This document shows, piece after piece, positions 1-36,600 of a stretch of DNA of 36,600 bases. Positions within the stretch are counted from its first letter, which is position 1, and every line of letters starts with the position of its first letter. The notes beneath the pieces were generated by a model. It worked only from the letters and a program-made list of their open reading frames with translations, did not search any database and was not told the DNA's origin. Both the position numbers and the translations under genes were made by a program. Source of the stretch: Candidatus Buchananbacteria bacterium RIFCSPHIGHO2_01_FULL_44_11 (lineage in GTDB: Bacteria; Patescibacteriota; Patescibacteriia; Buchananbacterales; UBA6539); assembly GCA_001817345.1 (NCBI GenBank), contig MHIE01000021.1:1-36600 (forward strand), given 5' to 3'.

Positions 1-1
1 A

Positions 2-1171
2 AACAAACATGTTATTGACGGCACCCCGGGTTGTATAGTTGGATTTATAGATAGCTACAACGATGAACCGTATTTTGGTGATAAGCAAATCGCTGATATT
101 TATAAAACTTCCAGCGATGCTGATGTGGCGATTTTAAAATTAAGAAATCCTAGTAATAAAATTCTCACTTCAGTAAATATCTCTCAAAGCAATAGCAGTG
201 GTATTAAATTAGGCGAGATACTTACCACTTACGGCTACCCAGCAAAATTTGGCACAAAAATCACTTATACCAGCGGCGATTTTAGCGGCGTTGACGGCAA
301 CTATTTAAAAACCACCGCTGTGATTGAACATGGCAATTCTGGCGGCGGCGCTTATCTAAAGAATGGAACATTTATTGGTATACCGTCAGCTGTGGTAAAA
401 GGCAGCCTAAATTCCATGGGGTATCTTTTATCAGTAGACAAAATTAATAGCTGGATAAATGGTTCTAGTTATGCTTATAACTCTGGCAGTAATAACAATT
501 ATTCAAGAGTTTCTTCTATAGTAGAAGATATTGATTTAAATAATCTAGGGTCTTTAGATTTATTTATTTATCAAACTGAAGATAGCAGCTCAGGATATTC
601 AGTTAAAGTTGATTATAACTTACTAAATAGACTAAAAGGATATATTTTATTGCAGGTTGAAGAAAATGGAGAGGCTTGGTATGTAGAACCAAAATCTAGT
701 AAGGGATATTATTTGAAAGATGGTGCAATAGCTTACGAAGCCTTGAAAAAATTTGGTTTAGGAATAACAAATGCTGATTTGGCTAAGATTCCAGTTGGCC
801 TAGAGAAAAGATTCCAAGACACTGATAGTGATGGTGACGGACTAGCCAATCAATTAGAGGAAGGATTGAAAACCGACCCTTTCAAATATGATACTGATGG
901 CGATGGCGTTTCGGATGGTGATGAAGTGCTAAAAAATAATACTAATCCATTGGGTAGCGGAAAACTCTATTACAGCACCTTGCTGGTCAGCCAGCTTAAG
1001 GGAAGGATACTGCTTCAGGTTCAGTCTAACGGTGAAGCTTGGTATGTAAATCCAAAAGACGGGAAAAGATATTATATGAAAAACGGAGACGCAGCTTATC
1101 AAATAATGAGATTTTTGAGTTTAGGTATTACTAATAGTGATTTAAGTAAAATACCAACAGGGAGTTTATAA
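2..1171 (+). CDS. Trypsin-like serine protease with calcium-binding repeats (5' end outside window)
   Basis: The reading frame is already open at base 2, so the start lies upstream. The visible part opens with NKHVI, which fits the catalytic His motif of S1-type proteases. It is followed by DADVAILKL (Asp) and EHGNSGGGAYL (Ser), so a complete triad can be assigned. After the protease domain there are two copies of a repeat built around GEAWYV(E/N)PK, G(Y/R)YY and GITN(A/S)DL(A/S)KIP. They are separated by Asp-rich DTDSDGDG and DTDGDGVSDGDE motifs of the thrombospondin type 3 kind, which bind calcium. Such C-terminal repeats are common in secreted Patescibacteria proteins, so I infer an exported or surface protease. 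The signal peptide cannot be checked. A strong terminator follows. Confidence 0.85.
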   Translation, partial: NKHVIDGTPGCIVGFIDSYNDEPYFGDKQIADIYKTSSDADVAILKLRNPSNKILTSVNISQSNSSGIKLGEILTTYGYPAKFGTKITYTSGDFSGVDGNYLKTTAVIEHGNSGGGAYLKNGTFIGIPSAVVKGSLNSMGYLLSVDKINSWINGSSYAYNSGSNNNYSRVSSIVEDIDLNNLGSLDLFIYQTEDSSSGYSVKVDYNLLNRLKGYILLQVEENGEAWYVEPKSSKGYYLKDGAIAYEALKKFGLGITNADLAKIPVGLEKRFQDTDSDGDGLANQLEEGLKTDPFKYDTDGDGVSDGDEVLKNNTNPLGSGKLYYSTLLVSQLKGRILLQVQSNGEAWYVNPKDGKRYYMKNGDAAYQIMRFLSLGITNSDLSKIPTGSL

Positions 1172-1199
1172 TAAAGAAAAACTTGAAATCGTGAAAAAG

Positions 1200-1248
1200 G
1201 CGCGCCCCGCCCCCGAACCCTCGGGGCGCGCGTTAAACATTTTTTTTA
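1200..1248 (+). terminator. Intrinsic terminator after the protease gene
   Basis: A perfect 10-bp GC stem (1200-1209 with 1222-1231) has a 12-nt loop. An A/T-rich tail with a run of eight T follows about 8 nt after the stem. Confidence 0.8.
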
Positions 1249-1294
1249 AATTCGGTTCGCATTTTTTCGTAAAGCCGCTGCCAATAAGCACATC

Positions 1295-1332
1295 AGGGGA
1301 GTGTAGTTTTACGACTACCTCCCTTTTTATTT
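1295..1332 (+). terminator. Second hairpin with T-run
   Basis: AGGGGAGTGTAG pairs imperfectly with CTACCTCCC and is followed by TTTTTATTTT. It lies just upstream of a promoter, so it is either a back-up terminator or the end of a short untranslated RNA. No ORF precedes it after the first terminator. Confidence 0.5.
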
Positions 1333-1338
1333 TGTGTG

Positions 1339-1367
1339 TTGACAAAATATTATTTTAGTATTAAGAT
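1339..1367 (+). promoter_or_regulatory. Sigma-70-type promoter for the decarboxylase gene
   Basis: TTGACA at 1339-1344, a 17-nt spacer, and TAAGAT at 1362-1367. It is about 100 nt upstream of the SD and start codon at 1464. Confidence 0.65.
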
Positions 1368-1463
1368 ACAAGGCTGGTTCTTTTACAGTACTGCAATAAA
1401 CTATTTGGTTTAGGCAGAAAACAATCACATTGATACGAACCTACAGAACAGGAGGTAATCGCA

Positions 1464-2882
1464 ATGAGAAAGGCAGAAGAACCGGTTTGGGGCTGGTGTT
1501 GGCCTAAGACCGGCCTCAACAAAGATGAGCTGGAAGGTGGAATGGAAAGGGTCTTTTCACCTTATGAAGCTGTAATCCCACCAATCTGCTATCCAGGCAC
1601 CACCTTATCGAAAGATCTGTTGGCCAAAGCCGGTGTTTTACTGGCTAAGCAGATCAATGCTGTTGGCAGCCATACGCATGGAGTTAGACTGGCCTGACGG
1701 AAGTTGGCAGTTTAATGAAGGCGAGGGCGGTTTTGAGCTTATCCAGAGTATGGAAGCTCAGGTGATCTGGATGATCGCTTCAATAATAGGTGGATCGCCG
1801 GAAACCACTGACGGCTATTTTTGCGGCGGCGGCACCGAGGCTAACCTGGAAGGCATGTGGATCGGCCGGGAGTGGCTGAAGCAGCGTCCCGATCCTATGG
1901 ACAAAGGGATTGTTGTTTTGGTTTCACCCTTGTTCCACTACTCAATCGCCAAGGCGGCCGAATTGCTTGATCTCGGACATCCGCAGTATGTTTCTTGCCC
2001 CCGGTGCAATAAGTATCATCTTTTTGCGCCGGATCCGACCGGTAGCGGTTTGAACATCGTCGGCATGGATGAGAAAGGGCAAATGTCCGTGTCGGAACTG
2101 GAGAAAGTCTTTCATCTGAGACACTATGAAGGCTTTCGCCGTTTCATGATTGTGCCGACAGTGGGTACTAGCCTGATGGGTTCGATTGATCCGATTCAGG
2201 AGATCGGAGAATTCATCAAGGCCGAAAGCCGCAAGACCGGCGCCAGTTTCTACATGCACGTGGACGCCAGTTTTGCCGGATTCACCGTTCCCTTCGTCAA
2301 TCCCGATCTGCCGATCGGCTTTTCCGTTCCCGAAGTGATGTCGGTGACCGTTGACGGCGACAAGATGGGCAGACTGCCTTATCCGGCGGGCGTTTTTCTT
2401 TGTCGGAAAGGATTAATGTCATTGGTGGCGCGGAAAGTCAACTACGTCAGGGGGCATGAGGATGACACGGTTTCTGGCTCCCGCTCCTGCATTTCGCAGA
2501 TTCTAGCCTGGTATTTATACCAGTCGGAAGGGATAGCCGGTCAGCGTCAGTACGTTCAGACTTGCCTGGACGGTCGGGACAAGCTTGTGACCCTGGTTAA
2601 ATCTCAGTTGCCATGGGTCAACGTTCTTCCTTGTTCTCCTTGGGTGAATTTCGCACCCATGGAAATAGACATTGAAGATGGCCAAATCCCGGAAGAGATT
2701 AGGGAAAGGAATGGAATCCTCGCCCCTTATCATCTGAGATCAGACTTTTTCTCCGACGGTCATTTTGCACTTGTCCCAGGACCGTTTATAAGGTGTGTGT
2801 CATGCCGCACAGCCTGTCACACATTGAGCAATTCGTCGCTGATATCGGGAGGGCGAAAGACGGATGGCCCAAGAAGCATTGA
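1464..2882 (+). pseudogene. PLP-dependent group II amino-acid decarboxylase, two frameshifts
   Basis: The gene is readable only by joining three pieces. Frame one runs from the ATG at 1464 (SD AGGAGG) to about 1690. A second frame runs to about 2785. The first frame then resumes and ends at 2882 with KVCVMPHSLSHIEQF. The product resembles the glutamate/tyrosine decarboxylase and sphingosine-phosphate lyase fold: CGGGTEANLEGMWIGREW, HVDASFAGF (the Asp contacting the PLP ring) and VDGDKMG, whose Lys should bind PLP. The residue before that Lys is Asp where most relatives have His. The two shifts compensate, so this is either a young pseudogene or two assembly indels. Base composition is more GC-rich than in the neighbouring mur genes, and the gene has its own promoter and SD, which suggests an acquired single-gene unit. 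Confidence 0.75.
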
Positions 2883-2962
2883 TCAACAACCGAAATTCGC
2901 AAAGTTCAACCTCGCCCTATCTGAAGGCATAAGGAATGCTGAATGGTAGGGATTTTTTATTT

Positions 2963-3002
2963 GGCTCTAGACTAGCAGATTTATCTCTGTTAGCCTAGAG
3001 CC
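2963..3002. terminator. Hairpin between decarboxylase and murG
   Basis: A 16-bp inverted repeat with two mismatches (GGCTCTAGACTAGCAG and its near complement). An AT-rich stretch with a T-run lies on the upstream side, and no clear T-tract follows on the plus strand. Probably a boundary element, possibly a terminator. Confidence 0.45.
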
Positions 3003-3068
3003 TTGATAATTAATTAATTTTGTTACCGAACAATTGATTTTTAGCCTGATTTTTGTTATTATCTATTT

Positions 3069-4130
3069 ATGAAAATATTACTTTCCGGGGGTGGTACGAT
3101 TGGTTCAGTTAGCCCTCTCATTGCTATTTATGAAGAAATCAAGCGCCAGAAGCCGGCGGCGGAATTTCTTTGGTTAGCTACGCGCCGTGGTTTGGAACAC
3201 GATTTGATTAAAAGTTACAACATTCCAGTCCGGTCAATTTTTGCCGGCAAATTCCGCCGCTATTTCAGCTGGCAGAATTTTTTTGATCCGGTTTTAGTCC
3301 TGCTTGGTTTTTTTCAGTCATTAAAAGTTATTTTTCAGTTTAAGCCCGATTTAATTTTATCGGCCGGCAGTTTTGTTTCCGTGCCAACGGTTTGGGCGGG
3401 CCGGCTTTTGGGTGCGCCGGCTTTAATCCATCAGCAGGATGTCTTACCCGGGCTAGCCAATAAGTTAATGGCTAAAAGCGCAAAAATTATCACCGCCACT
3501 TTTGAAAAATCCAAATCGGATTTTCCCGAAAAAAAGACTATCATTACCGGCAATCCAGTCCGGTCGGAAATTTTTGAGGCAAAAAAAGAAGAAGCTTATG
3601 CTTTTTTTAAGCTGGAACCGGCCATCCCGACAATTTTAGTCATGGGCGGCGGCACAGGCGCAACAGCGATTAATAATTTGGTTTTAGCCAGCCTCGATCA
3701 GCTGGTCCAATTTTGTCAGGTGATTCATCTGACCGGCGGCCGGATTGATCAGCTGGCTGAGCATCCGCGCTATCGGAGTTATGATTTTTTAACCAGCCAG
3801 ATTAAATACGCTTACGCGGCCGCCGATTTAGCGGTCAGTCGGGCGGGGATGTCGGCTTTAAGCGAACTAGCGGCAACGCAAAAACCCACTATTGTTATTC
3901 CAATTCCCAATAGTCATCAGCTTTATAATGCCATTGAATTTGCCAAGAATAACGCCGCGATTATGGTTGAAGAAAAAAATTTGACGCCGGCCAGTTTTAC
4001 CGCCGGGGTCAAGGAACTTTTAGCCGATCCGGCGCGGTTGCTTCACCTTGGTCACAATATCGGCCAGCTGATTCCGGCTGAAGCAACCCAAAAAATCGTG
4101 CGAATTATTTTTAAGTTTTGCGGCGAGTAG
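3069..4130 (+). CDS. murG: MurG-like UDP-GlcNAc:lipid I GlcNAc transferase
   Basis: MurG adds GlcNAc to lipid I on the inner face of the membrane, producing lipid II. The 353-aa product has the normal length and two-domain GT-B layout. Its acceptor-side N-terminal loop is GGGTIGSVSP (residues 7-16), where the family usually reads GGTGGHxxP, so the conserved His is absent. The C-terminal donor-binding half has SRAGMSALSELAATQKP and IPIPNSHQLYNA, matching the nucleotide-sugar site of the family. It heads a murG-murC-murB run with 5- and 8-nt gaps. The ATG at 3069 has no SD, like other core genes here. Confidence 0.9.
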   Translation: MKILLSGGGTIGSVSPLIAIYEEIKRQKPAAEFLWLATRRGLEHDLIKSYNIPVRSIFAGKFRRYFSWQNFFDPVLVLLGFFQSLKVIFQFKPDLILSAGSFVSVPTVWAGRLLGAPALIHQQDVLPGLANKLMAKSAKIITATFEKSKSDFPEKKTIITGNPVRSEIFEAKKEEAYAFFKLEPAIPTILVMGGGTGATAINNLVLASLDQLVQFCQVIHLTGGRIDQLAEHPRYRSYDFLTSQIKYAYAAADLAVSRAGMSALSELAATQKPTIVIPIPNSHQLYNAIEFAKNNAAIMVEEKNLTPASFTAGVKELLADPARLLHLGHNIGQLIPAEATQKIVRIIFKFCGE

Positions 4131-4135
4131 ACAAT

Positions 4136-5527
4136 ATGTCAGTTGATCTGAGTAAAATCAAAAAAATTTATTTTATCGGCATTAAGGGCGTGGCCATGTC
4201 GGGGTTAGCGGTAATTTGCCGCCAGCGCGGATTAGCCGTCGCCGGTTCGGATGTGGCGGAAAAGTTCATTACCGATAAAATTTTAAGCCGGGAATCAATT
4301 TTAATTTTTGAAGATTTCAACCGGCAAAACTTGGACTGGCAGCCGGATCTGGTGGTGATCGGTACTTCTTGGGGCCTGGACAATCCCGAAGTTAAAGCCG
4401 TGTTTGAAAAAAATATTCCTCACCTGACTGATTCCGAACTTCGGGGAATATTAAGCTCAGAGAAAAGGACTATTGCGGTCACCGGCGTTCACGGCAAAAC
4501 TACCACCACCGCCTTATTAGCTTATATTTTTCGCCAAGCCGGTCTGGACCCAAGTTATTTGGTTGGCACCGCCACGATTCCAAGCCTGGGCGGCAATTCA
4601 GCCTGGGGCCAGGGTCAGCATTTTATTGTTGAAGGCGATGAATATGCCCGGAGCCAAACTGATACCGCCCCGAAATTTCTTGACCTAGAACCGGTGATTT
4701 CAATTATTACTAGCGTTGAGTGGGAACACGTTGACATTTATAAGGATTTGGCCGCGATTGAAGGAGCGTTTGCAAAATTAATAAAAAAAACCAAAGAACT
4801 AGTCGTGGCCTGCGGCGATTGGTCCAGTATCCGAAAAATCATTGCCCCGGATCAGCCCAAGGTCATTACTTACGGCTTGGAAAAACACAATTTATGGCAG
4901 GCCTATGATGTGCGGCCGGAGTTTTCCGGCATGAGATTCAAGGTCAGGAAAGAAAACGTTGACATCGAAGAATTTTTTATTTCCTTATTCGGCCAGCACA
5001 ATGTTTTGAATGCCTTGGCGGCAATTATCGTCGCCTTAAAAGAAAATATACCCCTGGAAAAAATTCGGCTGACCCTCAAAGAATTCACCGGCGCGGAAAG
5101 AAGATTTGACGTTTCGGAAAAATCAGGCGTGGTTTTTGTTGACGACTATGGCCATCACCCCAGCGAAATAAAAACCACTTTAGAGGCCGTGCGCCATCGT
5201 TACCCGGAAAAAATAATTTATTGCGTGTTTCAGCCGCATATGGCTTCGCGGACCAAGGCCTTGCTTGACGATTTTGCCCAAAGTTTTTCTAGCGTTGATA
5301 AAGTAATTTTGGCCGATATTTTTGCTTCGGCTCGAGAAATTGCCGAGGAAATCACTTCCCAAGATTTAACTACCGCGACAAAAAAATTCCACAACGACGT
5401 GGTTTACGGCGGCGATCTGAACCAAGTGATTGATTATTTGCGGCCGTTGCTTCGGCAAGGTATAGTGATTGTGACAATGGGCGCCGGGGACGTTTACCGA
5501 GTCAGAGATAAATTAACTCAGGATTAA
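4136..5527 (+). CDS. murC: UDP-N-acetylmuramate-L-alanine ligase
   Basis: MurC is the ATP-dependent cytoplasmic ligase that adds the first peptide residue to UDP-MurNAc. From the ATG at 4136 the product is 463 aa. It begins with a Rossmann-type domain (IYFIGIKGVAMSGLA). The ATP-binding P-loop GVHGKTTTT lies at residues 117-125, followed by VEGDEYARS, and later by FTGAERRFD and DDYGHHPSE of the central and C-terminal Mur ligase domains. A TTG at 4118 would extend it and overlap murG, but the ATG 5 nt after the murG stop is more likely. All three Mur ligase domains are present. Confidence 0.93.
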   Translation: MSVDLSKIKKIYFIGIKGVAMSGLAVICRQRGLAVAGSDVAEKFITDKILSRESILIFEDFNRQNLDWQPDLVVIGTSWGLDNPEVKAVFEKNIPHLTDSELRGILSSEKRTIAVTGVHGKTTTTALLAYIFRQAGLDPSYLVGTATIPSLGGNSAWGQGQHFIVEGDEYARSQTDTAPKFLDLEPVISIITSVEWEHVDIYKDLAAIEGAFAKLIKKTKELVVACGDWSSIRKIIAPDQPKVITYGLEKHNLWQAYDVRPEFSGMRFKVRKENVDIEEFFISLFGQHNVLNALAAIIVALKENIPLEKIRLTLKEFTGAERRFDVSEKSGVVFVDDYGHHPSEIKTTLEAVRHRYPEKIIYCVFQPHMASRTKALLDDFAQSFSSVDKVILADIFASAREIAEEITSQDLTTATKKFHNDVVYGGDLNQVIDYLRPLLRQGIVIVTMGAGDVYRVRDKLTQD

Positions 5528-5535
5528 ATCGGATT

Positions 5536-6507
5536 ATGATTGATAAATTAAGACAAAGTTTAGGCGAGCAGGTTAAAGAAAATGAAATTTTAGCCAATTA
5601 CGTCACCTTCAAAATTGGCGGACCGGCCAGGTATTTTTATGCCGCCAAAACCAAAGCGGATTTAGTCAAAGCTATTGCCGCGGCTCAGGAGTTGAAGCTA
5701 GATTATTTTATTTTAGGTGGCGGCAGTAACTTACTTGTTTCCGATCAAGGGTTTAACGGTTTAGTGATTAAGCAAGACAATATTGATTTTAAAATTGACG
5801 GTACAACGGTTTATGCCCAAGCCGGGGCTTTAGTCACCGATGTGCTAAGGGCGACGTTAGAGGCTGGTTTAATCGGTTGGGCTTGGGCGGCCGGTTTACC
5901 CGGAACCATTGGCGGCGCGGTCAGGGGCAATGCCGGCGCTTACGGTCAAGGCATGTCTAATATTCTAAAGTCAGCCGAAATTTATTATCAGGCTAAAGTT
6001 CAAATTTACACCAATGAACAGATGGGGTTTTCTTATCGCCACAGTTTAGCCAAAGGACAGCCCATTATCATCCTGTCGGTTGTTTTGGAATTGCAAAAGG
6101 GTGACACCGTAAAAGACTTGGCCCAGGTAAAAAAGTATGAGCAGTATCGCTCTGACACTCAGCCCCAGGATTTACCCAATGCCGGCTGTATTTTTAAAAA
6201 CATTGATTTATCAACGGTCGAAGTGAATAAAGCCAGGGTGATTAAGGCTTTAGATGTCACCGAGGCGGAGTATGATGAAAAAACAAAGTTTGGTAAGCTG
6301 CCCGTCAGTTTTATTTTTGACCGGTTAAATCTGAAGGGCAAAACTATGGGTGGGGCCCAGGTCTCGGAAAAGCATGGTGCTTTTATTGTAAATATCGGTC
6401 AGGCTAGAGCCGATCAAGTGATTATGCTGATGTCTGATTTAAAAATGCGAGTGCGCAATCAATTAGGCATCCAACTCCAAGAAGAAGTTCAGTTCATTGG
6501 GTTTTAG
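5536..6507 (+). CDS. murB: UDP-N-acetylenolpyruvoylglucosamine reductase
   Basis: MurB is the FAD enzyme that makes UDP-MurNAc with NADPH, the step before MurC. Visible motifs are FKIGGPARYF, LGGGSNLLVSD (FAD pyrophosphate), AAGLPGTIGGAVRGNAGAYG, FSYRHS and PNAGCIFKN. The last has Cys where many enzymes use the catalytic Ser proton donor (usually G-S-x-F). The C-terminal GGAQVSEKHGAFIVN is typical. At 323 aa it has normal length. It starts 8 nt after murC without SD and closes this small wall-precursor operon. Confidence 0.93.
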   Translation: MIDKLRQSLGEQVKENEILANYVTFKIGGPARYFYAAKTKADLVKAIAAAQELKLDYFILGGGSNLLVSDQGFNGLVIKQDNIDFKIDGTTVYAQAGALVTDVLRATLEAGLIGWAWAAGLPGTIGGAVRGNAGAYGQGMSNILKSAEIYYQAKVQIYTNEQMGFSYRHSLAKGQPIIILSVVLELQKGDTVKDLAQVKKYEQYRSDTQPQDLPNAGCIFKNIDLSTVEVNKARVIKALDVTEAEYDEKTKFGKLPVSFIFDRLNLKGKTMGGAQVSEKHGAFIVNIGQARADQVIMLMSDLKMRVRNQLGIQLQEEVQFIGF

Positions 6508-6513
6508 GAACAT

Positions 6514-6544
6514 GATACTAATCTACGAATGTATGCGAATCTAC
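6514..6544. repeat. 31-bp direct repeat, copy 1, left of the pseudo-receiver gene
   Basis: The sequence starts GATACTAATCTA and ends GCGAATCTAC. It matches 7256-7286 at 27 of 31 positions. The two copies bracket the minus-strand gene at 6725-7147, and each is followed by a CCCTCACCC-containing palindromic repeat. Confidence 0.75.
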
Positions 6545-6549
6545 TGATG

Positions 6550-6617
6550 CCCTCACCCGCCTCTCGGTGAACTCGAGGCACCCTCTCCCTGACAGGGAGA
6601 GGGGTTAGGGGTGAGGG
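6550..6617. repeat. Palindromic CCCTCACCC repeat
   Basis: CCCTCACCC at 6550-6558 is the exact inverse of GGGTGAGGG at 6609-6617. An inner pair CCCTCTCCCT/AGGGAGAGGG makes a second stem. This is a dispersed palindromic repeat of a type seen in many bacterial genomes; a related sequence lies near 7322. Confidence 0.7.
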
Positions 6618-6648
6618 TAAAAAAATACCGGCCGCAAGGGTCGGTTTT
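6618..6648 (-). terminator. Terminator of the pseudo-receiver gene
   Basis: On the minus strand ACCGACC pairs with GGCCGGT (one mismatch) around a CTTGC loop, followed by ATTTTTTT. Confidence 0.65.
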
Positions 6649-6724
6649 TCTGATCTCTGGCTGGGTCAGACGAGTGGTTTTTAATGAGCCGGTGGGGTTA
6701 TTGACTGGGGCATTTTTGCATCCC

Positions 6725-7147
6725 CTAAGCTTGAACAGCTTGAGCCAACGTTCGCATGACTTTGACAAAATGGCCATTTGGGTAAATGATGCCGTGATGG
6801 AAGACCGCATCAGCGCCCAACGCCTTCAGTTGTGCTTGGTGGTCGGGGTTAAACGCCAACTGATTATCTGTCGTAACGACGATTCGGGCTTGGGGAGCGT
6901 GCCGGTCTCTGACGCTTTTGAGACAGGGGAAGTGCTCATGGTCAGGCGTCAGGATCAGATCCAGACGGCGGCCGATCTGCTGAATCTGCTGGCCGGTGGT
7001 TAGAACCAGCTCGACTAAACCCTGGCCATCTTGAGGCTCAACGGCAATGGCCTCAAATCCACTGCCGCGCAAGGTCAGGCTGATCATGTTAGCGACACTT
7101 TTCTCCGGATGGCTGACTATTATTACCGGTCCGTCTCTGCTGGGCAT
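6725..7147 (-). CDS. Degenerate receiver-domain (CheY-like) protein
   Basis: The 140-aa product has the beta-alpha rhythm of a response-regulator receiver: VIIVSHPEKSVANMISLTLRGSG, DLILTPDHEH and ARIVVTTDN. The acidic pair after strand 1 is replaced by SHPE. The phosphoacceptor position reads LILTPD instead of LLD, and the C-terminal Lys is missing (DAVFHHG). It is therefore probably not phosphorylated. It has a strong SD (AAAGGAGG) 7 nt before the ATG, its own promoter and terminator, and lies between two 31-bp direct repeats. No output domain is present. The role is unknown. Confidence 0.75.
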   Translation of the reverse strand: MPSRDGPVIIVSHPEKSVANMISLTLRGSGFEAIAVEPQDGQGLVELVLTTGQQIQQIGRRLDLILTPDHEHFPCLKSVRDRHAPQARIVVTTDNQLAFNPDHQAQLKALGADAVFHHGIIYPNGHFVKVMRTLAQAVQA

Positions 7148-7215
7148 GGTTTGCCTCCTTTGGTATTTGCTCGTTCAATTGGTTTGATTGGTGAAAAGGT
7201 CAGGTTGATAACGTC

Positions 7216-7244
7216 AGCTTATATAATTGTCTGAATTTAGTCAA
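7216..7244 (-). promoter_or_regulatory. Promoter of the pseudo-receiver gene
   Basis: On the minus strand TTGACT is at 7244-7239. A -10-like TAAGCT lies 17 nt away, and an alternative TATAAG lies 15 nt away. Confidence 0.5.
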
Positions 7245-7255
7245 CATAATAACGC

Positions 7256-7286
7256 GATACTAATCTAAGGATTTATACGAATCTAC
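7256..7286. repeat. 31-bp direct repeat, copy 2
   Basis: Partner of 6514-6544, with four mismatches. It lies immediately upstream of the pseudo-receiver promoter. Confidence 0.75.
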
Positions 7287-7693
7287 CCTTCTCGCCTTCG
7301 GCATCGCCGAGGCGGACGAATACCCTCACCCCCTCCGTAAAGGGGCGTGGGGTTAGTATTTAATTAAAATTACCCCACTTCAGTGGGCGTAAAGAAGCCG
7401 ACTAAAGTCGGGTAATATAATTTTAAGGCGTACTAGCCTCAGGCTGGCACAAATCATATTATACTTTTTTTGTCATACTCCGATTTAATCGGGGCAGCCA
7501 GGGTTTCTTGTTATAACTTTTGGATTCCCGCTGGAGTTTATCCCGTTCTGGATTTTCGTTTTCGCGGGAATGACAGGGGCAAGAATTCTGGCGGTAAAAA
7601 TTCGGAATTGAGAGAGAGGCGCTAATCCTCTTTGCTTCATTCGCTCGGAAATCCAAAAATTTTATTTTTGTATTTTACTCACTTCATTCGGCA
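7287..7693. repeat. Repeat-rich intergenic stretch, no gene seen
   Basis: The stretch contains a chain of short palindromes. There is a GCCTTCGGC/GCCGAGGC pair near 7300, CCCC/GGGG blocks with CCCTCACCC at about 7322-7355, CCCCACTTCAGTGGG near 7371, GACTAAAGTC near 7400 and AGCCTCAGGCT near 7436. A larger repeat is bounded by TGTCAT at 7471 and ATGACA at 7575. A minus-strand 65-codon ORF here reads PCHSRENENP, typical of translated dispersed repeats, and I do not call it. Confidence 0.65.
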
Positions 7694-7747
7694 ATAAAAA
7701 AATAGCGGGCACTAACTTCTCCGTCCTGGATTGGTTAGTTGCCCGCT
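7694..7747 (-). terminator. Terminator of the receiver gene at 7796-8233
   Basis: On the minus strand GCGGGCAACTAAC pairs with GTTAGTGCCCGC (one mismatch), followed by TATTTTTTT. Confidence 0.75.
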
Positions 7748-7795
7748 TTGACGTGGCTTCAGTCGAGTACGAGGCGCAGTGGCGCCTCATCTATC

Positions 7796-8233
7796 TCAGT
7801 GAGCGGCCCCGGCCAAACGGTGGCCGTTTTTCGCCGCCTGGATAGACATCTGGTACCAATGCTGAAACACCGGCAGAAAATATGCCATATCCAACGGTTT
7901 GTGGACGAAGGCATTAATGCCGGCTGGCGTGGTGGCGCCTGGTAAGCTACCGCTCATCAAGATGATCGGCAGGAGCAGGACATCTGGGTGCAGCGCCCGG
8001 ATCGCTTCAATGAGTTGATAGCCGTTTCTTCTGGGCATTTTGCCGTCGGTCAAAACCAACGCGATATGCTTGTCACTCGAAAGGGCAAGGGCATGGAAGC
8101 AATCTAGGCCTTCCTGGCCGTCTCTTGCTTCATGTATAAGGTCGGCTTGCACTAGTGGTCCTAGTGCAAGCCTGACCATCGAGAGACTACTCGGGTCGTC
8201 GTCAACGACCAGAATAGCATGCTTCTTTTCCAT
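7796..8233 (-). CDS. Single-domain response regulator (receiver domain)
   Basis: The 145-aa product is a stand-alone CheY-like receiver. It has the acidic triplet in ILVVDDDPSS, the phosphoacceptor Asp in LVLTDGKMPRRNG, the switch Ser in LMSGS and the conserved Lys in FVHKPLD. There is no DNA-binding or enzymatic output domain, so it should act by protein contact after phosphorylation by an unlinked kinase. It has its own near-consensus promoter, SD AAAAGGAG and terminator. Its neighbour at 6725-7147 is a receiver that has lost these residues, so the two may form an active/inactive pair. Confidence 0.85.
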   Translation of the reverse strand: MEKKHAILVVDDDPSSLSMVRLALGPLVQADLIHEARDGQEGLDCFHALALSSDKHIALVLTDGKMPRRNGYQLIEAIRALHPDVLLLPIILMSGSLPGATTPAGINAFVHKPLDMAYFLPVFQHWYQMSIQAAKNGHRLAGAAH

Positions 8234-8267
8234 GTTGCATCTCCTTTTGTAAAACGGAATCGTTAAA

Positions 8268-8296
8268 ACTATAGCATATTTTTATAACCTTGTCAA
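8268..8296 (-). promoter_or_regulatory. Near-consensus extended -10 promoter of the receiver gene
   Basis: On the minus strand: TTGACA, 17-nt spacer, TGC then TATAGT. Confidence 0.8.
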
Positions 8297-8342
8297 ATAT
8301 TAGACTTTACTATATACTGTAAAAGCATTAAAATACCTACCT

Positions 8343-8504
8343 ATGAGTTTTGTAAAAAAAATTTTCGGGGACCCCGCCCTCAGTCCGAATAATTTTATCC
8401 AGGATTTTCATAGGTTATTCCCCGGAGTCGCCTGCGGCTTACTGTTTTTAGTAACGTCGTTATTGCCAAAACTGAGAGCGGGGCGAGACGAGGATTATAA
8501 TTAG
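8343..8504 (+). pseudogene. Truncated copy of the secA 5' end fused to a CCCCGC-ended element
   Basis: The first 11 codons ([11 protein letters not shown]) nearly repeat the start of the intact secA at 8532 ([11 protein letters not shown]), with identical DNA from GTAAAAAAAATTTT to GACCCC. After GACCCC the similarity stops abruptly and the element at 8372-8483 begins. The frame stays open to a TAG at 8504, giving a 53-aa hybrid peptide. No SD or distinct promoter is seen. I read it as a recombination scar, though translation of the short ORF cannot be excluded. Confidence 0.65.
8372..8483. mobile_element. CCCCGC-ended inverted-repeat element (copy 1)
   Basis: The left end CCCCGCCCTCAGT and right end ACTGAGAGCGGGG are inverse with one mismatch. 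The 112-bp element carries no gene of its own. The right end is followed by CGAGACGAGG and ATTAT, as in the second copy at 28033. Both copies contain a GTCGCCTGCGGC/TCCGCCTTCGGC-like stem. There is no transposase, so if mobile it is non-autonomous. No flanking target duplication is visible. Confidence 0.6.
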
Positions 8505-8531
8505 AATAAACAGACATTCTTATTTTATTCT

Positions 8532-11270
8532 ATGAGTATAGTAAAAAAAATTTTCGGGGACCCCAATGAAAAATTCCTGCGGCAGCTTTCACCAATAGTT
8601 AAACAAATCAACCAATTGGAAGCCTCAATCACCGCTTTGTCGGATCAGCAACTTAAAGAAAAAACCGAGGAATTCAAAAAACAACTCCAAGCCGGCAAAA
8701 GTCTGGATGACATTTTGCCGGAAGCTTTTGCCTGTGTTCGGGAAGCGAGCCGGCGGACGCTAAGCCAGCGGCATTATGACGTTCAATTGGTCGCCGGTAT
8801 GGCGCTGCATCGCGGCCAAATCGCGGAAATGAGAACCGGCGAAGGCAAAACCTTAGCTGCGACTTTGCCGCTTTACCTTAATGCTCTGGAAGGCAAAGGG
8901 GCGCATTTGGTGACGGTTAACGATTACTTGTCCAGTCGGGACTGCGGCTGGATGGGCCCGATTTATCATTTACTTGGTTTAAGCAGCGGCGTGATTGTCC
9001 ATGACCAGGCTTTTATTTTTGATCCCAGTTACGTTAACGAAAGTCATCAGGATGAGCGTCTGAGTCATTTAAAACTGGTCAGCCGCAAAGTTGCTTACAA
9101 CGCCGACATTACTTATGGCACTAACAATGAGTTTGGCTTTGATTACCTGCGTGACAACATGGTTCAGACTGTTGAGCAGATGGTTCAGAGGGATTTGCAT
9201 TATTCCATTGTTGACGAAGTGGATAGTATTTTGATTGATGAAGCGCGCACGCCGCTGATTATTTCAGCGCCAGACATGGAATCCACAGAAAAGTATCATC
9301 AGTTCGCCAAACTAGTCACTAAACTGCAGGAAGGCGAAGATTATAACGTTGATGAAAAAATGCGGGCAGCCACGTTGACCGAAGAAGGCATTAACAAAAT
9401 GGAAAAGCTTTTAGGCGTGGAAAACATTTATACTGACCGCGGCATATCGGAAGTTCATCACATTGAGCAGGCTTTGCGCGCCCATGCTTTGTTTAAAATA
9501 GACCGCGATTACGTGGTTAAAGACGGCGAAGTGATTATTGTTGATGAATTTACCGGCCGGCTGATGTATGGCCGGCGCTACAGCGAAGGGCTACATCAGG
9601 CCATTGAAGCTAAAGAAGACGTGGAAGTCCAAAGAGAAAGCCGGACACTGGCGACTATTACTTTTCAAAATTATTTCCGGCTTTATAAAAAACTAGCCGG
9701 CATGACCGGTACGGCCGCGACTGAAGCCGAGGAATTTTTTAAAATTTACAATTTGGAAGTGACGGTTATTCCGACCAATAAACCAATGGTCCGGACGGAC
9801 TTGGCTGATCGGATATATAAAAATGAAGAAGGAAAATTCCAGGCGGTGGCTCAAGAGATCCGGGAGCGGCACCAAACCGGCCAGCCAATTTTAATCGGTA
9901 CAATTTCTATTGAAAAAAACGAGCGGCTGGCCGCTTTACTTGAACGCGAAGGCATTCAGGCTCAGACGCTTAACGCCAAGCAGCACGAAAAAGAAGCCCA
10001 AATCATTGCCCAGGCCGGCAAACTGGGAGCGGTCACGGTGGCCACTAACATGGCCGGTCGCGGCGTTGATATTAAATTAGGTGGGGATCCGTCTGATCCG
10101 GCTGAAGAACAAAAAATTAAAGACCTGGGCGGTCTGCACATCATCGGCACCGAGCGGCATGAATCGCGCCGGATTGATAATCAGCTGCGCGGCCGGTCCG
10201 GCCGGCAAGGGGATCCGGGTTCAACTCAGTTTTATGTTTCCATGGATGACGATTTGATGCGGATTTTTGGTTCTGACCGGATGAAAGGCCTAATGGAACG
10301 GCTGAAAGTACCCGACGATATGCCGATTGAAAATCGGCTGATTTCCCGGTCGCTGGAAGCGGCTCAAAAAAAAGTGGAGAGCCACCATTTTGACATTCGC
10401 AAACACTTGGTTGAGTATGACGATGTTATTAATAAGCACCGGGAAACAATTTACAAAAAACGCAAAGAAATTCTAACTTTGTCGGATTTGAAAGACAAGG
10501 TTTTGACTTTAGTGATGTCAGAAATTAAGGCGGTGGTCAATTTTCATACCGCTTCTGACGACGAAAATACCTGGAACATTGAAGAAATTTACGAAGTGGT
10601 TAACACCATTTTCCCCATACCCACCGCGGTTCGCTTGAAACTCAGCGATATTGCTCAAGAAGCCGGCACCAGTATTGAAGACAAAACTTCTCGGGGTAAG
10701 TTGATCGGCTATCTTTATAAATTGGCCGTTGATTATTATAGCCAAACAGAAGATAGAATCAATCAGTCGGCCGGCAGTCCAGAGGCAATGCGGCAAGTGG
10801 AAAAAGGCATTATGCTGCGCAGCATTGATACTTTGTGGATTGAGCATCTGGAAGCGATTGATCATCTGCGCACCGGCATTGGTTTGCGCGCTTATGGTCA
10901 GCACGATCCGTTGGTGGAATATAAACGCGAGGCTTATGGTTTATTTAAAGAGCTCTTGGCTTTAGTTCAAAAGCAGGTGGTTTACAGCATTTTCAAAGTC
11001 GGCGTGGCCACCCAGATGGCGCCCAGTGTCATGCAGCAGGCGGCCAGTCACGCCACTTTCCAGGCGCCGGCTAAAACTATGGCTGAAGGCCAGTCCGCCA
11101 TTGCCGCTATTAGTCAAAACCAAGCCACGCCTCAGCAAAAAGAAGTGGCAAAACGCCAGTCGCAGCTGCCGACTGACGACACCACTCACTATCAAGGCCA
11201 GAAAGTTGGCCGCAACGACCCGTGTCCATGCGGTAGTGGCAAAAAATTTAAAAAGTGCCACGGGGCGTAG
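8532..11270 (+). CDS. secA: Protein translocase ATPase SecA
   Basis: SecA is the motor that pushes preproteins through SecYEG. The 912-aa product has [10 protein letters not shown], Walker A MRTGEGKT (residues 100-107), the DEAD-box-like [15 protein letters not shown], and later [25 protein letters not shown] of the second nucleotide-binding fold. It then has the helical scaffold and wing, a Gln/Ala-rich linker, and the C-terminal zinc-binding SEC-C motif [20 protein letters not shown]. The domain order is complete. There is no SD; the ATG follows a T-rich leader. A partial copy of its first codons lies 189 bp upstream, and sequences resembling its last codons recur downstream. Confidence 0.97.
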
Positions 11271-11280
11271 GACTAAGAAT

Positions 11281-11589
11281 ATGAGCGCAAAACTTGCATT
11301 CAAGAGCGATAGATTTAAGAAGAATCGAGGTGGTTACTCTCGGTGGCTATCACTGAGTTGTGAAAAGTGCAAAACTCGGCTCATGATTTATCAGAAAGAT
11401 GGTCCAGGAATTCTGAAACGTCTTTATCTTGATCGGATCGTTGCTCCTGGAAATCTCGCAGGTAAGAATCTTATTTGCAAACGATGCAAAACAGTGCTCG
11501 GCATTCAAATAGTCTATCAGAAAGAAAATCGGCCGGCCTATAGATTATTTGCTGGTGCAATCGAGAAGAAAATCGTTAAAGGAGATTAA
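11281..11589 (+). CDS. Small two-CxxC zinc-ribbon-like protein
   Basis: From the ATG at 11281, just after the secA stop, the product is 102 aa. It has two Cys pairs, CEKCKT and CKRCKT, about 43 residues apart, which could hold one zinc. The rest is basic with no membrane segment. I do not recognise the family. An upstream in-frame extension into secA is only a shadow of secA. Possible roles such as nucleic-acid binding are inference. Confidence 0.65.
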   Translation: MSAKLAFKSDRFKKNRGGYSRWLSLSCEKCKTRLMIYQKDGPGILKRLYLDRIVAPGNLAGKNLICKRCKTVLGIQIVYQKENRPAYRLFAGAIEKKIVKGD

Positions 11590-11628
11590 GATAGTCCTGC
11601 GGACACAGAAACAAAATTAAGAAGTGTA

Positions 11629-11904
11629 ATGAAAAATAATATGGATAATCTGGAACAACGAATCCAAAAAATAGAAGAAAGAAACCTTAAAGTTGAACAG
11701 GATAAGGCTTGGGAAACCAGCTGGACTCGGCGGATTTTACTTTTAGTTTTTACTTATCTAGCCATTGGTGTTTATCTTCGGGCAATTGACATCACCCAGC
11801 CCTGGCTTAATGCTATCGTGCCGGCCGTGGCTTTTATGATCTCAACTTTGACCGTACCTTTTTTTAAAAAGTTGTGGTTGAAAATTTTTGGGCATCAGCA
11901 ATAA
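11629..11904 (+). CDS. Small coiled-coil membrane protein
   Basis: The 91-aa product has an N-terminal charged helix likely to form a coiled coil (DNLEQRIQKIEERNLKVEQ), then WETSWTRR. Two hydrophobic segments follow, separated by AIDITQPWLN, and the tail is basic. The family is unknown to me by function, although similar small proteins are frequent in Patescibacteria. It starts at a copy of the AGAAGTG motif shared by several gene junctions here. An alternative ATG at 11641 would remove four residues. Confidence 0.7.
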   Translation: MKNNMDNLEQRIQKIEERNLKVEQDKAWETSWTRRILLLVFTYLAIGVYLRAIDITQPWLNAIVPAVAFMISTLTVPFFKKLWLKIFGHQQ

Positions 11905-11918
11905 ATGCTAGAAGTGTC

Positions 11919-12335
11919 ATGGAAAATAAAAGGCAAACATCGATATTAATACCGTATAAAATAGAGGGCGATAAAATTTTAGTGTATCTGCAAAAACGAT
12001 CAAAAGATGCTAAACGATCGCCTGATTATTTTGGATTTTTTGGCGGTGGCTTAGAAAACGACGAAAATCCAGAACAAGCGCTGCAAAGGGAGATGAGAGA
12101 GGAGATTAATTTGGTGCCAGCTGGTTATAGCTTTTTTGGAAAATATGAATTTGAGCGAAGTATCAAGCATATTTTTATCCTTGAAGTAGATGATAGTTTT
12201 GAGCAGAAGATACAAATTTTGGAAGGGGACTATGGTCGGTACTTTAGTGAACAAGAAGTCTCTGACGAACCTAAACTAATCGAGGAAGACAAAGTAGTCT
12301 TGGGAGATTTATTCAAAAAGTGCCACGAGGAGTAG
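11919..12335 (+). CDS. Nudix hydrolase
   Basis: The 138-aa product has a near-complete Nudix box, GGLENDENPEQALQREMREE, followed by INL. The invariant Gly near its end is replaced by Asn, while the metal-binding REMREE core is intact. Such enzymes hydrolyse nucleoside diphosphates linked to another group; the substrate cannot be told. The ATG at 11919 sits in an AGAAGTGTCATGG junction motif. The last residues, FKKCHEE, are encoded by DNA almost identical to the end of secA (FKKCHGA), so the 3' end may have been replaced by recombination. Confidence 0.8.
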   Translation: MENKRQTSILIPYKIEGDKILVYLQKRSKDAKRSPDYFGFFGGGLENDENPEQALQREMREEINLVPAGYSFFGKYEFERSIKHIFILEVDDSFEQKIQILEGDYGRYFSEQEVSDEPKLIEEDKVVLGDLFKKCHEE

Positions 12336-12338
12336 TCC

Positions 12339-12466
12339 ATTTTTTCCTCACCTCTTTAGAGGGGAGGACTAAGGTGGGGTGGGTATAAGAGAAGTCAGTA
12401 ATATACCTTGCTAAAAATCCTCCGGCTCGCCAGCTCGCCACCTCCTTTAAGAAAGGAGGAATAAAA
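12339..12466. repeat. Intergenic palindromic repeats
   Basis: The stretch has CACCTCTTTAGAGGGG with a following AAGGTGGGG, and CCTCCTTTAAGAAAGGAGG with an 8-bp perfect stem at its end. These are non-coding repeats of the type seen between genes in many Patescibacteria contigs. Confidence 0.55.
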
Positions 12467-12479
12467 ACCAAGAAGTGCC

Positions 12480-13289
12480 ATGGAGCATCATAAACCAGAA
12501 AAGAAAATTATCATTATTCATGGCTGGGGCGGTTCGCCGCGCGGGTTCTGCTAAGGATAATCAAAAGAATAACCTTCATGTAAACTATGGGCTTACCAAA
12601 TTTTATCATCTACTTCGTAACCGGCGGTATCTTTACCACGCTTATTGTTGCTTTGGAAGAAAGTAATAATCGACTGTTGTCCGGATTTGCCACGCTCATT
12701 CCGGTTTTTACTCTGGTGGCATATCTATTCATTGGTCAATCAAAAGGTGGCGTGGCTGTTGGGCAACACGCCTGGTTTGTGCTTGTCGGAACAATTGTAT
12801 CTTGGATACCATATATGCTCGCCGTGGCATATCTTTCTCCTAGAATCGGACCACATAAAGCGATTCTCATCGGACTTGCGGTATTTTTCGTGTTAGCCTT
12901 ATCCTATATCGCGATAGTAAGTCATTTCAAACTATTTCAGTCTGGGAGTTATGACGATATTGCGTTTCCTTGAAGTGGCAAAGCCAGACGTTAAAGTCGG
13001 CGGCGTGGTCATGGTGGCTGGGTTTTCGGAATCAATCGGTTATCAAGAGATTGATAATTTTTTTCAAACCCCTCTTGATTACCAAAAAGTCAAGAATAGT
13101 GCCCAACAATTTGTGGCTATTAATTCTGATAATGATCATTACGTTCCCTTAGCTCAAGCGGAAATTTTGCGTGATAAACTAGGAGCGGAACTAGTCGTGT
13201 TAAAATCCGCCGGCCATCTAAACGATAAAGCTGGCTTTTATCAATTGCCGATTCTTTTGGAGAAATTGCAATTAATGATGGCAATATGA
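12480..13289 (+). pseudogene. RBBP9/YdeN-like alpha/beta hydrolase split by an inserted gene
   Basis: The N-terminal piece, 12480-12554, reads IIIIHGWGGSPRGF and stops. The C-terminal piece, from about 12951 to 13289, begins TILRFLEVAKP and VGGVVMVAGF and contains the later Asp (SDNDHYVP) and His (SAGHLNDKAGF) positions of the family. The middle, including the nucleophile elbow GHSLG expected in this family, is missing. A complete membrane-protein gene occupies its place. The two pieces therefore cannot make an active hydrolase. The C-terminal piece could be translated from the ATG at 12951. Confidence 0.75.
12587..12973 (+). CDS. Four-helix membrane protein, possibly DUF3147/GlpM-like
   Basis: The 128-aa product has about four hydrophobic segments: FIIYFVTGGIFTTLIVAL, FATLIPVFTLVAYLFIG, WFVLVGTIVSWIPYMLAVAY and AILIGLAVFFVLALSYIAIV. 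The N-terminal pattern recalls the DUF3147/GlpM group, but this is a weak match by eye. The gene lies inside a broken hydrolase gene and overlaps its C-terminal fragment by 23 nt, so it came in by insertion or replacement. No SD. Confidence 0.65.
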   Translation: MGLPNFIIYFVTGGIFTTLIVALEESNNRLLSGFATLIPVFTLVAYLFIGQSKGGVAVGQHAWFVLVGTIVSWIPYMLAVAYLSPRIGPHKAILIGLAVFFVLALSYIAIVSHFKLFQSGSYDDIAFP

Positions 13290-13504
13290 GAAAACCAAGC
13301 AATCGCGAGCAAAAGAAATACGTTTTTAAGGAAAAAAAGGATTTTATAATCTTTGATAAAATTTCGCAGCTGGAATCTAAAAAATTATCCGTTGAGGATA
13401 AAAAATTAGTTAAGTTTTTACGCACTCAGCTTGAAGATAACTGGCGTACGCCTTTGGTTAATTTTTTAGATAAACTCTTAGTTAAATACAACAAAAAACA
13501 TTAA
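13286..13504 (+). CDS. Small charged conserved-looking protein
   Basis: The 72-aa product is rich in Lys, Glu and Asp, with helix-forming segments (KKDFIIFDKISQLESKKLS, DKKLVKFLRTQLEDNWR). Its ATG overlaps the stop of the hydrolase fragment by 4 nt (ATGA), and it lies 20 nt before mutM, so it probably belongs to that transcript. Function unknown. Confidence 0.6.
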   Translation: MRKPSNREQKKYVFKEKKDFIIFDKISQLESKKLSVEDKKLVKFLRTQLEDNWRTPLVNFLDKLLVKYNKKH

Positions 13505-13524
13505 AATTTTTTTTAAGCTAACTT

Positions 13525-14403
13525 ATGCCAGAACTGCCGGAAGTAGAAACTTTGCGTCGGGAATTAACCAAAGCGGTCAAGGCTAAGACGGTGAAAGATT
13601 TTTGGACGGATTGGCCAAAAAATGTCAAACCTTCCGCTTCGACGGTAAAAACTAAAATCAAAGGCAAAATAATTTTAGACATCAGGCGCCGGGCTAAAAT
13701 TTTAATCATCAAATTGTCCGGCGGTAATTTTTTATTGATTCACCTTAAACTCACCGGCCAGTTGATTTATCAACCTAAAAAGCTACCAGCTACCAGCTAC
13801 AAGCTAATAGCCGGCGGTCATCCTCAAAAAGGCGGCTTGGATAATTTGCCCAATAAATTCACCCATTATATTTTTTCTTTTTCCGACGGGGCAAAACTGT
13901 TTTTTAATGATTTACGCAAGTTCGGCTGGGTGAAATTAGTTAGTAAGTTGCAAGCTGATAAGTTAGTAAGTGATTTCGGCATAGAACCGTTCACCAGAGA
14001 TTTCACCCTTAAAAAGTTTACTGAGATTTTACAGCGATATCCTAATCGGAAAATCAAGCAAATTTTGCTGGACCAGACTTTAATCTCAGGCTTAGGCAAT
14101 ATCTATTGCGATGAAAGCTGTTTTGCGGCAAAAATTTTGCCAACCCGGATTGCCAGGATGCTCAAAGAACAGGAAATAAAGAGATTGTTTTTAGTAATCC
14201 CCAAAATTTTAAAGCTGGCCATTGATAAAAAGGGTACTTCGGCTGATACCTATGTTCAGCTTGATGGCAGTCAGGGCGGTATGATACCATATTTAAAAGT
14301 TTACGGTCGGCAAAAACAAAAATGTAAAAGATGCCGTGGCCTGATTCACAAAATTAAGCTTAATGGCCGAGGCACGCATTTTTGTAATTCGTGCCAACAT
14401 TAA
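13525..14403 (+). CDS. mutM: Formamidopyrimidine-DNA glycosylase
   Basis: MutM/Fpg removes 8-oxoguanine and ring-opened purines. The 292-aa product starts MPELPEVETLRREL, giving the catalytic Pro2 after Met removal and the Glu. It has HLKLTGQL, the helix-two-turn-helix region with ISGLGNIYCDE and DGSQGGMIPYLKVYGR. The C-terminal zinc finger uses CKRC and CNSC. Within the loop after LIYQPK there is an insertion reading KLPATSYKLIAGG, encoded by a heptamer repeat (see 13780-13811). The key catalytic residues are intact, so the enzyme should be active. Confidence 0.95.
   Translation: MPELPEVETLRRELTKAVKAKTVKDFWTDWPKNVKPSASTVKTKIKGKIILDIRRRAKILIIKLSGGNFLLIHLKLTGQLIYQPKKLPATSYKLIAGGHPQKGGLDNLPNKFTHYIFSFSDGAKLFFNDLRKFGWVKLVSKLQADKLVSDFGIEPFTRDFTLKKFTEILQRYPNRKIKQILLDQTLISGLGNIYCDESCFAAKILPTRIARMLKEQEIKRLFLVIPKILKLAIDKKGTSADTYVQLDGSQGGMIPYLKVYGRQKQKCKRCRGLIHKIKLNGRGTHFCNSCQH
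13780..13811. repeat. AGCTNNN heptamer repeat inside mutM
   Basis: Four consecutive 7-bp units (AGCTACC, AGCTACC, AGCTACA, AGCTAAT) lie in frame in mutM and encode KLPATSYKLI. Related repeats occur between rplJ and rplL and between ftsI and murF. Confidence 0.75.
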
Positions 14404-14412
14404 AATCAAAGG

Positions 14413-14441
14413 TAAAAAAATCCTCCCTAGGACGGGAGGGA
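14413..14441 (-). terminator. Terminator overlapping the stop codon of the 14427-14753 gene
   Basis: On the minus strand TCCCTCCC pairs with GGGAGGA around GTCCTA, then ATTTTTTT. The gene's TAG falls within the hairpin. It may also end mutM transcription on the plus strand, but there is no T-run there. Confidence 0.75.
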
Positions 14442-14753
14442 TGAACGCAGGGGACGGGGGTGGGATTTGGCTGGCTCGCAGTCTTCCGGGTCAATAAGCA
14501 AGAACTTAACATTGACTTGCCGCAAAGTTTCGCGGCAGTGCTTGGCAAGAGCTCGATCACGCCTAGCTAGAGCTAGCAGGGCGTTTGCTACCGGGACAAC
14601 AACTCCTTTTACTCCATCCGATAAAGGGCTTTTGCCTATTGTCTGGATTCCGTTATGAGCGGAAACCACTAAACCAAGCCAGATTTGTTCCATATCACGT
14701 GGAACTAAGAAAGAGCAGACGGGAGGAACGCTGATAAAACGGACTTTTTGCAT
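14427..14753 (-). CDS. Orphan 108-aa protein in a single-gene unit
   Basis: I do not recognise the family. The product starts MQKVRFISVPPVCSFLVPRDM, has a central helix-forming Ala/Leu/Arg-rich part (VANALLALARRDRALAKHC), then VKFLLIDPEDCEP. There is no membrane segment or zinc pattern. A strong SD (AAGGGGGT) precedes the ATG. A promoter lies about 60-80 nt upstream, and a terminator overlaps the stop codon. This architecture makes it a credible gene despite lacking homologs I know. Confidence 0.6.
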   Translation of the reverse strand: MQKVRFISVPPVCSFLVPRDMEQIWLGLVVSAHNGIQTIGKSPLSDGVKGVVVPVANALLALARRDRALAKHCRETLRQVNVKFLLIDPEDCEPAKSHPRPLRSSLPS

Positions 14754-14805
14754 TGGTGCTTACCCCCTTATATCAATGATTTCGAAAAAAGGGCAGAGTT
14801 ATATC

Positions 14806-14834
14806 TTTTTATCATGTATTCTTTTGAAAGTCAA
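14806..14834 (-). promoter_or_regulatory. Promoter of the 14427-14753 gene
   Basis: On the minus strand: TTGACT, 17-nt spacer ending TGA, then TAAAAA. Confidence 0.6.
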
Positions 14835-14842
14835 TTTTAGGT

Positions 14843-14867
14843 AAAAAAAGGAGGCCGCAAGGTCTCC
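14843..14867 (-). terminator. Terminator of the 14912-15169 gene
   Basis: On the minus strand GGAGACC pairs with GGCCTCC (one mismatch) around a TTGC loop, then seven T. It has the same loop style as the terminator at 6618-6648. Confidence 0.7.
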
Positions 14868-14911
14868 GTCGGATTATTTGTGAGATTTAAAGAACAATTT
14901 GCCATTGCTGG

Positions 14912-15169
14912 TTAGAGGAGTTGAAACTCCTCGGTACTGAAACCGCAGCCGCAGCGGCTTGGGCTTAAAATCGCCGGGTCGTAGATTCGCACAATTTGAC
15001 TGTGGCTGGTTCTGGCTTCAATACTTATACCGTCTTGAAGAATGTCGCTGACCACCAGGCCGGCCAGTTCGTCAGAGGAACGCCTGAAGTGTTCGTCAGA
15101 GGAATATCTGAAGTGCAGGCCAGCTCCAATCCGGAGGCGATGCTCTCTCAAAGCGGTGAATAAGTCCAT
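14912..15169 (-). CDS. Orphan 85-aa protein with an internal 8-residue tandem duplication
   Basis: The start is supported by ACAGGAGG 9 nt before the ATG and a near-consensus promoter upstream. The sequence has HFRYSSDE followed directly by HFRRSSDE, a 24-bp tandem duplication at 15068-15115, and ends with RCGCGFSTEEFQLL. It is soluble, with no known motif. Function unknown. Confidence 0.6.
   Translation of the reverse strand: MDLFTALREHRLRIGAGLHFRYSSDEHFRRSSDELAGLVVSDILQDGISIEARTSHSQIVRIYDPAILSPSRCGCGFSTEEFQLL
15068..15115. repeat. 24-bp tandem duplication inside an orphan gene
   Basis: Two adjacent units start TTCGTCAGAGGAA and end CTGAAGTG, differing only at the three bases between. They encode eight residues each. 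Confidence 0.85.
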
Positions 15170-15213
15170 CTGACTTTTTCCTCCTGTCCGATGGAATTAG
15201 ACTTTAGGTCTTT

Positions 15214-15242
15214 TTTATAGCATTAATATTTTTATTCGTCAA
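15214..15242 (-). promoter_or_regulatory. Extended -10 promoter of the 14912-15169 gene
   Basis: On the minus strand: TTGACG, 17-nt spacer ending TGC, then TATAAA. Confidence 0.75.
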
Positions 15243-15312
15243 ATATGATTGCGACAAAACAATTTAGCGTTTCGACTAACGGTTTTTGCGATGTTATTAA
15301 CATTACCGATGA

Positions 15313-15347
15313 AGTAAAAAAAATCGTCCAGGGGAATTATGGGCGAT
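15313..15347 (-). terminator. Terminator overlapping the stop of the 15337-15555 gene
   Basis: On the minus strand ATCGCCC pairs with GGACGAT (one mismatch) around AT-rich bases, followed by eight T. The TAA stop lies at the start of the loop. Confidence 0.65.
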
Positions 15348-15555
15348 TGATTGGCCACGAGGCCATATTCAGAGAACTGGCCTGACGCCTGATTGTTGGT
15401 TTTATTGGTGAACCAGGTCTGTCTGGTGCTGGCTTAAAACTAAAGGCTCCGCCGGTAAGGTTTTCCTGGCGGGATGCGGGCAAAGAAGGGTGCTGACGCC
15501 AATATTCTTGCCATTCTCGCTGTGCCGCACGATCGCTAAATAATGAGCAACTCAC
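15337..15555 (-). CDS. Orphan 72-aa protein, GTG start
   Basis: I chose the GTG at 15555 because AAAGGAAA precedes it at a workable distance. The longer ATG start at 15603 would lie inside the promoter -10 box. The product is polar and basic, with WQEYWRQHP and a Pro-rich second half (KPAPDRPGSPIKPTIRR), probably disordered. No family recognised. Confidence 0.5.
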   Translation of the reverse strand: MSCSLFSDRAAQREWQEYWRQHPSLPASRQENLTGGAFSFKPAPDRPGSPIKPTIRRQASSLNMASWPINRP

Positions 15556-15593
15556 TTTAGATTTCCTTTCTTGAGTAATATTTGGGTAGAAGA

Positions 15594-15623
15594 ATAGTAG
15601 CATTCAATGCTAGTTTGAGTCAA
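15594..15623 (-). promoter_or_regulatory. Promoter of the 15337-15555 gene
   Basis: On the minus strand: TTGACT, 18-nt spacer ending TGC, then TACTAT. Confidence 0.6.
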
Positions 15624-15626
15624 TAG

Positions 15627-16055
15627 TTAGAGCAGGTTAAGGAAATAGGTGATAGCAATACCCCAAACCGCGCCGGCCACGACTTCTAAGATAGTGTGCC
15701 CCAGGTTTTCCTGGAAGCGGGGAATATCCTGAGTTTCTGAGCTGGGTAATTGGCTGATGAAACGGTTAAAAACTTTTGCTTGTTTGCCCAGCAGTTGCCG
15801 GAAAGTTGAAGCATCGCGCATCACGATCAAAGTAAAAACTAAAGCCATGGCAAAAATTGGCGCGTCAAAGCCAAGCCGCAAGCCAAGCAGGGTAGTGATC
15901 GAAACGCAAAAAGCGGTGTGGGCCGAGGGCATGCCACCGTAAGAAATGAAAATGTTTCTGAGGTTGAAATTCCCATTGACGCGATCAGTTAAAAGTTTCA
16001 GCGCCTGGGCGGTAATGAGGACAATTAGTGGTATAATGATATAAGAGTAATCCAT
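15627..16055 (-). CDS. Divergent PAP2-family (DUF212) membrane protein
   Basis: The 142-aa product matches the DUF212 pattern. Its hydrophobic helices surround YGGMPSAHTAFCVS, the PSxH-like core of PAP2 phosphatases, then MRDASTFRQLLGKQA and a late LGHTILEVVAGAVWGI with a second His. The start ATG at 16055 (MDYSYIIIPLI) is preferred over an upstream in-frame ATG that would add an AT-repeat-encoded tail. It is divergent from uppP, the undecaprenyl-PP phosphatase gene, so a role in lipid-phosphate metabolism is plausible but inferred. Confidence 0.85.
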   Translation of the reverse strand: MDYSYIIIPLIVLITAQALKLLTDRVNGNFNLRNIFISYGGMPSAHTAFCVSITTLLGLRLGFDAPIFAMALVFTLIVMRDASTFRQLLGKQAKVFNRFISQLPSSETQDIPRFQENLGHTILEVVAGAVWGIAITYFLNLL

Positions 16056-16162
16056 AGGGTTTAATTTTAAATATCTAATTTTAAATTTTAAATAAAGTCG
16101 CAATAATTAAATATTTAAAATTGGCTTATTTAATTAAAATTTAGAATTTATAATTGGTATTT
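16056..16162. other. AT-rich divergent intergenic region with TTTAAAT-type repeats
   Basis: Overlapping inverted AT-rich words (AATTTTAAATTTTAAAT and AAATATTTAAAATT) lie between the divergent DUF212 and uppP genes. Promoters for both must be here, but none stands out. Confidence 0.4.
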
Positions 16163-16984
16163 ATGGAATATTTGTATGCCATTATCGCCGGTCTGATCCA
16201 GGGTTTAACGGAATTTTTGCCGGTTTCCAGCTCCGGTCACTTGGTCGTGCTTCACGATTTTTTAAAGTTTGATTTTATTGATAATTTGGCTTTTGACGTG
16301 GTTTTGCATTTAGGCACGTTTTTGGCTTTGCTTCTATTTTTTTGGCCGGAAGTCGTTAAGTATTTTAAAGCGTTTTTTGCCAGTTTTTTTGATTGGAATC
16401 TTGGTCATGATGTTAATCAGAAAATGGCCTGGTATTTATTTGCCGCCACTATTCCGGCCGCTTTGGCCGGCTATCTGTGGCAGGATTTGATTGAAACGGT
16501 TTTTCGGTCAACTCAACTGGTCGCGGCTATGCTGATTTTAGTCGGCGTAATTTTGTATCTGGCTGACCATTTTAGTCAGAAAATAAAATCTTTAGATCGG
16601 TTAGTTTTTAAAGACGCTTTGGTTATGGGTTTGGCCCAGGCCCTGGCTTTGATTCCCGGAGTTTCGCGGTCGGGTATCACTATTATAGCAGGTTTAACCC
16701 AAAAACTGAACCGCCAGGCCGCCGCCCGGTTTTCTTTTTTGCTTTCCATGCCAGTGGTTTTTGGCGCGGGAGTTAAAAAAACTTATGATTTATTTGTCGG
16801 TCAGGGCGTTGATTTAAACCAATTTTGGCTTTTAAGTCTGGGGTTTCTAGCTGCCGCTATCAGCGGCTACTATGTTATTAAATATTTTTTGCGGTTTTTG
16901 CAAAACCATTCCTTGAAAGTTTTTGCCTATTACCGAGTTATTTTCGGTTTACTGCTTTTAATCATTAGCTGGCATTGGCTATGA
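16163..16984 (+). CDS. uppP: Undecaprenyl-diphosphate phosphatase
   Basis: UppP (BacA) recycles the lipid carrier of wall synthesis. The 273-aa membrane protein carries both signature motifs: EFLPVSSSGHL near the N-terminus with the catalytic Glu, and PGVSRSGITIIAGL later. Multiple hydrophobic segments are evident. The ATG at 16163 is preferred to a TTG three codons earlier. Its TGA overlaps the ATG of the next gene (ATGA), so the two are translationally coupled. Confidence 0.94.
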   Translation: MEYLYAIIAGLIQGLTEFLPVSSSGHLVVLHDFLKFDFIDNLAFDVVLHLGTFLALLLFFWPEVVKYFKAFFASFFDWNLGHDVNQKMAWYLFAATIPAALAGYLWQDLIETVFRSTQLVAAMLILVGVILYLADHFSQKIKSLDRLVFKDALVMGLAQALALIPGVSRSGITIIAGLTQKLNRQAAARFSFLLSMPVVFGAGVKKTYDLFVGQGVDLNQFWLLSLGFLAAAISGYYVIKYFLRFLQNHSLKVFAYYRVIFGLLLLIISWHWL

Positions 16985-17592
16985 CCGAATTGATTCAAGA
17001 ATTAATCAGCCAAGGTTACCTCAAAACCCCGGCGATTATCAAAGCTTTTAAGAAAATAAAGCGGCGTGATTTTTTGCCGTCTGATTTGGTAGAAGAAGAA
17101 TCAATTAACGCTCCTTTGCCTATCGGTCACGGCCAAACAATTTCTCAACCGTTAACCGTGGCTTTTATGCTTGAACTTTTGGTACCGGCTGAAGGCCAAA
17201 AAATTTTAGACATCGGTTCCGGTTCGGGCTGGACCACGGCCCTTTTAGCTGAAATTGTCGGCCCTAGCGGTCAAGTTTTTGCTATTGAGCGAGTAGCGGC
17301 TCTAAAAGAATTCGGCCAGACTAACGTCAAAAAATATCAATTCAATAACGTTGAGTTTTTTTACCAAGACGGATCAAAAGGATTGAAAGAATTCTCTCCC
17401 TTTGATAGGATATTAGTGTCCGCCGCCGCTTTTGAAGTGCCTGATGAATTAACCAGTCAGCTGACAATCAATGGCCGCTTGGTCATTCCCACTATGGCTC
17501 AAGATCTTAGGCTGATTGAACGGACAGAAAAAAACAAGTATCAACAAAATATCTATCCTGGTTTTGTCTTTGTCCCGCTAATAATTGATTGA
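16981..17592 (+). CDS. pcm: Protein-L-isoaspartate O-methyltransferase family
   Basis: PCMT methylates isoaspartyl residues in damaged proteins with S-adenosylmethionine. The 203-aa product has PLPIGHGQTISQPLTVAFML, the substrate-side motif, and the SAM-binding LDIGSGSGWTTALLAEIV, then VSAAAFEVPDEL. The fold and length fit the family. It overlaps uppP by 4 nt. Confidence 0.9.
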   Translation: MTELIQELISQGYLKTPAIIKAFKKIKRRDFLPSDLVEEESINAPLPIGHGQTISQPLTVAFMLELLVPAEGQKILDIGSGSGWTTALLAEIVGPSGQVFAIERVAALKEFGQTNVKKYQFNNVEFFYQDGSKGLKEFSPFDRILVSAAAFEVPDELTSQLTINGRLVIPTMAQDLRLIERTEKNKYQQNIYPGFVFVPLIID

Positions 17593-17597
17593 TAACT

Positions 17598-18365
17598 ATG
17601 TCGTCACCAGAAGCAGACAGCAATCCTCTTAGAAGAGAAATTGCCGAGACTAGTAACCAAGCTGAAATCAGTCCTTATGTTTGGGATTTAGTCATGAACA
17701 CGCCGGAAGTTTATAAAAAAATGGTGGAGTTACTTAAGGTAGAAGAAGGCTTGATACCCAGGGGTAAATTTGAGAGTCAATATAAACACTCTTTTGATGT
17801 AGCACATTTGTCTGAAATTGTTTTTGACGAGTACTATTCCGTTTCAGAAGAGGTTAAGTCGCTGGCGCCAGAAGAACAGGCGGGAAGAAAAAAGATTTTT
17901 CTTTTGTCCGCTATTTTGCACGATATTGGCAAAACTTCGGTCAGCCCGGAAACTTTGACCGGTCGCGGCCCCTTAACTGATGAAAAAAGAAAAGAAATTC
18001 GGGCCCATCCTCAACGGAGCAAAGATATTTGCCTAGAAATTTCGCGCGCCATGGATACTGAGTCTGATCGTCAGGTAATGGCTGAAGTAATTTCTGAAAT
18101 TGTCATGCGGCATCATTTTTATTCCGAAGGCTATCCTTTTGAAGCTGAATTAAAAAAAGATCCTGATCCAGAAACTGAAGCAATGATTACGGAAATATCC
18201 AGGATGATTTCGGTGATTGATTCTTTTGACGCTTTAAGTTCGCCGCGGTCTTACGAAGAGCCTCATGAACCGGCGGAAACCAGAAAGATTTTGTTAGAAA
18301 AGTTTAAAAACTATCCGTCGTTGGAAAATCTAATTAACTTTTTAGCTGATAAAATAAGCAATTAG
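17598..18365 (+). CDS. HD-GYP-type phosphohydrolase
   Basis: The 255-aa product has a metal-binding HD core: HSFDVAHLSEIVF, SAILHDIGKTSV, a later HP in RAHPQRSKD, RHHFYSEGYPF and the SFDALSSPRSY that follows GYP in this group. The usual HH(E/x)xxdGxGYP spacing is recognisable but altered (SEGYPF). HD-GYP proteins often cleave cyclic di-GMP, though no GGDEF gene is in this window. The substrate is therefore unproven. The start at 17598 is the first ATG after pcm. Confidence 0.8.
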   Translation: MSSPEADSNPLRREIAETSNQAEISPYVWDLVMNTPEVYKKMVELLKVEEGLIPRGKFESQYKHSFDVAHLSEIVFDEYYSVSEEVKSLAPEEQAGRKKIFLLSAILHDIGKTSVSPETLTGRGPLTDEKRKEIRAHPQRSKDICLEISRAMDTESDRQVMAEVISEIVMRHHFYSEGYPFEAELKKDPDPETEAMITEISRMISVIDSFDALSSPRSYEEPHEPAETRKILLEKFKNYPSLENLINFLADKISN

Positions 18366-18372
18366 ACCGTAT

Positions 18373-18810
18373 ATGAAAAGCATAGTAATTGTCAGCGGTT
18401 ATTTTAACCCCATCCATCTTGGGCATATTCGTCTTTTTAAAGCGGCCAAAAAATTGGGCGATTATTTGATTGTGATAGTCAATAACGACAAGCAGCAAAA
18501 GATCAAAAAAGGCAAAATTATCATGAACCAGAAAGAAAGGTGCGAGATTGTCAAAGCTATCCGTGATGTTGATGAAGTGGTTCTTTCCGTTGACCAAAAT
18601 CCGCCGGTCACTAAAACTTTAGCCCTAGTAGCGCAAAAGCACCGAGGGAATAAATTAATTTTTGCCAACGGCGGTGACCGCAGTTCAAAGAAAGTTGTTC
18701 CTGAAGCGGCAGTTTGCGAAAAATATAAGATTGAAATGAAGTACGGCGTTGGCGGTCTTGACAAACCTAATTCCAGTTCTAATATCAATCAGTTGCTAGG
18801 GCTGGAATAA
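18373..18810 (+). CDS. Cytidylyltransferase-like nucleotidyltransferase
   Basis: The 145-aa product has the class-I nucleotidyltransferase signature GYFNPIHLGHIRLF (the HxGH motif), then VNNDKQQKIKKGKIIM, NQKERCEIVKAI and a C-terminal PNSSSNI, equivalent to the ISSTxI loop. The pattern is closest to glycerol-3-phosphate or sugar-phosphate cytidylyltransferases rather than CoaD or NadD, but the substrate cannot be fixed by eye. It lies 7 nt after the HD-GYP gene. Confidence 0.8.
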   Translation: MKSIVIVSGYFNPIHLGHIRLFKAAKKLGDYLIVIVNNDKQQKIKKGKIIMNQKERCEIVKAIRDVDEVVLSVDQNPPVTKTLALVAQKHRGNKLIFANGGDRSSKKVVPEAAVCEKYKIEMKYGVGGLDKPNSSSNINQLLGLE

Positions 18811-18828
18811 TATTTTTAAAGATTACCC

Positions 18829-19866
18829 ATGATAAATTTTTTGCCGGGAAAATTGAAAAAGAAAAATAAAGGTAAAGCACTTTTACTTTTTATTTTTTTT
18901 CTTCTGGCGGTCTGGGTCTATTATTTGTATTCTTTGAACATGCCGGTTTCTTCTGATGCCGAGTTAAAATCTTTTACCGTTACTAGCGGCCAAGGGAGCC
19001 GGGATATCAGCCGGGAGCTAAAACAGAATAATTTTATCCGCCGGCCGTTGGTCTTTCAGTTTTATGTCTGGCAGCAGGGGATTAGCAGCAAATTAAAAAG
19101 CGGCGAGTATTTTTTAGCCCCTAATTTAAGCACTAAAGAAATTGCCGATGCTTTGTTCGCCGGTCCGGGCCAAACCAAAGAAAAAACTTTGACTTTTATT
19201 GAAGGCTGGAACTTGTCTGATTTTGCCAATTACTTGGAAAATCAGGGGATAGTCAAAAGCCGGGATTTTTTAACCGCGGTTCAAAAGAAAGCCGATTTTT
19301 GGAATGAGTATGAAATTTTAGCCGATAAGCCGAAAAACTTGGATTTGGAAGGTTATTTGTTTCCCGATACTTATCGGGTGTATAGTGATACTACAGCTGA
19401 AGAGATTGTCAAAAAAATGTTTGACAACATGAGTAGTAAGTTGACGGCAGAGCTCAGGGCCGAAATCAAGCGCCAAGGCAAAACCATTCATGAAATTTTG
19501 ACGCTAGCTTCAATTATAGAAAAGGAAGTCTCCAGTGATAAAGACCGCAAACTGGTCGCTGATATTTTTTACAAAAGGCTTGACGCCGGCGTGGCGCTTC
19601 AGGCTGATTCCGCCGTTAACTATGTTACCGGTAAATCAACGCCCCGGGCCTCAGCCCAGGATTTAGCCAAGGAGAGTCCTTATAACACTTATCGCTACCG
19701 CGGTTTGCCGCCCGGACCAATCGCCAGTCCCGGTCTGTCAGCCATTTTGGCGGCGGTTTATCCGACAGCTAATCCTTATTGGTATTTTTTGACTACCCCG
19801 GCTGGTCAGGCGATATATAGTAAAACTTTTGAAGAGCACGTGGCGAATAAAGCAAAATACTACTAA
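18829..19866 (+). CDS. mltG: Endolytic murein transglycosylase MltG (YceG-like)
   Basis: MltG cuts nascent glycan strands at the membrane. The 345-aa product has one N-terminal transmembrane helix (ALLLFIFFLLAVWVYYLYS), a LysM-like region, then the catalytic part: LEGYLFPDTYRV, LASIIEKEV with the catalytic Glu, DSAVNYVTG, YNTYRYRGLPPGPIASPG and ending HVANKAKYY. All diagnostic motifs are present. The gene lies 18 nt after the cytidylyltransferase-like gene. Confidence 0.93.
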   Translation: MINFLPGKLKKKNKGKALLLFIFFLLAVWVYYLYSLNMPVSSDAELKSFTVTSGQGSRDISRELKQNNFIRRPLVFQFYVWQQGISSKLKSGEYFLAPNLSTKEIADALFAGPGQTKEKTLTFIEGWNLSDFANYLENQGIVKSRDFLTAVQKKADFWNEYEILADKPKNLDLEGYLFPDTYRVYSDTTAEEIVKKMFDNMSSKLTAELRAEIKRQGKTIHEILTLASIIEKEVSSDKDRKLVADIFYKRLDAGVALQADSAVNYVTGKSTPRASAQDLAKESPYNTYRYRGLPPGPIASPGLSAILAAVYPTANPYWYFLTTPAGQAIYSKTFEEHVANKAKYY

Positions 19867-19881
19867 ATAAAATCCTAAGCA

Positions 19882-19997
19882 CGAAATCCTAAATCCGAAA
19901 CAATTACCAAATCACAAAAATCCAAATTATCAAAACGTTTTAAATTTAGGTTATTAGGGCATTTGAATTTGTTTCGAGTTTCGGATTTAGGATTTCG
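19882..19997. repeat. 19-bp perfect inverted repeat between mltG and pyrH
   Basis: CGAAATCCTAAATCCGAAA at 19882-19900 is the exact inverse of 19979-19997. The interior is AT-rich with no ORF. It is likely a dispersed palindromic repeat rather than a terminator, since no T-run follows. Confidence 0.75.
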
Positions 19998-20016
19998 AAT
20001 TTAATAAATTATCTTT

Positions 20017-20700
20017 ATGTCTAAAACTATTGTGATGTCTTTAGGTGGTTCATTGATTGCTCCTGAAGATCTTGATGTCAATTTTTTGAAAAAATTCCGC
20101 CAGGTAATTTTGGATTACATCAAAAATGGCAATAAGGTGGTTATTATCACCGGCGGTGGCAACACCTCTCGCCATCACCAAATTGCCGCCAGAACGGTCA
20201 ATGCCAAAGTCAGCAGCCGCGATTTGGACTGGGTCGGTATTGCTTCAACCAGACTTAACGCCGAGCTGGTCAGCGCCATTTTTGGCGATTATGCTTATGA
20301 AAGCATTTTAGGCGATCCGGCCAAATCGGTTAAAACCAGCCGCCGGGTTATTGTTGGTGCTGGCTATCTGCCTGGTTCTTCTTCGGATAAAGACGCGGTT
20401 TTGGCGGCTAAAGCTTTTGGCGCTAAAACCGTGATTAACCTGTCCAATATCACTTATGTTTACGACAAAGACCCTAAGAAATTCAAAGACGCCAAGCCGC
20501 AAAAGCAAATGGGTTGGCCGGCTTTCAGAAAAATTGTCGGCAACGTCTGGGTGCCCGGCGCCCATGTGCCTTTTGATCCGATCGCTTCTAAACTAGCCCA
20601 AAAATGGCGAATGGAATTAGTGGTCTTAAACGGCAGTAACTTAGTAAACTTGAAAAAGTTTTTGGCCGGCAAAAAATTTGTTGGTACAGTCATCAAATAA
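20017..20700 (+). CDS. pyrH: UMP kinase, archaeal-type
   Basis: The enzyme converts UMP to UDP. The 227-aa amino-acid-kinase fold has MSLGGSLI, VVIITGGGNTSR, PGSSSDKDAVLAA (where bacterial enzymes have GTGNPFFTTD), NLSNITYVYDKDPKKF and the conserved VPFDPIASKLA. These features match the archaeal-type PyrH that is common in Patescibacteria. It starts after a palindromic repeat without SD. Confidence 0.87.
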   Translation: MSKTIVMSLGGSLIAPEDLDVNFLKKFRQVILDYIKNGNKVVIITGGGNTSRHHQIAARTVNAKVSSRDLDWVGIASTRLNAELVSAIFGDYAYESILGDPAKSVKTSRRVIVGAGYLPGSSSDKDAVLAAKAFGAKTVINLSNITYVYDKDPKKFKDAKPQKQMGWPAFRKIVGNVWVPGAHVPFDPIASKLAQKWRMELVVLNGSNLVNLKKFLAGKKFVGTVIK

Positions 20701-20704
20701 TTGT

Positions 20705-20781
20705 TGTCATTCCGGACCCGATCCGGAATCCCTGCCTGCCGGCAGGCAGGTGCTAGATCCTGAAACGAGTTCAGGATGACA
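20705..20781. repeat. TGTCAT...ATGACA palindromic repeat
   Basis: Outer TGTCAT (20705) and ATGACA (ending 20781) enclose TCCGGACCCGATCCGGA and a CCTGCCTGCCGGCAGGCAGG palindrome. This is a dispersed repeat type also represented at 7471-7575. Confidence 0.65.
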
Positions 20782-20789
20782 AAACAGAA

Positions 20790-20824
20790 AATAAAAAAGA
20801 CCGACGTCGGAGTGCGGCGTCGGT
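20790..20824 (-). terminator. Terminator of the 20845-21810 gene
   Basis: On the minus strand ACCGACG pairs with CGTCGGT, followed by CTTTTTTATTTT. Confidence 0.8.
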
Positions 20825-20844
20825 GGACGAATATCTGGTGGCGA

Positions 20845-21810
20845 TTAAAGCCAGAGACAGGTCCTTTTGCGGATCGGTTCTTTACTTTGTTCTATCAGCC
20901 ATTTTGGCCAGAGTACGATAAACGCCGACATCAGGCTTTGGTTCTTGGGCAAGAGGACGCCTCGGCCGTTATCTTGAGCCAGCGGCACCGGCACGAATTG
21001 GGGCGTGGCGCTTTGACGAGCCTCCAGTAGCGCTGTCCTGAGCTCGCCGCTAAACAAAACCCTGATCATGTGGGGAACCACGACGGTGCAGTGGCCTTCT
21101 GATAGACGATAAACCAGCTCAGAATTGATTTCAATGAAGGATATGACAACCCTTGCAATGTCACCATCACTGATTTGGGCTGGCTGAAAATGGGCATCAT
21201 TGTCCCGACTCCATTGCCTGTGACACAACTCACTAACGAGGTCAAGGCAGAATCTGCCTATTCCACGCTTCCCTTGTTCGCGCTGGAGGCGACTAAGATC
21301 ACGGGGTTCCATCAGCCAGTGAGCCACTTTGCCTTGGAGCTCGGCCGGGAAGTATGCCAGTTTCATGGAGTTATCGTTGCAGATGGTCGTTTCTTCGCTC
21401 AGGGCCGGTAGAATTTTTTCCGTGAGCAATTTAAAGGCTTTGTGCCTAGCTGCGTTAGCGGCATATGAGTCGAATGGACCTGCTACTCCGAGGAAAAACT
21501 GGATTACCTCGCTGCAGCCAGTGATGACTTGCTCCTTGGGCTTAGCCCAGACCTCCTTGTCGGTGGGAATGTCTTCAAGGGTGCGTATGAGCAATTCTCC
21601 CAGGTAGTGGAGTTGGCTTGCGAGCTCGTCGTCACTTTTCATCTGATCGGCGCCAGCTTGGATTTTGTGAAAGAATTCCAAGAGCTCTTTAGAGGGAGTG
21701 ATGGGGATCTTCTTGCCATCGTGCTCTAGCGATACATTCGCGGTTACTGGCTTGAGCTTTTCTGCAAGCTCGGCCCCGCTGGGGACAACCTGAATTTTGG
21801 TAGTGGCCAT
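20845..21810 (-). CDS. Orphan 321-aa protein in a single-gene unit
   Basis: I do not recognise this family. The start is set by AAGGAGGTGTG about 9 nt before the ATG. The sequence is mainly helical and soluble. It begins with a conserved-looking KIQVVPSGAELAEKL, then an acidic stretch (DQMKSDDELASQLHYLGELLIRTLEDIP), a central RLQREQGKRGIGRFCLDL and a late FIEINSELVYRLSEGHCTVVVPHMIRVLFSG. There is no signal peptide or transmembrane helix. It has its own promoter and terminator, and base composition more GC-rich than rplJ or pyrH nearby. Acquired accessory gene is the likely reading. Confidence 0.7.
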   Translation of the reverse strand: MATTKIQVVPSGAELAEKLKPVTANVSLEHDGKKIPITPSKELLEFFHKIQAGADQMKSDDELASQLHYLGELLIRTLEDIPTDKEVWAKPKEQVITGCSEVIQFFLGVAGPFDSYAANAARHKAFKLLTEKILPALSEETTICNDNSMKLAYFPAELQGKVAHWLMEPRDLSRLQREQGKRGIGRFCLDLVSELCHRQWSRDNDAHFQPAQISDGDIARVVISFIEINSELVYRLSEGHCTVVVPHMIRVLFSGELRTALLEARQSATPQFVPVPLAQDNGRGVLLPKNQSLMSAFIVLWPKWLIEQSKEPIRKRTCLWL

Positions 21811-21877
21811 TATGGCACACCTCCTTGTAATGAACGGTATTTCGCCCGCCTGTAATATAGGCCGGCTAGGTAGCCTT

Positions 21878-21907
21878 TTCTTACCATTTTTATGGGGGTA
21901 TTGTCAA
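21878..21907 (-). promoter_or_regulatory. Promoter of the 321-aa orphan gene
   Basis: On the minus strand: TTGACA, 18-nt spacer ending TGG, then TAAGAA. It lies next to the element at 21916-22012. Confidence 0.55.
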
Positions 21908-21915
21908 ACGCTTGG

Positions 21916-22012
21916 CCCCGTTAGAGTTTACGGCGCTTTATCAAGATCAATTCCTCTTTCCTGGCTTATGGGGGATGATTTCTATTATCAGCCCTATAAA
22001 ATTCTAACGGGG
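21916..22012. mobile_element. CCCCGTTAGA element at the rplJ -35 box (97 bp)
   Basis: The termini CCCCGTTAGAGTTT and AAATTCTAACGGGG are inverse with one mismatch. The flanks are TTGG on the left and TTGA on the right, a near-perfect 4-bp duplication. The right TTGA is the start of the TTGACA -35 box. The element has no ORF. Confidence 0.75.
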
Positions 22013-22040
22013 TTGACAGCTTTTTTAAACCTGCTATACT
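22013..22040 (+). promoter_or_regulatory. Promoter of rplJ-rplL
   Basis: TTGACA at 22013-22018, 16-nt spacer ending TGC, TATACT at 22035-22040. The first four bases of the -35 box are the flanking repeat of the adjacent element. Confidence 0.85.
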
Positions 22041-22071
22041 GTTTTTATTAATATAGTTTTCCCCAGACAAT

Positions 22072-22190
22072 GGGCGCCTAAAAGGCTTAAACGGCTTAAA
22101 GCCGATCGCCCATCCAGGAAACAAGCGATTTGCCATTGGCAATTCGCGATTTGCCAAATAGTCTGTGGAAACCCCACAGATTTTTGATTT
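22072..22190 (+). promoter_or_regulatory. Structured rplJ leader, probable L10 autoregulatory leader with terminator hairpin
   Basis: The 200-nt leader contains GGGCG at 22072-22076 that can pair with CGCCC, enclosing GGCTTAAACGGCTTAAAGCC. A GCGATTTGCC/GGCAATTCGC pair follows. A TCTGTGG/CCACAGA stem at 22162-22180 ends with TTTTTGATTTTT and looks like an attenuator. In many bacteria the L10 leader binds L10-L12 to regulate this operon. The position and structures fit, but I cannot fold it. Confidence 0.55.
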
Positions 22191-22243
22191 TTCGCGCCGA
22201 GCAAGGGTATAAGTAATAAACCTACAAGCTAATAACCTAAATT

Positions 22244-22768
22244 ATGCCTAAAACCAGACAACAAAAAGAAACCGCAGTTAAAGATTATGTCGAAAAGCTT
22301 AAAACCGCCAAAGGCGTGGTTTTTGCCAATTTTGACGGCTTAAAGGTCAAAGAGATTGAGGCATTAAGAAAAAAATGCCGTCAGCTTGGCATTGATTACG
22401 TGGTGGCAAAAAAAACTTTGATGCGCTTAGCTTTTAAGGATTCGGACATTAATGATATTGATCCGGTCACTTTAAATAAAGGTGTAGCGACGGTGTTTAG
22501 CTATAACGACGAAGTCGCCTCAGCCAAGACGATTGGGGAATTTGCCAAAACCCATGAAGCCTTGAAACCGGTCGGCGGCATTTTGGAGAAAAAATTCATT
22601 GACGCGGCTAAAGTCATTACTCTTTCCAAATTACCGTCCAGAAACGAGCTATTGGCAAAACTGCTCGGCTCAATCAAGTCACCCGTTTCCGGTTTGGTCA
22701 ATGTTTTGTCGGGTAACCTTAGGAATTTGGTTTACGTCTTAAACGCGATTAAAAATTCTAAATCTTAA
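22244..22768 (+). CDS. rplJ: Ribosomal protein L10 (uL10)
   Basis: L10 anchors L7/L12 dimers to the ribosomal stalk base. The 174-aa product starts MPKTRQQKETAVKDYVEKLK and has VFANFDGLKVKEIEALRKKCR, VAKKTLMRLAF and KPVGGILEKKFIDAAKV. It ends in the helix that carries L12 (LVYVLNAIKNSKS). The gene sits after a strong promoter and structured leader, without SD. Confidence 0.95.
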   Translation: MPKTRQQKETAVKDYVEKLKTAKGVVFANFDGLKVKEIEALRKKCRQLGIDYVVAKKTLMRLAFKDSDINDIDPVTLNKGVATVFSYNDEVASAKTIGEFAKTHEALKPVGGILEKKFIDAAKVITLSKLPSRNELLAKLLGSIKSPVSGLVNVLSGNLRNLVYVLNAIKNSKS

Positions 22769-22841
22769 TTAGAGCTTTTAGCCTCTAGCTTTTAGGAAGT
22801 AATTTTTCTACCAGCTACAAGCTACCAGCTATAAGCTAAAA
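22769..22841. repeat. AGCTNNN heptamer inverted repeat between rplJ and rplL
   Basis: The left half has AGAGCTTTTAGCCTCTAGCT. The right half has CTACCAGCTACAAGCTACC followed by AGCTATAAGCTAAAA. The halves are roughly inverse, so it can form a hairpin between two genes of one operon. Confidence 0.65.
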
Positions 22842-22844
22842 TAT

Positions 22845-23249
22845 ATGTCGGAAGAAAACAAAGAAGTCCAGGTGCCAGCTAAATTTAAAAGCTTGGTTGA
22901 GGAAATCGAAAAATTGTCCGTTCTAGACTTGGCCGAGTTGGTCAAAGTTTTGGAAGAAAAATTTGGCGTGAGCGCCGCCGCCCCGGTCGCGGTTGCCGCC
23001 GTTGGTACCGCTGGTCCGGCTGAGGCCGTTGAAGAAAAAACTGAATTCAATGTTGAGCTGACTGCCGCCGGTGACAATAAGATTAATGTCATTAAAGCTT
23101 TGCGGTCAATCACTGAGCTTGGCTTAAAAGAAGCCAAGGACTTAGCCGATGGCGCGCCGAAAATGATCAAAGAAGGCGTTAAGAAAGAAGACGCCGAGAA
23201 AATGAAAAAAGCCATTGAAGAAGCTGGCGGTAAAGTAACCTTAAAGTAA
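22845..23249 (+). CDS. rplL: Ribosomal protein L7/L12 (bL12)
   Basis: The 134-aa product has an N-terminal dimerisation part ([21 protein letters not shown]), an Ala/Val/Pro hinge ([19 protein letters not shown]) and the C-terminal factor-binding domain ([55 protein letters not shown]). Normal in every part. A terminator follows. Confidence 0.97.
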
Positions 23250-23269
23250 ATTGCCACTCAGTTAAATTT

Positions 23270-23294
23270 AAAAACGCCCCATTGGGGCGTTTTT
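23270..23294 (+). terminator. Terminator of rplJ-rplL
   Basis: AAAAACGCCCC pairs with GGGGCGTTTTT around a 3-nt loop. The A-tract makes it bidirectional. Confidence 0.9.
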
Positions 23295-23639
23295 AGGTTA
23301 ACCAGATAAATTTTAGCGGTTGGTTGGCACGTAAGACTAAATAAGAATAATTAAAATTAAATTCTAGCGTAGCAACAAAGGTAATTTATCTGTTACTTTT
23401 GGAACCAAAAGTAACCAAAAGTTTTGGGGTCAGCAACTCGCCAAAGTTTTGATCGGGTTTTATCTTGATCAACCCGTCCGCTCGCCTCGTAAAACTCAGC
23501 GGCGGACTCGGGCTCGGGTGCTGACCCCAAGCCCCTGACTCAGGACTTATTCATTATCGTCTAGTCTGATGTTTATATAATACTTTTGCCGTTGGCACTG
23601 GCCTAATAAAAATCAATATAGAAAGCCAAGGTGTATCAT
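23295..23639. repeat. Intergenic stretch with dispersed repeats, no gene seen
   Basis: ACTTTTGGAACCAAAAGT lies near 23395, with a further CCAAAAGT. GGGGTCAGCA at 23426-23435 is the exact inverse of TGCTGACCCC at 23519-23528. GATCGGGTTTTATCTTGATC lies inside. No convincing ORF, promoter or RNA is seen. Confidence 0.6.
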
Positions 23640-25916
23640 TTAGGGCAGGTGGGAGGCGGCAATACCGTAAATAACTCTGCCGTCCAGGATATAAATCTTT
23701 TTTTGCGACTCCACCACCGCAAAATCTTTTAAATCTTTAAAATTGGCGGAGTGGTATTGGCTGATTAATTTTCCGGCTTTGCTGATAACCACTAACCGTT
23801 GGCTGGCCGGGTCTAAGATGTATAAGTAATCTGAGCCCTCACTGGTTTTAATTTTTGTCGGTGCCATCAAAGCTGGTTCAACTAGCGGGGGAGTGAAATC
23901 AACTTTTTTGCCTTTTTCCAGTTTTAAGATTTCGCCGTTATTTTTTAAAACCCAAAGAAAACCGTCAATAGTCAAAGAAACCGCATTCTTTAAATCGGCG
24001 GTGTCGTCTTCCAGCCAGTCGGTGACTTGGCCGTAGCTATTGTCGTTTTTATTGTAACGGTAAATTTGGCCATTAGTTTGATCCAACAAGTAAAGTCGAT
24101 TGGCGTATATGACTAAATCGGAAATTTTTGAACCTTCTTTGATTGCGATTGACACCTCTTTAATGGTGTCGTTAGCTAAAGAAAAAGAAAATATTTTTTG
24201 TTCACTATTGATAAACAGCAGCTCATTGTTACTGCCAACCGTGCCGCCGGTAAAATTGCCCGTATTGGCATTGTCAGAAAAAATGCCGGCAATTACCCGG
24301 GAGGTCACGTTCGCCTTATAGATTGTCTGGTTTCTGGTGTTTTGAGTGTAAATGACGTCTTGCCAGATTAAGGCTAGGTTGGCGATTTTTGCCTGGCCGT
24401 CAAGATTCTGAAAGTTGATCACCTGGACCGGTTCGGCAATCTCAACCCAGTGGCGGAGTTTTTCCAGTTGGGCATCAATATCTTGGTTTAAAGCGGCTAG
24501 GCGGTTTTGTTGGTCAGAATTTTTTGGCTTCAGTCCCAAGACGGCTGCCTTGGCTTCAAGTAACAAAACCTTAGCTTTATTTTCATCGCGGTAGATCAGG
24601 CTAGCTTCCGATTCGTTTTTTTTGGTCTCGGCCGTTTCAACGGCTTGATTAAATAGCACTAAATCTTTTTCCCCTCTATTTTTTATCTGCATGCCGATAA
24701 TGCTTTGGCTTAAAATCAAAACCAGGACCACCGAAATTACCAAGGTGATTTTGCTGGAACGGCTCAGGCGGTTAAATTTGTTCCAGCCGCTATTAATCAT
24801 CAATTTCAGCGGCGGCCAAGTTTTTTGAGTCAAACTTTGTTTTTTTAGTAATTCAAAAGTAGTTTTTGTCCTTTCTCGTATCGGTTGAGTCAAGCTCTGG
24901 ATTTTAGGCAGTCGGGGCAAAGGTATATTTTGACTTAAATTTTTTGGGATTTTGAATTTAGGCAGTGAAATCATTTTTTTACTTAAGCGCTGCTGGCTAT
25001 CCCTGACTTTGGCCAGATAATTCTGAAAAGCGGTATTTAAAATTTTGAGATATTTCTTAGCTTCTGGCAGCAACGACGGCGCTAAGAGTTTTTCGGTTTC
25101 CTCTTCGGTTTTAATCAGTTCTCTCATTGAATCTTTGGAAGCGGCTTGACGGTAGTTGAATTCCTTGGTTACTGCTTGGTCAGGTTCGCCGATGATATTT
25201 TTTTCAATTTCGGCAATTAAAACGCCAAAGTTTTGCCGGCGGCTGGTTTTTTCAAGCACTTGTCTCAGCGCTGAGATTCCCTCATTAGTTGCTTGGGTGC
25301 TAGTAACGATATTTTTAATTTTTTCCAAGGAAAAGTAATCAAAAACGTTATTAGTAGCGATTAAAACTATATCTTTTTGGTTAATCCGGCCAGTGATGAC
25401 CTGGGAAAATATTTTTAACGGATTGGGGCTGGCGACCGGCGTATGGCTGGCTTCCAAGATATCAATAATCCGGTAGTCATTTTTTTTCAGATTTTGAAGA
25501 AGAAAAATATTGATTTTACCGATTTGACTGAAAATAATCTGCCGTTGGACAATGACACCCAAAACGATGCTGGTTTTTTCCAGGTCTAAGTTGGCTTTTT
25601 CACTTTCTAAAAAAGAGGCGATGGTCAAATTAATTTTCTGTAAAGTATTTTCAAAATTATTTTCCAGATCATATTCTTCAATCTCCTGGGCGTTAGTAGT
25701 CAAGCTGTAATATCTGGTTTTTAATTCTTCGGTAATCAGGTCGATCAGTTCGGGTATTTTCGGATCCGGATTGTCAATTTCAATCAGACCAAAAAGCCGG
25801 CCAAATTTTTTCTCCAGTGTCCTGGTCGGTTTGGAGATAAATGACCGAACGATTGTTTTTTTAACCTCCGGATAGTCAATGACAAAATGATTGATTTTAG
25901 CTCGGAAATAATCCAT
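23640..25916 (-). CDS. Large membrane protein: PP2C-like domain, one TM helix, propeller-like C-terminus
   Basis: The 758-aa product has three parts. Residues 1 to about 290 show a PP2C-like rhythm (IVLGVIVQRQIIFSQIGKINIFLL; KDIVLIATNNVFDYFSLEKI), but the Asp metal ligands of active PP2C enzymes (DGxx, ATDG) are not seen, suggesting a pseudophosphatase. A basic linker and one transmembrane helix (ITLVISVVLVLILSQSIIG) follow around residues 390-412. After a helical stretch, residues from about 500 contain beta-repeats (NNELLFINSEQKIFSFSL, YANRLYLLDQTNGQIYRY, LWVLKNNGEILKLE) typical of propellers. The propeller is probably outside the cell. Function unknown. Confidence 0.75.
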   Translation of the reverse strand: MDYFRAKINHFVIDYPEVKKTIVRSFISKPTRTLEKKFGRLFGLIEIDNPDPKIPELIDLITEELKTRYYSLTTNAQEIEEYDLENNFENTLQKINLTIASFLESEKANLDLEKTSIVLGVIVQRQIIFSQIGKINIFLLQNLKKNDYRIIDILEASHTPVASPNPLKIFSQVITGRINQKDIVLIATNNVFDYFSLEKIKNIVTSTQATNEGISALRQVLEKTSRRQNFGVLIAEIEKNIIGEPDQAVTKEFNYRQAASKDSMRELIKTEEETEKLLAPSLLPEAKKYLKILNTAFQNYLAKVRDSQQRLSKKMISLPKFKIPKNLSQNIPLPRLPKIQSLTQPIRERTKTTFELLKKQSLTQKTWPPLKLMINSGWNKFNRLSRSSKITLVISVVLVLILSQSIIGMQIKNRGEKDLVLFNQAVETAETKKNESEASLIYRDENKAKVLLLEAKAAVLGLKPKNSDQQNRLAALNQDIDAQLEKLRHWVEIAEPVQVINFQNLDGQAKIANLALIWQDVIYTQNTRNQTIYKANVTSRVIAGIFSDNANTGNFTGGTVGSNNELLFINSEQKIFSFSLANDTIKEVSIAIKEGSKISDLVIYANRLYLLDQTNGQIYRYNKNDNSYGQVTDWLEDDTADLKNAVSLTIDGFLWVLKNNGEILKLEKGKKVDFTPPLVEPALMAPTKIKTSEGSDYLYILDPASQRLVVISKAGKLISQYHSANFKDLKDFAVVESQKKIYILDGRVIYGIAASHLP

Positions 25917-26009
25917 GGCCGGTGTTTGGTTGCGATTAATTAATGTCTATATTATAATATAATTAAGGTTTTTCGTAAACCATAATCGCATTTCGTATGG
26001 AGGTATATG

Positions 26010-26139
26010 CCCCGTTAGAAATCGATGATTGATTCTAAAATGTCATATTTATTTGATATTTGCAATAAAGCCAATCGGTATCCAGTATTCAAAAACCGAT
26101 AACCGTTCATAATTTTTTTATTCTTAATTTCTAACGGGG
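26010..26139. mobile_element. CCCCGTTAGA element at a start codon (130 bp)
   Basis: The termini CCCCGTTAGAAAT and ATTTCTAACGGGG are a perfect 13-bp inverse pair. The exact 4-bp duplication TATG lies at 26006-26009 and 26140-26143. The right copy supplies the ATG of the next gene. The interior has an ATCGGT/ACCGAT stem and no ORF. Confidence 0.85.
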
Positions 26140-26140
26140 T

Positions 26141-26743
26141 ATGCTTGAACAACTTTTTGGTTCAAAAACCCGGGTGAATTTATTGGGTTTATTTTTGAAT
26201 AACCCCGCCCAGCCTTACTACCTTAGACAGCTGGCCCGGAAATTTAAGATCCAGCTTAACTCCATTAGGCGTGAGGTTGAAAATTTAGAGAAATTCGGTG
26301 TTATCAAGTCAGTGAGTCAACCCCAGGCGGAGCCGGGGAAAAGATCGGTCAAGGCAAAAAAGCCGGGGAGTAAGAAGTATTTCTTGGCTAACACCAGTTT
26401 TATTCTTTACCCCGAGCTTAAAGCCTTATTGATTAAAGCCCAGCTGCTGTTGGAAAAAAGTTTTGTCCGGGAAGTGGAAAAGATGGCTCGGTTGAAACTT
26501 TTGATTCTAACCGGTATTTTTGTCGGCCGGGAGGGTTTTGCCACCGATATCTTGCTGGTGGGTGGCGTTAACCATCGCCGGCTATCGTTTTTAATTAAAA
26601 GGTTTGAAAAAGAGCTGAACCGAGAGATCAATTATACGGTTATGACTTATCAGGAGTACAAATACCGTCACGATATCACCGATCGGTTTCTTTACGAAAT
26701 TTTGGGCGGCAAAAAAATTGTGATTGTCAATAAACTGGATTAA
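26141..26743 (+). CDS. Winged-helix regulator with a nucleotidyltransferase-like C-terminal region
   Basis: The 200-aa product begins with a winged helix-turn-helix of ArsR/MarR style (FGSKTRVNLLGLFLNN, YYLRQLARKFKIQLNSIRREVENLEKFGVI). A Lys-rich linker follows, then a C-terminal part with LILTGIFVG and ATDILLVGGVNHRRL, recalling MNT-type nucleotidyltransferase folds without a clear catalytic GS/DxD. Its ATG is the target duplication of the element just upstream, so its original promoter and leader have been moved 134 bp away. The hydrolase gene follows after 2 nt. Confidence 0.75.
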   Translation: MLEQLFGSKTRVNLLGLFLNNPAQPYYLRQLARKFKIQLNSIRREVENLEKFGVIKSVSQPQAEPGKRSVKAKKPGSKKYFLANTSFILYPELKALLIKAQLLLEKSFVREVEKMARLKLLILTGIFVGREGFATDILLVGGVNHRRLSFLIKRFEKELNREINYTVMTYQEYKYRHDITDRFLYEILGGKKIVIVNKLD

Positions 26744-26745
26744 TT

Positions 26746-27561
26746 ATGTATTTTCATGTTCTCCGTCGTTATTTGAGGATGAAATTTTCAGGCTCGGCCC
26801 GGCGGGTTGAGTTAAAAAATAATCAAGGCCGAAAAATTGTCGGCCTCATTGATTTGCCTAAAAACCAAGGCCGATCGCCGGTGGTTGTCATCTGCCACGG
26901 CTTTACCGGCTACAAAGAGGAAATTCATTTGAAGAGTTTAGCTCAAACCCTGGCTAAAAACGGTATTGCCGCCATGCGCTTTGATTTTACCAACGAAAGA
27001 GGGGAAAGCGACGGTACGATTGAAGACATCAATTTCAGCCAAGAGCTGGCGGACTTGAAATCCGTCATTGATTTTATTTCATATCAGGGTTTTATTGATC
27101 CGGCCCGGATTGGTCTGGCCGGTCACAGTATGGGTGGCCAGGTCGCCTTGACTTATGGGCCGACCGATCCGCGGATTAAAGTCTTGGCCGATTTGGCCGG
27201 CGTGGCTTATCGCGGCGCTCAAGACACGGAACTGGAAAAAAAATTACGGGGTAGAGCCGATCATTTTCAAAAAAATGGTTTTTTATTCATCTGGGGTTAT
27301 AAAATTAAATTTGATTTTTATACCGATCTACTCAAGCACGATACTCTCAGTCAAGTGAAAAAAATCAGCATCCCGACTATCATTGTCCACGGCCGGACTG
27401 ATCGGATTGTGCCTTTGAAACATTCTCAGACGGTTTACGAAATTTTAAGGGAACCTAAGCGGCTGGTGGTAATTGACGGTATGCCTCATACCTGGCGGCA
27501 ACCGATTCACTATAAAAAAGTTAATCCTTTGGTCGCGGAATGGTTTAAAAAATATCTATGA
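26746..27561 (+). CDS. Alpha/beta hydrolase (serine esterase/peptidase-like)
   Basis: The 271-aa product has the full hydrolase layout: VVICHGFTGYKEE with the oxyanion loop, GLAGHSMGGQVAL with the nucleophile Ser in GHSMG, an Asp in VHGRTDRIVP and the catalytic His in DGMPHTW. It resembles the dienelactone hydrolase/YqiA-type group. The substrate is unknown. It is 2 nt after the regulator and overlaps tsaB by 4 nt (ATGA), so the three are co-transcribed. Confidence 0.87.
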   Translation: MYFHVLRRYLRMKFSGSARRVELKNNQGRKIVGLIDLPKNQGRSPVVVICHGFTGYKEEIHLKSLAQTLAKNGIAAMRFDFTNERGESDGTIEDINFSQELADLKSVIDFISYQGFIDPARIGLAGHSMGGQVALTYGPTDPRIKVLADLAGVAYRGAQDTELEKKLRGRADHFQKNGFLFIWGYKIKFDFYTDLLKHDTLSQVKKISIPTIIVHGRTDRIVPLKHSQTVYEILREPKRLVVIDGMPHTWRQPIHYKKVNPLVAEWFKKYL

Positions 27562-27983
27562 TTCTTGTTATCAATACGGCTGACGCTAAAAAAGTTTTTA
27601 TTGCTTTAGTTAAGAATGGTCAGGTAGTTCTTAAAAACAATTTTTTAGCCCATCATCGTCAGTCAGAAACATTATTGTCAGCCATAGAGAAAATTTTAAA
27701 AACAGCTAAAACTACGAGCCAAAAACTCCGGGGGATAATCGTCGCTTTGGGACCCGGGCCGTTTACCGCTTTGCGCATCGGAATTGTCATCGCTAATACC
27801 TTATCTTATGCTTTGCAGATTCCGGCCGCCGGCGTTAAATTAACCGGTTTGGAAACTGAGGATGATTTTATTCAGGCGGGTTTGGCCGAGCTGAAAGGCA
27901 AGCGGGGAGTTAGTATTTTAACGCCATTTTACGGCCAGCCACCCAATATTACAAAGTCCAAGCAGCTAAAAGACAACAGCTGA
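27558..27983 (+). CDS. tsaB: TsaB (YeaZ), t6A tRNA modification scaffold
   Basis: TsaB pairs with TsaD to make N6-threonylcarbamoyladenosine on tRNA. The 141-aa product has MILVINTADAKKVFIAL, then HHRQSETLLSAIEKIL and the signature ALGPGPFTALRIGIVIANTL. It is shorter than typical enzymes (about 230 aa) and lacks most of the second half. This shortness is common in Patescibacteria, so it need not be truncated here, although the last residues (YGQPPNITKSKQLKDNS) could be a replaced tail. Confidence 0.83.
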   Translation: MILVINTADAKKVFIALVKNGQVVLKNNFLAHHRQSETLLSAIEKILKTAKTTSQKLRGIIVALGPGPFTALRIGIVIANTLSYALQIPAAGVKLTGLETEDDFIQAGLAELKGKRGVSILTPFYGQPPNITKSKQLKDNS

Positions 27984-27991
27984 ATTAATTT

Positions 27992-28078
27992 ATGCCCAAC
28001 AACAATAAAAAGATTTTGCTTGTCGAAGATGACCCCGCCCCAAGCTCGCGAATCACTGTCTTGATGTCAGTTGTTTAG
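27992..28078 (+). pseudogene. Truncated response-regulator 5' end fused to a CCCCGC-ended element
   Basis: MPNNNKKILLVEDDP repeats the start of the intact regulator at 28289 (MSNSNKKILLVEDDP). The DNA differs at synonymous sites, as between paralogs. Similarity ends exactly at GACCCC, where the element at 28033 begins, and the frame stops at 28078. This mirrors the arrangement at secA. Confidence 0.7.
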
Positions 28079-28149
28079 GGGGGGGGCGCGGAATCCGCCT
28101 TCGGCTGCCACCCGCTAAATCGAAATTTGTTTCACAGTTTGGAGCGGGG
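28033..28149. mobile_element. CCCCGC-ended inverted-repeat element (copy 2)
   Basis: The left end CCCCGCCCCAAGCT and right end AGTTTGGAGCGGGG are inverse with two mismatches. The right flank is CGAG, then a nested CCCCGTTAGA element, then CGAGACGAGG with ATTAT, the same right flank as copy 1 at 8484. There is no ORF beyond the fused fragment. The interior has a TCCGCCTTCGGC stem like copy 1. Confidence 0.65.
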
Positions 28150-28153
28150 CGAG

Positions 28154-28250
28154 CCCCGTTAGAGTTTCCGGCGTCATGTCAATAACTAATCTGGATTAAT
28201 TTATAACCGACCAACTACGCATAATCCAGCCTCGTTAAACTCTAACGGGG
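28154..28250. mobile_element. CCCCGTTAGA element nested in copy 2 flank (97 bp)
   Basis: The termini CCCCGTTAGAGTTT and AAACTCTAACGGGG are a perfect 14-bp inverse pair. The exact 4-bp duplication is CGAG at 28150-28153 and 28251-28254. An inner CTGGATTA/TAATCCAG stem is present. It has the same length as the element at 21916, and both begin CCCCGTTAGAGTTT followed by (A/C)CGGCG. Confidence 0.85.
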
Positions 28251-28288
28251 CGAGACGAGGCATTATTTAGTCTTAATTAATAGGTTTT

Positions 28289-28675
28289 ATGTCAAATAGT
28301 AATAAGAAGATTCTATTGGTCGAAGATGACCCCGACTTGTTGTTTTTAATGAAAAAGAAACTGACAGACGAACATATTTTTGAAGTCATCACTGCCGAAA
28401 CCGGCCAGCAAGCTTTGGAGCTGATTAATTCTCAGCCGCCTGATTTAATTCTACTTGATATTTTGCTGCCGGATATTGACGGCATGACAATTTTAAACGA
28501 CATCTCCAGCCGGCCGGAGACTAAAAATATTCCCGTGATTATTTTAAGCAACTTGGCCGATCAGGGCGCTTTTGAACAGGTAGCCGCCATTGGTCATTAC
28601 GAGTATTTGATTAAGGCAAAAACTGAATTGCAAGAAGTGGTAAAAAAAATCAAAATCCGTTTAAACATTAATTGA
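28289..28675 (+). CDS. Single-domain response regulator
   Basis: The 128-aa CheY-like receiver has the acidic pair in LLVEDDPD, the phosphoacceptor Asp in LILLDILLPDIDG and the switch Ser in IILSNLAD. The C-terminal Lys is in YLIKAKTE. There is no output domain. An N-terminal fragment of a paralog lies just upstream, so a tandem pair probably existed. No kinase gene is in the window. Confidence 0.9.
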   Translation: MSNSNKKILLVEDDPDLLFLMKKKLTDEHIFEVITAETGQQALELINSQPPDLILLDILLPDIDGMTILNDISSRPETKNIPVIILSNLADQGAFEQVAAIGHYEYLIKAKTELQEVVKKIKIRLNIN

Positions 28676-28693
28676 AGCCTAAATGAACCCGAG

Positions 28694-28848
28694 TGTCATT
28701 GCGACCCCGCCGTTTCTGTTTAACTAAAGATAAACAGAAACGGCGGGGGAAGCAATCCCCTTGGCAAGATAGACCCCTCGGTCCCCTCGGGATGACGCTT
28801 CGCGTCAGATTGCTTCGTCGCTCACTGTCGTTCGCTCCTCGCAATGAC
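28694..28848. repeat. TCATTGCGA...TCGCAATGA repeat with an internal 18-bp hairpin
   Basis: Outer TGTCATTGCGA and TCGCAATGAC are inverse and enclose GAAGCAATC and GATTGCTTCG words. The same repeat type is at 34242-34337. Inside, 28705-28748 is a perfect 18-bp inverted repeat ending CCCCGCC/GGCGGGG with an 8-nt loop, which interrupts the repeat after GCGA. Confidence 0.75.
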
Positions 28849-28897
28849 TAAAATATATTAAATTAAAGACTAAAAACGAATTTCGTATTCACGCTTG

Positions 28898-28924
28898 TCT
28901 GCTTTGCCAAAAGCAGATTTTTTT
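28898..28924 (+). terminator. Terminator downstream of the response regulator
   Basis: TCTGCTTT pairs perfectly with AAAGCAGA around a 4-nt loop and is followed by seven T. Confidence 0.8.
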
Positions 28925-28936
28925 ATTGTATTTAAG

Positions 28937-28958
28937 GTGGATAAAAATATTTATCCAC
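28937..28958. promoter_or_regulatory. GTGGATAAA/TTTATCCAC palindrome (DnaA-box-like pair)
   Basis: Inverted copies of a 9-mer. The right one extends to TTATCCACA, the consensus DnaA box. It lies upstream of the mraZ region, whose operator also contains GTGGATAAAA. Binding by DnaA or MraZ is inference. Confidence 0.45.
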
Positions 28959-29048
28959 ACATTTTGAAATAAAATTGACAATAGTGGCAAATATTGTTCA
29001 AAAAGTGCCTGATTAAACCATTTTTACCGGGTGCTGTTAAGTGGTTGA

Positions 29049-29142
29049 CCCCGTTAGAAATTTGATTTAGAAAGGATCATTATTAATCTTTTTATCTTAT
29101 TTTATTGAAATATTTCTTGATTTCTCGGAATTTCTAACGGGG
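29049..29142. mobile_element. CCCCGTTAGA element at the mraZ -35 box (94 bp)
   Basis: The termini CCCCGTTAGAAATT and AATTTCTAACGGGG are perfect inverses. The exact 4-bp duplication is TTGA at 29045-29048 and 29143-29146. The right TTGA begins the TTGACA of the mraZ promoter. The interior is AT-rich without an ORF. Confidence 0.88.
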
Positions 29143-29171
29143 TTGACAGTATTGTCTAGGTGGGGTAAAAT
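29143..29171 (+). promoter_or_regulatory. Promoter of the mraZ-led division/wall cluster
   Basis: TTGACA at 29143-29148, 17-nt spacer, TAAAAT at 29166-29171. Confidence 0.8.
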
Positions 29172-29180
29172 AATAGTGTA

Positions 29181-29210
29181 GTGGTGTGAAGTGGATAAAA
29201 GTGGGGATAA
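29181..29210 (+). promoter_or_regulatory. MraZ operator: three 10-bp GTGG repeats
   Basis: GTGGTGTGAA, GTGGATAAAA and GTGGGGATAA follow one another with exact 10-bp spacing, just downstream of the -10 box. MraZ is known to bind tandem G-rich boxes at one-helical-turn spacing in its own promoter, so autoregulation is likely. Confidence 0.7.
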
Positions 29211-29242
29211 CTTAGATAGCAGGTGCATAAACCAAAACTTCT

Positions 29243-29674
29243 ATGTTTATCGGTGAATACCAACACAATATAGACCCCAAAGGCCGGTTGGCCGTACCGG
29301 CTAAATTTCGCAAAGATTTGGCCAAAGGGGCAGTCGTGACCAAAGGTCTGGATAATTGCCTTTTTTTGTACCCCAAACTTGAGTGGCAAAAACTGGCCGA
29401 TAAATTGGCGGCTTTGCCCATTGCCCGGGCCAATAGTCGGGCGTTTAGCCGTCTAATGCTGGCTGGAGCGATGGACGTGGAAATAGACGGTCAGGGTCGG
29501 ATGTTGATTCCCGATTACCTGCGCCGTTACGCCGGTTTGAAAAAAAATACCATTATCGCCGGTTTGTACAATCGGTTGGAAATTTGGGATCAGGCGATGT
29601 GGAATAAATACAAGGCCGGCACGGAAACCAAAAGCGGCGACATCGCCGAGGCTTTAGGCGAACTTGGGGTCTAA
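29243..29674 (+). CDS. mraZ: Transcriptional regulator MraZ
   Basis: MraZ is a double AbrB-like DNA-binding protein that controls the dcw cluster. The 143-aa product shows both halves: MFIGEYQHNIDPKGRLAVP with KFRKDL, and VEIDGQGRMLIPDYLRRYA. Normal length. It starts without SD 32 nt after the operator repeats. Confidence 0.95.
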   Translation: MFIGEYQHNIDPKGRLAVPAKFRKDLAKGAVVTKGLDNCLFLYPKLEWQKLADKLAALPIARANSRAFSRLMLAGAMDVEIDGQGRMLIPDYLRRYAGLKKNTIIAGLYNRLEIWDQAMWNKYKAGTETKSGDIAEALGELGV

Positions 29675-29691
29675 GGCAAAATTTTAAAACT

Positions 29692-30630
29692 ATGGAAAAT
29701 TTTCACCAGCCAGTGTTGTTAGATCAAGTGATTCATTATCTGGCACCCAAGTCCAATCAGAATTTTGTTGACTGCACTTTGGGCGGCGGCGGTCATGCGA
29801 GCGAGATTTTAAAAAGAACAGCACCCGCCGGTTTATTGCTGGGAATTGACCTGGATCCGAGTGCTATCCAACTCACCCAGGACGCCACCAAAATTTACAA
29901 AAATCGAATTGGTCTAGTCAAAGATAATTTTAAAAATTTAAAACAAATATTAAATGATTCCCAGTTTAGTCGAGTTAACGGCATTTTATTTGATCTTGGC
30001 CTATCATCTAATCAGCTGCAAGATCACGCCCGAGGTTTCAGTTTTTTGGCGTCAGGAACGTTAGACATGCGTTTTGGCGCTCAGTCCGATTTAACCGCTT
30101 CAAAAATTCTTAATACTTGGTCGGCCGAAGACTTAATCAAAATTTTTCAACAATACGGAGAAGAAAAGTTAGCCCGACCGATTGCCTTAAGAATCGTAGA
30201 AGCGCGAAGCAAGCGACCAATCAGTTTATCGCAAGAGATTGTGGAAATTGTTTCCGCTGTTTACAAAAAATATTATCGCGCCAAATCAAAAATTAATCCG
30301 GCGACCAAAATTTTCCAAGCCCTAAGAATAGCGGTTAACGATGAATTGGAAAACTTAAGGCAAGTTTTGCCCCAAGCCGTCGAATCCTTGCCGGCTGGCG
30401 GCCGGCTGGCGGTCCTCAGCTATCACTCTCTGGAAGACAAAATCGTAAAGAATTTTTTTCAGCAAGAGGCTAAGGATTGTCTTTGTCCGCCTCAAATTCC
30501 GGTTTGCCGTTGCGGCCACAAAAAAACTTTGAAGATAATGACGAAAAAACCAATTATTCCCACGGCTGAAGAAATTTTTCAGAATCCCCGAAGTCGCAGC
30601 GCCAAACTGAGAGTGGCCGAAAAAGTCTGA
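29692..30630 (+). CDS. rsmH: 16S rRNA (cytosine1402-N4)-methyltransferase
   Basis: RsmH (MraW) methylates C1402 in the ribosomal P site. The 312-aa product has HQPVLLDQVIHYL, the SAM motif DCTLGGGGHASEIL, ILFDLGLSSNQLQDHARGFSF and LDMRFG. The C-terminal LSYHSLEDKIVKNFF, ending in NPRSRSAKLRVAEKV, is diagnostic. It lies 17 nt after mraZ, the usual order. Confidence 0.97.
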   Translation: MENFHQPVLLDQVIHYLAPKSNQNFVDCTLGGGGHASEILKRTAPAGLLLGIDLDPSAIQLTQDATKIYKNRIGLVKDNFKNLKQILNDSQFSRVNGILFDLGLSSNQLQDHARGFSFLASGTLDMRFGAQSDLTASKILNTWSAEDLIKIFQQYGEEKLARPIALRIVEARSKRPISLSQEIVEIVSAVYKKYYRAKSKINPATKIFQALRIAVNDELENLRQVLPQAVESLPAGGRLAVLSYHSLEDKIVKNFFQQEAKDCLCPPQIPVCRCGHKKTLKIMTKKPIIPTAEEIFQNPRSRSAKLRVAEKV

Positions 30631-30698
30631 CACGGCGTCACTCCCAACCGTTAAATTAATTAACTTAAAAATAAAAAACAAAAATAAAAAACAAAAAT

Positions 30699-31058
30699 AT
30701 GTCTAAATTTTTTCATCTGGCTAAAGCCATGAGCCGCCAACCAAAACCAAAAATAAAATCAGCCAAGCTAATCAAATTTAACGTTCAGGTCTTAAATTCC
30801 GTCATTTTAACCCTGGTGATTTTTTTGGGTGTGACTTATTTAGTTCAAATCAATGGCTTGGTCAGCCAAGGCTATCAAATTAAGGATTTAGAGGTAGAAA
30901 TCAGCCAATTGCAGCAGGCGGCTGATGACCTAAGACTTGAATCGTTGGGGCTGCAGTCAATGGATAACGTCCAGGGCAAGATCAGCCAACTTAATATGGT
31001 TGAAGCCGGTCCGGTTGAGTATCTCCAGGTGACGCCGCTAGTCGCTGTCGCCAGATAA
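30699..31058 (+). CDS. ftsL: FtsL-like cell division protein
   Basis: The 119-aa product has a short basic N-terminus, one transmembrane helix (VILTLVIFLGVTYLVQI) and a heptad-like coiled coil (IKDLEVEISQLQQAADDLRLES), then a tail. This is the small bitopic shape of FtsL, and its position between rsmH and ftsI is the FtsL position. Sequence identity is low in this family, so the name rests on topology and context. Confidence 0.75.
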   Translation: MSKFFHLAKAMSRQPKPKIKSAKLIKFNVQVLNSVILTLVIFLGVTYLVQINGLVSQGYQIKDLEVEISQLQQAADDLRLESLGLQSMDNVQGKISQLNMVEAGPVEYLQVTPLVAVAR

Positions 31059-31107
31059 TTGGTACTCTTGATGAATTAAATATTTTTCCATAATTCTAGT
31101 TGCGGCT

Positions 31108-32847
31108 ATGGTGATTTTAGCCAAAAAGTCTTCGGTTGATGATGTGATTAAGGATAAAAGGATAAGTGTGCTAACCGTAGTCGTTTTTTTATTTGGCTTG
31201 ATTATCGTGGCTCGGCTTTTCAGCTTTCAGGTTTTGCAGCATGAATTTTATTCTTTACTGGCTTCAGAAAAACATGATGTCTACAAACAGTTATTTCCGG
31301 AGCGGGGTTCTATCTATACCCGAGAATCAGAATCTTTATATCCTTTGGTGACTAACCGGGATTATTATTTGGTTTATGCCGAACCGGTAAAAATTAAGAA
31401 TTCGGGTGAGGTGATTGATAAAATCACCCCGATCTTGTCTTTAGCTGAAGAAGAATGGCAAGCCATATTACCCAAGCTAGCCAAAAAAGACGATCCTTAC
31501 GAACCGATCAAACACAAAGTAACCAAAGAGCAAACCGACCAAATCAAGGCGTTAGGCTTAGCCGGCATCGGATTTTTGCCGGAAACTTATCGCTATTATC
31601 CGGAGAAAGGTATTGGCGGCCAGATTTTTGGTTTTGTCGGTTTTAAAGACGACAAAAAAATCGGTCAATACGGTTTGGAAGGCTATTTTAACGACGAACT
31701 GTCCGGTCAGTCCGGATTACTGCAATCAGTCAAGGATGCCTTGGGTGCTTTGGTCGCTATCGGCCCGCGATCGATTCGGCCGGCGCAAGATGGCGTGGAT
31801 TTGGTTTTAACTATTGACCGCAAAGTTCAATTCACCGCTTGCCAAAAGCTGAAAGAATTTTACGAATATTTTAAAGCCAGCAGTGCCACGGTGATTATCA
31901 TGAACCCAAAAACCGGCGCGATTATTGCCATGTGCAATTTCCCCGATTTTGACCCGGAAAATTACAATCAAGTTTCCGATATCAACTATTTTAATAACCC
32001 GGCGATTTTTACGCCCTATGAATCCGGTTCGGTGTTTAAAACCATGACCATGGCGGCGGCCTTAGACCAAGAAAAGGTCGCGCCTGATACTACCTATGAA
32101 GACACCGGTGAAGTTAAGGTTGGGCCTTTCACCATTAGAAATTTTGACAATTTAGCCCACGGCGTTAATACGATGACCCAGGTTTTAGAACAATCATTAA
32201 ATACCGGCGCCATGTTTGCCGCGGAAAGTATCGGCCGGGAAACTTTTCAAAGTTACGTTAAAAATTTCGGCTTTGGCGAATTGACCGGCATCACTCTGGA
32301 CAAAGAAACTAGCGGAGACATCAGTTCTTTAGCCAAGAAAGGCGATGTTTATTATTTGACCGCTTCGTTCGGCCACGGCATCACCGTGACGCCGATGCAG
32401 CTCCTCAGCGCTTATGCGGCCGTGGCTAACGGTGGCCAACTGGTTGAACCATATATTGTTTCCGAAATTATAAAACCCAATGGTGAAATCACCAAAACTC
32501 AACCGAAAGTTATCCGGCAAGTGATTAAACCCAAAACCGCCGCCTTACTTTCCGGCATGCTGGTTTCGGTCACGGAAAAAGGTTATGACAAAAAAGCCCG
32601 CGTTCCCGGCTACTATTTAGCGGCTAAAACCGGCACCGCTCGGATTCCCGACAGCCGCGGCGGGTACAGCCAGGAAACCAATCACACTTTTATCGGCTTT
32701 GGTCCGGCCAATAATCCTCAGTTTGTTATGTTATTGAAATTAGAAAAGCCTCAGGGTGTCAGGTTTGCTTCGGATACTTTAGGCCCGTTGTTTAGGCAAA
32801 TATCGGAATTTTTGTTAAACTATTATCAGATACCGCCGGAGTATTAG
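31108..32847 (+). CDS. ftsI: Peptidoglycan transpeptidase (PBP3/FtsI-like)
   Basis: This class B penicillin-binding protein cross-links septal wall. The 579-aa product has one N-terminal transmembrane helix (VLTVVVFLFGLIIVARLFSF). A dimerisation domain with ERGSIYTRE follows. The transpeptidase domain has the catalytic SGSVFKTM (SxxK), the SLN of EQSLNTGAMFA and the KTGTARIP triad. There is no PASTA domain. It sits in the expected dcw order before murF. Confidence 0.94.
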   Translation: MVILAKKSSVDDVIKDKRISVLTVVVFLFGLIIVARLFSFQVLQHEFYSLLASEKHDVYKQLFPERGSIYTRESESLYPLVTNRDYYLVYAEPVKIKNSGEVIDKITPILSLAEEEWQAILPKLAKKDDPYEPIKHKVTKEQTDQIKALGLAGIGFLPETYRYYPEKGIGGQIFGFVGFKDDKKIGQYGLEGYFNDELSGQSGLLQSVKDALGALVAIGPRSIRPAQDGVDLVLTIDRKVQFTACQKLKEFYEYFKASSATVIIMNPKTGAIIAMCNFPDFDPENYNQVSDINYFNNPAIFTPYESGSVFKTMTMAAALDQEKVAPDTTYEDTGEVKVGPFTIRNFDNLAHGVNTMTQVLEQSLNTGAMFAAESIGRETFQSYVKNFGFGELTGITLDKETSGDISSLAKKGDVYYLTASFGHGITVTPMQLLSAYAAVANGGQLVEPYIVSEIIKPNGEITKTQPKVIRQVIKPKTAALLSGMLVSVTEKGYDKKARVPGYYLAAKTGTARIPDSRGGYSQETNHTFIGFGPANNPQFVMLLKLEKPQGVRFASDTLGPLFRQISEFLLNYYQIPPEY

Positions 32848-32849
32848 TT

Positions 32850-32915
32850 GATAGCTGGTAGCTTGTAGCTTTTAGGTTATAGTTTGCCTTTAAAAGCTAA
32901 AAGCTAAAAGCTATC
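32850..32915. repeat. AGCTNNN heptamer inverted repeat between ftsI and murF
   Basis: GATAGCTGGTAGCTTGTAGC on the left and AAAAGCTAAAAGCTATC on the right form an inverted repeat with GATAGC/GCTATC at its tips. It fills nearly the whole gap between two operon genes. Confidence 0.7.
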
Positions 32916-32916
32916 T

Positions 32917-34218
32917 ATGAAAAATCAGCTGAAAAAATTACTGGAAAAAATATTGAGAATTTTTGCCACGGCGGTTCTTAATAAATATCGGCCGGAAATT
33001 GTCGCGATTACCGGCAGTGTGGGTAAAACTTCAACTAAAGAAGCAATTTACTCGGTTTTGTCCGGCGGTTTTTCGGTCAGGAAAAATTTCAAGAATTACA
33101 ATAATGAAATTGGCATTCCTTTGACCATTATCGGCGCGGAAACCGGCGGCCATTCAATTTTTAGGTGGCTAGCCGTTTTTTTAAAAGCCATTCGTCTGAT
33201 TATTGCTACAGACAAAAATTATCCTAAGATCTTAATTTTAGAGATGGGCGCCGATAAGCCCGGTGACATTAAATACCTGACTGATTTTGTGCCGATTAAA
33301 ATCGGCGTAGTGACTAGAGTCGCTCCGGTTCATTTGGAATTTTTCGGTTCATTGGAAGCGGTGGCGAAAGAAAAAGGCAATTTGATTCAGGCGTTAAAAA
33401 AAGACGGGTTTGCCGTTTTAAACGGCGACGACCGCTTGGTCAGTCAAATGGCTCAAAAGACCAAAGCGAAAATTATAACTTTTGGTTTACTGCCTCAGGC
33501 CGATATTTACGCCAAAGAAATCGCGGTCAGCTATAGCCTGAGTCAGAAAAATATTGCCAGCATCCAGGGCGTCAGTTTTAAATTAGCTTATGAGGGTAAA
33601 ACTTTGCCCGTGCTTTTGCCTCAGATTTTGGGTGAGCACCTGGTTTACAGCGCCTTAGCCGCCATCGCCGTTGGCGTTATTTACAACTTAAATTTACACG
33701 ACATTCTTGAAGGTTTAAAAAAATTTGAGCCGCCCAAAGGCCGGATGCGTTTAGTCAAAGGCATTAAAAACACTTTGATTATTGATGACACTTATAATTC
33801 TTCGCCTTTAGCGGCGCGCAAGGCTTTGTCTACCCTGGGTCAGATTAATATCGGTGAGGGTAAAAAGTTTGCCGTTTTGGGTGATATGTTGGAATTAGGT
33901 CGTTATACTGAACCGGGCCATCAGGCAGTTGGTGAAGCCGTAGTTGAATCCGGCGTTGATTATTTAATTACCGTCGGTGAGATGTCACGGGATATCAGCC
34001 GGGCGGCGATAGAAAAGGGGATGAGCCAAGATCAGTGTTTTCATTTTAGAAACAGCATTGAAGCCGGCCAGTTTCTTCAAGACCGAATCAACGCCGGGGA
34101 CTTGATTTTAATCAAGGGTTCGCAAGGCGTGCGTCTGGAAAAAGCGGTCAAAGAAATCATGGCTGAGCCGCAGCGCGCCAAAGAATTTTTGGTTCGGCAG
34201 GAAAAGTCGTGGGTGTAG
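32917..34218 (+). CDS. murF: MurF-like Mur ligase lacking the N-terminal domain
   Basis: MurF adds D-Ala-D-Ala to the UDP-MurNAc-tripeptide. The 433-aa product has the ATP P-loop ITGSVGKTSTKEAI at about residues 30-43, then NYNNEIGIPLTI, LEMGADKPGDIKYL, GDD, the central PPKGRMRLVKG and DDTYNSSPLAARKAL, and a C-terminal domain with LKGSQGVRLEK. In classical MurF about 90-100 residues precede the P-loop. Here only a short amphipathic helix does, so the substrate-binding domain 1 is missing. The context (dcw cluster, after ftsI) supports MurF function. Confidence 0.88.
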   Translation: MKNQLKKLLEKILRIFATAVLNKYRPEIVAITGSVGKTSTKEAIYSVLSGGFSVRKNFKNYNNEIGIPLTIIGAETGGHSIFRWLAVFLKAIRLIIATDKNYPKILILEMGADKPGDIKYLTDFVPIKIGVVTRVAPVHLEFFGSLEAVAKEKGNLIQALKKDGFAVLNGDDRLVSQMAQKTKAKIITFGLLPQADIYAKEIAVSYSLSQKNIASIQGVSFKLAYEGKTLPVLLPQILGEHLVYSALAAIAVGVIYNLNLHDILEGLKKFEPPKGRMRLVKGIKNTLIIDDTYNSSPLAARKALSTLGQINIGEGKKFAVLGDMLELGRYTEPGHQAVGEAVVESGVDYLITVGEMSRDISRAAIEKGMSQDQCFHFRNSIEAGQFLQDRINAGDLILIKGSQGVRLEKAVKEIMAEPQRAKEFLVRQEKSWV

Positions 34219-34241
34219 TGTTTTAGCATCACCTTAATCAC

Positions 34242-34337
34242 TGTCATTGCGAGCCCGAACACGGTGAGGGCGAAGCAATCTCTTTAGGGATCACCACGTC
34301 GTTTTTTTCATAAAATTCGTTACTCCTCGCAATGACA
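34242..34337. repeat. TCATTGCGAG...CTCGCAATGACA repeat
   Basis: TGTCATTGCGAG and TCGCAATGACA are inverse ends, with GCGAAGCAATC inside. It is a second member of the repeat type at 28694-28848. No ORF. Confidence 0.7.
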
Positions 34338-34362
34338 CTTTTTATAACCAATAATAAAAATC

Positions 34363-34402
34363 AGGGGGCAGTTCGCTTAAAATGACAGCGATTTGCCCCC
34401 TT
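34363..34402 (-). terminator. Terminator of the pilin-like gene
   Basis: On the minus strand GGGGGCA plus CGCT pair with AGCG plus TGCCCCC, with small internal loops. TGATTTTTATT follows. Confidence 0.7.
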
Positions 34403-34463
34403 TGAGTTTATTCTGCCGTTGGCGCCCTTGGGCGCTTCCGGTAAGATGTGCGTGGGCCGCCGG

Positions 34464-34959
34464 TTATTCTCCGGCTTGTATCTCGATCATGATCCTCAGG
34501 CCTTCCTGTTTCAGGCGTTGCAAATCGTCCGTCGTCAACTCGACTTTGACTGTGCGGAGAGCGTGAACGTCGGTAATTTCCGTCACCACGTTGGTGGTCG
34601 CCAGGAAGTGACCCTTATGTGACTCAGCCACCGGGCAGGTCGGCGCCGTGCCGACGGGGTTGACGACATAGGGCGCCGCCATTGGCGTCCGGACACTTGG
34701 GCTCCTCTTTGAGGTAGCCGCCGCTCAAGAGATCAGCCATACTCACGGCCGAGCCGACTGGATGGCTGCCTTCCAACGCCCATTTTTCCACCGCGCTGTC
34801 GATCTTGGTCAGATTTTCCTGGCAGGCGTGCTCGCGCGACTGGATGCGTGCCTTGTAAAAACCCGGGACGGCGATGGCGACCAGAATGCCGATAATCGCC
34901 ACGACGATCATGATCTCCACCGCGGTAAACCCACGGTGATTGCGATGCAGGTTCTTCAT
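34464..34959 (-). pseudogene. Type IV pilin/pseudopilin-like protein with one frameshift
   Basis: The N-terminus has a class III prepilin signal: cleavage after HRG, then FTAVEIMIVVAIIGILVAIAVPGFYKAR with Glu at +5. A globular part with CQENLTKIDSAVEKWALEGSHP and CPDANGGA follows. The expected continuation YVVNPVGTAPTCPV is in another frame. Removing one C from a CCC run near 34675 restores a single ORF of about 165 aa. This may be a real frameshift or a sequencing indel. The gene has a perfect consensus promoter, the SD AAGGAGGAGG and its own terminator. A working product would be a pilin subunit. Confidence 0.8.
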
Positions 34960-35016
34960 AACGAGGAACCTCCTCCTTGCCTTAGATAGTACAACGCACT
35001 ATTGTGCTTGTTCGAT

Positions 35017-35045
35017 ATTATATCATGTATTAATTATTTTGTCAA
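35017..35045 (-). promoter_or_regulatory. Perfect consensus promoter of the pilin-like gene
   Basis: On the minus strand: TTGACA, 17-nt spacer ending TGA, TATAAT. Confidence 0.9.
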
Positions 35046-35089
35046 TATTAAGACTAGCTAATATTTAGAAATATTGGTAAAATTAAGCC

Positions 35090-36487
35090 ATGGCAAAATT
35101 ACATTTATATAACACTTTAACCCACAAAAAAGAAGAATTTGAACCGATAAAAGACAAAACCGTTGGCCTTTACACTTGCGGCCCAACGGTTTATAACTTT
35201 GCCCACATTGGCAATTTGCGGACTTATATTTTTGAAGACATTCTCAAGCGCAGCCTGCTTTACCTGGGTTATAAAGTTAAACACATTGAAAATATCACGG
35301 ACGTCGGCCATTTGGTTTCTGACGCCGACGAAGGCGAGGATAAAATGATGAAAGCCTTAAAGCGGGAGGGGCTAAAGCCAACAGTAGCTAGTCTGCTCAA
35401 AATCGCGGCTAAGTATACCCAGGCTTTTAAAGATGACATTAAGCGGCTCAATATTTTGCCGCCAACCAAATGGACGCCGGCCACTGACCATATTAAAGAG
35501 ATGATTGTCTTAAATAAAGAGATTGTTAAAAATGGCTATGCTTATGAAACCGATGACGGGCTTTATTTTGACACCGCTAAATTCCCTAATTATGGCCAGC
35601 TGGCTAATTTGGCCCAGGCGGATTTATTGGCTGGAGCCCGGGTGGCAGTCAACGAAAAAAAACGCCACCCTCACGATTTTGCTTTATGGATTAAGGCGGT
35701 TGGTGAAAACAAAAATCACGTTATGGTCTGGCCGTCGCCCTGGGGCAAAGGTTTCCCCGGCTGGCACCTGGAATGCTCGGCCATGTCAATGAAATATTTA
35801 GGCAAACATTTCGACATTCACTGCGGCGGCATTGACCACATTCCGGTTCATCACACTAACGAAATTGCCCAAAACGAAGCGGCCGGTGGCCAGCGCGTGG
35901 TTAATTTTTGGTTGCACAGCGCCTTTTTGGTAGTTGACCAAAAGCGGATGGGTAAGTCCGAGGGAAATTTATTGACTTTACAAACGGCAGTTGACCACGG
36001 TTTTGAGCCGTTGGCTTACCGCTATTTGTGTCTGCAGGTCCATTATCGGCAGACTTTGAATTTTTCCTGGGAGGCCTTGACCGCGGCTCAGAATGCCCTG
36101 AAAAATTTGCGGCAGACGGTCGCGGCTTATGACCAGTCAAAAATTGGCTGCGCGGAATATGAAACTAAATTTTTAGAGGCCATTAATGATGACTTAAATA
36201 TGCCCAAGGCTTTGGCGGTTTTGTGGCAGCTAGTTGACGACAAAACTTTGCCCAGCGGCAGTAAAAAACAAACTTTGTTAAAATTTGATCAGGTTTTAGG
36301 CCTGGGACTTTCAGCCGTTAAAATTGAGAAAATCCCGGCGGCAATTAAAAAATTGGCCGAACAAAGACTTCAAGCCAGAAAAAATCAAGACTGGGAAAAA
36401 TCAGATGAGATTAGAACTGAGATTGAAAGACAAGGATACATCGTTGAGGACACAAAGGGTAGCTTTATGGTTAAACCAAAAAGATAG
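35090..36487 (+). CDS. cysS: Cysteinyl-tRNA synthetase
   Basis: CysRS charges tRNA-Cys. The 465-aa class I enzyme has the zinc/active-site [17 protein letters not shown] with the HIGH-like [46 protein letters not shown] and the KMSKS-equivalent KRMGKSEGN. Then come the DALR-like helical part and a C-terminal anticodon-side helix ([22 protein letters not shown]). All parts are present. No SD. Confidence 0.97.
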
Positions 36488-36600
36488 TCGTTAACAAATT
36501 AACCAAGCCGTTTATAAACGACGGAGTCAACATAGCGCCTCAAACGTTATGTTGCATAGAAATTCCCAAAAAAGATATTATGTCTCTGGGGCAATTTATT
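36488..36600. other. Window end, no gene assigned
   Basis: CAACATA and TATGTTG form a small inverted repeat around 36529-36554. A possible ATG at 36581 opens a frame that runs off the window, too short to judge. Confidence 0.3.

Follow-up and report, generated by a model that had tools for sequence, protein, structure and literature searches.

A hairpin and, on its 3′ side, an arm of about 72 nt lie at gene starts or −35 boxes in at least 23 loci of five genera (genomes G000, G004, G005, G007 and G017, part of each genome having been examined), and we consider it somewhat probable that this combination is a small insertion at GA|C, which replaces the gene start or the −35 box that it enters. 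The targets are varied: secA, thrS, tsaD (in two genera), lepA, response regulators, glycosyltransferases, −35 boxes and a cobalamin-riboswitch promoter. It should be remembered that the genomes are incomplete and that stretches of them were sampled, so that genome-wide locus counts are lower bounds. Two of these loci are in the window, i.e., the whole 36,600-nt stretch of DNA analysed here, and we describe them before turning to the class as a whole.

The first, a response-regulator locus (RR1), follows a tsaB-like gene (27558–27983, + strand; Pfam PF00814 match), the operon neighbour of the regulator on its 5′ side. The same gene is the immediate 5′ neighbour of the regulator in five sister genera (G001, G003, G006, G007 and G008), where the tsaB–regulator site has no insert; this empty site excludes a tandem regulator reduced by ordinary deletion without any element. 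In the window, the remnant of the native RR1 start, MPNNNKKILLVEDD (27992–28032, +; ATGCCCAACAACAATAAAAAGATTTTGCTTGTCGAAGATGA; repeat D5), begins 8 nt past the tsaB stop and ends in GATGA|. Next comes the hairpin element E, of 121 bp (28033–28153, +), which reads CCCCGC...GCGGGGCGAG and has the ends CCCCGCCCCAAGC...GGAGCGGGGCGAG, also read as CCCCGCCCCAAGC...TTTGGAGCGGGGCGAG; counted to the last G of GCGGGG, it measures 117 bp, the length given in an earlier note on this DNA. A MITE-like element of the CCCCGTTAGA type (CCCCGTTAGAG...CTCTAACGGGG, 97 bp, 28154–28250, no strand assigned) is nested behind it. Because CGAG is duplicated on both sides of this nested element (left 28150–28153, right 28251–28254, +), it must have arrived after the RR1 hairpin, as the note had proposed. 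On its 3′ side, the sequence continues with ACGAGG and then with the right arm of 75 nt (28255–28329, +; arms measure 69–75 nt at 22 loci), composed of an AT-rich leader and a replacement start, MSNSNKKILLVED, up to GATGA|. The intact response-regulator gene (28289–28675, +; receiver domain only, Pfam PF00072, Response_reg, E 9e-23) has its ATG at 28289, and the equivalent of the left junction is at 28329|28330. The start repeat covers 49 nt, with 80% identity between the remnant and the intact copy. Every part that the note had described was found at this locus. Further along the window, at 28703–28860, a palindrome CCCCGCCGTTTCTG...CAGAAACGGCGGGG lies within a GTCATTGCGA...GAAGCAATC repeat, and similar palindromes are present elsewhere in the genome.

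The secA locus (8343–8560) has the same plan of remnant, hairpin, arm and intact gene, all on the + strand. A promoter, TTGTCA N17 TATACT (8290–8318), is located 5′ of the start remnant (MSFVKKIFG, 8343–8371; repeat D2), which runs to GGGGA|; it is followed by the 116-bp secA hairpin element E (8372–8487) and by a 73-nt right arm (8488–8560, from the arm measurement) carrying the replacement start, with ATG at 8532, of the intact secA (8532–11270; NCBIfam NF009538/TIGR00963). A MutT-like protein is encoded downstream, at 11874–12335 of the window; over its last 25 nt, which read KFKKCHEE, the gene shares 88% identity with the end of secA, and the C-terminus of the protein is probably a SEC-C motif.

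A search of G000, the genome of the window (943 kb, 78% complete), with the right end of the hairpin gave two further loci, namely a second response regulator (RR2) and thrS. The small size of this genome and the genes that it contains suggest a member of the Patescibacteria. The start repeat and element of RR1 are thus not a chance arrangement, since secA, these two G000 loci and sister genera share the architecture. In relatives, it was found at tsaD, at one reading frame, at two adjacent response regulators and at one glycosyltransferase with two successive insertions, the same site in its start having been invaded twice; searching seven genomes for CGGGGCGAG then contributed lepA, two MRIGID glycosyltransferases and tsaD from another genus, as well as the cobalamin-riboswitch promoter and G007 copies located in promoters or spacers, and a third response regulator of G004 is the 23rd locus. 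The tsaD insertion is present in both G004 and G005, and the RR1 insertion in both G000 and G004. In an unbiased scan of 792 kb that gave 427 imperfect direct-repeat pairs, 21 pairs had CCCCG where their left copy ends, compared with 4 that had it where the right copy ends. At L030 (G004 C29, 1294–1585), we also observed a second, older element with the end CCCCAGCAC...GTGCGGAG at the same AATCTGCAGA site, a repeated insertion at one target.

The exact 15-mer CGGGGCGAGACGAGG is present in 4 of the 381 genomes of the wider class, and the hairpin tail as such is therefore rare. When bacterial and archaeal genomes were scanned with CGGGGCGAGACGAGG, the hits among the matches listed were mostly chance ones, in high-GC genomes; viral contigs gave chance matches alone, with the architecture absent. 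Further stretches of G002, G003, G007, G009, G017, G025 and G084 contained no additional gene-start case, and the openly licensed literature yielded nothing relevant on such elements in this bacterial group.

The intact copies define the target site: the junction is preceded by A in 21 of 21 copies and by G before it in 19 of 21, and is followed by C in 16 of 21, giving the common site GA|C. The earlier note had suggested that the element may integrate at GACCCC or recombine through it, a reading in which element and target would have this hexamer in common, and it is indeed found in the intact copies of the window's secA and RR1. It is found in only one more of the 21, the first copy of a nested glycosyltransferase pair, in which CCCC belongs to the next element, and it is absent at RR2 (GACGAA), at thrS (CACACC), at tsaD, at lepA and in the promoters. 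With 3 of 21 sites having GACCCC, the hexamer is not required; it is a property of secA and RR1 and not of the class, and recombination mediated by it, refuted as a general rule, is almost certainly not the explanation.

The hairpins, of the form CCCCG...CGGGGCGAG, range from 20 to 261 bp (one G004 glycosyltransferase hairpin has 114 bp), and their sequence differs among loci. Ten larger copies, both window copies included, nevertheless align as a single repeat family with a central GGCGCGGAGTCGCCTTCGGCTT; the alignment of the two CCCCGC elements that the note had called for thus places them together. The matching ends that it had described are confirmed by a 14-bp terminal pairing kept in 92% of cells, with five pairs changed on both sides in a compensatory manner, whereas sliding the pairing register abolishes the end pairing. 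Compared with shuffled sequences, the secA hairpin folds 3.3 sd better (z −3.3) and the RR1 hairpin of the window 2.0 sd better (z −2.0). No ORF of integrase size and no endonuclease ORF was seen in the inserts (hairpin of 20–261 bp plus 72 nt), nor was an ORF-bearing copy found. Rfam matched no family over the elements of nine loci (E ≤ 1), and a known structured RNA element was rejected on these grounds. Within G004, the RR1 and tsaD hairpins are 84% identical; the RR1 hairpins of G000 and G004 share 54% identity. Because of these two values, the RR1 insertions of G000 and G004 look independent, though the same codon was invaded; the values also count against our preferred explanation in one respect, as they poorly suit strictly gene-specific lineages bringing their own starts.

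A nearly constant distance characterizes the class. If its length is counted between the last base of CGGGGCGAG and the position equivalent to the left junction, the arm is 69–75 nt long at 22 loci (mean 72.05, sd 1.49) and 74 nt at the 23rd, the first 11 arms having been measured without any distance constraint. When the left junction was fixed at the hairpin and distances from 30 to 120 were tried at 41 hairpin sites in an unbiased manner, 15 matches of at least 5 nt fell at 69–75, against 0.06 matches per distance outside this range. Neither the hairpin nor the start codon sets the spacing, since hairpins vary from 20 to 261 bp and the distance from ATG to junction varies from 16 to 56 nt among loci. 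Four promoter copies of G007 repeat only 5–6 nt of their target (TTGA at the −35 box), and their arms still measure 69–71 nt.

A transposition with a long target-site duplication of about 72 bp, the outer part of which diverged afterwards, would yield a constant distance of this kind together with an in-register match at the junction. We regard it as decidedly unlikely: arm positions 31–72 resemble the sequence left of the junction (similarity 0.31–0.36) as mismatched pairs do (0.29–0.34), and it is this lack of resemblance beyond the last 30 nt that disfavours the duplication. The lepA copy of G004, a young one, comes close to refuting it, with a perfect 35-nt match by the junction and an unrelated outer arm, and the mainly synonymous changes described below are unlike the neutral decay of one copy.

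Three comparisons bear on which start belongs to the invaded gene. The promoter motif CTTGTCAA lies 5′ of secA in G002, G003 and G004; in the window, it lies 5′ of the remnant, and no promoter of this kind is present in the secA arm. In G004, the remnant of tsaD, ATGATAATTCTCGGC..., agrees with the form that the intact gene takes in G000, G001 and G008, while the working start, MSKNVNRIILGIESSCDE, differs from the remnant and resembles that of G010, from another family. The RR1 remnant adjoins tsaB, as the intact regulator does in the insert-free sister genera. As promoter, tsaD start and tsaB adjacency all fit the left copy, these sequence comparisons show that the left start is native and the right one a newcomer. 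Homing of the CRISPR-transposon type, in which the left copy would be a guide and the right copy native, was considered and rejected, since the same three comparisons put the native start at the left.

A comparison of remnants with working starts at 14 coding loci, covering 110 proximal codons, gave 20 synonymous and 7 non-synonymous single-base differences, where a synonymous share of 20% is expected at random (P = 2e-9). The note had reported such synonymous differences between fragment and intact gene, and one recent simple duplication is rejected on these grounds, the differences being almost all of this type. Its reading as an old paralog or a conversion came close; what it missed was the polarity, with the native start at the left and a newcomer at the right at a fixed distance of 72 nt. 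Remnant and working start were apparently both functional while they diverged, and an imported homologous start, or an insertion guided by homology, would fit this pattern.

One may also see in the start mimic and the hairpin a regulatory leader of the downstream gene, either an attenuator or an upstream ORF, acting in cis and conserved by selection. The orientation to the gene is constant, always at 5′ ends, the paired ends covary, the amino acids of the mimics are conserved, and the arrangement is present in the orthologous RR1 of G000 and G004 and tsaD of G004 and G005. On the other hand, other sister genera have an empty site, and the left starts are in part decaying, with the ATG lost in two and a frameshift in one (RRb of G007, gt1 of G017 and the third response regulator of G004, the remnant of which is frameshifted); moreover, promoter copies are without any ORF, Rfam gives no match, and the 72-nt ruler is left unaccounted for. 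We therefore find a regulatory leader rather unlikely. Similar odds apply, in our opinion, to ordinary homologous recombination after DNA uptake, according to which each gene received one old insertion, the left start being the recipient's and the right start the donor's. This would account for the synonymous divergence and for the perfect identity at the lepA junction followed by an abrupt loss, but not for an equal 72-nt distance in independently invaded genes and promoters, and its origin still needs the ruler. Such recombination can, however, operate on top of the insertion that we favour.

According to the favoured explanation, an insertion would occur at GA|C, either within a −35 box or shortly after the beginning of a gene, and the native start on its 5′ side would be severed and left as a remnant. 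The terminal portion of the arm repeats the target in register, over 5 nt in promoters and up to about 45 nt in genes, and the arm would supply a replacement, either a −35 box or a leader with a start codon and first codons, so that the invaded gene would stay expressed. Both RR1 and secA would have been invaded in this manner in the window, the CCCCGTTAGA element entering CGAG behind the RR1 hairpin at a later time. What the sequences show is the architecture, the ruler, the target preference, the polarity of the two starts, their largely synonymous divergence and repeated insertion at one site. From this we infer that hairpin and arm form one mobile unit, inserted in trans by a site-specific recombinase or nuclease; the start-bearing arms would originate in homologous genes of related strains, and presumably only those insertions that restore their target survive.

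Bacterial MITEs and the palindromic elements of Rickettsia are short, non-coding, have palindromic ends and are found inside genes of reduced genomes, and MITE target duplications abut the inverted repeats. The hairpins described here resemble MITEs in their terminal inverted repeats (the 14-bp paired ends), but their target repeat is situated about 72 nt beyond the right inverted repeat at 22 loci instead of abutting it. The dusA-specific genomic islands enter a conserved gene at its 5′ end, for which they supply a substitute together with a promoter; the original end is kept as a remnant, the direct repeats are imperfect and of about 21 bp, and excision restores the native gene (PMC4482086). 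The present inserts likewise provide the gene with a substitute 5′ end, the native one persisting as a remnant, as the secA promoter and tsaD comparisons indicate. However, dusA islands are large, with their own tyrosine integrase and a single target gene family (PMC4482086), whereas the present units are of about 90–340 bp, have no ORF or integrase, enter many genes and promoters, and possess the hairpin and the 72-nt ruler. In the mobile ORFs (mORFs) of the mitochondria of the fungi Allomyces and Glomus, the insert is a diverged piece of the homologous gene, with mostly synonymous changes and an in-phase fusion; the displaced native piece persists and matches relatives. These inserts replace the 3′ end of the gene and encode a homing endonuclease (PMC3630166). 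Here too, the inserted part appears to be a diverged homolog and the native part matches relatives (most strongly for tsaD, and by the synonymous pattern for other genes), but it is the 5′ end or −35 box that is replaced, without an endonuclease ORF. The present elements would thus work like dusA islands and mORFs, yet they belong to neither.

Other inserts were observed in the same genomes. Three CCCCGTTAGA copies of the window have the inverted repeats of a MITE and a 4-bp duplication (CGAG, TTGA and TATG, respectively), and a fourth has TTGG/TTGA. The copy at 26010–26139 is placed exactly at the start codon of an ORF at 26141, which is restored because TATG was duplicated by the insertion; those at 29049–29142 (TTGA duplicated) and 21916–22012 (TTGG/TTGA) both leave a −35-like TTGACA at their right. 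At L238 (G000 C6, 402–667), a complete 5S rRNA gene is contained in a broken 5S gene, the outer 5′ part being followed by the CCCCGCCC inverted repeat, the inner 5S, GGGCGGGG and the outer 3′ part; the inner copy differs from the outer one at 1 of 38 nt in the 5′ part and at 0 of 49 nt in the 3′ part, and its terminal stem is changed but compensated. Intact tRNA genes for Ala, Val and Gln, with flanking inverted repeats, are likewise nested in a broken copy of the same tRNA, with insertion points in the D, anticodon, variable and T loops (L041/L223 in G004 C38; L231, ~11620–12020, and L238, 3478–3730 and 4230–4590, minus strand, in G000; L228, 6540–6780, minus strand, in G017); the insertion of tRNA-Val in the D-loop is common to G000 and G017. 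These tRNA and 5S cases have CCCCG inverted repeats as in the gene-start elements, but the gene sits inside the hairpin; they may reflect the same process acting on RNA genes.

Essential genes are usually free of mobile elements. Here, insertions appear to have entered secA, thrS, tsaD and lepA close to the start codon; these genes remain open because the insertion brings a new start. We would tentatively propose, as a possibility short of an even chance, that Patescibacteria-like genomes harbour a distinct class of minimal mobile DNA, an ORF-less hairpin with a 72-nt ruler arm that inserts at GA|C and carries or copies the start or promoter it displaces, even in essential genes. The 72-nt spacing, found across five genera, offers a direct handle on the enzyme and makes the mechanism testable. 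The annotation of these reduced genomes is also affected, as they contain spurious start codons upstream of genes, nonfunctional remnants of starts, and broken copies of tRNA and 5S genes.
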